64,000 bases of DNA, taken from Marasmius tenuissimus (Eukaryota; Basidiomycota; Agaricomycetes; Agaricales; Marasmiaceae). Below, piece after piece: positions 1 through 64,000 of the stretch. Location of the stretch: assembly GCA_029532415.1 (NCBI GenBank), contig JAQOTA010000023.1:62001-126000 (forward strand), in the 5' to 3' direction. Positions within the stretch are counted from its first letter, which is position 1; each line of letters begins with the position of its first letter. The position numbers were made by a program, and so were the translations under genes. The notes under the pieces were generated by a model. That model was given only the letters and a program-made list of their open reading frames with translations, made no database searches and was not told where the DNA came from.

Positions 1-287
1 AACTCCAGGAATTTGATCTGTTGACATGCCAAACACGACCACGTGCGGATATTCCCAAAACTGGTATTTTCTGGGAAGGTGTGCTTCGCTCGCACCCACT
101 TTGAGGTAGAGGGAGTTGATCAAATGAAGATTCAGGTGATTGTAGTAGACAATGGTAGCTCAACGGGAGTCAAATCGAAGAGGTACGGGTGGTTTCGAGG
201 CGGTAAAGGGAAAATAATAATCCAAATATTTCGGGTTATTTGCACGTGCAGTTGTTTGGCGTGTCAACAGATCAAGTTCCTGGAGTT
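1..287. mobile_element. MITE-like inverted-repeat element (left end at window edge)
   Basis: Positions 1-64 and 224-287 are imperfect inverted copies of each other. The outer 35 bases differ at only two places, both C/T. The outer end reads AACTCCAGGAA on both sides. No coding sequence of transposase type lies between the arms, and the short ORF from 43 to 318 crosses the right arm. This is the structure of a non-autonomous DNA transposon (MITE). Because the window begins at the first matching base, the true left terminus and the target-site duplication cannot be seen. Confidence 0.7.
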
Positions 288-955
288 GTGCGAAAATATG
301 CTAGGGATTCTTAAATAGCTGCAACGGCCCCTTCTTTCCCTTTGTTTCTCTGCCCAAGCTCCTCATAGTCTCATAATCTTCAGGTTCTACAGCCTCACTC
401 ATTTCAACCTCATTCTGACATTCATCTCAAGAATGAACTGATCAAATATTCCGAGTACAATCTTCAACACCAGCCGAATCAGTTGTTCTCGAATGCCACA
501 GACGTTCACTATTAGTATACAGCATGAGCCGAGTTGAGAGGAAGGTGGAGGGTCCGGCCGCGTGAGTCCTAGTGAGCATTCGGCGCTTCAGCGCCCATCC
601 TGATCCGGAAATCAGCCCACCAGTTTGATTTTCGGAATCGGTTGCAGAAGTAGAACTCGCAGGTCCATGCAGAAGTTCACGCCGTTCAAAGGTCGGATTT
701 CATTCTCATCAATATACCGTCAGCTATAAAGTAGTACCTCTCACAAGGGTGCTCGTGCTGTCCCGCGTTTCCGAAGTATCATACATATTGCAGCCATTTT
801 GCTATAATGAGCGTATCGGACGAACCAGCTCAACGTCTGGTTTGGGTCACAGCGGATCTGCGGGTCGCCGCGGTGAGGGTTGTGAACCGATCGAAGAGCT
901 GTTGTTTGGAAGCAGGCGTTTGAACCGGTGCGATGGCACAGCTGCTTTTGATATC
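288..955. other. intergenic, no gene recognised
   Basis: Only short overlapping ORFs without recognisable domains. No RNA gene or further repeat was recognised by eye. Confidence 0.5.
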
Positions 956-1146
956 CACACATTTACCTACTCAACGGTCCTACGACGAATAGGGTTCATT
1001 TCCGGGTACGGTCTCGATTCAATGCCACTTGCGACTCGGATCTGACGTTCGGCCATCCTCCAGCGGCGCGTTGCTAGGATTTGTGCTCGCTCTAGAGTCG
1101 ATTCACGTACCTCCACCCTCCAACCATGCTCGAAGGCGTTGCTCTA
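956..1146 (+). pseudogene. DUF2306 gene fragment (end of intron 1 to start of exon 3)
   Basis: The sequence aligns with the intact DUF2306 copies at 6.6, 8.7 and 47.6 kb. It covers the end of intron 1, the 13-base exon 2 with its GT donor, intron 2 with its CAG acceptor, and the first part of exon 3 (GALLGFVLA, then HPPTMLEGVA in another frame). Exon 3 carries an extra 7 bases (around 1091-1097) between the LGFVLA and RFMYLHPP segments, which shifts the frame. Similarity stops soon after the segment matching TMLEGVA. No exon 1 is visible upstream. It is a dead fragment, not a gene. Confidence 0.75.
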
Positions 1147-2303
1147 TGGTACGACTTTGGGATCCTTGGCGGTGCGGGACATTAGTAACTTGATGAAGAG
1201 ACAAGGGACCAGCTCTCGAATGCAATTTGCGCACAGAACTCGTTCCCAAGCTTGCCCGATGCCAGTCTGCGTACGTTGAGCCTTTGAGGCAGGATCTCAA
1301 CCACGCGGGTACTCTACTCGAAAGCCGGCTACAATGACAAGCCCTTCATGGCACCATATTCATCCGGAGATTGATAAACGCAAAATTTATGAGTGATATA
1401 ACTACTTGAACCGATGAGTGAGATGGTAGTGGCTGAGTGACTTTACCCAATTCATGTCTCCGCGTATTCCCAGATCGTACCATTCACACCACCTCCGGTA
1501 TCCAAACAAGAGACGCGAGCTGGAGCCTGGAGGCCAGGCTCATCTGATAAACCCATTCCTTACCGGCAGCTTTTTGAAATGAACATCGATCAATTTATAC
1601 GATGTGGAACCCTTGGCGTCCTCCTGTTGAATAATCGAATAACTCAGAAATCAAGAATGGCGGCGTGACACGGTAAGCACTGTGAAAACCGAGCCTCCTG
1701 TTACTCGTGGGGTCGGTTCAGTCGAAAGTTTCAACCCCAATTGGATTGACAATATCTTTCGTTTGCATAAATACTCGCCCTCAAAACTCACAGCCGTCAC
1801 CCCCGTTATTCCGAGCACAAACCTCTTCTACTTTGACAATGTCGGGACATGTGTGAGTGGCTTCAACCATGACGTGGTGGTCTCAAAATTCTGACTTGAA
1901 CTGCTTCCTTTCCCCCCAGAAATATGATGGACGATGTCCTTATTTCTCAACGTAGGCTTTCACACCGATGTGTGCCCTCGTTCCACTTTTCTGATGTCTT
2001 CGCTGCTAGTCCCCCTTTCTGTTCTGAAGTCCTCGTTGCGTTTGATGATATCTCGAATGCCAGGTGCCAGACAAGTCTTCAGCGATCATGTCCGCGGTCG
2101 TCTGGGAGAGACCTTGCCCGGGTTCACGTCTCCAGAGAGCCTTTTTTCTGCAACGGATCCTCTCTGCACGAGGTTCATGGCGTCCGTGCGGTGTCTCTTC
2201 TCTAGCAAGCTCGCGGTCGAGTCGCTACCGTAGTAAGTGGCTTCGCCTTTGATCGGTCGCACATCTTCGATGCTCACGTTGGCGCCGTCGTGGTTCTCAT
2301 AGC
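1147..2303. other. intergenic or unresolved, no gene recognised
   Basis: Short ORFs on both strands. A minus-strand reading frame at 2086-2277 (SIEDVRPIKGEATYYG...) looks protein-like in composition. It matches no family I recognise and ends at a stop, so it may be a remnant of an unknown gene. Upstream exons or the promoter of the aldo/keto reductase gene would also fall here. Confidence 0.35.
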
Positions 2304-4146
2304 TTGACCCACTTTGTTACTGGCATTGGCAAGGCAGAAGCTCGATGGGAGCCGAATGGCGAGCTAGAGCAATGTCTCAACAAGACCTGTGGCGATATAG
2401 TACAAGCGATTCAGGCCGTCAAAGAGTCTTTACTCAATGCTAGCTCCGAGGCGACAACGCAAGAGCTGCTTCAGACCAACTTGACCAATCTTTCCAATGC
2501 ACTCCGGGAGTGTGAGGAGTACTGTGTCTCCGTCGGCCTTGCCTACCCCTTCACTCGGGCCCAATCACAAGTTGAGGACTCCATTGCCTTGCTCTTCCCC
2601 GGCTACTCGGACCAACCGAGGACCGTCCCGCCCCTCCCAGTCGCAGAGTTAGCCGTGTCTATCAACCCGGTGGTTGCAGGGTCACTGGAATACGTTCAAC
2701 TTGGCTCTCTTCGTGCTCCGAGACTGCTCAATGGCTTGTGGCAAATGTCTTCGCCTGCCTGGGGTTGCGCATCCGGTGTCAAGCAGACAATTGCGCTCTC
2801 CCAGCTGGTCGAGGCTGGTTTACTCGGGACGGATATGGCTGATCACTATGTACGTTCCTCCAGTTCAGTGGATCTTTCACGACCTATCAAACTCACTGCT
2901 ATGCCATGCTTTCCAGGGAGACGCAGAGCTCATCTACGGCAGCTTCAGGAACAAGCTGAAGCCCGAAGTTCGCGCACAAACTCTCGCGGCGTCAAAATGG
3001 TGTGTTTTCAAGTCGGTTCCGGAGCCCGTAACCGCAGCATTAGTTCTCAATGCGGTTCGAGAGCGAGCGCGCAGGCTCCAAGGAAAAATAGATCTCCTAC
3101 AGGTGAGTAATCGACGCTGTTACATATCGATGTGGACTATTGGTACCACAACGAAATTCTGGATCCGAGACTGAATGCTGTTAATCAATCTTTCCTTCCT
3201 AGTTTCACTGGAATGATGTGAGTAATCACTTACTCATATGGCCTTACTTACCTTACTGATCATTAAACCAGTATGAGGATAGGAACTACCTAATCGTGTT
3301 GGCGGAACTGGTCAAACTCACTAAGACGTGTCCCTCTCTCGTTTCCCATATTGGGCTTTGCAATTTCGACGCCGAGCACACTGAGGCGGTGTGTCAGTAC
3401 CTCTTGGCCGAGATTGGGGAAGTTGGCATCGTTTCTAACCAAGTACAGGTGAGGCGGCGGTCTTAATCTCAGCACGTGCCGGGGTAAAGCGCCCATTACT
3501 CACGCTTTCTTGTTAGTTCTCGTTGGTTGACAGTCGCCCGCTGATGAAAATGGTCCCCGTGTGCGAACGATATGGGATCAAACTCCTCACTTACGGGACT
3601 TTCGTGAGTTTCATGTTCTATTGAGCAGAACAGCTGAGCCTCATTGGATTCTTTTCTTGCCGGAACGGCGCTTGGCTCAATAGTGTGGCGGGTTTCTCTC
3701 AAACAAGTGGCTCGGGGTCAAGTCCCCGGAAATATATTGCGAAACGATGGGCTTGACGCCATCCCAACGCAAGGCAGGTCGAAAAAATCATGTACATGTG
3801 AATGGAAGGCTGATCCAGACCTTTGACACAGTATTTCGACGTTATATCCACTTGGGGCTCTTGGTCCAACTTGCAGACACTGCTGTCGACGCTCAAAACC
3901 ATTGCTGATAAGCACGGTGTCGATGTATCTAATGTCGCTGCGAGGTGGGTCCTCGACTGTCCCACGGTTGGCGCTGTGATAGTAGGGACACGGCTGGGTG
4001 TCTCGAGCAACATCCATTCGAATTTGAAGGTGTTTGCCTTCTGCCTGGATGAAGAAGATAGGGCCAAGATAGAAGCTGTGGCTTTGGGGCAGCGTGCCAG
4101 AGCTGTGTTCGAGAGGATCGGAGATTGTGGAACAGAATATCGATGA
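2304..4146 (+). CDS. aldo/keto reductase with unusual N-terminal extension
   Basis: This is a probable NADPH-dependent aldo/keto reductase, which reduces carbonyl compounds in the cytosol. After splicing, the AKR part begins near PRLLNGLWQMSSPAWG. It continues with DMADHYGDAELIYG (active-site Asp and Tyr of the D-x4-Y motif), SKWCVFK (Lys), LLQFHWNDYED (His), FSLVDSRPL, LLTYGTFCGGFLSNKWLG and the cofactor-loop segment VGAVIVGTRLGVS, and ends GDCGTEYR. Seven exons are needed. One intron (3774-3831) keeps frame only if a GC donor is used. About 130 residues precede the AKR domain; they form a polar, helix-like stretch (AIQAVKESLLNASSEATTQE) not usual for AKRs. The start at 2304 is the first ATG in that frame and a tag just before it could be an acceptor, so upstream exons are possible. 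Confidence 0.75.
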
Positions 4147-5254
4147 AAGGCTTTGGTGTACTGCCTAGTAACCCCTTTGTGCTCAAAGACCACGCCTTAT
4201 GATTTATTATGCTTTCTTGATTGTTCACCGGAGGTGTTTTCCTCGGGCATCCCAAACCCGCTTCTGATACCTATGTACCTACTATAGGAACGATTGCATC
4301 GGCCGTTGACGCGTGATCATAACTCAGCTAATGTATAATGTGGACAGGAAGGTCAATCACCGTCCCGACGAACCATCATGAGCGATTAAGGTTCCATGCA
4401 TCTATCAGCTTCGATAGACGAATCATTCGAACTTAGGACCTTAGGATGGAAGGTCATCTGTCCCCCTGGAACAATAATGTGTTGGGCGGAGGAGGGCGAC
4501 TGATTCACCTAGAAAGGTGAGATGCCGTGCTTACCAGACAGAGCCGGGTTCTCCACATATTTTCTCAGTAAGCGACACCTCATCCCAAGCCTCCGCACAA
4601 TTCAAACGAGCTACTACAGGTGCGGTCCTTCCGCTACTGGCTGCAAAGCAACGAGTGGCGCATCTCAACGATTAGATGTCGACCAACGCCATCATTTCTT
4701 GTCCCGACCCAAATATAGATCTTAGCTGAGGATCGTACGCACCAGCTCGCGAGCTCTCAAGCATTCAGAAGCAACCGTGATGCTTCTCAACGCTGAAGGG
4801 ACGAAAATGGATTGCATGGGAAACCGGGGCGCAGGACGAACTCATTTGGGGTCGTTGTTGAACCTATACTACCTCAAGAAAAGAAGTTTGAACGAAACAG
4901 ATATATGGATTGATGGAAAAATTATTCGTCAGGTAATTTTTTATTTGGAAATACATCCCTTGGGACCCCGCGGTATGTGCCCGGTTCACTGGGCCTGAAC
5001 ATTTCTTGGACGTCCATCGATGCGAGCACGCGCTCATCCGAGGTGACTGTGCCATGATCGCCCAATGCCACAGGTTACCGCCGGTAAATTGTAAGATCCA
5101 GCTGAGGGGAGCTTGTTATAGAAGTATAAGGTATAAGGACTCTATTTGTCTAATGTTGCCCAGCTGCTCACCCATGATGCATGATGCCTTCTCCCGCTCA
5201 TAGTTCGTCAATTCCGTAAACTATAGTTAACGAGCCAATTGTGAGGCTCCGTCG
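4147..5254. other. intergenic, no gene recognised
   Basis: Short unconnected ORFs only. A perfect 13-base interrupted palindrome with the core TACCGCCGGTA lies near 5076-5088. No RNA gene seen. Confidence 0.5.
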
Positions 5255-5636
5255 TTCACGATCGACAACAACTCAACGATGTTGGAGGAGCTGTATCCTA
5301 CCTGCCTCAATGGATCCTTAGATATCGCACACGTTGCAGTCCCGTCTGTGTGAACGGGAGATCTGAACATCGGCTCTACTCTGGGAATGAGCTTTGGGCC
5401 CGCTCAGCTCTGGATGGGATTTATTTTGCACGCTATTGGGTAAGTCTACAGGCTTGCTTTAGTTGACGCAGCGGGAAAATCTACATCCACCTCAGCCAGG
5501 CGAGACTGCCCGACTCCGTATAGTGTCATATCAGAGACAACTGGAGAAGGGGAAGGCATGGCCTGGGAGCATAGGAACGCTTGGTGATCGCCGTGGGGAT
5601 AATTTTGAGGTCGAGTACAAGCCGTCTTAGTGGGGC
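5255..5636 (+). pseudogene. DUF2306 gene fragment (last two exons)
   Basis: The sequence aligns with exons 4 and 5 of the intact DUF2306 genes, from the DNNSTMLEELYPTCL segment to the final tyrosine-lysine-proline. The tryptophan codon of the conserved AVWTIG segment is TGA here, giving an in-frame stop (AVPSV*). The following LNIGSTLGMSFGPA is still readable. The last intron is shortened, and exon 5 (YIHLSQARLPDS in one frame) is shifted and followed by stops. Nothing equivalent to exons 1-3 was found directly upstream, so this is a truncated, inactive copy. Confidence 0.8.
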
Positions 5637-6595
5637 AAGTTCGCGACGATAAGCAGGAACACTGTGTCAAGGACCGTATCATATGTTATGTACAGTAGAG
5701 AGACAAGTGAATCAGCCGAGGCACAGAGACGGGTGGGTAGAGACCAAAAGTCATATACAACACTTACCGTGCGGCTCTTCAAGCTTCGAACTACAAGCTA
5801 TGGAGGAGGGCTCTCGACTTGGAAAGTATTTTAAAATTGACTCAAGCCGATGAGTGTTACATGTCTTCCCGATGGCGAGCCCGATAGGGCTCAGTGATAC
5901 CCACGATGAAAAGAGCGGCTCGAGAAACGTGTGCTTGCGCATAGAAGAGTGGCACTACATGACCATACAATGCCAAACGTTGTTCATCGCCATATCGATA
6001 ACATCGGGTGTTTCAAGGCCATACGAATTGCTCTCTGTCAGGGGTGTTTTAACTTTCTTTCTTGAAAGGACAGATTTAGCCACGCACACAGAGAGTGATA
6101 GAGGAAACCACATACCAGTCTCACTCGGCTGTCGGGACTTGCGGCCAAGAACTTTTGCGACCTGTCACCAAACGTCACGTTTCCTTCGCTGGAAGACGCT
6201 AGTACTAAGTAGGATCAATGCCTGGGGATTTCGAGAGAATCTGGAAGATAACTCGACGTTCTGGTGCGTTCTGAAGCTGGAGGATAATCGAAGTCTGTCC
6301 ACAAATCCCGTTTTAAGTGAATCGGTCTGATTCGGATGATGGCCGTGGGTGGTTGTGAAGTTGTCCGGGCCGTTGCGGCAACACGGTTGCACGGTTCGAG
6401 ATGCAGTTGTCGACACCTATTAGTACCCTGTACAACAGTACCATCACTATCCGTACCATGCCCGAGCCTACATGATACTATAAGAAATCGTCCTCTATCT
6501 GCCTAATGTAGTCTAAACAGAAATCACGCGAGCTACAAAAGAAACAGTCTTTGCTTACCCGAACCCTCCTCATACAATCATCCTACTTGCTCACT
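5637..6595. other. intergenic with probable promoter of the first DUF2306 gene
   Basis: No convincing gene; the ORFs at 5854-6330 and 6165-6416 lack recognisable motifs. The last 250 bases resemble the region upstream of the next DUF2306 gene (8390-8660), so a shared promoter was probably duplicated with the gene. Confidence 0.4.
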
Positions 6596-7868
6596 ATGAA
6601 CACTGCTACGCCTTTGAACGAACATTTGCTGCTTCAACCTTCTATCGACAGCAATGAGGATCTCTCGGAGCTATCCATGAAGGTCCGTGCTAATCCCTTT
6701 GTGCGCCTCTTCCAAGCACTGGGCTTCAAGAAGGGTTACAACTTTGTACTCTGTGAGTTTTCTTTCTTTTACTACACCTTTATTCACTGAATCGTCTGAT
6801 CAAATTAGGGTTTACTTTTGGGTACGGTACCTGAAATGCCACGCACAATTTTTACTCACGCTCAGCTATCTTCTAGCGGTGCGATGCTAGGATTTGTTCT
6901 CGCTCGATTCATGTACCTCCACCCTCCGACCATGCTCAGAGGTGTTGCTCCTGGAGAGGCGTTTTGGCTACAAAGTGGCATTTACAAGGTAGCAATGCTC
7001 GCCCACCTCGGTGCAATCCTTCCCTCTGGATTCCTCGCCGTCTTCCAATTCGTCCCCGCCATTCGGTACAAGGCCATAATCGTGCACCGTGTAGCGGGGT
7101 ACATATCCCTGTTAGGACTTTTCGTTGGCGTTGCATTCGCACTTGTGCTGATGCGCCGATCGTATGGGGGCGACATTTCTATCCAGTCCGGGGCCGTGGC
7201 TCTGGGAGCCATGTCGTTATTCTCTGCGACCATCGCCTGGTTCAATATCAAGAAACTCCAGATTGACCAACATCGGAAGTGGATGCTCAGGACATGGTTC
7301 TATGCCTCGTCCATCATTACTCTCCGTATCGTGATGATCATCACCGCTCGTGTAATCTCAGCTATTGGTCAATATCATACGGTGAGTCGTCCATTCGCCA
7401 GCTCGGAATGCAAGAGGACAGGGAGCTCACAAACACTTTAGGTATGGAGTTGTGCGGAAGTCCTGTATACTATCGACAACAACTCGACGATATTGGAGGA
7501 GTTTTATCCTACTTGCCTCAGTGGTTCCCTCGACGCTGTGCACGTCGCAGTCCCAGCTGTATGGACCATTGGCCTGAACATCGGGTCGACCCTGCGGATG
7601 AGCTTTGGACCCACTGTCTGGATAGCGTTAGTTTTACATGCTGTTGGGTAAGTCTGTGACCCAAACTCTGTCGGAAAACCTGTGCTGATTGGAACGGTCG
7701 ATGCGCAGTGTTGAAATTTACATTCACCTTACGCCAGGTGAAACTGCTCGGCTCCGTAAAGTGTCGTACCAAAGACAGCTGGAGAGGGGAATGACGCGAC
7801 CTGGAAGCATGGGTACAGTTGGCGACCGCCTCGGGGACAACTTTGGAGTTGTATACAAGCCGGAGTAG
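6596..7868 (+). CDS. DUF2306 family integral membrane protein (copy A)
   Basis: Predicted multi-pass membrane protein of the fungal DUF2306 family, function unknown. Five exons: 6596-6752, 6809-6821 (only 13 bases), 6877-7381, 7442-7647 and 7709-7868, all with GT-AG introns that keep frame. The product starts MNTATPLNEHLL and has a soluble N-terminus ending FVRLFQALGFKKGYNF. Several hydrophobic helices follow, with the segments GFLAVFQFVPAIRYKAIIVH (conserved RY..I..HR) and DQHRKWMLRTW (conserved H-R-K-W). It ends with a polar tail (FGVVYKPE). The His-rich positions near the membrane resemble those proposed to bind haem or metal in related families, but this is a guess. It is in tandem with copy B and clearly related to copy C at 47.6 kb. 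Confidence 0.85.
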
Positions 7869-8609
7869 AGCTGGATGACGATTCGGATATGATGGGTGTC
7901 AGACTCCTTGTTGTCGGTGAGCTTGAAAGATGGGAATCGCTTTGGCTTCAATTTATGTAGTTTGAATGCGTCCCGCGCAAGAAATAAAACCAAGAGTTTG
8001 GACACGAAGGAGGACGGCCCAAAATTAATGAACCCGAAGCGCAAACGCAAGGACTTACCGAGTCGTACACCTCCAAACTCTCGACCCCTCCCTATCCCTT
8101 CGCATGATTAACAAACCATCTAGTATCTTTCAGCTAAAGCAAGATCGAGAAACGGACCGAGGAGACGGGCGAAAGACACGAAACCCCAATAGGGACGAAA
8201 AGGGAAGTTTTAACTTGTACGATCCAGGAGCGCCCAGGGTCTGCCAGTGCCATAAAGTAGGCCGGTAGTCCAGAGCTGTAGGAGTAAGAGTTGTCACAGA
8301 ATGCTTCAAAAAGTTGATAGGGGGGCATGGAGACCTGAGAGAGGTGTGGAAAATAATTTGAAGGTTTGCTAAATCACAGTTAGTCCCACATATGGTTGTA
8401 ATTGGAAGACCTGGGTAATATTGGCGCTATCGGATGGTCGTGAGTGGCTGTGTGCCCGCACAAGGTTCCGGCACGGTGGCACCACGGAAGTACGGTTTGG
8501 GAGTCCTCGACGCGTGCTTCCGTCCAAACATGCGAGCCCCCCAACCTAGTACCGCCTTCAACTCTTGTCATCCAGCTGCTCATGTCGTTCATACAGTCGC
8601 CAGGTATGC
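7869..8609. other. intergenic between DUF2306 copies
   Basis: No gene recognised. The right half resembles the sequence upstream of copy A. Confidence 0.5.
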
Positions 8610-8616
8610 TATAAAA
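8610..8616 (+). promoter_or_regulatory. TATA box of DUF2306 copy B
   Basis: TATAAAA lies 47 bases before the ATG at 8663. The surrounding bases (TATAAAAGAAGTC and the following leader with AACTTCCT and CATCATC) are repeated upstream of copy C on the other strand. That conservation argues for a real core promoter. Confidence 0.6.
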
Positions 8617-8662
8617 GAAGTCTCCCTCGCTCCAAACTTCCTACCATCATCATTTCCTACTC

Positions 8663-9950
8663 ATGGCTACTCCAATCATGAACACCACGCCTCTGATGAA
8701 CGAAGTCTTAGGGCCTCGCACTTCGATCGACAGCAATAAGGATAGTGAGCCGTTCATGAAGGCCCGCTCCAATCCCTTTGTACGCCTCTTCCAAGCGTTG
8801 GGGTTCAAGAAAGGTTACAATTTCGTACTCTGTGAGTTTTCCTTCAAGCACCATGCATTCATCCACTCAATGGTCCTACTCTCCCTAGGGTTTATTTGCG
8901 GGTATGATTCGTTTAGACAGAGCTTATGATCCGAGACTGACGTTCGACCAACCCCCAGCGGCGCGCTGCTAGGATTTGTGCTCTCTCGGTTCATGTACCT
9001 CCACCCTCCGACCATGCTCAAAGATGTCGCTCCCGGAGAGGCGTTCTGGCTACAAAGTGGCATCCACAAGGCGGCAATGCTTGGCCACCTCGGTGCTGTC
9101 CTTCCCGCTGGCTTCCTCGCCGTCTTCCAGTTCGTCCCCATCATTCGGTACAAGGCCATCATCGTACACCGCATAGCGGGATACATATCCCTGTTAGGGC
9201 TCTTCGTTGGTACCGCATTTGCGTTCATCCTCATGCGTCGCTCATTCGGGGGTGACATTTCTATCCAATCCGCGGTCGTGGCTCTGGGAGCCCTGTCGTT
9301 ATTCTCTGCGACCATCGCCTGGTTCAATATCAAGAAACTCCAGATTGACCAACATCGGAAGTGGATGCTCAGAACATGGTCCTATGCCTCATGCATCATC
9401 ACACTTCGCATTGTGCAAATAATCTCTGCCCGAATAGTTTCAGCAGTCGGCCAATACTATACCGTAAGTCATCCACCCGGCCCACCGTCTCACAGTGCAG
9501 GAGAAATTCACGGTCCTCGCAGGTATGGAGTTGCGCAGAGGTTTTGTATACGATCCACAACAACTCCACGATGTTGGAAGAGCTGTATCCCGCTTGCCTC
9601 AGTGGCCCTCTTGACGACACACATGTCGCAGTTCAGGCTGTCTGGACCATTGGCGTGAATATCGGGTCTACCTTGCGAATATGCTTTGGACCCGCTGCCT
9701 GGATGGCGATGTTTTTGCACGCCGTTGGGTAAGTCTGTCCGTAAACACTAGTTGATGGTCCTGTGCTAATCGAGGCGCATCAATGTGTAGTGTCGAGGTT
9801 TACATTCACTTCACGCCAGGCGAAACTGCCCGACTTCGCAAAGTTTCGTACCAAAAACAGCTGGAAAGGGGAATGGTACGACCCGGAAGCATGGGAACGG
9901 TTGGGGATCGTCTTGGTGACAACTTCGGAGTTGAATATAAGCCGGTGTAG
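8663..9950 (+). CDS. DUF2306 family integral membrane protein (copy B)
   Basis: Tandem paralogue of copy A with the same five-exon structure: 8663-8831, 8889-8901, 8959-9463, 9523-9728 and 9791-9950. It begins MATPIMNTTPLMNEV and has the same FVRLFQALGFKKGYNF region before the membrane part. It keeps IIRYKAIIVHRIAGYISLLG and DQHRKWMLRTWSYAS, and ends LGDNFGVEYKPV. A 79-base tract in exon 3 (9294-9372) is identical to copy A, although flanking sequence has diverged; this suggests gene conversion. The function is unknown and all splice sites are intact, so the gene is probably active. Confidence 0.85.
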
Positions 9951-10089
9951 AGCTGGATAACGATGATATGACGGGACGGCTATTTATTAGACTCGAGCCA
10001 TTCACTTCGCTGTGCTCGTGCCTCGCCGCCGGGAGCTTCGCTCAGCCCCGAGGTACGAGGGATCGTGAAGTTTGTGGTCTCAAGTCTAC

Positions 10090-11106
10090 CTATTTATGAA
10101 CGGACAATGACCTTTGGCCGTAGCTTATGTACCCTATGCTAGAGAAGGAATCCATTAGCTTAGGCGCGAAGGCGGGTGGACTGAGACTACACAATCTGAA
10201 GCAAAACCGACACTTACCTGCTCTTGTCTCTTTAACTCTCGTCTCTCTCCAATTCCCTTTCCCTTTCCTTTCGAACCCGTCCCCTCTGGCGATGTCCATC
10301 GGAATGGGAGTACGTGAGTGAGTACTTATGTGCATTGCAAGGTTTGCTTTGCATGCCTTGCAACGACACCAAACAGGAGCGTTCTCGCAGCGAAAGCTGT
10401 CAGAGGTAGACCGGTGGTCCCTCAGAAGTTCCAATAGATCCACAAGCAGGTGTTGGAAAGATTGTAGACGTTCGAAGTCAGTCCTGCGGGTACTCGCACC
10501 CAGCACGTTCAATCCTTCCACAATCGGGATAAACCATTCCCTAAACTCCTTGTCCGCCTTCCACTTCTGGCAGAACGTTGCAAACCCCATGCACCGAACC
10601 TGTCCACCGTCGTCCTTCGGGTCGCGCACGATCATAATCTCACTGATTGCAAGCTGCTCACCAGACCATAGCACGAAGGGTGAGGCAATTTGCTCAGTAA
10701 GCAGAGTCATGCGGATGTTCCTCAGGATAATGTTTATCTCTCTACTCGTGGAGTCGGTGTTGGGTGGCATAAGAAACTGAGTGTCGTGGCGGAGGATGTG
10801 AACCCAGGCGAAGAACTGTCCAATGACATAGGAAGTGTGCTGGAAGGCATAAGACCTTCGTCGCTCTGATGCGGCTTCCGAGGCAAAAGCCACTGCGAAA
10901 TTATCGCTCACAATGTTTATGAGCTTGTAAGAGAGATCTTCTGCTGATCTACGAAGGGGATCCCGATATTTGGCAAGGATATCCAGCACGCGATCCTGCC
11001 GTTTTCGTTCCTCTGAGTGGAGATTCAGCCAGCCGCTGACGGCTGCCTGCATGAGAGTCCCCAGAAGAGCCAGGGCAGCTACAACGATAGCGACGATGTC
11101 GACCAT
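10090..11106 (-). CDS. fungal membrane-anchored protein of unknown function
   Basis: A single open frame of 338 codons beginning MVDIVAIVVAALALLGTLMQ, one N-terminal hydrophobic helix (about residues 1-25). A polar region with EERKRQDRVLDILAKYRDPL and AEDLSYKLINI follows. This combination is a common layout in a widespread, uncharacterised fungal family, where the segment after the helix contains a conserved YRDPL. The middle holds short helices and FFAWVHILRHDTQFL. The last third has a cysteine cluster (CENAPVWCRCKAC) and then low-complexity basic sequence. The tail after that cluster may not be coding if an intron has been missed. Divergently oriented from the uL1 gene. Confidence 0.7.
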   Translation of the reverse strand: MVDIVAIVVAALALLGTLMQAAVSGWLNLHSEERKRQDRVLDILAKYRDPLRRSAEDLSYKLINIVSDNFAVAFASEAASERRRSYAFQHTSYVIGQFFAWVHILRHDTQFLMPPNTDSTSREINIILRNIRMTLLTEQIASPFVLWSGEQLAISEIMIVRDPKDDGGQVRCMGFATFCQKWKADKEFREWFIPIVEGLNVLGASTRRTDFERLQSFQHLLVDLLELLRDHRSTSDSFRCENAPVWCRCKACKANLAMHISTHSRTPIPMDIARGDGFERKGKGNWRETRVKETRAGKCRFCFRLCSLSPPAFAPKLMDSFSSIGYISYGQRSLSVHK

Positions 11107-11410
11107 TCCGGGGCTGCCTGGTGGACGTTGTGTAGTAAAAGTTGGGCGTTGACATTGGCAGTGATGGATTTTTGATGTATTTGCGCAGCCTGAGCGTGGA
11201 CGAGAGTATATTGAATGTTGTGGTCCCTTATAGCCCGAGCGCTCGCCGCTCGAATCAAACCATAATCAGGTGCCCGAGGACTCCGAGGTCAGCAAAGTCA
11301 CGCTGTCACAACTGAGCAGTTTTCCCAAGCCACCCATCACCGTCACACAACACAGCTCACAGTGAATTTGTAGATACGACCTTCAAGACCACCAAAAACT
11401 TTCGGCAAGC
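11107..11410. promoter_or_regulatory. shared divergent promoter region
   Basis: About 300 bases between the minus-strand membrane protein gene and the plus-strand ribosomal protein gene. No ORF of note. The ribosomal protein leader just before its ATG is C/A rich. Confidence 0.4.
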
Positions 11411-12381
11411 ATGAGGTGAGCTACGCACACTATGACTACGTCGCCCATCCCCACTGACTATCTCATTTCCATAATCTCCGTCCATTCGCGGGCATCCGAT
11501 CGACGTATAAAGCAGTTCCAAGCTTTCAGTGTCAAGCGTGCGCGGCTCCATCAAGGAACTCCTTGCGGAGGCCAATGGAGAGAAGAAGAGGAACTTCGTT
11601 GAGACGATTGAGCTGCAAATCGGTCTCAAGAACTACGACCCCCAGCGCGACAAGCGTTTCTCTGGATCGGTCAAGTGCGTGATTCATTCACCTGCACTTT
11701 CCATAATGTTCCTAAACAGTTTTCTCTCTTGACAGACTCCCCAATGTCCCCCGTCCACGCATGTCTATCTGCATTCTCGCCGATGCCGCCGACATCGATC
11801 GTGCTAAGCAGATTGACCTCGAATACATGAGCGTTGATGATCTCAAGAAGTGCGACGATTGATTCCTGGCCCAAGGCTGTAACTTAATGAAACAACAGGC
11901 TCAACAAAAACAAAAAGCTCGTTAAGAAGCTCGCCAAGAAGTACGATGCTTTCCTTGCCTCGGAAGCCCTCATCAAGCAGATTCCCCGTCTCCTTGGTCC
12001 TGGTCTTTCCAAGGGTATGTTCACCATATCACTTTCTGCGGCCCTTCCAACTCAATCTCGTCTTCAGCCGGCAAGTTCCCCACCCCCATTTCCCACGCGG
12101 AAGATTTGAGCAACAAGCTCGTTGACGTCCGTTCGACGATCAAGTTCCAGCTCAAGAAGGTCCTGTGCTTGGGTGTTGCCGTCGGCCACATCCAGATGAA
12201 CGAGGACCAAGTTCTCGGTAACGTCATGCTTAGTGCGTAGCCCTTCTCCTCCACGAGTTGACTATTTCTGACGCGGACCATAGGCATAAACTTCCTCGTC
12301 TCGTTGTTGAAGAAGAACTGGCAAAACGTGAAGTCCCTCCACATCAAGTCCACTATGGGCAAGCCCGTCCGCCTCTTCTAA
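11411..12381 (+). CDS. RPL1: 60S ribosomal protein uL1 (L10a / Rpl1)
   Basis: Cytosolic large-subunit protein of the L1 stalk, which helps release deacylated tRNA. Six exons: 11411-11415 (ATGAG), 11516-11674, 11736-11849, 11899-12014, 12068-12232 and 12284-12381. The product starts [20 protein letters not shown]. It carries the family landmarks [87 protein letters not shown] and [20 protein letters not shown], and ends KPVRLF. Length matches the usual 215-220 residues. The first coding exon is only five bases, typical of fungal ribosomal protein genes with an intron just after the start. The first intron (100 bp) is the longest. Confidence 0.95.
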
Positions 12382-12791
12382 GCGGGTCGTCCTTTTGGGT
12401 ATACTTTTCGTATGGGACTTATGCTTATGAAGTATGCTGGTGGGGATTGGCGATGATTGGCAGTCTCTTGGTGGTCGAGATGTGTTGGAAATTGAGACGG
12501 ACAAGGCCGGAATGCATAACATGAAGCCGCGCACGCTTGGACCAACAGCTCTGAGGTGGAGAGCTGATTGGGAGCTGATACGGCCTTTGTCGTCGTCTCA
12601 TTTACCTTTGCATGAAATCCATCCATAGCTTGCCATTTCGTAGCTTCAATCCTGTATCACAATATGATATTGTACTTCTTCCACTATGCGAGACTTGAAA
12701 CAACATTTGCGTGACGATTTTGAGATGAGAGCTGCTTTTCTGTACTTCTGCAGGAGACAAATGTTCTTTCCGTATACAGCAGTGTACAAGA
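12382..12791. other. convergent 3' region
   Basis: Downstream regions of the uL1 gene (plus) and the amidohydrolase gene (minus). No gene recognised. Confidence 0.5.
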
Positions 12792-15700
12792 TCAACCTAC
12801 GTTTAAGGGAGGCATGTCTTGTACCTTTCCCTTCTTAGGCCAGAACTCCTCCATCGTGGACGCATTCCATACTCTTCCCCCTCGTGCTACCAAACTCAGT
12901 CGCCGGGTATCTTCAATAGATCCGTTCAACAAGTCCAACCCGGGCTCATAGACCAGGAAATCTGCAAGCTTTCCACGACTCAACGAACCGATAGACGCGA
13001 ACAAACCAAACGTCTTCGGACCGTCAGAAATCGCAGCTTTGAGGACCTGTCATCCGGTTGAGTACGTACCAGACGCGAGGGCACGACGAACATACCTCGT
13101 AGTTACTTAACCCTCCCTGTTTCGCAAAGAACATCTCAGCGTGATAGTTATGACCTTTCGGATTTTCCCCATGCGCTCCGATATGGATCGGTAGACCCAT
13201 TCGCGACATTTTTGCTGTAGAGGCGGAGGCGTTGAATAGCGTGTAGGCTGTGTGTTGAGTATAGGAGGTTAGTATGTCGTGTGCAACTTGCGAAAATCTC
13301 TCGTGCGTACCATAAAGAGGAGCAGCCGTTGCCTCCGTCAAGACTTCGAGGATATCATGAGGCGTGAACTTCCTCAACCTAGAAAGACGTGTCGCGTGTA
13401 AGTAGGAGGCTACAAGCGAGGAGCGAGTCTGAACCCCACTTTGGATCTCCAGGCACATCATGCGTCGCCCAAACGTAGTTCTCTCCCGGTGGCCCACCAT
13501 AGAATACGATATAGGTCGGAGTGTAGCCCGTGCCGCTTCGCGCAAAGAGTTGCATGACATCGTCATAGAGGACAGCGACCGGTAGGTTATGTTCATGGGT
13601 CGTCATGCCTTTCGGTGGGTGTCGGCGTCAGCTTGTGGTCACCAACTAACGAAGAGTGGGCCCAGGCATACCGTCAATTATATACGTGAGACCCCAATCG
13701 AAGAATCCGCCGCCCTCAGGAACACAGAGCATATCCAGCTTTTTTGAAGCCTTCAAGAGGCGCTGCCGCGAGGCTCTGATTATAAGCGTGTATGGATCAA
13801 TGAGTAATAGATCCCTCTTTGGCGTGCCCCAGCTCACCTAGAAGGTAAATTATAGTTCTTGTACGAATGACTGACAGGTCCTCCTTCGGCCTTGATCCTA
13901 TAAAGCGCAGAGAATGCCTGCTTCTCGTCCACAATCTCCTCATGCAACCCAGGCCAAGTACCCGCAAAGATAGGTGCCCCAGCTGAGAAAATCCTCGGTC
14001 CGATCATTTGACCACTTTCGAGACGACTACGTTCGATGAAACCTGTAACGGTGCCAGAGCTAGGACTGACAGAGAAATGGGTTTACGTTGTCAGAATCAA
14101 TTACGGCCACCAAAAGAAAATAAGTTATACTTGTGCATGGTAGTAACACCGTAAGCAAGGAATGTCTGCATTTCCCATGATTTAGCTGGATAACGAGTGT
14201 AAGGTGCGTTCCAGTGGGCATGGGCGTCGAAAAAGCCGGGCATTACAAAGGCTATATGAAGTCGTTGTCAGCCGGTTTCCTACGAGGGAACGACGGTGAA
14301 CGCTTACCACCCCCTGCGTCGATAGTCGCGTTTGCGGGTATGGGGATGTCCTTCGCAGGACCGACACCCAAAATCAAGCCATTCTGTACAACAAGAGTAC
14401 CCTCGCGGATGAGATCGTCCTCCTGGTTACCTGTAGCCATCGTGAGCAGCGTAGCATTAACGACTGCGAGAACCCCATCGCTGGATGCCTCTGCGAGACC
14501 CACGTCCCTTCTGAGTCGTGAGATATCCGTTGAATGACGAACAAACAGCTCGCGGCGGTCCACAAGTCTATCGACGCAAGAGATCCCAAAAGTCTCAGAA
14601 TCACGTCGTATTTCCTCATTGCACTCTTCCAGTTTGGACACTTCGAGGGAACGTATGAACGGACCTAAACAGATGAAATCCGTTTTACTTCCCCACTCCA
14701 GATGGACAGAAAAAAAAGACTCACCGAGCAACCAAAACACCTTCTTAAAATCCCTACTCCAAGTGATCGAGTGCCCACCATGATCACTCAAACGAGCGAG
14801 CCCTCTCGTACTGTTCCGAGGTTTCGCTGATAGACTCATCAACTCCTCGTTGCCCAAGTCGTCACTCGGTGCGATATAAACATGCGAATACTCTGCGAAA
14901 GCTAGATAATTCTGCTCTGCACCGAATGTAGAAGTGATTTCGTTGATGACTTTTCCCTTTGCGAGTTCCCGCGTCTTGTCTTCCTCAAGATCGATAGTGA
15001 AAGCATGATTAGTGTCGTGGACAAGTAGAAGGGATTCGGTTATGAAGGACAGAGTGATCTCCCTTGCCTTAGACGTGTCAACGTTGGACGAGACGAGTCG
15101 GATGTCGGACACGGGTATTTGAGATGTCGATGAGGATTCGCTTGGGAGGACGAGTTTACCAATGTAAACGCCGGGTTTTGCTGTAGCGACAGTATGTCCG
15201 GTGAGGATGTCACCTGCGCTCTTGACAAATGCTATCATACGCGTGGTATCGTCGTCGTCGCTGTTCGAAGCGGGTGGAGAAAGTACGCCTCCAAAGTACC
15301 TCCCAAGAGGGATCCCAGTCAGTTCAAAGGCTGAACCAGTATCGGTATTAGCCAGCTCGAACGTTGTAAAGTTCGTATCGGACCATCTGGCATGAAGTAC
15401 AAGATGACTAGAACCAGGTACGAAGGAGGGAGTGTAATACGCCATTTCGGGATGGAGGACAGGTACGACAGTGACGTTCGATTCTCCCAGAACTTGAACG
15501 ACAGATACACCAGCTGCCTGGACAACTGCTCTCGACCCAGTGTCATCCACACGGAGATCCTTAAAAGCATGCACCCGTTGCGTCTCCTGAGTCTCTATCC
15601 CTACCAAATCGATAGTAGAAGACCTAGTCTCCGCGATCTGTTTCTCAACGTGTGCGGAGAAGAGGATAGGCCACGGGGTTCCACCAGCGACTTTCTCCCC

Positions 15701-17241
15701 GAAGGCGTTTTCGGATAAGGGGACGTAGTAAATCTGTCCGCGAGCCCAGATCACGATCGCTTCGTCCCGGGAGGTGAACGCGTAAGACGGATATGGGCCA
15801 CTTGCAGCAGACCATATGGTACTGAACTCAGTCGATAGACCGTCCCATATCTGGTGGAGAGTACCAGATTGCATATCTCTGTGTGCGCTTCAGGATGGGC
15901 ATGTTCTCTTCGATGTGGTTTCTTCTCCGTACCTGAGAATAAGCACGCCGTGGTCTCGTGAACGTCGAATAAAGGCAAGCGTACGACCATCCCTAGAAAG
16001 TTCAGGTCTCATAGCGCTCCCTGGCGTCGCGTCAACCAAAGTCTCCTCCACTCCGGTCGTGAGATTCCGTGAAATAACCGCGAAAATGCCTTTGAAAGGA
16101 TCTGTGTTGCTCCGGCAGTCAGCAATGGATTGCATTAGACTAATCTCGAGTACCGACCCTTCTCCCCCGACACAACAAAGTCGTCTACCACATTCTTCGC
16201 GTATATAATCTCATCCTCCCCAGAGAAAATAAACTGTTCAGGGCCGATTTGAAGATTGGGATAATCCGCCTCGGTATACCCCGGTGGTAAAGTACGACCG
16301 AGAACGCGTTTTCCGCTTCCACGCAAGACAGAACTGGGTGGTTGTTCCGATTCCAGATCGGGAAGGGTGTATTCCCAACCTTCCGGAGCACCAAGAGTCA
16401 CATACCCTTGGTACCATTTCGTTCCAATGACCTTCGTACCAGTGGGGTGAAATCGCGGATTGGTGACTGTTCTCCAAGTTTCGTTCGATACGCGTTTGGC
16501 TGTTCGAGAATCAAACTTGTGATAAGTACAAAAAGTCGAGTGTGATACGACTCTGCTTTTTTGCTCACCTTCCAAACGGCCCTCCCGAATCAACCGACGT
16601 TCGCGTCGTTCTCGTGTTTCCTTGACCCCTCGAGCAAGCATCTCGTCTTCAGAAGCCTTGACAAACAACGCTCTAATCAAGTTCGAGTTCGAGTTCGATG
16701 ATACACCATCCCCATCCATCGACATAGAAGGTCGAACATCCATCTCCTCACATCCCCTCCAAGGCATAACCCACAAATTATCAACACCCAATCCAGCATC
16801 GCTCCTAAACGCCAATTTATCACCCTCGGGTGAGAACCTCGGTTCAGCGTCGTAGGGCACACCCAATAGTACCGGTCTCGCTCTCGCCCTCGCCCGACCA
16901 TCGAAAGGTGAGGGAATACAGTAAATATCTCCTAGCATATCAAAGATGATATCGCCGCTGCGAGGATGCACGTCGAGTCTTAGCCATGTTCCTTCTTGAA
17001 CGTCGAATTCGAGGACGCGTGGGTATGGGTAGTCGGTGGAGATATCCCAAGGAGTTTGGTTGTAGTAGGGCATGTCGTCTTCCCATGAGGTGCGTGTTGT
17101 CGCGGGAGCGTAGTAGTATGAGATGAAGGCATCGAAGTGGGTGGTGGTCCTTAGGTAGGAATCTGTGAGTAGGTGGAGAGCAGCTAATCCAAGGACGAAG
17201 AGAGCAAGCTTTTTGAGAGACGTCCATTGGTTTTTAGGCAT
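12792..17241 (-). CDS. membrane-anchored beta-propeller / amidohydrolase fusion protein
   Basis: A large protein of more than 1,100 residues in several exons. It starts MPKNQWTSLKKLALFVLGLA with one hydrophobic helix (about residues 10-27), a signal anchor or signal peptide. A TolB/WD40-like propeller follows (EPRFSPEGDKLAFRSDAG, NPRFHPTGTKVIGTKWY, ELSRDGRTLAFIRR). The C-terminal third is a metal-dependent amidohydrolase: EGTLVVQNGLILGVGPAKD is the typical small beta-sandwich start, and PGFFDAHAHWNAPY near 14213-14250 contains the metal-binding H-x-H. MGLPIHIGAHGENPKGHNYH holds further His residues, and the end (FASIGSLSRGKLADFLVYEP) is the usual closing beta strand with G-K-x-A-D. The same architecture occurs in bacteria and fungi; the substrate is unknown. 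Exact exon edges around 13.0-14.3 kb are approximate. Confidence 0.8.
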
Positions 17242-17501
17242 GTTGGTAGCATGCTACAGTGGTGGTCGTGGTCGAGGTGAATTCGATTGCAACTTGACAA
17301 TGACATGGGTGATGGAAGATGATGGACAAGATCACGCTGACCCATCGGAAATTGGCTCATTACCCGGCAGCGTCCAGACGCACACGATTCAAATTGCACA
17401 TCGGATTATTTCCCTCAACAATGAACACTAATAGTAAAACGTCTCCGAATTGCTTGTTATACAGGGTTCTGATTATTTCTACGACTCTAATACTGTATAT
17501 C

Positions 17502-19337
17502 CTAGGTCATCGTAACGAGTTCTACAATCGAACCCAAATCAGCCAACCGTGCACACGACCAGTCAAAATCCAAAGCCAATCACTTACCCTCAGCAGATGT
17601 AGGATGGATAGCAACAGTCGCGTCAAAGTCCTTCTTGGTCGCTAAAAGACACGTTTCAATCAAACGCCTCAAAAGCGACTCAGAGAGCGTACCTTTCATC
17701 TTAACAGCTACAGCGAATCCTTGCATGACTTCGTCGCTTCCCAGACCAAGAATGTGGACACCGACGACGCGCTCCTCGGGGCCAACACAGACGAGCTTGT
17801 ACATGGTGGGTTCCTTGTGGTCTTCCTCGATCATTGAAAAGTAGAGAGCTTTGAAGTTGGATTTGTCTACATGGACGTGAGTTTAGTTGGACTGTGCCGC
17901 TGACGGGTCAGTCGAGGACGTACAAATCTTGACTGCATCGTCGCCATACTTCTTGCGGGCTTCGGGTTCAGTGAGACCGACAGTTCCAATCGTGGGGTGG
18001 CTTGAAAAGAAACTATGTCAGCGAGTGACCTTCGACCGGAGGAACATAACACTCACGAGAAAACGACAGTCGGAATATCCTCATAGCTCAACTTATCATC
18101 CTTGAACTTCTCCGGCCCAAACAACCTGTTCGAAAGCTTCCTCCCTGCCGCAATAGCCACAGGAGTAAGCAAAGCCTTGCCCTGAACATCACCAATAGCA
18201 GTAATATTCGGAACAGACGTCGTCTGGTACTCATCTACAACGATATCTCCCTTCTCATCCAACTTGACTCCAGCCTCCTCCAGACCCATATCCTTCGTGC
18301 AAGGATGACGCCCAATTGCCCAAAGCAGAGTGTCCACCTCGACCTTCTCCCCCTTATCAGTCTCCACAGTCAAAGTCTGTCCCTTCTGTCCCTCAACCTT
18401 AACGACCTTGCTCGATTTGTGAATCTTCACACTGCTGTGTTCCATCCATGGCGTCAAGGCCTCCTGAAGCGAAGGGTCGAAAGTACGAAGAACAGTCTCC
18501 CCACGAATGATAAGATGCGTCTCACTCCCCAAAGCATTAAAAACCCCAGCGAGTTCAACAGCGATGTACCCAGCTCCCACGACCGCAACCCGTTTCGGCT
18601 GTTCCTCAAGCGCAAAGAACCCATCCGAATCGATACCCAGACTAGCTCCAGGGATCTGCTCCTCCGTCGGAATCGTAGGAGACCCACCCGTAGCAATACA
18701 AATCTGATCCGCATTCAGAGTGTATTTCCCCTTTCCCTCGGGGAGCGTTACTTCGACGGTGTTCTTGGATGTGAGACGACCGTAGCCGTGGTGTAATTCG
18801 ATGCCTTCGCGGTTCCAGTTGTTGTGGTAAATTCCGTTGAGTCTGCGGATGTATGCGTCTCGTTGGGTTTTGAATGATGACCAGTCGAATTTGGGAGCGG
18901 AGGGGAGACCTTCGAGTTTGTAGCCTTTAGCGTGGTACATGATCTTTTCGCGGAGGTCGGCGGCGTGCCACATTATCTGTAGATGAACGGTGTCAGGTCT
19001 TTTTCGTTAAAGGGTCTCATGAGCAAAGAACTTGCTTTCTTGGGCACACATCCTGTATAAACGAAACAAAGTCAGAGTTTTGTGAGGAATGAGACGGGAA
19101 AGAACACTGGCATACGCACCGACGTTCACACAGGTACCTCCAGGTGCATCCGTTACTTCAATGATAGCCACCTTCTTTCCGTACGATGCTGCACGTCGCT
19201 ATACCGGGTGTTGGATGACATCCTTTATGATTCTCCGAGACTGACAAACGCACCGAAGTTCCGCTTCCACCACTTCCACCCCCGATGACTACGTAGTCGT
19301 ACTTTTCTGTCGTGGGCTTGTCATAGATAGGAGGCAT
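17502..19337 (-). CDS. GLR1: glutathione reductase
   Basis: FAD flavoprotein that reduces GSSG to GSH with NADPH. The product starts [20 protein letters not shown]. The FAD-binding GGGSGGSG is followed by the redox-active disulfide [13 protein letters not shown], which is split by introns. The NADPH domain has [15 protein letters not shown], and the second FAD contact is [18 protein letters not shown]. The dimer interface has [11 protein letters not shown] and ends [16 protein letters not shown]. The last exon is only 17502-17521, spliced after the AEE codon, and completes the family ending. The chosen ATG gives a cytosolic form. A probable 5'-untranslated intron lies between 19376 and 19424. 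No mitochondrial leader is visible upstream. Confidence 0.93.
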
Positions 19338-20999
19338 CTTGGAAGGAGAACTTGATGTGAACGTTCGTGAGATCTAATAAACTCAATCAGCTAGGCTAGT
19401 CTATCACCAGAACATATGTACATACCTGTTGGAGTCGCTGGGAAGCTCGGAATCTGGATGATGTTGTCGGGAAAGACAGCTTGGGGAGATTCCCGGCAAG
19501 GAGGTAGAGATAAGAAGGGGACGCCAGAATTGTCTAACCTTGTGTTCCTTAAATCGATTACAGGTGTCCACTTGTGATTGTGATTTTTGAAGGGGCGCGT
19601 TTCAATTTTGGGTCACGGCTCTACCGGGGAGGATGACTAAAACCCGGGTAAAGTTCTAAGTCATCCACACCCGGATTCAATGCGGATTCTGTTGGCTTAG
19701 TCCTCACAGTCCCCCACTCGTGCCCGCCTCAGATCACGCAAGAATGCGACAATGCCATCGAATAAATGCTCGGGATGTCAGGAGCACGCTGGGAACCTAG
19801 AGGCAATCGGCGGTCTCACCTCACTTTGTGCAGGACTTTTTGGTCACCAGATATTCTACGACGTCGACTGTGATGTCGAGTGCAGTGGTCTATGTCCTGA
19901 AAGGGAAACCTCAGCGCAGGCATCAAAACGGCGTCGACCTTTCCATATCGTTGAGGATTCGCTATGGAATGACGACTATGTATGATCGCACAACACCGGA
20001 TTAGGCCGTCCTTCAACGATCAGGATCGCAAACAAGGCCTCCTGTACCTTCAGTCGACAGGTTTGTGGAATCTCAGAGTCATAGGCACCGACGGTGCGTA
20101 ATGCAGCTAGTGTTCTTGGTGATCCGCATCATACTCAACCAATACTTGCCCCACCTCTCGGCGGTCATCCAAACTTTGGATGGCTTTGGATTCTATTGTG
20201 TGTTCCGAAATTCAAGTCTACCGCCGGTAGATCGACAATTCACTCGAGCTTCCGTCTATACCAAAGTGCAGGTACCCAACAAGTTTTGCTTTCAGTCTTG
20301 GTGGCCAGGCTTTCGCCCCGCCAGTTCATGTCTCGCTAGCTCGAGACACTCGACCTCTGCGAGGAGGCATTGAACCCATCTGAGGGAAGGGTGCGGGAAA
20401 GCTGAGTGGCGAATTATCTGTTACATCTTGAACGTTTAGGACGATTTCGAGTCTTCTGGATGTTTCCTAGCAACGCCTGGCCGTACTCAGAGTCAAAGCT
20501 CCCAGTGATACCCGTCCTTTCGTCCCTGAGGCCTGAATCTCGAATTGAAGGACACGACCTCTTGGGCTGCGAGGAGCCTTTATGGTCACCGTAAAGGTGG
20601 GTAGAGCTCTCGAATCCTGAAACCGATTGATAGCGAGGGACGACGTATTAAGCCCAATAGATATACCCATGATCGCCGGGATGAAGTTGAATTGATCGCA
20701 ACGACTAAAATGACACCTGACCGTGTTTCCAATACATTCTACCCGATGTGTCCTGCCTCTAATTCTTGTCCAAGCCCTCAGTCTTCGAGGATAATTCTTG
20801 GAGAACCCAAGAGATTTGAGCCCATAGATTGCCTTTCTAACTCCAGAGAATGAGAGATGATCTCCACAACATTCCAATAGCCGATAAATGACAGGCGATG
20901 GGAATTTGATCGTGTTTCTATGATGTCGTCAAGTATAAAGTCTTGGGCTTGGGCGTGGGAAAGTTATCTATCTCTCCCCCTCCTCCCTTTTTTTCGTGT
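19338..20999. other. long intergenic region, no gene recognised
   Basis: Contains the 5' leader of the glutathione reductase gene (to about 19560) and small ORFs at 19752-19985 (77 codons, CSGCQEHAGNLEAIGG) and 20065-20373. None has a recognisable family. A perfect interrupted palindrome CTACCGCCGGTAG lies near 20219. The 136-codon minus ORF at 20467-20877 has no recognisable motif. Confidence 0.45.
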
Positions 21000-21000
21000 C

Positions 21001-23639
21001 ATGGCAGCCAACGGCTCACCGTTTGGGCAAAATCCTTTTTCTTCTCCTTCTCAAACTAATCCATTCAGTCCTTCTACACCAAACACCAGCTTTCCAGGCT
21101 CACCCAACCCACCAGCTTCCCCCAGCAGTGCAGCGCACCTCAATCCTTTCGCTAGTGGCCCTTCTTCTTCCCCGGATAACATGAGTACAAGATCAGGGAA
21201 AGGAGGCATGGTACTCTACCGCTTGGCGTCCGAGAACGAATTATCGCCCAGAAGTAACAGAATGTCAGCAAACTCGGCATTCTCAGAGTCTGGTTTGATA
21301 CGTGATGACAAGTACCCAGCCTTTTCATCATCACCCTCAAGGTCTTCGGCATCACCCTCTCTTTCCCGAAACAGCTCGAGTAGCCGTCTTCCCCATGCTG
21401 CGTTGTTTGCCTCGTCCGCTTCGACGATTAGCAACAATGCGTCCAATCCTCCGCGTGGTTTCGTCCCCTATGAATACGACCCAGTGGCTGATTCGATGCT
21501 GCCGAATGATGAGGAGGATTTGTTGCATGACCCCAAGGTTTCGCCTGAGCAGGAAAAGCGGTTGTACGCTAAGCACGGTGGCGGGTTCAGTTGGAGAGGT
21601 TTCTTCAATGTTGGGATGTTGGCATTCCTCGTGGTTGCTCTCCTTTCGCTCTTCCTGTTCTACCCAGTCTTCTTGGAGATTAGGGATGCAGCGAAGAACG
21701 CGTTGATTGGAGATAACATTCGGTGCGTCGCTTTTCAACCTTGGCACTAATCTCCTCATATTAAAAACTTGTTTTGTTTCTTTGCAGGGTCAACGCAACC
21801 GGCCAGATCCCCTCTCTCAATGGGATCCGCGACCTCGTCGATCCCGATACACCCGAGTCTGCCAAGACACGCAAAGGCTTCGACGGCCAAGAATACGAAC
21901 TTGTGTTTTCCGACGAGTTTGAACTCCCTGGTAGGACCTTCTGGCCTGGCGATGACCCTTACCTCGAAGCCATGGACTTTTGGTACGGTGTTACGGCAGA
22001 TATGGAGTGGTATGATCCTGGGCAGGTGGTGACGAGAGACGGTGCACTCGTGATTACGATGGATTCGGCGGAGCATCCGACGCCCCATGTTACGCCTGGA
22101 TCGACTGCGCCGTTCACGCCTGCGGATAATTACAATTTGACGTATAGAAGTGGGATGATTCAGAGTTGGAATAAGTTGTGCTTTACGAGTGAGTCAAGTC
22201 AATGGTTGATATCGACTTTCATGGTTGAACGTCTGGTTCTTTTTAGGCGGATACGTCGAGGTGGCTGTTATATTGCCTGGTATGAATGGTCAGGCAGAGG
22301 GATACTGGCCTGGTGCTTGGACGATGGGAAATCTTGGCCGGGCTGGGTACAGAGCTTCCACCGATGCGATGTGGCCGTATTCGTGAGTTGTTTCGTGCTC
22401 GTCGCATGCTGTCGACTTCGATACTCAAATGGTACTCGTCACTACTAGATATGATAGTTGCGACGTCGGAACGTTCATCAACCAAACTGAAAAGGGCAAC
22501 ACCGGACCTCCTGCTGCTGTTTACACCGATAAGGGCTGGATAGAGTACGACAAGCGACTTAGTGTTCTAAGCGGTCAGCGATTGAGGTAATACGCGATCT
22601 TCATGCTGCTTTGCGCTTTTCTCATCACCTGCCCTCCGCAACAGCTCGTGCACATGCCCCAACTCTGACCATCCTGGACCATGGGGTACGTTCGAAGGAA
22701 CCCAACGTTACAGAGGACGAGGCGCACCGGAAATCGATATCATCGAAATTCAGAAGGACCAGAAGATAGATGAGGCCACTGGCGAGATTTCACCTGGGAA
22801 CGTGGCGAGTCAGAGTGTCCAGTTTGCACCATTCACTCATGACTATAACATCGACGAGGTGAGGAGTTCTTTCATGTCTACGAGCTAACAATCCCGACTT
22901 ACATTGTGGACCCAGACTCATCTCACCATCTACAATCAGTCTGTGACTTATGGCAACCCTTACCACGGATCGCCTTTGCAACAGGCCGTTTCTTCGTTGA
23001 CTAAAGTCCCCGCGGACGGCTACCAAGGCATGCCAAATCGTCGATACGTCACCTACGGTAAGCAGATAATCCACGGGTGAATTTCCGAGTCCCTGACCGT
23101 CTATAGGTTTCGAGTACTGGGGTAATCCTGACGATCGAGACAACGGCTTCATTACCTGGCAAGTCGACGGAAAGCCATCCCACAAAGTCGAACCAGGCGC
23201 TGTCGGACCCGACAAAGGTACAGATGGGAGCCAAGTTGGCCAGAGGATTATTCCAGAGGAACCGTTGTATCTCATTCTGAACTTGGGCATCAGTAGTAAG
23301 TAACTGGTCGCTTTCTCTTTGTTTCGCTCGACTTTGCTGACCACCGGTGAACAGAGAACTGGCAGAACATTAAACCGGAGACGTTGATGTTCCCTGCTGA
23401 GATGCTTTTCGATTACATTCGTATCTATCAGAGGAAAGGCCATAAGAATGTTGGATGTAGCCCGAAGGATTATCCTACTGCGGAGTATATCGAAAAGCAT
23501 ATGGATGCGTATAATGGTGAGTACGCTCCTTGAATGGATCCCCTGTCTCTAGACTGAATAATCGTTCTCTATAGATCGTAACGCGACCAAATTCAAACCT
23601 GGCAGTCCTCGCAACCGTTTGTACGACGGGTGCTCATAG
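21001..23639 (+). CDS. KRE6: KRE6/SKN1-type beta-1,6-glucan synthesis protein (GH16)
   Basis: Type II membrane protein of the secretory pathway needed for cell-wall beta-1,6-glucan. Starts MAANGSPFGQNPFSSPSQ; the ATG at 21001 is preferred to an upstream one at 20920 because it begins the usual Ser/Pro-rich cytoplasmic tail. That tail runs about 195 residues. The transmembrane helix is GMLAFLVVALLSLFLFYPVF (about 205-224). The luminal part begins with VFSDEFELPGRTFWPGDDPY and holds the GH16 catalytic EIDIIEIQ. The family segments GGYVEVAVILPG, YWPGAWTMGNLGRAGY, GFEYWGNPDDRDNGFITW and EMLFDYIRIYQRKG are all present, and it ends NRLYDGCS. About seven GT-AG introns lie in the luminal part. KRE6 and SKN1 cannot be told apart here. 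Confidence 0.92.
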
Positions 23640-24512
23640 GGGGTTCACCTCCCATCCTACGATTTCCCGTTCCGCCGGTCCATGAACAACCTCGGTTTTT
23701 TTGCTGTAATGATTCTATCACACATTCTCTCTTTTTGCATTATTCTATAAATGCCAGTCGTTTTGTGTATACACTTTTCTGTCCCTTCCTCCTAACCCTC
23801 GGCGTCTACACACCCGCTGTCCTGCCTGACACAGCTACCTGCAATCATCTATCCTGCTTTCCCATCTACCATCATCCCATCTAGGTCTTTTGGTGTCCTA
23901 CCACTCGCTTTGATCCTTCCGTTCGTTACCTCTCCTCCCTTTGGCCGCTTGGGTGAACTTACCCTTTACCCTTCCTTCAACTTGGGCCTCCTCCCCTTTT
24001 TTTTCAGCTTGGATATATACCAACCGACCTGCATTATGCATACAATATCTCTTTTCCCATTTTCTTAAATATTACCTTTTTTTTACCTAGAAGTACGGAA
24101 TTTCGATTTGCGGGGCAGTATTCGAGGTTTTCAGATATTATTAATTTCTCTCCTTTTTTGCGCACAATGGAAGAATTTGGTATATGTTCTTGTGAAGACT
24201 CGAGTTCCGGGAGATTCGTAGGCTCGAACCACCGCGCGCTCTATGATAGAAAACCGCTTTGATGGGCGTGCTTTGATAGAATCACACCTCGCGAGGTACG
24301 GTGTCAAACCTGGAAGATCCCCACACGAGGCCTGGGACCTTGAGCAACGGATGCATTGAAAACAGTTGTTCAAACGACTCAGGAGAGCCACAAGATGTGA
24401 AGATTATACAAGTTGGAAACCACGCTTCTACGTCCAACAAAACGCTAAAGATTAAAGCCTGCCTTGCCCATCGCCATTTCCTTCATTAATTTCCACCGTT
24501 CCCGATTCACAA
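23640..24512. other. T-rich convergent 3' region
   Basis: Pyrimidine-rich sequence downstream of the GH16 gene, probably 3'-untranslated, with poly-T runs near 23995 and 24075. No gene recognised before the NTF2 stop codon. Confidence 0.5.
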
Positions 24513-25213
24513 TTAGGCGCCATAGTTCAGGCGGAAGATATCGTTGTATCTGTGTAACGGGTAGATATCAAATGATGGAGGATGAAGTTGATAATCGATT
24601 TGCGCCCAGGAAAGGAAAAGGAAAGAAACAAGAGGTCGAGTCAGGGCGTGAACATGAAGAGGTAGAGTCTCCTTACACGTAGTAGCTTCCACCATCGGGC
24701 ATGAGGTGGAAGATCTGACTGAATTGCAGAGCGTTCGGGCTGTCGTCGACCTTGGGGCGAATCGCAAGTTGAGCAAAAAACATGGCGAATCACGACACGA
24801 TCGAGGGTAGATAACGCACCAATAGGAGACCGGTAACGCTACATATCAAGCTCGCGACGTTGGGAGAGGAAGGTTGAGCATCGATGGTGAGAACTTTGTG
24901 TTGGACTTTGGAGAAGGGGAGACTCTGGTTGATCGACGCGTTGATGAGGACTGCTGGAGGAAATTTGGATTACAAGAACGTACTGTGAGCTTTTCTACGA
25001 TGTTGGTTGCACTCTGGTAAGGATTTCCTTCCCATGTAAGCATCGAGTGGTCTCGCTGCACGACGGTGATGCCGGGGAAAATGAGCGAAAAAATTCATGG
25101 TGAACGAGAACCGTAAAACTCACGTAGAGAGAGCTCAACTGGGATCGATTCGAGTCAAAAGTAGAGTAGTAAAAATCAGTGAACTGTTTCGCGATAGCGT
25201 TGATATCTCCCAT
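24513..25213 (-). CDS. NTF2: nuclear transport factor 2
   Basis: Small homodimeric carrier that imports Ran-GDP into the nucleus and binds FG nucleoporins. Starts MGDINAIAKQFTDFYYSTFD at 25213 and continues, after four or five introns, through DHSMLTWEGNPYQSATNIVE, LPFSKVQHKVLTIDAQPS and LICSVTGLLL. It then reads QFSQIFHLMPDGGSYYVYND and ends FRLNYGA. The family length (about 125 residues) and all main segments are present. The first exon is 25124-25213. The NTF2 fold's conserved acidic residues near DD...Q are retained. Confidence 0.93.
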
Positions 25214-25374
25214 GGCTGCTGTTGGTGGTGGTGAGGAAGCGAAAAGGGCAATTCACCAGCACGTGACCCCTAACTCTCATTCATTCATTCCCTCAGTATC
25301 ACTGTCGGTGTATGAACCTCGAGTCGCTCTCTCTTCTGAAAACGTCTGGTTTGGGAGAAGCAAAGAAGCAAGCG

Positions 25375-26843
25375 ATGGAGCCTCCGCCACCATTGAAACC
25401 GTCGATGAGGAGAAAAAGCTCAGCTCAGAACTTGTTTTCGTCCTTTAAATCCCCTCCACAGCCGACCGGTCAGCAAGCAGCGGGCACAGCACAGGCAGTG
25501 CACCATCCTCCTCCACCTACGTTACCTCAGACACCCACAACAGCGAACCCTATGTCTGGCGGAAGGGAATGGGATGCTCAGAGTCTCCATTCGGATTCAT
25601 TGCCTACACCAGCAGCGACGCAGAGTACTTCCGACGAATATCTCAGGGATCTCATCCAAAAGAGGATATTGACGTTGACTTACATTAGGAATATCCATGA
25701 AGGGTGAGTTGAGCGAATTTATGTTGTCAGTTGCTCTGTTCTGACTATTCGATCGCAGACGAAGCCATTGGTTCCATACGATTCTCATGTCGAGGGCTGA
25801 TCTGGACAGAGAGTTCAACAATAATGATATGAAGAAGAGGTTCGTCAAACTATTTGTGTTGGAAGGATTATCGCAAACTCTTTTATTAGGACGCACAGTT
25901 TCGCAATTCTTGGCTTATCTCTTTCCAACCTCTTGGACATTCACAATCCACAAGACCTCCTACGGGCTCTGTTATCTTTGTTGGTAGAATATGATTCAGC
26001 TAAACCTGAGGATATGGATAAGAACAAAATCGTACGTGGCGCACCAGATCATTTCAGCTAATTCCTCACATTGTTCGTTCTCGACAGAGACCCACACGAC
26101 GAATATTCGGGACTCGTATGAAATCAGGCAGACGTACAGGAACTGCCATAGCAGAATATTCAGGCACCTATGTCGACGCCTCGACGGATGCTTCGTACCT
26201 AATGATGCCACATCTACCCTTTTCGCTCGACTATCACCAGACTCTCGTCTCGCTCCTCGATGTCCTCTCAGAGGTGTACAACAAAATCGCGAAGCTCATT
26301 GGCCCCTCGCCGCTACCTCATGCATCTCAACAGATGATGGGACCATTGGGTTTATTGGCCCCTCATCCCGGAGTCTCGTATCTATTCCCGGAGGTACATC
26401 CAGCAGCGACAATCGGATCCCCCGGTGCCAACTCTGCGCTGAGAGGCACTGGAAGTCCCGTTCCAGCCTCACTGCAAACAGCGTTTATCGCCGATTTAGA
26501 GAACGGACTCGGGCTTGCAAACTGCGATGTAAATTCACCGGCGGGGGCGAGTTTGTATGAAATCGCGAATGGGGGTCCGATACAGCATCATGGGCGTTCA
26601 GCAAGTACGGGATGGTCACCGACTTTTGGCGAGATGGTTTTGAAAATTGATGGCAAGTTCAAGGTCGGTTGTCGGTCGTTTTCGTCTCGCTCGTTCTATC
26701 TAACCTCGCTCTAGAAAATTACCTCACTGCTTCTAAAAGAACTAGATCAGTTCGCGAGAACGGGAATCAAGGATGAACTGGCATCTCTAGACCCACTCCT
26801 GAGAAACATCAAGATGCCAGATTTCGACTTTGACGGGATGTAA
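25375..26843 (+). CDS. conserved protein of unknown function, low-complexity N-terminus
   Basis: Several exons. From the ATG at 25375 the product starts MEPPPPLKPSMRRKSSAQNL and has a Pro/Thr-rich disordered stretch of about 80 residues. An alpha-helical conserved part follows: STSDEYLRDLIQKRILTLTY, RSHWFHTILMSRADLDREF, then FAILGLSLSNLLDIHNPQDL after an intron. A later exon has YSGTYVDASTDASYLMMPHL, LDYHQTLVSLLDVLSEVYNK and WSPTFGEMVLKIDGKFKKIT, and ends IKMPDFDFDGM. I do not recognise the family. The regular helices and clean splice phases say it is a real, probably conserved, gene. An upstream ATG at 25312 is a possible alternative start. Confidence 0.7.
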
Positions 26844-27559
26844 GAATAGCGAGGCGTGTTGATCCGTCGATTTTTTTATGAGTGCGTTTTCCCATCTCTT
26901 GTAACGACAATGCCCCGGCTCAATTATTCGTGTTCTCTTCCAGACGATACCCTTCACATGCGATATCATTCAACTCTTTATATCCCTCTTCACGCTCTTA
27001 GCGCCTCAACAGATTCCCTGTAGAAGTGATTGAGAGAATCCGGTCATCGATTCCCCGCCCAAAGCTCATGTCGATTTGACGGGTGAGAATCTACCAGCGT
27101 CCAGGAGAGGGCGGACGGGGGAAGTGAGTCAGGAGGCGTGCACGGAGGATACGTGGCGTTGGCTGGTCGTTCGTGCAAGACAGGATGCATTATAGACACC
27201 GTATGTAGTGCGACTATAAATGGTGGATGTCTATTATTGAGCACAATCGATATCTGGCCATTCGTGCGACCTGCGTTACATGCAATTTTGGAACGTATTC
27301 AAATCGCTAGTGAACATCTTCGACGGCGAGAAGACTTGCTTAACGGCACTCGGCTTCCAGAAGTTAACAAACAGGCAAACATCTATTGCTCCGGTATAGG
27401 AATGCGGGCGATCAACCCCCAAAGGAATGTTAGTATAAACTATGTACGTGAGTAGAATGAAAGGAATGTAAGTTACAACAACTGAGCGTTGAGTGAGCCC
27501 CCCGAAGATAATTTAATGTCCAGACCATAGAATCCATAGATTGTCCAGTGTCAAAACGC
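26844..27559. other. intergenic, no gene recognised
   Basis: Between the conserved unknown gene (plus) and the GH88 gene (minus, converging). Short ORFs only. Confidence 0.5.
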
Positions 27560-29110
27560 TTAGCAACTTGCCAGCCCCATCTTGACGAGCTCATTGCCTG
27601 CCTTGATGAAGTAGTGATCCCCTAATAGCGAAGCAAGTCAGGCTACGGGCCAAGTAAAAGTTAATCAGGGTAGAGGAACATACCATAGACGACTCCAGTC
27701 AGGTAATTATCCCCAGGCCAGTTGACCGTCCCGTTCGACAGCAAGCTATCCCAGGTGGGATTCCACGCGAGCTTTGAAATGCTTTCCAGAATCCCGATGG
27801 CACCCCAAGTCCATTTTTCTGCTTCCCAGGAATCGAGCTCGGAGCTGGCGAGTACGAGTAACGCAGTAGCGGCCACGGTGGCTGCACTAGAGTCGGCGGG
27901 ACGGACTCCTCCGGGAGCTTTGGGATCCTGAAGGGGGGCTTTGAAGTCCCAGGGAACGACTCCGTCCTTGGGTACGTTATTGAGGAAGTACGTGGCTAAA
28001 CGGCGGGCGGTATAGAGAAAATCTAGGTCGCCGGTCCATTGGTACACTGGGAAAAGGACGGAGCATTTATTTTAGCAGCGGGTCAGGCGAGGTGATTGTA
28101 AACTTACTCTGTGTGAAGCCGTAGATTGCCCAGCCTTGGCCTCGGGACCACACGCTGCAGAGATTCTCGTGAGACCAGGTAGTTTGTGAGAACGAAGGAA
28201 CGAGCGCACCTATCGTCGGCATAGCCTTGCGCAGTACGCTTTGATAGAACTTCACCAGTCTCAGCGCTATATTCGATAACATGCCATGTGGATCCTATCC
28301 AGCCATGGTAATTCCTGATGAGCCACGAATAGGTTATACGCTTCTAAAATTACTCACCGTCGGGCCGAATGTGATTTTGCATGGTAGTCTTCGCGTGGTT
28401 GATGGCAATCTCCTTTAGAGAGTTGTCGCCAGTTAAACCCGCTGAGATGAACAACATCTCGAGGTTCATCATGTTGTCTATAATGACCCGTACGCGTGAG
28501 GGATCGTCGCTGTCCCAACTACGCGTCACCCGCGCACCGGGAACGTATCGAGCAGCCAGTTCCTTCGCGAACGCGTTTACGGTGTTCTTCGCAGTTTCAT
28601 TTTGAGGGTTCCTGTCCAAGACACGTTCATGGTGAGCGGATCACCGTGATGACAGGCGATGGGCGCGACCTACACTTTTAGTTCCTCCATAAACGCGAAT
28701 GCCAAAAACCCGACATCGTGTCCTTGGGTGTTGTGCCCGGGGAGATTGACAAGTCCATCGCTTGCTTTCCTGCCCATCCCTAACCAATCTCTTCCCAGCC
28801 CTGCAGCGTCCGGGTTCTCTTTGCACAGAGCCTGCCGTGTGTTCATTTCGTACAAGGTCGCTGGGAAAAAACCTGACGTCCATGTGTCTGGTATGAAGTA
28901 GTCCCACTTGGCCAGGTGGGCTTTGTCAGTCCATTGAGGGTACTCGATTGGGTTGGGTAACGACGAGTATGTGCGGAGAACTTTTTGGGGGATCAAGGGC
29001 GAGTAGAGTTCTTGTGGTGGAACATGTTTAGTATTGGCATACAAAGACGTGAAGAGAACAAGCGAGCCATGGGCGAGGAGCTGTAGATTCGTAAAGAGTG
29101 TGCTCGCCAT
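27560..29110 (-). CDS. GH88 unsaturated glucuronyl hydrolase, secreted or membrane-anchored
   Basis: Predicted hydrolase releasing unsaturated glucuronic acid from the products of polysaccharide lyases. The ATG at 29110 (MASTLFTNLQLLAHGSLVLF) gives a hydrophobic N-terminus, probably a signal peptide. An alpha-barrel protein follows: WTSGFFPATLYEMNT, NTQGHDVGFLAFAFMEE (first active-site Asp), RVIIDNMMNLEMLFISAGL (second Asp in the D-N-M-M motif), YADDSVWSRGQGWAIYGF (family signature SRGQ-W), DFLYTARRLATYFLNN, VVPWDFKAP, RPADSSAATVAATALLVLAS and the end YFIKAGNELVKMGLASC. About 400 residues, normal for the family. GH105 is the nearest alternative. An ATG at 29149 would add 13 residues. Confidence 0.85.
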
Positions 29111-31190
29111 GGTTGTTGGTGTCGTGAAGGCGTTAGGGCGAAATTGCAATCCAAAGAGCCCTTATGTCTTGGAGACAGCGAGAGTCGAGAGATTTGACGA
29201 GGGCTAAAGTAAGACCCGCCAAGAAGAGATCGGTCTTCCTTGACAGAAGAAAGGGGGAGTAAAGACAGTGGTTGTGAGAAGAAGGCTATCAATAAGTAAG
29301 TGAGCGGAGGGCGCGAAAGTTAGGCGACGTCTCCGCAGGCGTCAGGGCACATCCTGTCTCCGGAAGACATGTTGCACAACAAATGGGAAAGAAGAAAAAA
29401 ATTGAATTGAACCTTAGCTCCGGGGATGGGATGATGCCGAAGTTATATCTCCAAGACAGAGCAACTACGGTCAATGTTCCGGCCTCTCCGATAGCGCTCG
29501 ATGAAGAATATTCTTTCTCTTCACCCAAGTATACGGAATCAAACCTTATCCCTACTGAGTGTTGTGCGTCCGTTGCACAGAGGCCTTGGGGTATTCTTGG
29601 CCTGACGAATGAATCTGCTCCAACTAAAAGCGTGGTAACCATGAGGGCCTCAATCATGCCAGCCTGCTGCCAACGTTCGGGCACAATTCAGAACTCTTTG
29701 CCGTTGGCCGACCTATTATTGGGCGCTGAGTGCTTTCGTTCGTTTCGGATCGAATTGCTTACGATACGGCCTATCAGGGCCGGGAAACGCAAATAGCATC
29801 TACATCTGATAGCCTTGGAATTGCCTAGGCGGATTGCCTCCAGGAACAAGGGGAATTGACAATGAGCATGAACGTGTTGTGCGGGGTGCTCGGTATGTAC
29901 TACATAGATGTCGGAAGCCGATAAGTGGTCATCGAAGTGGGCGGCCGAACTGTGAAGGGCGTGACTGTCGAACGTCGAACTCTCAAGAGAGGTCGAATGC
30001 TGCTAGCCTATTGGTAACTAGTGAGCGCACGGGTTGTTGCCACAAGCAGGCAGGTTTCAAGACCATATGTGGAGCACAACAGGGATGGGAGACGTTGGAG
30101 ACGTCGATTGAATAACCAAAACTCGGGACCGGTTTGGGAGGGTTTCAAATCTCAACAGCTTTGGAACTACTACGTTTGTCGCCCTGTTGAGGACCTGAGG
30201 CCTGAGGGTGAAAGGACAAGTCGGGGACGAAAGTTACAAGCAACTCGAGTGGTCTTGAAAATAACGGGCGGATGATCATGAGTAGTCGACATGATGAGAG
30301 GAGGTCGTTGCCGATCGGCGATGCCATGTTGGGACAGAATTGGGTACCAGGAGATTTCGGTGACTTTCTACCCCTGGTGTCTCGGTAGGGCATGAATATT
30401 TGATAAAACGCCATTCATGAGCGCAGGAGCTCTGCGCTCGAAGATATGAGTGGTTCGTTCCAACTTCTGTGTTTTACATGTAAAGCTCGTAACTCGGGAC
30501 AGGAAGCGGTCGCGCCAAGTCCAGCTTGAAGGCAATAGCCGTTGGTGGGCCATGTCAAGACAAGCGTCCCAAGTAATCCGTTACATTCGGTGATATGTAA
30601 TCGTCGGTGAGGGCTGCAGCAAGGTGAAGCCCGAGAGCATACGCCCCTGGGCCCGGTGATTCCTTTGAACAAGGCTTGAGAAGTAAATCTGGGCAAAGCG
30701 TGTCCTTCCCATCTCATTACTGAGTATGCATGTCGCAGAGATCTAGTCTGCAGTCGTTCGCAGTCTGAGTGAGTTAGATGGACCCATTCGAACATGAATG
30801 AAGTGACCAGCTTGTCTCGGAATTGGAGTTGTCGACTTGTTGTATTCTTGACCGGTCCAAGAAAAATCCGGTTGGATAAGCGCAATCTTATCTCCTCAAC
30901 CAGGTCGTGGACATGAGTTTTCTGACGATGGTGGTCCTTTGAAGAGTTAGGACACGCGCGTCAGTCCAACGACGTCAATTTCGAGACGTTCGGGACGACT
31001 TTCCCACATTCTCCTTCGAGTAGTCAACTTCAAAAACTGAAAGTCAACTTCAACAAGACATTCTCAACTCCTCGAAACCTCTCACTCAACAGAAAGGAAG
31101 CAGGGTATGGATTTCTCTCAACGCTACCAGTCACATACAACAGGCAGCTAAGCGACACGGATATCCGGGAAACTTGGAGAGTCCCGTTCG
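29111..31190. other. long intergenic region, no gene recognised
   Basis: About 2 kb between two minus-strand glycoside hydrolase genes. It should hold the GH88 promoter at its left end. The longer ORFs (29289-29684 minus, 29383-29796 plus, 30415-30885 minus) overlap one another, lack family motifs and show no clear splice pattern. Confidence 0.45.
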
Positions 31191-33609
31191 CTACCTACGT
31201 TCAGGCCATGCATCCACTAACCCCTCATGAACGGTTATGTTACTATAAGATACCTCCAGTCCTTCGCTTTCACAGAAGAAAGAGATGCCCCTCGAGGCAT
31301 TATACCATGGTCTTTAACAGTCCTTCATTAGTACCCGAATAAATTGTCAAGTCATGAAACGACTCACAGCACGGCGGTACTCAGCGAGAACCTGTTGTTG
31401 GCAAAAATCTCAACAATCGAGTTGTCGACGATTATCTGGAGGTCCAATGTTTCCATTTTAGCGGAGCCGGTTGAGTCCTTGATGTCCCATAAACGGAATT
31501 TGCCTGCTTCGTTCCTAGTGTCAATGCCCTCGGTGGTTTGGGCGACTGCGGTGGAGTTGCTCCGGTCGACAACGAATGACTCGTTGCTGAACTCTGGACG
31601 AAGATCAAACGTTAGTACCGCGTACTCACGGAGATGGGGAGGGAGAAGGCCACTGACGGTAGTATATCGTTGTGCTTTCTTGCTCAGAGCTGAGAATTTG
31701 GAAACCGGCACGAAGGTCGGGAGAGTCTCGTGCTTCAGACGGGAAGGATATTGAGGCCGAAAGGACGTAGTGCTTGGATTGCGGAACGGCTTGAGAGAAT
31801 GGAATTACGGTTGAGTTATTGCCATTGAGCGTCCTGTCGGGTTCAGTGAATGTGTTCGAAGCTTTGCTTTTGTATGCAGAAATGGCCTCGCGGACAGGTT
31901 TGTGACCAAGGGTAACGATGTCGACGGTACCAGAGGTGGAAGATTCGTTCGTTATTCTCCAGGAGCCAGTTTCGCGGACGGCGTTATTATCGACGACGTT
32001 TGAGATGGTCTCAACGTAAAGTTCTCTGGGAGTCAGCAACGTGCTGTCCCAGCCTTGTGCCTTAGCTAGAATTACACTTCAGAACGAGGACGTGGCGAGG
32101 AGGGAAAGGTACTGACTTGGGAACGCGATTGAGTTATAGAAGTCACCCGTCAACCAGAGCCATGCAATAAAACGATCCGGTGCTCCACTCGCTTGAGAGG
32201 CCTTTGCGCTGGATGGAACAAGCTTGCCTGCAGCGGCGTAGGCAGAAGCACCCCAATCGAGGATACCCGCCATGGTGACATCGAAAGACACCGTTTCGTT
32301 GGTGGGTGGGTTCAGATCTCCGGCTGCCCAAAGCTGAGCACGACCTCCTTGAACACCATATTTTCCGCCCTCGGTACCAACCAAGCTGAAAAAGAAGCAT
32401 CAAATATCGGTATAACGCCACAATATCACACTTGCTCACCTGAACAGAGTACCATCAGGATCGGCACCCTCAGCGCCAATCCTGAACACATTTGAGACCT
32501 CAAAGTTCTAAGGGGCCATCTTTAGCTTTTAACGGCGTTGAGAGAATGAGAAGACTCACAAATCCCCAGCGGCCAGCCCAAGTACCGTCGCCCCAGGTGG
32601 TATTCACTAGAGAGAATGTTGAGCGATTTTACAACTTCAATGTCGCTTGTGTGGTACTTACCGCTTTCGCGCCACAGACGTCCTACAGTGTGATACAAAG
32701 ACGTCAGAGCTATCCGGCACCATACAAATCTGGCATCCATACCTAAATATTCCCACTGCATGAAGTCCGAGTCGTACTGCCTATACAAAAATTGCGCTGG
32801 GCCGACATCGTGCTCTCCCCCAGACACGACAACTATTGCAAAAGGGTTACTATCTTTCGAATTCGGTCCCAGCAAGATCACTCACGATACCAACTGTCCT
32901 CCTTGCTTTGGAGCAGTTTGTCGAACCCGGAATCCTGGAACGAGAATGGATCTCTCCAGCCAGTGACGTTCAATCCGAAAGGAGCAGACGCAATGACAGG
33001 TCCTCGCTCCAGCTTTGTGAAATTTTGACCACTGCCATCCTCAGAGACCGCTATGGCTTGCGCTTCGCTCCCGGGTACATACGGAACCGTCCAACTAATG
33101 GGAAGGAATGAAACTGCAGTATATATGAAGGTGGGTTTGCCTTGGTATCCTGGAGCGATCACGGTTCCATCGAATACGGCGATGGGGTCGTTGATCCCGC
33201 CGGGCTTAATAAAGCGCGGGTCGGGAGAAGATATGTCTTTGTATGTGACAAAGTCGTCTGTTGTCGCTGACGCGCCACCTCCAGGGACGGTTTCGTTAGC
33301 GGTGGTGGTGTAGAGGTAGCCTACGTGAAAAAGTCCTGTTGCTGGGTCGACGTAGTGGCCTGTGGGATCGCCGACATGACCAGAGGGAGGGAGCACATGT
33401 GCCTTGGGTCTGTTGCAGGACAGACTCTTGAGGTTTTGTTTTACGAATGGAAGAGCATTCTTTACGTACCTCCATGTGTGGAAAAGTGTGCCATTTTCTA
33501 ACGTCGAGATATTCGGAGGAGCGGCATTGTAGTCAATCTCTGCAGCCTGCGAGATGACGAACAGTGAGGCGAGCAGTGCCAGACGAAAGAAAGCCTTTGA
33601 ACTCATCAT
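31191..33609 (-). CDS. secreted GH32 invertase / fructan hydrolase
   Basis: Retaining beta-fructosidase acting on sucrose, inulin or related fructans outside the cell. Signal peptide MMSSKAFFRLALLASLFVIS with cleavage near SQAAE. The nucleophile Asp lies in GHVGDPTGHYVDPATGLFHV, corresponding to the WMNDPNG block. The RDP motif is TGWRDPFSF, and the probable acid/base Glu is in NFEVSNVFRIG. The C-terminal beta-sandwich has DLQIIVDNSIVEIFANNRFS. A last exon at 31191-31311 (PWYNASRGISFF, ending HEGLVDAWPERR) is joined by a GT-AG intron 31312-31367. Without it the protein would stop at STAVL, short of the usual C-terminus. About eight introns. The substrate cannot be told from sequence alone. 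Confidence 0.88.
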
Positions 33610-34246
33610 GGATAATTGAGGGAAGGGAAAGGTCCAGTTGATGCAGCGTCGCTCCGCTATTTAAGCATTCCATACGAGTGTGGGGTGTCAGGAGGATCAT
33701 GGACCAAAACTGTTTGTCCGGATGTTTGATGTAACTATTTGGAACTTCGAATCGATCCGTTGCGAGTTCCGGGAGGAGCTCAGACCAGCTCAAACTGTCA
33801 CCGAAGGTCCCGAGGCCAATAATCTGTCCAGTGTTAGAGCTGCAGCTCAAATATCCACCCGTGTTGCGCACTAGAAACAATGGATACAGTCTGGGGGGAA
33901 TGTTTCAGCCATCTGGGGCGTTGAGATCGGGCCGATCCTGACTTGAGGTTTGAATTTCCGTGGCCTGGATAATTGGAATTACAGTCGTTAGGAAGATTGT
34001 TGACTCTTCTTCCGACTCTTGGTCCCTCTTGGTCCCTTGCCATGGCGGACAATCGTTGACATCATGAGCCTGGACCTGAGCGCCGGGTAACTGACAAGGC
34101 AAACAAGCCCAAATAACGCGTCGACGTGACTCTGACTCAACAACGGTCCCAACCTGTCCGGGTCCTAACGCGACATGACTGGCATTCAGGGCCATGCCTA
34201 ACCGCTTCCCTACTCTCTCTTTCTTGACCCTCTATCAACACTCAAA
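33610..34246. promoter_or_regulatory. divergent promoter region (GH32 and uracil-DNA glycosylase)
   Basis: About 640 bases between divergent genes. TTTAAG near 33660 could serve as a TATA-like element for the GH32 gene. Short ORFs here have no recognised motif. Confidence 0.4.
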
Positions 34247-35678
34247 ATGCCCAAAGATCTTTCCAAAGACTCCGAAACAGCCATGATCCGGACTGAAGTT
34301 ACTCGCGTTTCACGCCGTGTGGCCAGTACATCTACTACTCAGCAAGTGAAAGAGACGAAGCGGTATGTTCCAAGGTTCTTCTCCAAAGCTACGCAGCCTC
34401 ATTCGCTTTGAAGGAAGGCTAGTACGACCAAGAAGGTTGCCTCTTCCGTCGCTGGGTCGTCTACCGACACCGACGTTCCGGATCTCAATGCCACCACTGC
34501 GTCCCAGTTGGCATCGCTGGAGCAAGAGACAATGGGTCAGAGCTGGTATGATGCCCTTGAAGGAGAGTTTGATAAAAGTTACTTCAAGAAGGTGATCTTG
34601 TGTTTCCTGAGGTCGTTAGATGATTCTCAAGAGTTGCAGCTCAAATCGTTTTTGGAAACCGAGTTGAAGTCAAACACTGTCTTTCCTCCCCGTTCGTATC
34701 CGCAATCCGCAATCTCACCTCCAACCTGAAATCTAATCATGGTCCGCAGTGAAGAATATCTATTCATGGAGTCGACTAACCCCCCTTGATTCCGTGAAAG
34801 TTGTGATCCTCGGCCAGGTAAGCTACATTCCTCGTCCTTCTGAGCGACTGCCTAACATCAATAGGACCCATATCATAATGTCGGCCAAGCCCATGGTTCG
34901 TTTCAGTGTCTACTCACTCACGGCTTTGAAGTGTTCACTTTCTCATCTAGGACTTTCTTTTTCTGTTCTACCGCCAACGAAGCCTCCTGGATCACTGAAA
35001 AATATCTACAAGCAAATTGCTGCTGACGTGCCCTCTTTTGTGATACCAAAGACGTCGGGGCGAGTAGAACTTTCCTTCAACAGCACGGCTTGCTAATCTA
35101 TGCATTTCCACAGTGACTTGACGAAGTTGGCTGAATCGGGAGTCCTGTGGTTGAATACCGCGCTCACCGTAAGGGCGCATAAGGCAGGATCGCACTCTGG
35201 TAAGGGATGGGAGAATTTGACGCTAGAAGCTGTGAAGACCGTCATGAACCGCGAAAATTCCAACGGAGTTGTGTTCATGGCATGGGGCTTGCCCGCCCAG
35301 AAAACATGCCAGAAACTTGGGATCGATGAGGTAAGTGTATTCAGCGATCCTCGGATGCTCGTGAACTAATACATTTGGGGTTTGCAGAAGAAACACCTAG
35401 TGCTCAAGTGGGTCTTCCAGTCACCTAATCAGAGTTTATTATCGTCCAAGGTCCGCTGAACGCTGCCCGTAGGTCTGCACACCCTTCTCCGCTCTCTGCC
35501 CATCGAGGGTTTCTCGGGAACGGGCATTTTCGATTGGCGAATGAATGGCTCTGCGAGAAGTATGGTGACGGTGCTGGAATTGATTGGACCATTTTGTGTA
35601 GGTAAGTAAAGGACCGCCAAAACATTGATCAGGCATCTCACTGATGGCACGGCCTCTAGGACTGACGAAGCGTCGTGA
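34247..35678 (+). CDS. UNG1: uracil-DNA glycosylase (family 1)
   Basis: Base-excision repair enzyme that removes uracil from DNA. Starts [20 protein letters not shown]; the basic, Ser/Thr-rich N-terminus could act as a nuclear or mitochondrial leader. After splicing, the catalytic water-activating motif is [18 protein letters not shown], split by an intron just after GQ. The uracil-specific segments [20 protein letters not shown] and [11 protein letters not shown] (Leu-intercalation loop) are intact. It ends [16 protein letters not shown]. Eight or nine exons. The intron 35060-35113 begins with GC rather than GT; only that choice joins IPKTSG to DLTKLAESG in frame. All catalytic residues are present. 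Confidence 0.92.
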
Positions 35679-36111
35679 TCTTGATGCACCATTCCTCGTC
35701 GATGCAAGCATGCGTCCTCATGCAGGTCCGACCAGTGCGCGGCTTGCACCTAGTCACATTTGTACATAGCCTTTGTCAAACATTCCTTGTACATTAGGAT
35801 AATCTTGCGAAGCTTTCTTTCACACTCGTAGATAAAAGGATTTGGAATGGCCTTGTGAATGAAGGTGTCCTGGAGAACCATAATTCGTACATTCATGAAC
35901 AAGGCAAGCTCCAAGATTCGCGCCTACATGAGGCATAAGCACCGACAAACAAGGGGTGCACAAACAGAAAACAAATACGGGCGAGGCTGCATTCAGCATT
36001 GTGTTTGTCACTTTCTCGCGTTTCCAGCTCTCTCCATCGCTGTTGTCAAGCTCTTTTCCTCGTTATATACCTCTGCAGTCGAGCCTTGTCTTCACATCGC
36101 TTTCCAGTTCA
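35679..36111. other. intergenic, includes NOT4 promoter
   Basis: No gene recognised. C/T-rich tracts near 36010-36100 precede the NOT4 start. Confidence 0.45.
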
Positions 36112-39100
36112 ATGTCGACGACTAGAATTCACCATGCCTTACCAGCACCTGTCGTTCACCAAGGATTTTCTGTCCACCAGTCGAAGTCTCATGTACTTGC
36201 AGGCGTTCAGGACGCGTATTGGAGTGACGATGAAGCGGTAAGAACCTCTTTTATATGAGGATATTAGGCTCAACTGGCGTCGATGTAGGAGGATGCCGAG
36301 TGCCCTCTTTGTCTCGAAGAGATGGATATTTCCGACTTGAACTTCAAGCCTTGTGTTTGTGGTTACCAGGTATCTAATCCTTCACTTTATCTATCGCAAA
36401 CGGCTTCTCAAGAGGATCTCCTAAGATTTGCAGGTTCTGCTGGCACCATATCAAAGAAAATCTCAACAAGCGGTGCCCGGCTTGCAGGAGAGTCTACACA
36501 GACGACGCGGTCGAGTTCAAGGCCATCGCCACCCAAGAGTATGTTCATTATTCGTTTCCCTGTGAAAATTCGCTCTTACGGTGGACTCTATTCCGCAGCC
36601 ACAAGCGCTTGATGCAACAGAAGAAGCAGCGTGAAAGGGAGCGAAAAGAGCTTGAGACGCTCGGAAGGCGCAATCTCGCAAATGTACGCGTTGTTCAGCG
36701 GAACGTAGTCTATGTTGTTGGCATTGGCCCTCGTTTTGCAAAGGAGGAGGTGCGTCGCTGCTTCCTGGTACACTTGAATTCCCATTGACGGATTCGAGTC
36801 CATTAGTTAATTCCCACTTTACGCTCTCATGAATATTTTGGACAATATGGCAAGATCAACAAAATTCTCTTGGTGAAGAGGAACCCTTCTGGAGGCTCCC
36901 CGGTTCTTGGTGTTTATATTACATACCACCGTCGTGAAGATGCAGCGCGAGCTATCGCGGCAGTGGATGGTAGTCCATCGCCAAGTGGGGGCCGTGAGGT
37001 CATGCGAGCAAGTTATGGAACAACAAAATACTGCATGTCTTTCCTCCGGAGTGTTCCCTGCAGTGATCACAACTGCATGAACTTGCACGAGTGGGGAGAC
37101 GAGAAGGATTGCTTTACCAAAGAGGATCTGACGACGCTGTATGCTTTCCTCCAATATATATGGTGGATCCATTCTCACTCACAGATCTCAGGAAACATAC
37201 CATGAAAACCACAGAGAGTAGAGCGAGGACCGTGGTGGCGAGCAAAAACGAAGCAGAAGGTAACTTTCTCTTGTGGTTCAATTTAGTGGGACTAATATTC
37301 CCGCCCAAGGTCTACCAAAAGCGGCAGCGTGGGGCCATAGGAGCTCCTCAACAACTCCAGCTACCACCGCCAGCTCCTCCGCACTATCTGCGACCCCCAG
37401 ACGTCGGGGAGGTGCTCCTGCTCCCCGACCATCTCGACCTGCGGTAGAGAGTCGTCCTTCCAATGGCCGTCTACAGGAAAGGAAAACAGCTGCTCCAAAG
37501 CCCTCCTCTGCGTCATCATCCCGTCCGGTTACACCTGCTCCTGCATCACTTCCCGCTCGACCGGCCTCTCCATCAGTCAAGGGAGTCAAGTCGCCCAAGG
37601 TATCCAAGGCTGTGGTCAAGGAGGCAGCTATTCCCGTCCCGACATCTTCACAATCGCCGGCGCCCTCGGTTGCAACTGGTTCCGATGCAGGTTCCCATGA
37701 AGCAACACCCGCCTCCCCTCGGGAGCGTCCTCAATCTGCAAGCCCCGCACCTTCTTCCATTCCCTCCGTGCCCCCGGGTTTACCTGCAGTCCCCCCAGGT
37801 TTGTCAGCCCCTCCTGGACTGCCTGCCCCTCGGCCGCCTCGCGTAGATACTGCTTCCCCTCAAACGCCATTGCTTGCATCACAAACAACCTATCAAATGT
37901 CTACCGCGGCCCGTGCATTGCTTGATGATGTCAAAGCGAGGCGGGAGTCTTTACTGCCCAGTGCGCCGGTTCAAAGTCCCTTCCCAGACTTCGATCGTAC
38001 GTTACAGAACCTTACTGCGGGCGACAGCGAGTTTGGAGGATTCACGTTCAACCTGGATCCAAAACTCGCGAGCAGTGAAGATGTCAACGAGGAGTCACTT
38101 CCAGATCTCGAAGTCGAAGCGGCGACGCCTTTCGTTGGCAATTTCATGCAGGCCTTCCCCGCTCTTCGTCCGCCTGGACTATCACACTCAAACTCGTATA
38201 CTGCCACTCCTTCTGGGATACCTTATCCTCACAACCCCACTCACTCTATCTATGATCCCTCGTCAGTCAGATCGACCCCTATCGAAAGTCAATCCACTGG
38301 AAGCTCAAACTACGTCGGATCGTTCGATCCGTTTGCTGACCACGCTGAAGAGCCGCCCCATTCAGGATCTCCTTCACCTGCTAAATTGAATGCATTAGAC
38401 GATGACCCGGCGCGCAGAGTCTCCCGTTTCGGGTTTGCACGCGGTCGGCAGACAACGTCCCGGACGCACACCGCATCTCCATTGCACGTCTCCTCCATTG
38501 CTCAGAGCGTCTCGGAGTCTACCAACTCAATCTATCATCCTTCCCCTGTCCCACATTCTCCTGCTCCATCCCAGTGGTCTCTGCACAGCCGCCAGGACTA
38601 TCCGTATCAGCAGCCTTCGTCTGCGATGGCTTCTCCACTGGTAAGCCATTCCCAGCCACCTGGGTTGTATCCCTCCGGACAGCAGACTAGGTTCCAGCCC
38701 TTCGACAACAATGGAAACGGTGCCGTCACTGAAGTCCAGCTTCGCGAGCTCCTCCAATCTAGTCGAGTGGGCGCGACTGCCAGCCGAGGTGAGACTACAG
38801 TTGATGCAGATTCTTCTTCACTAACGGGAATCACAGAACCCCAAGGCTACAAAGTGACCTCTGGGCAGCAAGGATTCGTTGACCCCGCGATCATGTCTGC
38901 ACGGTTTTCCAGCCAAGATCCCTCGTATCTACCTATGGATCAGTCTTACGGCCCTCCCCCCGGCTTGTCGTTTCCGGAAGGGATGCAACACAATGTTGGT
39001 ATGACGGGAAACTTGTTGGGTGTCAATGATGGGACAGGGCATGCTCACGGTAAGTACTTGCTCTATCTCGGGATGAGGGGAAGGACCAAGCCGCCGTACT

Positions 39101-40881
39101 TTTAGTGCGGAAACTCCATTATCGGCATTGAACACCACAAGTGCATTGTCCTTCTTTCCCGTCTCTTCTCTCTCAATGTGAATGGACTCGGACTCATTGA
39201 CTCCTTGGATCCCAAAGTATTGTTGTACGGCCGACCTTGATCACCCCAATATCCGAGTCCCCGTTATCCGTTCTTGCATTCCCCCCCTCATCCGCAACTA
39301 CTATCGTCTTCCTGACGCTGATCAATACTTAATTTCTATATCGTTCTTTTTGGACTTCCTATCACAGAACCCTTGCTGCCATCAGATACGACGGATACCC
39401 CACCTCTTGACCCATCTGAATTCCCAGCTCTATCATCGACTCTTCCTGCCGAGTCTGCTCCTTCGTCGGAAGACAAACAGACCACTGCTGACGTTGATCT
39501 ATCCCCTGAAGACCTAAAGGCCAAGGAGAAGGCCGAACTCAAAGCTGCTAAGAAAGCTGCTTCTGCTGAAAGAGCTGCTGAGCGACAGCGTATTGCGCAG
39601 GAGAAAGCAGCGGTGAAGGCAGCTGAAAAAGCTAAGGTCGCTCAGGAGAAGGCTGCAGAAAAGGAGAAGGCAGCTGCTCTCAAGGCTCAACAAGAGAAGG
39701 AAAGGGCGGAAAAGGAGAGGGTCGAGAAGGAGAAGGCGAAAGCTGAGAGGTTAGCCAAGGCTGAGAGGGAAAAGGCTGCGCAGGCTGAGAGGGAGAAAGC
39801 TGCGCAGGTGGAGAAGGAGAGGGCGGCGAAAAAGGCGGCTGCGGCTGCAGCAAAATCGGCTGACACTCTGAAGACACCGGGAAAGAAAGCCAATCAGCCC
39901 GCAGTGAAAGTCGCCAACCCTTCGCCCGAAGAGTCAACTCAAGTCCCACTTCTCTCTAAGAAGCCGAAGAAAAACAAGCCAATCGCGAAGCCAATCAAAG
40001 TTCCAACGAGGGAAGAGGATCATGTCCAGGAAGACACATTCACCATACCTTCCGCCTCTGCATCGGATGCTCATCTCACCGCCAAGAGCAACACAGGAAG
40101 TTCCAGTAATTCCCGTTCACAGTCTGTAGAGCGCAACATTCCAACTTCCCTCGCCGATTTGCTTGAAGAGATCTACGTCATGAATCCCACGATGGAACTT
40201 GCCGACCACCCTTTCTTCGATATCCACAAAATCAACCCTGCTGCCAAAATGCCGTTGGAATACGGCCCTCTTGTCCACGCCCTGTCGGCTTTGTCTGTAG
40301 GCGGAGGCTCGTTTGCGAACAACGTTCCCTCGGGGTCCATTGACAATGCTGTTTCCTCATTCCAGCAGCTCTTAGAAACCCTTACCCAGACCATTTCAGA
40401 TCTTCTCAGGCTTCTTCCTCGTACTACCTGGGACGATAGCTCGTCTTTCGATGGCGTCCTTCGTGACATGCTCAAGGGCGATGATTTCCTCGATGACAAT
40501 GGCGAAGATGGTCAAGGCCGCGAGGACGAAGTGGCCGCATTGACGTTAGCTCTCGAGCGTCGCGCTCGTTGGATGGAAGTTCAGCTCTCCAAACTAGAGG
40601 AACTACATCGAGACATCAACAACGCAGCCGTCAGGGCAGTCTTGGCTTTCAATGACAGTGGCTGGGATCGCCATGGCTTTATGCCTCGTATTGGCAACAC
40701 TGTCCGTCGTTTCGACAGCCTCGGGATGATTGAAGACGAGGATTTGCAGGTCAGGCCGATGACTATCGACGAGCTAGAGGAGAAGTTGGCTGTGGCCAAG
40801 GAGGCAGCTGTATTCGCAGAGACCGAGTTGCGGGAGATGATGGAAAGTATGCAAGCCGTGAAACCTATTGAGGAACTGTGA
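36112..40881 (+). CDS. NOT4: CCR4-NOT complex ubiquitin ligase subunit NOT4
   Basis: E3 ubiquitin ligase of the CCR4-NOT complex, acting in mRNA decay and translation quality control. Starts MSTTRIHHALPAPVVHQGFS. A C4C4 RING follows: EDAECPLCLEEMD, FKPCVCGYQICRFCWHHI and KRCPACRRVYTDD. Next come a helical linker (MQQKKQRERERKELETL), an RRM (VVYVVGIGPRFAKEE, YFGQYGKINKILLVKR, YITYHRREDAARAIAAVDG) and a CCCH-like finger (CMSFLRSVPCSDHNCMNLHE). A very long Pro/Ser-rich disordered region and an Ala/Lys/Glu-rich helix (39520-39850) come before a conserved C-terminal helical part (LADLLEEIYVMNPTMELADH) ending MQAVKPIEEL. About eight exons. The join between 39050 and 39368 is the least certain; it could hold an extra exon. 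Several introns use AAG acceptors. Confidence 0.85.
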
Positions 40882-41054
40882 TGTGAAGTAATAATACTAT
40901 TGTACGCAACCAAATATCCTTTTCATACAATCAGCCATAATGCACAATGTCTTGCTGAACGAGGAAGTAGCAATGAAGACATTCCACCGATAGCGGTATC
41001 AATGATCAATATATAGTAGATCGCACATGAGATCCTAATGACATTAGGTCGTGT

Positions 41055-43519
41055 TTAGTTTCTATCCTTCGACTTCCTGTCTGGGTACAGCTGTTGATGT
41101 TAGTAGACGTCTACGACACATCACAATTGTACAATACCTTGCCAGGATTTAGCAGATTCAAGGGATCCACAGCCTCCTTCACAGTCCTCATAAGCTCAAC
41201 GGTGCCCTCCCCCAGCTCTTCGATCAGGTATTCCTTCTTTCCTACACCAACACCATGTTCGCCCGTACCTATATGATGCTGGTCAGTTATGACTTCAAAA
41301 AGCTTGAGCTCGCATCAACGACGTACATGTCCCATCCAGGGTTAATGCCCGGTGCACCAACCGATGAACTGCATCCTCGACAGATTTGAGCTCTTGATCG
41401 TTCTTGAATAGGATAAGAGCATGGAAATTGCCGTCCCCGACATGTCCCACAATCGTACTACGCAATCCAGCATCCGCGAGATCCTTCTTCGTCGAGTACA
41501 CCAGTTCCGGTAAGCGAGAAACTGGAACGCTGTGACCAGGGAAGTATCTCGTTGAAAACCAGCTCGAACAGGAACCAAGAACGTATGCTCACCAAACATC
41601 CGTCGTCCAGCACTTGGTCCCTGGGTTTGCGCTCAAGTACTCATCAATGCATACTTCCTGGCTTCCCACAGATCCTCTGCCTCTTCATCCGTCGTTGCGA
41701 AAGCGAAATTTTGGCCGTTGTGTTTCTTCACAATTGATTGTACAGTCTTAGAGGCGAGCTGAATCGCAGCGTCGTCTCCTTGAATCTTGAAAAAGAGTGT
41801 GTCCTTGACAGCAAGCGGGGCGGAGCGCGAGATGAGGCCTGCGGTGTTGATTGCTTGCATCACTGTCATTTGTTAAAGGAGATCATTCAAGAGCCATAAG
41901 CAAAGCACAGAGGGTTGCGCACTGTGATCATCGAGTAGTTCCACGCATTCTGTAACGAGTTGTTAGCAATTTGTTGTTAATCGAAGAGACGGGAAGCACT
42001 CACGAAAGTGAGCACCATACGGGCTGTTCAAGATTTCCTGGACGGCGTCTACGGCCTTCTCGACGTTAGGGAACTGAGCCATCGCGACCTTCGTGGGAAG
42101 TCTAGGTGCTAATCTGAGTGTAGCTACAAGGGATCTGTCAGGAGGTGTACGACAAAGCGGTGGGTGTCGTCTACAAACCTTCAGTCACAATCCCAAGAGT
42201 GCCCTCCGCGCCTATGAAGAGTTTCGTTGTGTCAAAACCTGCGGCAGACTTTCTTGCGCGACTTCTCGTCTTGATTACCTCGCCGTTGGGAAGGACAACA
42301 GTCTAAAATACAGATGAGGGCGAAGCGTAGCACTGAGGGATTGGGTACACCGACCAAGTTCAAGAACCACTCGGCTTTCGCAGTTCCATATCGGACTGCG
42401 TTGGCTGAGAGGCAAAGTCAGCGGGTTCGAAAACGAGGTCGTGGAGAGCAGACGCACTTCCGCTACAGCCGGTTCCCACCATCCCACCAATTGTCTAAAC
42501 GTCGTGAGAGGATGTGAAGACGAAAGCCATGTCATAGCTTACAGCACCAGGACCTGGGTCAAGCTACTACAGATGAGTCTCAAGTTGCCCTGATCTCTGA
42601 GATTGAGCTCACGGGGAAGAATAACGGGATGCCTTTCTCTTTGAGGGTGAGATTGATGTCCTCCCAACGTGCTCCAGATTGACAGACAAGGTCCGAGTCG
42701 GCCTCTAGATGCAAATTAGTTGATACATAGGTCCGGGGGAGGTTGTATGCGTACCGTTTATAGCCAGGATCTTATCCATGTTCGACATATCAATACAGAT
42801 GCTACCCGAGGGTATCTATCGGTGTGGCATGAGTTATGACTAGCAAGAAGGTGTATTGGTTCCCTACCCCGGAATAGTGACCTTCCAAACTCGTTGCACC
42901 CGAATAAACGACGATTGGCATCACGCATTCTGTTGCAATCTTCACAATCTTCACAACGTCTTCAGTGGTCAAAGGAAATACCTGTGGTAAAGCTTCAACA
43001 CTGCATCGCAGACAATTGCTAGAACCGTACCACGACAGAGTGAGGAGAAGCCGGATGATACGAGTTTTCTGACGCGCCATGCTGTTTCAAAACCTCCGAA
43101 TCGGTAGAGACACGGTCTTCTTCAGGAAATGCAGCCTGGAGCTTCTCGACGGCCACCTTTATCTCTCTGGGGGTCGCATATCCACGCTTCTTTCCCTCCG
43201 GCTACGAAAGAGTTTTTAGTTCTGATACCTGAAGAAGCAGGAAATTACACACGAAAAGGTACGAGTCTAAGTAGTTTGTTGCGAGGACAATTCCAACAGC
43301 ATAAATGACTGCTTGAGCCATTGCCCTAGCCTTCCATGAGCCCGGAAATTGACTTGACCACGGAGAATGTCGGAGGTATGACAATAATTTTGGGCCGTTT
43401 GTGCTCGATGGTGGGGTCGTTGCGAATCTGGGAGGAGGCTGCGGCCTCTTCGTCGCGTAATTTCGATGGCGAATGGGCACGGTGAGCTGCCTCGTCGATA
43501 TTCTGAGCCTGGGGACCAT
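41055..43519 (-). CDS. DLD1: mitochondrial D-lactate dehydrogenase (cytochrome)
   Basis: FAD enzyme that oxidises D-lactate to pyruvate and passes electrons to cytochrome c. Starts [20 protein letters not shown], an Arg-rich mitochondrial leader, followed by a hydrophobic helix ([19 protein letters not shown]). The FAD domain has [20 protein letters not shown] and [15 protein letters not shown]. The C-terminal domain has [17 protein letters not shown] and [18 protein letters not shown]. It ends in an extra small exon, [11 protein letters not shown], spliced after NPGK. About a dozen introns. The 41094-41276 region on the plus strand is only a shadow of the last exons. The downstream intergenic gap to NOT4 is short (173 bases), so the two genes converge. 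Confidence 0.87.
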
Positions 43520-43635
43520 GGTGGGTGAGAGAAAAAGTTGCCCGGGCCGTCCCCGCGGACGTTCGACGCGTCAAGTGCACGCGGCACAATCACCCCAGCG
43601 TCTCTTTCTCTTTCACCACTACGACAACCCAAAAG

Positions 43636-45152
43636 ATGCAGCCTTCGTCCCACACAGCGAGCAAAAATATTTCTTCTCATCAATGGTGGCTTCAAGAATA
43701 CAGTGGCTCTCAGGACTGGCACACCAACGATATTCCCTTCGAGACTTTCAATTCCCTGACCGCCGTTGCCCACGATGCGGGACAATACACTGCGCCGGGG
43801 CATCTCTATGCGAACCCCGGCATTTCGCAGGGACCTCCCTCTTACAGACAGGATCTAAGTAACGCCTGGTCATCACCCCCACCGCTTGGCTCATCAGGGA
43901 GTACACAACCAGTACCATCGCCACGCCTCAATTTCCAGTACGTCCAGAGCGTCAAAGGTGCACACAGTCGGCGGGTGCCCACTGCAGCTCTGAGCGAATT
44001 CTCTTCCGGTACTCCCAATATGCTACCTGTGGAGCATATATACACCTCTCAGGCCCAGGATCGCTCATCTCATGTCCACCCTCTTCAAGAAGCTGCTCGG
44101 ATTCTGCCACAAGCAAAAGCACGCATACACCTACATTCTCCTTACCGTTCAAGTCGACTCAATCCAAACGCCCTCAATCCAAGCTACGCTCCTCCTCTTC
44201 GCTTGCCTACTGCGCGCCGTTCAGTTCATAACTATCACAACCCACAACGCATACTGCCAGAGGTTTCTCACTTTAGAGTCCCACTTGGTTCCCTCACTTC
44301 TACATTTGCCTCAAATTCGAAATTCACTTCCACTACTCCGCTCGAAACGCAACTTACATCGCTTCGTCGTCCCCATGTTCTTCCGCTGAGTGGGCAGAAT
44401 ACCATCACCATACCCTCGATTCCAGATGCTCTTATTACTTCAAGCGAATTTCACGCGCAAAGACAGCAACAGGCCGCGAAAATGGACTCGGAGAACGTCG
44501 TTCCCTACAAACAGGAGGGTATACCGAAGCCGATGAGGATAGAAGCCCCGGTCCCCGTTAGGTACCATAACATCGCTGTTCAATCATTGAAGACGCACGC
44601 AGCTAGTATGAACAAAGATGTGGGGTTTTTGAGCCTTTTAAATGGTTCCGTTGGGAAGGACAGCGGGAAGGACGAAAGCTCTCCTGCCGCCGTGGACGGA
44701 AAGTCGACTCCGATTGGGGAGTCCCAGTCGACGGTAAGATCTTTCCAAAATTTTGGACTAGCCGATGATTCAATACGAAACAGACTCCCCTTCCGCATGT
44801 AGATAGAGCGATGGAGGGCGGCGAAGAGTTTGCGCTTGCAGATGGACCATACACAGAGCAGGAGCAGGGCACCAGTCAGGTTGGTTTGTATCGCCTATTA
44901 GCTCGCCTAGCACTCAATCAACTCTAGAATCCACATCCGAACCTAAATCCGATTCCTGAGGATGCGAACGCGACCTTGAAAGCCCGGCTGCAGACTTATG
45001 GTACCTTGCGGCTCGCTTCTCCTGATACTCTTATTGCGTTGACCGAACCGTTCTTGTTGGATTGGTGTTTCGATCAGTCAAAGTACGATAGGTTGGCTTC
45101 GATGTGTGACAAAGTGTGGGCAGGCTACTCCAGTATTCCAACTTCAATTTGA
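43636..45152 (+). CDS. disordered protein of unknown function
   Basis: Divergent from the D-lactate dehydrogenase gene, about 115 bases away. From the ATG at 43636 it starts MQPSSHTASKNISSHQWWLQ and runs for about 350 residues rich in Ser, Pro and Gln without recognised domains. The long frame ends after GKSTPIGESQST, where a GT donor is present. Probable later exons are 44800-44880 (MEGGEEFALADGPYTEQEQG) and 44928-45152 (NPHPNLNPIPEDANATLKAR, LTEPFLLDWCFDQSKYDRL). The phase of the first join is not resolved. The C-terminal segment looks more structured and may be the conserved part. I do not recognise the family. Confidence 0.55.
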
Positions 45153-45429
45153 AGCTTACAGTACGGTTACCGCTACTTTCCATTGCGCCGCTGAAACCGA
45201 GACGTCACCTTGGCAATGTTTGCCATGTGGCTATCTGAGACCTTGTGCAGGCTCCAGAGTTATGCCTAGTTATGCCCAGTTATGCCCCTTTTTGTCCTCC
45301 TTTGAATCGACTCCTCAATTTCGCCTGCAACTCCCATAAAGATCAGTGCTCAGCTACCCGGTAAGGCTCTTTTGCGGATGAGCATGTCCTCCGAATACTG
45401 ACTATCTCACAGCAACCAACATCCCGCCT
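45153..45429 (+). promoter_or_regulatory. leader of F-box gene 1 with probable 5'-untranslated intron
   Basis: A stretch from CCGGTAAGGC (near 45358) to TCTCACAG (near 45413) looks like a 5'-untranslated intron. The second F-box gene has a matching stretch before its own start. Confidence 0.5.
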
Positions 45430-47055
45430 ATGTCGACGAAGAACAACCATTCGTTGCCTCATGTTCAAAGCCTCCTGCGACGCTGCATATCCTCTTCTGA
45501 GCGATATGTCATCTCTGGTCACTTGGAGGAAGCCCAAAAAGAACTTAGAAGCCGCGAAATAGAGATCAACAAGCTCAAAGCAGACCTTTTGATGTTAGAG
45601 AACGAACGGGATCAACTAAAGAACCGGGTGGAGACATTTCGTGCTCTGCTAGCACCGGTACATAGGCTGCCCACGGAGCTACTGGCCAGTATCCTCAAGT
45701 ATGCCGCCGAATGTGGGGATATTCACGAACAGATTACACCCACCGAGGCGCCTCGAATCGTTACACTTTCCATGGTTTGCAGTCGATGGCGTGAAATAAC
45801 CCTGTCAACGCCCTCCTTGTGGTCTTTCATCAGCCTGTGGTTGTTTGATTGGATCTACAAGGTTAGCCCTAATGACGACGGTGAGGGATTCGGAGATCCC
45901 AAGTACGAGTTTAAGGGCGTTGAAGAGATATCGCGGCTGAAGCGCATCCTACAGCTCTTTTTGAAGCGCTCCCAGACCACTCAGCTGGACATACGCTTGA
46001 GGTTGACGCTTATACAAGCTACACTGCTGGATTATGAGGCCTCAGTAATCCGTTCGGTTTTGGAAGTATTGGTCCCCACGGCGTCGCGTTGGAAGAGTCT
46101 TAACATCGACTTACCCGAAGACCTCTCGTCCGATGTCTCTGCCCTCTCCCTTCTCCAAAATCTCTCCTCTCTCCAGCACCTCGACTTACCTTTGCCCTGG
46201 CACGGGCCACATGTCGAAGGTTGCCCCTCCGTGACTTCTGTACGTCTCGGACATGGCATGGCCACGGGCATGCTTCTCATACCATGGCATCAAGTCAGAA
46301 CGTTGCATTTCACAGGATTCGGAGGATCGGTCGAACAGGCGTTGGATACCGTGCGCTCGTGTTCTGGAGTCGAAGACCTCACCCTTGAGTGTGCACCCCT
46401 CATGGTCAACCCTCCGGCCATTCCTCCTATCGTTTCCCCATGCTTAACGTCCCTGACCCTTAGGGAGTTCCAGTTGCGTCCACGTCCGGGTCGCACTTCC
46501 GCCTTCCGACTCTTTTCACTCCCGCAACTATCTACCTTGACACTATGGGCAGACGAAGTTAACATGGATGTCAGGGATTTCTCTGATTTCCTGTATCGTT
46601 CATCCTGCACGATCACCCATCTCACCATCCAGTCATCATACATGGGCAAATATGGCCCAAAGGAGAACGAGGACACGATTATTGCCTTCCTAAGGCTTCT
46701 TCCAACGCTCAAAGTACTATGCCTAAAAGAAAAACATGCTCCAGAAAGACACAGGTGTAACAAGCTTGTTTCGCGCACATTGTTGAGGCGGCTGTCCGCC
46801 CATCGGAGATGTTATTCGGACTCCCCCTTTCTCCCCCACCTCTCCGAATTGACGTTGTCGGTTTATGGAAAGAAGCTGGATACGGAGGCCCTCATAGAGG
46901 CAGTCGCATCGCGATGGCTTCAAGCGGAATCCAATACGGGCATCACTCGCTTGCAGTCCTTAAACTTAGAACTCATCGACAAGTCTTCACCTACGTTGGA
47001 GTCTTTACATTACTTGCGACGCGCGGGACTGAAGGTGGAGATATTTGGTTGCTAG
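45430..47055 (+). CDS. F-box protein, paralogue 1
   Basis: Single-exon gene of 541 codons, probably a substrate receptor of an SCF ubiquitin ligase. An N-terminal coiled coil (HLEEAQKELRSREIEINKLK, about residues 35-75) leads into the F-box core APVHRLPTELLASILKYA, followed by TLSMVCSRWREITLSTPSLW. The rest (about 150-541) is leucine-rich-like with repeated L..L..L strands (QHLDLPLPW, ITHLTIQSSYM, SLNLELID), ending YLRRAGLKVEIFGC. This layout is very common and much expanded in agaricomycetes. The substrate is unknown. Paralogue 2 lies 2.3 kb downstream in the same orientation, with DUF2306 copy C between. Confidence 0.85.
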   Translation: MSTKNNHSLPHVQSLLRRCISSSERYVISGHLEEAQKELRSREIEINKLKADLLMLENERDQLKNRVETFRALLAPVHRLPTELLASILKYAAECGDIHEQITPTEAPRIVTLSMVCSRWREITLSTPSLWSFISLWLFDWIYKVSPNDDGEGFGDPKYEFKGVEEISRLKRILQLFLKRSQTTQLDIRLRLTLIQATLLDYEASVIRSVLEVLVPTASRWKSLNIDLPEDLSSDVSALSLLQNLSSLQHLDLPLPWHGPHVEGCPSVTSVRLGHGMATGMLLIPWHQVRTLHFTGFGGSVEQALDTVRSCSGVEDLTLECAPLMVNPPAIPPIVSPCLTSLTLREFQLRPRPGRTSAFRLFSLPQLSTLTLWADEVNMDVRDFSDFLYRSSCTITHLTIQSSYMGKYGPKENEDTIIAFLRLLPTLKVLCLKEKHAPERHRCNKLVSRTLLRRLSAHRRCYSDSPFLPHLSELTLSVYGKKLDTEALIEAVASRWLQAESNTGITRLQSLNLELIDKSSPTLESLHYLRRAGLKVEIFGC

Positions 47056-47620
47056 CAGAGCTACCTACCTTTCGGACTTTTGAGCTAGGGCCGTGAACCG
47101 TCAGTGCCCTTGAGAATGTAATGTGCACGATTTTGTTAGTACTGGTACTGCTGGACAGTGTAGGGTCTGCTTCAATGTCATTAGGTCTTCTTTGTCCCTC
47201 GAATTTATATGAAGTATAACCCCAGCTGCTTCACGGGGTCGTCTTGTGTAATGCAAACTTCCTTGTTCCGCCGAGTATCAGCTCCTCCCAAAGACACTGA
47301 GTAAAGGGGAGACTTCTATAACACACGATGATATATTCGTTGTAATGCACATCAGTACTGACTCGCGTCCTCCCATGCCGACTCTTGTCGCCGGAAAGGA
47401 CGGGGTTGGTCGTGAAGGATGGGAGAGGAAACCGAATTAGAGCGACAGGGCTTACAGAGACGAAAGCGGGTGAGTGTGGTTTCTGTTCCAAGGAACTCGG
47501 TCCGCCCTGTTCGCGCTCGTGATATTATTCTACAGATAGGATACATAGGTTAAAGCCAAAGGCAGTCCATTGTCTAATGATAGCGAGCGATGCTATCTTG
47601 AATAAATAAGTCGTCCAGCT
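47056..47620. other. 3' region of F-box gene 1
   Basis: The part to about 47215 matches the sequence downstream of F-box gene 2 (50980-51130), so the duplication included 3'-untranslated sequence. No gene recognised in the rest. Confidence 0.5.
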
Positions 47621-48895
47621 TTACTCCGGCTTGTATTCAACCCCAAAGTTGTCCCCAAGACGATCTCCAACCGTACCCATGCTCCCAGGTCGCGTCACCC
47701 CCCTCTCCAGCTGTCTTTGGTACGACACTTTACGGAGTCGGGCAGTCTCGCCTGGGGTGAGGTGGATGTAAATCTCGACGCTGCAAATTGACCAATCCAG
47801 TCAGCACGGACTCCACCAGTGGAGTTTTCGGACAGACTTACCCAATAGCGTGCAAAAACATCGCAATCCATAGCGCAGGTCCAAAGCTCATCCGCAGAGT
47901 AGAGCCGATATTCACGCCAATTGTCCATACAGCTGGGACTGCGACATGTATGGCATCAAGGGAACCAGTGAGGCAAGTCGGGTACAGCTCCTCCAACATC
48001 GTTGAGTTGTTGTCAATCGTATAAAAGACCTCGGCACAACTCCATACCTGTGAGGACCGTGAGTTTCTGGTTCTCCTCAGGCCGCGGTGAATGGGACGAC
48101 TCACGGTATGATACTGGCCTATCGCTGAGATTATCCGAGCTGTGATGATCATCACAATACGGAGAGTAATAATGGATGAGGCATAGAACCACGTTCTAAG
48201 CATCCACTTCCGATGTTGATCGATCTGGAGTTTCTTGATATTGAACCAAGCGATGGTCGCGGAGACCATGGTTACAATTCCCAAAAACAGGATCCCGGAT
48301 TGGATAGAGATATCACCCCCATACGAGCGACGCATTAGCACGGATGCAAATGCGATACCAACGAAGAGCAACAACAAGGATATGTACCCTGATAGACGGT
48401 GCACGATGATGGCCTTGTACCGAATGGCGGGGACGAATTGGAAGACGGCGAGGAAGCCGGCGGGGAGAACTGTACCGAGGTGAACAAGCATTGCTACTTT
48501 GTAGATTCCACTTCTCAACCAGAACACCTCTCCGGGAGCGACGCCTTCGAGCATGGTCGGAGCGTGGAGGTACATGGAACGAGCGAGTACAAATCCTAGC
48601 ATCGCACCGCTGGAGGACGACCGAACGTGAGTCCTATATCATGAGTAATGGTGGAACGAATCGTACCCGAAAATAAACCCTAGTGAGAGTAGAACCGTTG
48701 AATAGATGAATGATGTGTGAAGTTTGAAGGATACTCACAGAGCACGAAATTATAACCTTTCTTGAAGCCCAGTGCTTGGAAAAGGTGTACAAAGGGGTTG
48801 GGGCGGTTTTTCATGGATATATCTCGGGACTCCTTGTTGCTGTCAACAGAAGTTTGAGATCGTAAATCTTCGTGCAACTTGGGCGTAGTAGTCAT
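47621..48895 (-). CDS. DUF2306 family integral membrane protein (copy C)
   Basis: Third intact member of the family, on the opposite strand and placed between the two F-box genes. It has the same five-exon plan as copies A and B. It starts MTTTPKLHEDLRSQTSVDSN, then FVHLFQALGFKKGYNFVLC. The main exon has GFLAVFQFVPAIRYKAIIVH, LSGYISLLLLFVGIAFAS and DQHRKWMLRTWFYASSI. It ends with VEIYIHLTPGETARLRKVSY and a final tyrosine-lysine-proline-glutamate. In exon 3 and downstream it is closer to copy A than to copy B. Function unknown; all splice sites look usable. Confidence 0.85.
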
Positions 48896-48960
48896 GGTGC
48901 TGTGAGTTATAGGAAATGAGGATGATGGGAGGAAGTTAGATGGGGCGAGCACGACTTCTT

Positions 48961-48967
48961 TTATACG
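48961..48967 (-). promoter_or_regulatory. TATA box of DUF2306 copy C
   Basis: Read on the minus strand it is TATAAAAGAAGTC, the same as upstream of copy B. It lies 66 bases before the ATG at 48895. Confidence 0.6.
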
Positions 48968-49348
48968 ACATCTGATTACTGTATCTACATTGAGTGGCAA
49001 GAGGACGAGAGTTTGAGGCGGTAAGAAGGTTCGGGCATTTGAGCGGTAGGCTGCGGTAGGACGCGTTGAGGACTGCAAACGGTGTAACCGTGTTGCCGCG
49101 CGGGTGCACAGCCACTGACCGGTCATCCAATAGCGTCGATCTGCGCCGAATCCCGATCGTATAAAAACGTGACCTTGACAAGTGTGATTAGATAAGAATG
49201 AGTCTGGCATGTGCCAGTCTGAGACCTTGAGTTCACTTCGTACCGGCTCCTCGACTCTCATTCGCAAAGGTCAGCTACCTGGTAAGACTCTCTCGCGGAT
49301 GAGCGTGTCCTTTGTGAATGCTGACACTGTGCCCTAGCAATTCAACTC

Positions 49349-50965
49349 ATGACGAAAAACGACCATGATTCATTGTCTCACGTTCAAAGCCTCCTGCGCA
49401 GCTCTATATCCTCTTCTGAGCGACATCTCATTTCTCAATACTTGGAGAACGCCCAAAAAGATCTTCGAAGTCACGAGATGGAAATCAACAAGCTCAAAGC
49501 AGCCCTTTTGCTGTTGGAGAACGAACGGGATCGACTGATGAACCGAGTGGCGAAGTTCCGTTCTCTGTTGGCACCGGTACACAGGCTGCCTACTGAGTTA
49601 CTAGTCAGCATTTTCAAGTACGCAACCGAGTGTGGGGATCTACAAGAACAAATCACACCCACCGAGGCGCCTCGGATTGTCACAATTTCCATGGTTTGCG
49701 GTCGATGGCGTGAAATAACCCTTTCAACGCCCTCCTTGTGGTCTTCCATCAGCCTGTGGTTGTTTGACTGGATTTACGTCGAGAAAATGGATGACGAAGA
49801 CGAATATACTTACGAGATCAGGGACACCGAAGAAATAACACGGCTGACACGCATCCTACAACTCTTTCTGAAGCGCTCCCAATCCACCCAGCTGGACTTG
49901 CGCTTGAAGTTTACGCTTTCATATCCCATGGCAGATTGCGAAACCCGGGCAGTCGGCTCTGTACTGGATGTTTTGCTCCCCTCGGCCTCGCGCTGGAAGA
50001 GTCTGACCATCCCCGTATCTGCGGGACTGTTATCCGACCTTCCAGCCCTTTCTCTGTTCCAAAACCTTCCCTCCCTTCAGCATCTCTCCTTGCCTTTCTC
50101 CTGGTCTGGACCACCCATCGGCGGATGCGTTTCCGTGACTTCCTTGTGTCTTGGACTGACTGTGAACCCTGACATGCTTCACATCCCGTGGCATCAGATC
50201 GAAAAGTTGCATCTTCAAACCTTTGTAGGGCCCATTGAGCGGGCGTTGGATACCGTACGCTTATGTCCGGCAGCCAAAGACCTCACCCTCGAGGGTCTAC
50301 CCCTCATAGTCAACCCCCCTGCCAATATTCCTCTTATCGCCCCATGTGTAGCTTCCTTTGCCCTCAGAGGCTTACCCCCGCTTTCAGGTCCGGGTCGCAT
50401 TTCTGTCTTCCAGCTTTTCTCATTCCCCAAGTTATCCACCCTGGCAGTAAGCGAAGACGACATCGATATGGGCGCCAACACTTTCTCCGATTTCCTGCGG
50501 CGTTCGGCTTGCAAGATCACGCATCTCACCATCCAGTCATCATATAGATATGGCTTGAAGGAGGATAAGGGTGTGGTTATCCCCTTTCTAGCGCTTCTTC
50601 CATCACTCAAAGCACTACGCCTCCAAGAAAAACCAGTATCTCCGACTATCCGAGAACAATTTAACCGCAACAAGATTGTCTCCCGCGTACTTCTAAGACG
50701 GTTCTCCGCTCATCAGAGATGCGATTCCAACTCCCCCTTCCTTCCCCATCTCACCTCGTTGACTCTCTCGGTCTATGGAAAGGATCTAGACACGGAAGCC
50801 CTCATAGAAGCAGTCACATCGCGATGGCTTCGAGCAGATTCCGATACAGGCATTGATCGCCTACAGACCTTGAACATCGAGCTTTTCGACAAGTTTTCGC
50901 CTGCGTTGGAGCCTTTGCATTATCTACGAGACGCAGGACTGAGAGTGGAGGTATTTGGCTGCTAA
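49349..50965 (+). CDS. F-box protein, paralogue 2
   Basis: Single-exon gene of 538 codons, closely similar to paralogue 1 over its whole length. It has an N-terminal coiled coil (YLENAQKDLRSHEMEINKLK), an F-box core (APVHRLPTELLVSIFKYA), VCGRWREITLSTPSLWSSI, and a leucine-rich C-terminal part ending YLRDAGLRVEVFGC. The leader carries a matching GTAAGA...CCTAG stretch (about 49281-49337), probably a 5'-untranslated intron as in paralogue 1. The most variable part is the middle of the leucine-rich region, as expected if it contacts the substrate. Confidence 0.85.
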   Translation: MTKNDHDSLSHVQSLLRSSISSSERHLISQYLENAQKDLRSHEMEINKLKAALLLLENERDRLMNRVAKFRSLLAPVHRLPTELLVSIFKYATECGDLQEQITPTEAPRIVTISMVCGRWREITLSTPSLWSSISLWLFDWIYVEKMDDEDEYTYEIRDTEEITRLTRILQLFLKRSQSTQLDLRLKFTLSYPMADCETRAVGSVLDVLLPSASRWKSLTIPVSAGLLSDLPALSLFQNLPSLQHLSLPFSWSGPPIGGCVSVTSLCLGLTVNPDMLHIPWHQIEKLHLQTFVGPIERALDTVRLCPAAKDLTLEGLPLIVNPPANIPLIAPCVASFALRGLPPLSGPGRISVFQLFSFPKLSTLAVSEDDIDMGANTFSDFLRRSACKITHLTIQSSYRYGLKEDKGVVIPFLALLPSLKALRLQEKPVSPTIREQFNRNKIVSRVLLRRFSAHQRCDSNSPFLPHLTSLTLSVYGKDLDTEALIEAVTSRWLRADSDTGIDRLQTLNIELFDKFSPALEPLHYLRDAGLRVEVFGC

Positions 50966-51523
50966 CAGTTACCTATACTTTGTACTTTCGAGCCGTGGGG
51001 CCGCGGAGTGTCGGTGTTCCTGAGAACATGATGTGTACGATTTTGTCGCTACTACGACCGGACGATGTAGCGTCTGCTTTACTTTACAGTACGGTCCATG
51101 AGGCCGCCTTTGTCCTTGAATTCATATTGATGCATCACTCTGCTTCGCGCCCCAAGGTCCTTGACGAAGACTTCCGTGAATCGCTCGTAGCTCACCAGTC
51201 ACTTGCCAGTTACTCGGAGTTCGACAATGGGACAGTATGCTGCGCATGTACTATTAAAATTATTTAGGTGACTTTCTAGTCTACGAAGAAAAATACAAGA
51301 GAATAATAGATACAAGAAGAACTATATACTAAGCAAGAATGGGAATGATATACTACTTCCCTTGAGTGTTGGTCAGACGAAAGCTATTGATACAGTTGAA
51401 TCATGAGAGAGCAAGGCGATAGCGAGATGAAAGGATATCAAGTGGATTGCAAAAACATAAGGATAAGTATGTCATAATCATAGGAGCATGCAAGGGCGTG
51501 GACCTTGGAGAAGGCGTACGGGA
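50966..51523. other. 3' region of F-box gene 2
   Basis: An open frame at 50980-51267 is in sequence homologous to the 3' region of F-box gene 1, where it is not kept open. It is therefore unlikely to be a gene. Confidence 0.5.
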
Positions 51524-53381
51524 TCACCGGTCGACGACTTCAGGAGGATACACCAGTGCATCCACGAAATCGGTGTTCATGATAGGCATGATAGGCTGCA
51601 TCGAGGGAGCATAACTCGATGGTTCAAACCCCTGCAAAGGAACAGGCGATATCGGCTGAGGTGCCATTATGGGTATATGACCTGGCCCGTACAGGAGGGT
51701 CGAATGAGGTTCCACAGTGGTGGGGGCAGGTGCGTCCAAAGGCGAAACAGAGTCGATTGGCGAGCCCATCTCGTGTGGTGGCGAGGACGCAGACAAGTCG
51801 AAATTGGCTGCGAATAATCCTCCTTCGACCTCGGGGAGTTCTTCACATCCTGCTCCGGCATCCGCGTTGCCGGAGGGCAGCCAACCCCACTGGGACTGAG
51901 TCCACTGAGACGATACAGGGTTGGCATTCCAGTCAAGCGTATAATTGGATGAACTGGCAGCAAATCTGTTCACAGTACCCCAGCTCCTTCGCGTGCCCCC
52001 AGCGCTGGATGCACGTCGACCGCCGAGAAGAACGCGGTGTTCAGTCGACATTTGATTGTAGTCGAAGTCCATGTCCATCGGTAGATAGTCGGTATGGGAT
52101 ACCATCGTGTCAGCAGGTGTGACGGGAGTGGAACCGGACACCTGAGGGAAGGAAGACTCGGGGAGACTGAAGTCGTAGGAGGGTTGAGTGGACACGTGCC
52201 ACGACGCCGTCGGGGGCGGGACTGAAGAACTTCGTCGGAGGTGTTGGAATCCCCAGCCTGAACTCAAACTCGATTGAGATGCTGGCGCAGAGGGTGCGAG
52301 CGATGCAAGACTGGGTATGGTCGGAAGTGAAAGGCCGTCCACGGCGGGAGAGGCCGATAGCGAGTAAGGAAGGTTGGCGGGCGATGAGATCCTCGAGGTG
52401 TCAGAAGGGGATGGGTGGTCGAGTTTTAGCGTCAGACCCCAGGCGGCTTCCTCGTGGTCGAGTAGGGTGGCGGCGTCGGACTGGAAGCCTGTGTCGTCGT
52501 CGAAGTAGCCATCCTCGGAAGCTGTAGGTGACCCAAACTCCTGGCCCTCCGTGAGTCGCTTGAGATAGTACTCGTCGTACTTCTTCATCATAGGACCCAA
52601 CTCTTCATGTTTGTAACCCAGCTTCAACTGTTTGGTGAGATACCTGTTTCTCTTGAGCTGAAAGTCGCGTTGCTTTTCGTAGTCGACCATCGCTAATTTC
52701 GTGAGGGATTGGCGTCTGCTCATGTCTTCGGTGGGGCGCTTTTTTGCGAGCTTGGGTTTGGTTTCTTCCTGGGAGGGGTCGTCGCCACGCTTGCGCTTCT
52801 TATGAACAGGTTTGTACCTGCAAGCTCGGTCAGGAATCCTTCTTCTAAAGTCAATAATGACGGAGTCTTACCGATAGTCTGGATAATTCTTCTTGTGTAT
52901 CTCCTTCTCGATCATGGCTTTTTTAGACCACTCAGCCTTCTCGGCAGGAGATAGTTCTCGCCACACTACGCCTAAATTTCGAAGGATATCAGTAGCTGGA
53001 TCGCGCTCAAAGATAGAAAGACCCACCAATCGCCTTGCTTAAGCTTTGTTCCTGCAAGCCATCATGAAATGTCGTTCCGGGCGTGTGTTGAAGTTTTACG
53101 TAGTGTTGTCGGAAGAGCATGAATGCATTCGGAGGACGTGGTATATGGCCCTGTGAGACTCTGCGATGCGCGGGACCGCGTCTCCTCTTCTTAGGCTGTG
53201 AGTCTTGTGGCGCAGCGTCCATAGACGATCGAAGTTGCTGTAGCTGTGCCAAGTCCAGAGATTGAAGCTCGTCCGCGGAATCGCGGTCTTGAGCATAGGT
53301 TGTTGGGGTCACAGTCTCCGCAAAGGTGAGCTGTGAGGGTGTAGGGATAGAAGAGTTGGTAGAACGCGTCGTGACAGGCAT
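51524..53381 (-). CDS. HMG-box transcription factor
   Basis: DNA-binding regulator of the fungal MATA-HMG type. Starts MPVTTRSTNSSIPTPSQLTF at 53381. A basic stretch PKKRRRGPAHRRVSQGHIPR precedes the HMG box: RPPNAFMLFRQHYVKLQ, LSKAIG, then after an intron VVWRELSPAEKAEWSKKAMI and EIHKKNYPDYRYKP, split by a second intron. KKRKRGDDPSQEETKPKLAK follows as a nuclear signal. The remaining 400 residues begin with a helix (DYEKQRDFQLKRNRYLTKQL) and become Ser/Pro-rich and disordered, ending FVDALVYPPEVVDR. Related factors act in mushroom sexual development, but the role here is not shown. An ORF running upstream to 53519 is probably untranslated leader. Confidence 0.85.
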
Positions 53382-55077
53382 GATCGCGCAAGATTGAGTG
53401 TGTTTCTCGAAATGTTTGATTATATGGGTCCAAGATCGTCGTCGAAGTGAGCCTGCAGGTCGCTGTCGCGTAGAAACGAGAAGACAATAGGGCTTTGTGA
53501 AGATGGATTGAGAGAACAATAGAGGAGGACAATAGCAGCTGAAGTAAGAGAAGAAAGCAAGTTATATAAAGGTTCGCCCACGCGGAGAAAGTACGGACCC
53601 CGAACACCCAGCGCGCGGAATAGAAGATCGCACAGCCACCGGACTTCGGTGGAAAGCCGGCGGGTGTAAAAGGTCGTCATGGTTGCCTGCTTTTTGTCTC
53701 TAGACAACCACAACACCTTCTTCGCCACCTTCATCACTGCAGGTCCGCTAGATTTTCTTCTGCTTCATTATCTCTCTGGCTTTTCCGGAGAGTCTTCACG
53801 CAAGAGTAGACTTGGACCCCCAGGACCCCGCATCAATTTACTCGGTCAACTGACCGGCGCTTGTGTTCTGCATTTGGACGCTACCTTGTACTTTGCTTTT
53901 CGTCGGTTTCCGATTTTGGACACTCGTTTATACGGCTCGAGGAACGTGGATTATAGGCCAGAGTATAAGGTCGAGTAAAGACAGGTGAAGACAAGGCTTG
54001 ACATAACTAGTAACGAGAGACCTTGTATAACCCTTCGCCGCAACTCCTACAACACGAGGGACGCAAAAACAAGGAACTGCCTCGGCATGCAATGTTACGA
54101 AAACACTTCAATTGAGGAAAGAGAGGGTTAAGATGACTTTAGGTCGATGGGGCGAATGCTGTATAGGTGCTTCGAGTGCTCTTTCTTTTATGAGAAGGTG
54201 AGCTCGTTGTTTTCATTTTGTCTCGTGTTCTTCTGGTTTCGTCGTGCTCGACCTTCTAGTTTTGTTGCACAGGTGCCGGGAAGAACATGTTGTACTTTGC
54301 TTCACTCTGTAGTCTTGAGCCGCAGAAAAGAGCGGGGAATCACACGAACTCCGACTTGATTTTCGCTTCTCGCCGCCCCCACACAGATCTGAAGAACTGT
54401 CAACGCCTGCCCTACATTCTGGATGTCCCAATCAGGATCTCCTTCCAATCAAATCCCCCACACCGTCCCGAGGAAGTGTCGTAACTTTCTCCCGCCCATT
54501 TCGTTGAAATTCCCACCACTGTCACTTTCGGTGTACGTTGTACTTAGGCGAGACAGCCGTAATTGCTTCCCCAGAGTGTTCTGCTTGGACCTTTTTGACG
54601 TGGACATTTGTACTTCGTTTTGGTCCTGTGCCTTGGTCCGAGTACATTGCCTTCCCGCCTCCTCCTTGTTTTCCTTCTACCTGCCTTATAGAGGCTGGCG
54701 GTATGCGTCGCACTTTACAACGGCTTGTACCGCAATGGGTAATTCACAAGCTTCGAGCGCCTGCGCAACCTGACTCGACCTGACTTCACCTCAACATCCA
54801 GTCGAGGTTTTGATTCGCTGGAGGCTGTAGCTACCATGGCGGCCCTTGTCAGATGTAATCGAACATCCCTTGTACCACCACGTTACAACATTCGCCTCGA
54901 CCGCCTTTTCGTTGAGCGCGGAATCCGCAGTCCGAGAGGACTTTGGTTTTTCCTAGCGGCCACTACGTTACTCTTGAATACCAGTCAAGGTAGCTGGTCC
55001 ATTACACTGCGGCACCGATCGCCTTTCTGGCTTGTACAAAAATTGTTCAAATATTGAAGCTGTCGCCTCAAGCTCAC
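53382..55077. other. long intergenic region, no gene recognised
   Basis: About 1.7 kb. It includes the HMG gene's leader and promoter. ORFs at 53679-53978 and 54423-54783 have no recognisable motifs. Confidence 0.45.
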
Positions 55078-55169
55078 TGGACACATCCGGAATTGAACCG
55101 GAGACCTTTCGCATGCTCTATGTCAGACTCAGTGCAAAGCGAATGTGATAACCCCTACACCATGTGCCC
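55078..55169 (-). tRNA. tRNA-Ala(UGC) with intron
   Basis: Read on the minus strand, GGGCACA pairs with TGTGTCC to form the acceptor stem. It includes the G3-U70 pair, the identity mark of tRNA-Ala. The D-arm is GTGTAGGGGTTATCAC, and the anticodon stem TTCGC pairs with GCGAA. The loop reads TTTGCA, so the anticodon is TGC. A short intron (about 19 bases) follows position 37, the usual place in eukaryotes. The T-arm is TCCGGTTCAATTCCGGA. Confidence 0.93.
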
Positions 55170-55539
55170 GACGTAGAACGGCGAGGCGGGGAACGGGCTG
55201 AGGACTGGAAGTCGGACGTTGACTAGGACTGGCCAGACGAATGTTGTTTTGAAGGACATCGTCTTTGATCCATCTCAGGGACCCTTATGAAACCAGAATG
55301 TGGCAGGGACGCAGAAACTCTGCAACCCAATCGCCGCGACGCGTTCGAGGAGCTCAAGTCGAGCCCGTGAGCCTAGGGGCTCTACTGGTCGGGTAAGTCT
55401 TTGGATCGCATCCGACAGTATCTTGAGAAAAGTAGCCACATAGATTCCACTGGATCCCAAAGCAACAAATACATTAACAAAAAGCTATATCACGCGTCCG
55501 AAAATTCGGCCAAAGATTTCGATGTTTGAGCTCGCCCGC
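55170..55539. other. intergenic between tRNA and hydrophobin 1
   Basis: No gene recognised. From about 55410 the sequence belongs to the duplicated unit shared with hydrophobin 2. Confidence 0.5.
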
Positions 55540-55992
55540 TCAAATGGTGATAAAAAGACATCCGATGGAGATGAGATTACCTACGGGTAGAGGCGTTATT
55601 AGTGTTCATTCACCAAGATGGACAATTAATTACCGTGGCTGTTGTCCTCGCAATAAACGGTAGTACTGGAGCTAAAGAAAACATAATCAGGACGGGACCA
55701 GTGACACCAGAAGCGGTCTAGACAAAACATACCATGCGCCGTTGCCTCCACCAATAACGGTGATCGGGGAGCAATTGAGTCCGACAAGGACGTTCACGTC
55801 CTGGATGACAATCCCCAAAAGACCAATAACCCCGGCGGCGGCAGGATCGCTCGCCTTCGTGGCCGTTTGGCAACATTGAATACCAGGGCAACTTTCCCCA
55901 CCACCACCGCCGCCGCCAGTCCTTTTAACGACAGCTGTGGCAGCCGCAAGGGTAGTCATAGCAGATAGGGCGAAGAACTTGTTGAAGTACAT
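55540..55992 (-). CDS. class I-like hydrophobin 1 (seven cysteines)
   Basis: Small secreted amphipathic protein that coats hyphae. Three exons: about 55735-55992, 55634-55671 and 55540-55580. A signal peptide MYFNKFFALSAMTTLAAATA is followed by KRTGGGGGGG, a Gly run after a Lys-Arg site. The cysteine pattern is CPGIQCC, LNCSPIT, GACSSTTVYC and SIGC. This matches class I spacing except that the sixth cysteine is Tyr (VYC in place of CC). The end is LISIGCLFITI. Introns lie as in other hydrophobins, after C5 and before the last cysteine. It has a close paralogue 2.2 kb away with the same oddity. Confidence 0.87.
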
Positions 55993-56063
55993 GGTTAGAG
56001 GTTGGAGCTTGAACAGGACTGGTAGTGTGTTCGAGTGAGGTTTCGTTCAAAACTTGACTCTCA

Positions 56064-56070
56064 ATTTATA
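56064..56070 (-). promoter_or_regulatory. TATA box of hydrophobin 1
   Basis: TATAAAT on the minus strand, 72 bases before the ATG at 55992. The paralogue has only a degenerate match at the same place. Confidence 0.5.
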
Positions 56071-56785
56071 GAATTCCTAGGGTAGAAGTGTGCCTTGATT
56101 CTTCTGGTCCTGAAAGCTATTTAGCATGACGTCGCTGTACTGGAAGAGCTCATCCCAATTTCTGGACGGAGAAAGGATAATAAAGATGCGAATGAGCGGA
56201 GGTTGTGTCGTGGCTTGACAGGGAATGAGAAAAACCAACGTATGGACGACAAGGCACTCGAATGGATTCGCGGAAAGTCTATTCAAGATTCTGAAGTGGA
56301 CCCGTTGATGACGGTAGTGACTGAGATCCAGAAAGCACGAGTTCCAGGGAGATTTGGCCGCCGAATATAAATCCACGGAGTCAGAGGGCACCTTGAGCGG
56401 TTGTTGGTAGATTTGGGACAGGCGCTATCAGTACCTCACAGTACCTGTGACGATGAGGGTGTCGATTTTTTGATTCAACAGCATTATATCCGTGCTTTTT
56501 AAGCGCCAACCGGAAGTCGTATGACGGAGACTGATTCCCGAGCGCAAGGGCCCAGGGCGGGTACAACAAAATGCGGTGGCCCAGGGGAATCGAGGGTGTT
56601 TGATGGAAGGTAATTCGGCGTTTTCTCGGCGACCTGGTTCCAGGTCTAAATCTAAGCAATGGCATCATCGCGAATTTGGCAAGTGACATTAGAACGTGAT
56701 GTTCACTCACTATGCAGTATCAAAGGTATTCCAATGATTGTGCTGAGGCGGCCCAGGTGACGTTCTGGGGAGAAAGAAAACGATA
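56071..56785. other. upstream part of hydrophobin duplication unit 1
   Basis: This region aligns in pieces with 58380-59000 upstream of hydrophobin 2, including the segment near AGAACGTGATGTTCACTCAC at 56690. Promoter elements are therefore duplicated. No other gene recognised. Confidence 0.6.
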
Positions 56786-57170
56786 CACTGCTGGCCAACC
56801 GTAATTTTACGACCGTAATTAGCAAGGTAAAATGCTTCGTAAAACACTTGGTTTTGCGGTCACATTCACCGGCGTCAAAAAGATATTTTTGAGCGCGCAA
56901 AGACACACGAAATACACGAGGCAAAAAGAAGATTTTTACGAGCGCAAAACTGTCCCGGATAAATCTCGGAAGCATTTTTACGGGCGTAAAAAGGCAAAAA
57001 TCAAAGAAAATTGTCACGTTTTTTCGCTCGAAAAAAGCAACCTTTGTCTTGGCTGTTTTGAGCGCTAAAAATTGGTTTTGACGCCCGTGAATTTGGTCAC
57101 AAATTCATATCTTTTACGAAGGCTTTTACCCCATTAATTGCGGGCGTAAAAACCTGGTTGGCCAGCAGTG
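56786..57170. mobile_element. 385-bp MITE with 15-bp perfect terminal inverted repeats
   Basis: Left end CACTGCTGGCCAACC and right end its exact reverse complement. Similarity weakens but continues for about 20 more bases. The element is flanked by ATA on both sides (56783-56785 and 57171-57173), a 3-base target-site duplication. It has no transposase gene and is AT-rich with several internal TTTTTACG-type palindromes. TSD length and termini would fit a PIF/Harbinger-like MITE, although ATA is not its usual TWA target. Confidence 0.85.
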
Positions 57171-57278
57171 ATAGAGAGGACGTCAATGAGAGATGATGCA
57201 GATGATGCCAGTGGTCTGTCTGAGTCGGAGTAAATGAAACAATGAAAAAGCCGTGGTCCGTGTGGGACCCGAACCGCG

Positions 57279-57640
57279 GGACGCGTCGACATCGATAGGG
57301 GCCATGATTTGCTGACCCTTGTTGTTCAAAACGTCCGGCCAAGCCACTGACAACCTGGCCTCAGTGTTACAAGTCCTCTACAAAACAGCAACAGTCTATC
57401 GCTTTACTAAGTACTGTGGACGCGTAACGCCCACAACCCGCGTTCGAAAAATTGAAGGTGGCAATTGTAAATACCTCACCGATAGCATGGGACGTCTCGA
57501 AACGCGTCGACGTCGATAGGGACTACACCCTCTTTTATACCAATTCCATGTCACTGACGACCTGTCCCCAGTCCTACTAATCCTCCATCAGAGCCAAAAA
57601 TCTATAAATACAGCAGTGTATACGCGATAACGCTCCCGAA
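57279..57640 (+). repeat. diverged tandem repeat (two copies)
   Basis: 57279-57405 and 57498-57635 share the same order of blocks: ACGCGTCGAC-TCGATAGGG, CACTGAC-ACCTG, then CAGCA-TATCGC-like. Similarity is modest and interrupted by gaps. Neither copy is coding. Confidence 0.55.
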
Positions 57641-57809
57641 ACGTGTTTGAACGCAAGTTGAGACCGAGTTTCATACTCCAGTATTTCGAGAAAAATAGCC
57701 ACATAAATTTCGCTTAATCCCAAAGTAACTAACAGTTACAAAAGACATAAAACTATATCCCGCCGTCCGGTGCATACCGCCAAAGATTCCGGTGTTTGAG
57801 CTCGTCCGC

Positions 57810-58276
57810 TCAGATGATGATAGGGACGCATCCAATAGAGATGAGGCCACCTACGAGGAGAAACAGCGAGATACCTTTATCAGTAGTTCGTAGAGAAGAT
57901 AGACAAGTACTTACCGCGGCTGTTGTTCTCGCAATAAACGGTGGTCTTAGAGCTGCAATGAAAGTGATCAGGACGTGGCCAATGACACAAAAGGAGGGGA
58001 GGAGACAAAAACATACCATGCGTCATTGCCTCCACCAACAACGGTAATTGGAGAACAGTTGAGTCCAGCACGGACGCTCAAGTCGGCGAGCATGATGCCC
58101 AATGCACCAAGAACCGCGGCGACAGAGGGGTCCCTCGCCGTCGCGACTGTTTCACAGCATTGAATGCCACTGCTGCAGGTTTCCTCCCCATCACCACCAC
58201 CGCCAGTCCTTTTGACGACGGGTGTGGCAGCCGCAAGGGTAGTCATAGCAGAGAGGGCGAAGAACTTGCTGTACAT
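57810..58276 (-). CDS. class I-like hydrophobin 2 (seven cysteines)
   Basis: Paralogue of hydrophobin 1 with the same three exons. It starts MYSKFFALSAMTTLAAATPV, a signal peptide, then KRTGGGGDGEE. Cysteines are CSSGIQCC, LNCSPITV, DACSKTTVYC and SIGC. The sixth position is again Tyr, and the end is LISIGCVPIII. The start at 58276 is chosen because it opens the signal peptide; the frame stays open upstream but without signal character. It lies in the same orientation as hydrophobin 1. Confidence 0.87.
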
Positions 58277-59000
58277 GTTTAGAGAGGTTGAAGCTTGAAC
58301 AGAACTAGTTATGTGTTCAGGCGAAGATTTGCTCAATGCTGAACCTCCTTTTGTACGATTTTTGTAGCGAAAGCGGACCTGTTTTCCGACTTTCCTCTCC
58401 AGATACCGGAATTTGTTGAACATGACGTCGGTCGACTAGAGGAATTCATCTCAACTGCTGGGAAACGGAGAAAGCAGATCAAAGATGCAACTGACCGGAC
58501 TTTGTGTGGTGGCTTGACAAGTGACGAGGAAAATGTACCCATGAACAACCAGGCACTCATTCGCATCACCGGAAGCTGTACTCGAGTGTCTGTAGGGTAC
58601 CTGTAAGTGACGGTGGTGGCTAACATTCAGAGAACACGGGGTTCAGAGAAGTTTGACCGTCTAGATAAAGTTCACGGAGTCAGAAGGACTCTAAGCTGTT
58701 GTTGGCAAATTTGGAACAGCCGTTATCAGTACCTCGCAGTACCTGTGACGATTGTGTCTGATGAGCTTCAGCGAGTCTTGATTCAACCAATTTTGTGCTC
58801 TTTTGAGAGGTTGGCCAAGGATTACTTCGTTGCCCGAGCCCGAGGGAATTGAGGGAAACAAACGCCAGGCGATTCAGTGCATGCTTTCTGACAAATTTCA
58901 GACTTAGGATGTTCAGGACTGTCTGTATGAATCACAATGAATAACGTCGACGACGTTAGAACGTAATATTTACTCACTTTGCGAGTTCTTCCAAGGTTTT
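58277..59000. other. upstream part of hydrophobin duplication unit 2
   Basis: Aligns in pieces with 56000-56720. The segment near 58960 (AGAACGTAATATTTACTCAC) corresponds to 56690 in unit 1, and similarity fades after that. Confidence 0.6.
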
Positions 59001-59667
59001 GTTCACTGTTCTTTCGATACCGACTACAATGGCCCTTTCACCATTCCTGTCGTGTCCAAAGAAGTCCTTTCAAATTTTCCAGGCAAACTGGTGAATATAT
59101 CAATTGAATATAGAGGACTCGGCGCTCAGAGGTGAGCGAGACATGAGATTTTGGCCGAACCGCGAGGTAGTTATCGGGGTGGCTACAAAATTCCCACGCT
59201 CCCGGGAGACCTTCTCCTCCTCCTCCCCCGCTCCCAACCTTCCACACGCTAGAAAGACGGCCTCGGACGATGTCAACCTCCCATCCCCGTCTCAACTCAG
59301 TGAACTCTCTTTATTGGAACCAGATTCCCACGCTCAAGCGCCTCTCCCCGCAAGCGACACAGGCGCCCCTGCACGCTCCCGCAACCCAATCAAATTCGTT
59401 ACGATGACTCTGAACCTCGTTCAGAACATGAATGTCTCCTTCGGGATGACATATTACAAATTGGAACAATACAGAGAAGTTCTCTATGTCCCCTGTACAA
59501 GGATGACATGCGCCTACAACCCCTCAATCTTTTGATGTTTTGGTGGATGATGTCATCGAAATGCTCAACCCCGGGCCTGACCCGCTCGTGAAAAGTCGCC
59601 GTCATTAACCGCTCTTTACCCTATTATTTAGAAACTCACCGCAGGAACAGCTTGACGCGTAGAAACT
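59001..59667. other. region of uncertain content before the recombinase gene
   Basis: An open frame at 59104-59535 (143 codons) encodes Ser/Pro-rich sequence (FSSSSPAPNLPHARKTASDD) without recognisable domains. It could be a fragment of a gene. Confidence 0.4.
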
Positions 59668-60256
59668 CGAGGTTCGAAAAATTCGTTTTTCTTTCCCTCA
59701 TTCAGTACCTGATTTCAACATATATGGATCTCAAAAGGAACGTGAGATGTCGCCAGTGCTCGAGCAAAATGTGTATCCATTTGCGCACACAATCGATGAC
59801 GTCGAACCAGAGTTGGCGCCCACAGTACAAGCTTCGGAACAAGCGACACGACCACCGACGGGACAGCTGTCATTTCGAAAGCTCGGCAATTGGCGGGTCC
59901 GGTTCTAGCCACCCGATCTCTGCCGCCGGCAAGCAGACGGCTACCCAGAGTCAAATCCATCATACTCTCGGTGAGCTCCATATCCTTTCATTAGCAGACT
60001 CTTATTGCAGCACGAACGGCTTGTCGTGTAGGGATCAAAGGTTCGAGTTTATATTTTCAGTTACCTGATTTTACCATCAATGGATCTCAAATCCCGCCTC
60101 AAGAACGCGAACTGTCGCGCCCAACGACGTTGAGCGCTCAAGCTTGGAAAACATGTATCCGCTTGCGCACACAAACTGATGAGCACGACAATCAAACCAC
60201 GGCCGACGAGGCAGCTGTCATTTCGAAGGCTCGGAAACCGGTGGGTCCTTTTCTTC
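59668..60256 (+). repeat. two copies of an exon-like block upstream of the recombinase gene
   Basis: 59668-59911 and 60038-60256 align over most of their length. Each begins AGGTTCGA and has a CAG acceptor-like site before TACCTGATTT. One frame in copy 1 reads PDFNIYGSQKERE and GQLSFRKLGNWRV. Copy 2 can be read as PDFTINGSQ and RQLSFRRLGNRWV, but only after frame changes. This looks like an old duplicated gene piece, now broken in at least one copy. Confidence 0.55.
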
Positions 60257-60439
60257 CAGTGTTTCTCCAACGCGCTGCCTTCGGCATTCTCATTCTAGAT
60301 CCCCTCAAGTACAAATTTCATTCGAGTTGGCCTACCCGAATAACGTTGTCACAACAGTCACATGACGTGAAAGTAACGTACGCGAACGCGTCCTCGTATA
60401 GGTTCTCGTTCAGCCTTTCTTTCTTCCTTACCACCACCA

Positions 60440-63400
60440 TGAAGCGCGCCCCTCGCGCCCGTCTAACTGACGCCGAGCGTCTGAAAGCTCGCAATATAAC
60501 ACGACAAAAACTTAACGACACCATCAAGGCAATCAATCCTGCCGAAATATTCAAGTCAGTCACCCAGGCCACGATCATCGCCCAGAAGCGGCTCGAAGAT
60601 CGTTACAACGATTACCTCGAGGAATTAGATGCCAACACGTTCCCCGACTTTGACTACGAGTCAGCCTTGACTGTCGGCTCTGGTATCAACGTCCGTAAGT
60701 GGCCTCTACAGGCATGCGCCATTCCTCCAAACTCATTTTTTGTTTTCAGAGTTTTGGTGTGGATTTCTAAGCTATGTGGCCAGCGTTGGGCTGGGTCAGA
60801 TCAATGAATACCCTAGCATACGAACAATGAAGGTTAAAGTAGGCGTATTGCTGGGTCTGGTGAGGGTTTTCCTTCGTTGGAGTGACTGTATGCGTGCTCA
60901 CTCTTGTTTTCCAGATCTCCCGGCGTACCCAACGCAAAATCCCGTCAGAAGTATCCAAGGCTCTGTACCATGTACGTTGTCGCATTGTCTGCAACATCCC
61001 TCCCAATCTGATCTGTCCCTCAAAGTATGTGGACGGCAAACTCAAAGACGAGCTCGGGCTCAAAGACGATGTCCGTGCTAAAAACACGGCGGATTTAGTC
61101 GACGTAGGAGTTCTCCACCGACAAGCATGGGACGTCAGCAACCCCCTAGTATCCAAGAGAATGGTGAGTCGACTTTTTAGGTGACACCGAGATCGCTCTC
61201 TCGAACCGGATACTTTCCAGATCATACAAGTCGCCGCGTTCATAAACATCGCGTGCCGTGCAGGCAGTCGACCCGGCTCCATCGTAGAATCGTCGGCTTA
61301 CAAGGGATCGAATGAGGCTCTTGCCTGGGGAGTGAGTGTTCCATTCTGCTTCCCTATGCGGAAACCGTGACAAAACCTTCGCTTCCAGGATATCAAGTTT
61401 TTCATTGTACCTCCGAAAAGTGCCCTTCCGGATGCCGAAAGCGACGAGTGCATCGGCGATAAGGTCAATAACAACAAGTGGACGACATTGGCTGTGCAAA
61501 TCACCTTTCGTTACCTCAAAGGGATGCGTAATAATAATAGTAAATTGTGCGTTACCTTTTCTACTACCTGCTCAATGACTGACATTGGACATCAATCCAG
61601 TCTCAAGATTCTGTTTGTCCTCGACATGATGAGAACGGGGTTTGCCCATTGCGCCTGCTCCCAGTTGTTATATCTCGGACTCGCCGATAACGTGTTCGAG
61701 CACGTTCGCGATCTCACCGACCTCACCAAGCTCATGCATAACACCAAGACCACCATTTCACTCAAAGTGAAGCAGGCTGCCCGCACTCAGGCTGTCTTGC
61801 GAGCCTTTGCCAATGGCAAGAAAGATCATGTCACAATCTCCGAAACTGAAGCGATGTCATATGACTCGCTCTACTTCCAATTTCAACGACTTGGCTTGAA
61901 AGCTGGCTTCTCGGGTGAGCTCGGCTTCTTCTATTCATGTTTTCCTCTCCACTTACATACGAGATCTAGAAAACATCTCCCTCTACGTCCTCCGCCGGAT
62001 GACACTCAACAACCTCGATGATCGCGCTGATGTGACTGCTGAGCAGACCAAACAGATTATGGGACACCATAACCTCTCTTCCATCAAGGTACACTCGAAC
62101 CGTCACCTACTGCGCCGTAAGCAAAACTGACTCGATTTCTAACAGAGTGTCTATATGTCGGGAATACTCAATGCGAACCTATCGGACGTCGCTGAAGGAC
62201 GACCCCAAGACAAGACCGAGTCCAGGGTGAGTATCTGCCCCACGTCATTCGCCATCTCCTACTGATTCCCTCGCAAGCTATCGGTATGCTATCCAAGGAT
62301 GCCGACAGAGATGCGCCAATTGCATTATCACCTCAAGGAACGCAAACGCTGTATGACATGCCGGAAATCCAAAGATTGAAAGAGGCCCATGACCAGGCAA
62401 GTGATATAATTCGGACTGTGTCATGACTCAGACTGATAAGTACACACAGGCTAAGAACGCTTGTATAGATAATTACGGGTCTGTGAAGAAAGCTCAAGGT
62501 ACGGAAGAGGGCGCAGTCTGCACTGCGACCTGGAAGGAGTTGTCCACCGTCTACAAGCGCGAGGCACGTGTGCTGTTCCGGGAGGAACGAATGAATTATT
62601 TCGAGGACGCCGGACAACGACTGCTTGATCGGATTCAGCGCGAGGAAGCAGCCGCCATTGAGCCGATCACCATCCTACCCGATGACGATGAGACGGACCC
62701 CGACCAACTCGATCTTGGTGCCCGACAGCAAGCATTCGGGGGTATGGACTTCAACAACCCAACTCCCTTTGACATGGCAAAGCTTTGCGAGCCGTACGCT
62801 AGTGACGATGCTCAAGCTAGTACATCCAACACTGCCCTCGCCTCCGAGCCTATTACCCCCATCGTCATCACAACCTGCAAGTTGCCTCGCAACTTCGCAC
62901 CATCGAATTATCCACACGGTTACGAACAACACATCTTTAGCCCTCCACGGGCTTCAGAGAAACAGGACTCCATTGACGCTTGGGCCCAGACAATGTCCAG
63001 CATCGCATCCCTGCCCGAAAAGAAGGTCGTTAAGCGCTTCAACACGGAGATACGCAGTCACCCTGGCGAGGAGCCCACCTCCGATGGGAACTGCCAGTGG
63101 TGCAGTGAATCCTTATTGTGAGATATCACTCTCGCGCTTTCCTTGTTTTCTGGAGCCTATCTGACAGCCTCTATAGGGAGAAGACGTTGTCCGACCAGGC
63201 TCGGCATCTGCACCAATGTGCCACAGAACGTCGTCAAATGGAAGCTGATGAGGCCTACGACAAGAGATTTCTCAACACTGAATTCTGTGGTTTATGTGAC
63301 AGTAAAATGGACCCGAACCTCGATATAAAGGTGAAGCATATCCAGAAATGCGCCAAGGCGCGGGGGCAACCGAAAAGAGTGACTCTTGCGCAATGGACCT

Positions 63401-64000
63401 GCAACTGGAACCTTGACAACAAGAACGGTTGCAATAGTCGCAACAGAGGGCATAATGGATGCTCCGAACTGTACGCCCTGCTCTTCGCTACTTGCTTCTG
63501 TCACTCCCGGGCTGACTGACGTATCCTTCAAGCATGTATACCATGGCGGAGTACTATGCCCACATTGATGATGTGCATGGCGGGCCAGCGATTGGTAAGG
63601 GGTTCATGCACTTTTGCCAAGAATGTCATCACACGTAAGTCGGAGCGAGGTGCATGAACGTCGCAATTCTGATTTATCCCTCCCTCTCCCTTACAGAATC
63701 ATGTCACACCAAGAAGAGGAAGAACATGCCGAATTCCATTTTCGAAGCAAATTTGCACCACTTTGCGGCCAAGGAAATCCATATCTGTACGGTTCCAAAG
63801 TCAACACCGGGCTGGTGGAGAGACCGGGGTACTGCCCTGTCTGTGTATGGGACGAGAGTTTACCTTTTTCTCGAAGGCTACATCAGTCACGTGACTTATC
63901 TCTCTGGTTTTCGTGGCAGGTCACTGATATATCGTTGTAGGTTTTGGGGCAGCAATGGCGCCGAGCAACACTTCACAATCCATCACCTCAAATCCTACAT
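60440..64000 (+). CDS. DUF3435-type tyrosine recombinase with zinc fingers (runs off window)
   Basis: Starts MKRAPRARLTDAERLKARNI; at least ten exons, and the end lies outside the window. The DUF3435 core has AGSRPGSIVESSAYKGSNEA (first catalytic Arg), FVLDMMRTGFAHCACSQLLY, ISLYVLRRMTLNNL (second Arg), TKQIMGHHNLSS (His) and SVYMSG (probable nucleophile Tyr). These give the Arg-His-Arg-Tyr set of tyrosine recombinases. The C-terminal half has several Cys/His pairs in zinc-finger arrangement: CQWCSESL...HLHQC, FCGLCDSKMD...HIQKC, FCQECHHTIMSHQEE and YCPVC. Captains of Starship elements belong to this family and integrate by the same chemistry. A Crypton-type recombinase or a domesticated copy is the alternative. 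No frame breaks seen in the core. Confidence 0.75.

Follow-up and report, generated by a model that had tools for sequence, protein, structure and literature searches.

In Marasmius tenuissimus, a mushroom and recognised agent of cacao thread blight, one U6 snRNA gene is split by a 5316-bp element (element A, 59480 to 64795), which is probably a small DUF3435 transposon, captain-only and without cargo, whose integration is specific to a site in U6. Positions refer to the window, the whole stretch of 64,000 nucleotides that was analysed. Directly observed are the gene and both element boundaries, two U6 sites interrupted at one and the same base, two intact empty sites and an identity between loci that is higher in the element than in its flanks. 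The window contains the following features:

59354..59433, + strand: U6 5' flank, promoter-like, with GCGCCCC and GCAAC blocks common to four U6 loci (51/79 positions as at the C2 locus)
59434..59479, + strand: U6 5' half, 46 nt, ending in ACAGAGAAG (RF00026; 46/46 as at C2, same as in the intact genes)
59480..64000, + strand: the part of element A in the window (junctions against intact U6)
59480..59535, + strand: element A left end, degenerate U6 3' half (alignment to U6, window scores)
59611..59906, + strand: imperfect tandem repeat in the left end, copy 1 (repeat search, local alignment)
59975..60254, + strand: imperfect tandem repeat, copy 2 (repeat search, local alignment)
60439..64000, + strand: DUF3435 tyrosine recombinase gene, whose last two exons end outside the window (gene model, PF11917, PM082_020550)
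61221..62226, + strand: exons with the catalytic set R204, Y387, R390 and Y424, and H414 (gene model; captain residues from PMC12506042)
62450..64000, + strand: C-terminal exons with five C2H2/C2HC-like motifs, aa 696-960 (pattern only)

The stretch 60439-64000 (+) holds the 5' portion of a DUF3435 gene that is intact, has 16 exons and encodes 1063 aa. Its start ATG is at 60439 and its stop codon ends at 64491, 491 bp beyond the window. An earlier note, made from the sequence alone, had proposed a captain-like DUF3435 recombinase in a basidiomycete that runs out of the window; both points held, with the noted start (60440) one base after the ATG. The model has no internal stops. Of its 15 introns 14 are GT-AG, one of these with a weak donor (GTCACG at 63886), and one is GC-AG (62397-62449). 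The Pfam scan placed PF11917 (DUF3435) at aa 184-536 with 111.5 bits (E 6.3e-32; cut-off 25.8 bits). The deposited protein PM082_020550 (1048 aa) is spliced differently near introns 9-10 and reaches only 78 bits, so the 1063-aa model is probably more accurate.

Each of the four motifs given in the earlier note occurs in the protein: SRPGSIVESS (R204), LYVLRRM (R390), IMGHHN (H414) and VYMSG (Y424). The protein carries the captain-type R...YxxR...Y set R204, Y387, R390 and Y424. In captains the position of Cre His289 is occupied by Tyr (PMC12506042), and the IMGHHN His is therefore probably not a tetrad member; judging by spacing, Y387 would be the equivalent of Cre His289. Of the catalytic set first proposed, the two Arg and the Tyr were thus retained, but probably not the His. 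The spacing of the catalytic residues resembles that of Sanctuary and, for the two tyrosines, also that of HhpA (comparison residues: PMC12506042). The proposed C-terminal zinc fingers were recovered in part: five C2H2/C2HC-like stretches at aa 696-960 are found by pattern match only, but no zinc finger is listed there at E<=10 by the Pfam scan, the filters of which drop most matches above ~0.1.

Beyond DUF3435, Pfam gave one sub-threshold match. Protein searches for relatives returned only the protein itself, but each search scored only the ~8000 candidates sharing most words, so that relatives may exist all the same. A scan of viral contigs with the protein gave nothing and a PDB sequence search had no matches at E<=10. 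The AlphaFold2 model made without an alignment had a mean pLDDT of 35.9 and was unused.

Element A sits within the U6 gene after ACAGAGAAG. Its right edge is position 126795 of the contig (C35; window coordinate 64795), 795 bp past the window, and the U6 3' half, with one change, follows at 64796-64869 (C35:126796-126869). The junctions were defined with the intact U6 paralogues of the same genome as empty sites. The insertion point lies after U6 nucleotide 45 or 46 (AGAAG|ATTAGC) and no U6 bases were removed. The DUF3435 gene, the only gene of the element, reads inward: the ATG is 959 bp from the left edge and the stop codon 304 bp before the right edge. A captain at the left end reading inward, with a boundary between 59.0 and 60.4 kb, had been predicted and was found, the boundary at 59480. 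The cargo predicted to the right of the window was not, as U6 restarts 304 bp past the stop codon. Further right come a 535-aa ORF and a W/Y-family class I tRNA synthetase, the latter ~9 kb away. An F-box-like label for the ORF was dropped, since it has no Pfam match.

Neither inverted repeats (TIR) at the ends nor direct repeats at the junctions rise above shuffled sequence, and only a 1-nt G is shared. Of the empty site and short direct repeats suggested as a check, the former thus exists within the genome as the intact U6 paralogues, while the repeat is reduced to this G. A longer imperfect core at the junctions is possible. The left end resembles the U6 3' half (39/55 aligned nucleotides identical, 23 gap columns), including a CTCAAT-CTTTT terminator-like end. 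Among 63,900 windows of 32 nt covering 40-104 kb, its first 32 nt scored highest against the U6 3' half, save for the windows on U6 itself. The left end is a possible attachment arm. The right end shows no significant likeness to the U6 5' half: equal scores were reached by 5% of background windows at C35, 32% at C2, 32% at C10 and 39% at C5 R1, and local alignments were matched by 65% (C35) and 15% (C2) of shuffles.

The chimeric U6 made of the 5' half and the element left end scores 56.2 bits with Rfam RF00026. At both C35 and C2 it lacks the GAUUAGC stretch, which holds the AGC triad of U6, and the insertion does not restore a normal U6. The RNA folds of intact and chimeric U6 were not beyond shuffles.

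Four U6 loci were found genome-wide, and an exact 20-mer from the U6 5' half occurs at all four. Two are intact (both on C5) and two are split at the same nucleotide (C35 and C2). The C2 locus (within C2:700.7-701.4 kb) carries a 310-bp relative of element A, composed of its left end and at most a few right-end bases (ATGT). The genome searches gave no further full-length copy, so this short relative is the only other insertion found. Between C2 and C35, 274/289 aligned positions of the element are identical (95%, 32 gap columns), as are 46/46 and 74/75 positions of the U6 halves. The flanks reach only 65-72%: 51/79 on the 5' side (2 gap columns) and 82/114 on the 3' side (37 gap columns). The difference between element and flanks is significant (Fisher P 3e-11 and 2e-9). 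With gaps counted as differences, the element is 90% identical over 272 nt (blastn), and 86% over 412 nt when U6 and flank are included. This pattern does not fit plain segmental duplication, and the two sites look like separate insertions. Because both U6 halves are nearly perfect, the interruption is probably recent. A 3' flank stretch of ~105-140 nt is common to the two split loci (78% identity in its first 68 nt) but absent from the intact genes, so the two targets may themselves be related.

In the proposed mechanism the recombinase would excise the element, probably as a circle, as expected from its family. The circle would join the right end ...GATGTAT to TTCTCTATG, and the joined ends would recombine with the U6 site. 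The left end mimics the right arm of the U6 site, and the same protein would read both. We infer that the recombinase is active and made the U6 insertions, that the element transposes through a circular intermediate, and that strains are polymorphic for it.

Bacterial integrative elements at tRNA genes likewise use a tyrosine recombinase and insert inside a small RNA gene, and their end resembles the 3' half of that gene. Element A shares with them an end carrying the 3' part of the target, but its host is a eukaryote, its 3' half is degenerate and a normal U6 is not rebuilt. A tentative extension, compatible with a captain-only transposon, is that a whole family of units attaches at U6, each bringing its own 3' half and restoring U6, and that they stack in tandem, element A being the newest layer at its locus. 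Its left end, as a U6 3'-half relic, agrees with this, and so does the structure on C5, where three 3' halves lie downstream of one U6 5' half and differ in the DNA behind them: an SDR gene follows the perfect one, the C35/C2 flank follows R1, and the flank of the other C5 gene follows R2. The C5 U6 3' half and SDR stretch also matches an SDR array on C10 (79% identity over 1577 nt); this array contains a U6 3' half, and no 5' half was found nearby. Such displaced 3' halves hint at older events. However, R2 on its own is a weak match (nhmmer E 0.15-0.27) that the genome search did not pick up, and the breakpoints of R1 and C10 are blurred, since the start of their alignments varies with the method (U6 positions 50-59 and 37-55). 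In addition, element A leaves U6 without its normal form, the search for an older, displaced 3' half rightward of C35 and C2 found none, and ordinary duplication could spread U6 fragments too. The full claim is doubtful: U6 genes would act in M. tenuissimus as a chromosomal attachment site, like tRNA genes in bacteria, and units with their own U6 3' half, among them the captain-only DUF3435 transposon and a dehydrogenase-gene unit, would insert after ACAGAGAAG, be able to restore a functional U6 and stack tandemly with the newest beside the 5' half.

Element A is neither a Starship nor a typical Crypton. It is improbable that it is a Crypton, a small tyrosine-recombinase transposon unrelated to captains, even though the small size, the single gene, the lack of TIR and the short non-autonomous relative, a kind known in Cryptons, all fit (PMC3212892). 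In the profile comparison with Crypton that the earlier note had suggested, the best match was DUF3435 rather than PF00589; neither PF00589 nor GCR1_C, the fungal CryptonF domain, is among the matches of the whole protein at E<=1, and a genome-wide PF00589 search had no matches at E<=0.01. Judging by spacing, Y387, upstream of R390, would take the place of the His of the Crypton R-H-R-Y. The 5-6 bp terminal direct repeats of Cryptons (6-bp in most fungal ones) are missing, and the insertion is in U6. The U6 target is shared with Dada-U6 (PMC8869645). Dada, described there from animal hosts, has a DDD/E transposase and 6-7 bp TSD (PMC8869645), and no such transposase is seen in the element A protein. 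By our own reading of that paper, the Dada-U6 target CTTGCGCAG also differs, lying ~14-22 nt downstream of the element A site on the U6 strand.

Still less credible is an explanation with no mobility, in which the split loci are U6 pseudogenes related by segmental duplication and the recombinase gene is a solo DUF3435 gene, either stranded or domesticated. Such solo genes reportedly outnumber captains that lie within elements (PMC12134995), small captain-bearing differences are said to be indels (PMC12153272), and C2 and C35 have some 3' flank in common. But the excess of element over flank identity disfavours segmental duplication as the sole cause of both split loci, and the nearly perfect U6 halves and the precise junction with no U6 bases lost also argue against it.

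A giant Starship with cargo to the right of the window has only a very slight chance of being correct. The likeness lies in a captain-type DUF3435 gene that sits at the 5' end and reads inward (959 bp in; ~350 bp from the element end in Sanctuary, PMC12506042). A basidiomycete case has been reported in Tremella fuciformis (PMC13066641), and 5S rDNA, likewise a small RNA gene, is the target of some Starships (PMC12153272). However, the size required of a Starship is at least 15 kb (PMC12134995, PMC12153272), whereas element A has 5316 bp, one gene and no cargo, in a Marasmius host with U6 snRNA as target. Curated Starships have DRs of 2-12 bp in 19/20 cases and TIRs, usual but not defining, in 18/20 (PMC12153272); element A has a DR of at most 1 nt and no TIR above shuffles. 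A giant cargo element was rejected on the right edge itself: U6 restarts 5.3 kb from the left end, and the tRNA synthetase gene stands ~9 kb further right. Spliceosomal introns in U6 occur in some fungi, and the split adjoins ACAGAGA, near where those introns lie, but that the inserts are such introns is practically excluded, as one of them contains a 16-exon recombinase gene and the two possible junctions give GT-AG in neither insert (GTTTCC...TATGT or TTTCC...ATGTG, and GTTCTC...TGTAT or TTCTC...GTATG).

With the captain-only transposon as the preferred reading, a DUF3435 recombinase of a mushroom-forming fungus is available with both element ends and the target known to one base. U6 is essential, with a long nearly invariant sequence, and would be a plausible safe harbour while other copies remain. 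At 119 bp it also offers a ready-made site for a recombination assay, with U6 lacking ACAGAGAAGATTAGC as comparison. According to PMC12506042, no work had shown the circular intermediate; a 5.3-kb element and its 310-bp relative would be far easier to test, for example for such a circle, than a 100-kb Starship. Elements below 15 kb were dropped from a survey (PMC12153272). Element A illustrates a possible form of a captain that carries no cargo, in a size class that at least one large survey discarded, and this bears on how giant Starships arose from small recombinase elements.

A U6 small nuclear RNA gene of Marasmius tenuissimus, a species described as a cause of cacao thread blight (PMC11053350), proved to be the setting of the recombinase gene. 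DNA searches with its left flank (58300-60438) and right flank (492-6480 of L003, the DNA right of the window) meet at one spot on contig C2 of the same genome. Both queries also match other places, and on C2 their matching pieces lie 31 bp apart. They converge because each flank holds half of a U6 snRNA, as identified with Rfam. The relevant features are:

Window 59434-59479, contig C35: U6 5' half, 46 nt, ending in ACAGAGAAG
Window from 64796, contig C35: U6 3' half, starting with GAATAGCATGG
C5:2250483-2250598: intact U6 gene, 81.5 bits
C5:2272777-2272892: intact U6 gene, 81.5 bits
C2:701229-700920, minus strand: element of 310 bp in the same U6 split
C5:2270772-2270832: R1, displaced U6 3' half, E 2.7e-12

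The uninterrupted order in both intact C5 genes is GAGAAGATTAGCATGG. The split falls after nucleotide 45 or 46 (a one-nucleotide ambiguity, G), and no U6 bases were lost at C2 or C35; the junction is exact at C2 and has one mismatch at C35 (GATTAG→GAATAG). The C35 element therefore spans 59480-64795 (5316 bp) and contains one gene, a 959-bp leader with an imperfect tandem repeat, and a 304-bp tail. An earlier note had foretold a left boundary at about 59.0-60.4 kb, where the element indeed starts. Its expectation of cargo right of the window failed: U6 resumes at 64796, and within the 5316 bp the recombinase is the sole gene, with no cargo genes.

The window covers bases 62001-126000 of contig C35, which is 876,095 bp long in a genome of 71.06 Mb (70 contigs). 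Protein search names the gene PM082_020550, a hypothetical protein of M. tenuissimus. Our spliced model runs from the ATG at 60439 past the window edge, where the last exons lie, to a stop codon ending at 64491; it encodes 1063 aa without internal stops and has 15 introns of 53-71 nt (14 GT-AG, one GC-AG), with splice sites picked by hand from scored candidates and a weak donor (GTCACG) at 63886. The proposed DUF3435 identity was borne out by the profile PF11917 (111.5 bits, E 6.3e-32, aa 184-536). The deposited protein departs from the model at introns 9 and 10 (different splice choice at 62227-62450) and scores 78 bits; the GC-AG alternative accounts for the increase, and our model is therefore favoured. 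A six-frame genome search listed a single PF11917 match, still one at E≤10. No second copy of the protein was among the matches listed (only match outside the gene: E 1.2), its 90% cluster has one member, and protein searches reached no relatives among the roughly 8000 candidates scored in each. For the captain Sanctuary, PMC12506042 gives R260, Y424, R427 and Y458, with a tyrosine in the place of Cre His289. R204, Y387, R390 and Y424 of our protein are candidate counterparts (spacings 183, 3, 34 versus 164, 3, 31), an assignment made from motif and spacing. As for the suggested C-terminal zinc fingers, a pattern search found five C2H2/C2HC-like motifs at aa 696-960, and Pfam gave them no support.

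All locus comparisons were made within this one genome, and copy numbers are lower bounds, as scoring in the genome search was confined to the top candidates. Four U6 5' halves were found, all exact, two intact and two occupied, by a 20-mer search (≤2 mismatches) that is blind to more decayed halves; Rfam listed no further ones at E≤1. The C2 element is the counterpart of the C35 element's left end, with right junctions ATGT/G at C2 versus ATGTAT/G at C35. The two elements are identical at 274/289 aligned positions (32 gap columns; 90% over 272 nt by blastn with gaps counted) and the U6 halves at 46/46 and 74/75. The flanks agree at 51/79 positions on the 5' side (2 gap columns) and 82/114 on the 3' side (37 gap columns), a contrast with the element that is significant in both cases (Fisher P 3e-11 and 2e-9). 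C2 and C35 could be duplicates of one interrupted locus, and their 3' flanks do match for 105-140 nt (78% identity in the first 68), a stretch absent from the intact genes. However, duplication predicts even divergence, and the element is far more alike than the flanks. Two separate insertions, at the identical base in two U6 loci, fit these sequences better.

The start of the element itself resembles the U6 3' half, at 39/55 aligned positions in the first 56 nt at C35 and 42/55 at C2 (23 gap columns each). The U6 score of the first 32 nt tops all 63,900 windows except 12 on U6 itself. Most departures from U6 are common to C2 and C35, so this stretch is part of the element, whose left end mimics its target. 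The right end resembles the U6 5' half only within chance. With 56.2 and 58.1 bits, the chimeric U6 genes exceed Rfam's cut-off of 44. They are nevertheless probably nonfunctional, because they lack GAUUAGC and hence the AGC triad, which has a role in U6.

The intact gene at C5:2272777-2272892 is followed downstream by two displaced U6 3' halves. R1 is followed by a flank resembling that at C35 and C2. R2 is weak alone (nhmmer E 0.15-0.27) but continuous with the other C5 gene's flank, at 71.6% identity across 81 nt (E 2.9e-8). An SDR gene (PF00106) sits between U6 and R1, in a stretch that starts inside the U6 3' half and matches an SDR array on C10 at 79% identity across 1577 nt. That array carries a U6 3'-half remnant, with no 5' half within the 7.4 kb examined. 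The 3'-half search listed six places (two intact genes, the C2 and C35 right halves, R1 and C10) and missed R2. R1, R2 and the C10 remnant may reflect tandem accretion at U6, each unit arriving with a 3' half of its own. This is kept only as a possible reading, since the breakpoints of R1 (U6 50-59) and C10 (37-55) are blurred and shift with method, no additional displaced half is seen right of C35 or C2, and ordinary duplication is an alternative source of fragments.

Several neighbouring features were also recorded. The SDR unit L040:2074-4276 (C5:2270574-2272776) is ~80% identical to the tandem array C10:5668566-5675998. It contains a ~200-bp repeat (L040:2365-2566, C5:2270865-2271066) with at least 39 other copies at 86-97% identity, a putative short interspersed element or MITE. 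The intact C5 genes (stretches L039 and L040) are inverted, ~22 kb apart; their 5' flanks are alike (71% identity across 3.2 kb, rising to 94% in the final 477 nt, which take in U6), with no significant match between 3' flanks past U6 (1500 nt each). Right of the split U6, L003:2267-4574 (C35:128267-130574) has a 99% identical copy at C18:371900-374208 and another, covering most of the stretch, at C59:144739-146839. Its ends (~370 bp) recur at many places (72-85%), and it is probably a recent non-autonomous transposon. Sub-threshold Rfam matches, each <5 kb from a split U6, lie at L003:5165-5382 and L038:9235-9448 (SNORD14, 40.9 bits, threshold 64; Fungi_U3, 37.5, threshold 95). On the left, a hydrophobin gene (PF01185) occupies 57968-58435 on the minus strand, and the adjacent 58415-59056 resembles places on C7:2730992-2739258, C11 and C35:118125-118454.

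Starships, according to PMC12134995 and PMC12153272, carry a DUF3435 captain at the 5' end and cargo, and measure roughly 15-700 kb. Of the 20 curated there, 19 have direct repeats of 2-12 bp and 18 have terminal inverted repeats; repeats >6 bp generally accompany 5S rDNA targets. Calls <15 kb were discarded there as captain-gene indels, which argues against the general existence of small captain elements. Eight basidiomycete Starships (42-606 kb) are described from Tremella fuciformis (PMC13066641). Cryptons are also tyrosine recombinase elements; in fungi they have GCR1_C and, mostly, terminal repeats of 6 bp (PMC3212892). The DDD/E Dada elements of animals target U6, but at a different position (PMC8869645). 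Our literature search, with subscription papers and preprints outside it, found nothing joining Starship, captain and snRNA or DUF3435 and Agaricomycetes, and no mention of Agaricomycetes in the papers listed that combine Starship, captain and tyrosine recombinase.

In the mechanism we propose, the recombinase would bind the joined ends of the excised element and the U6 site, strand exchange would occur near G46 of U6, and the U6-like left end would supply one arm of the site. With U6 as target, harm is limited while other U6 copies persist, and its nearly invariant sequence makes a durable target.
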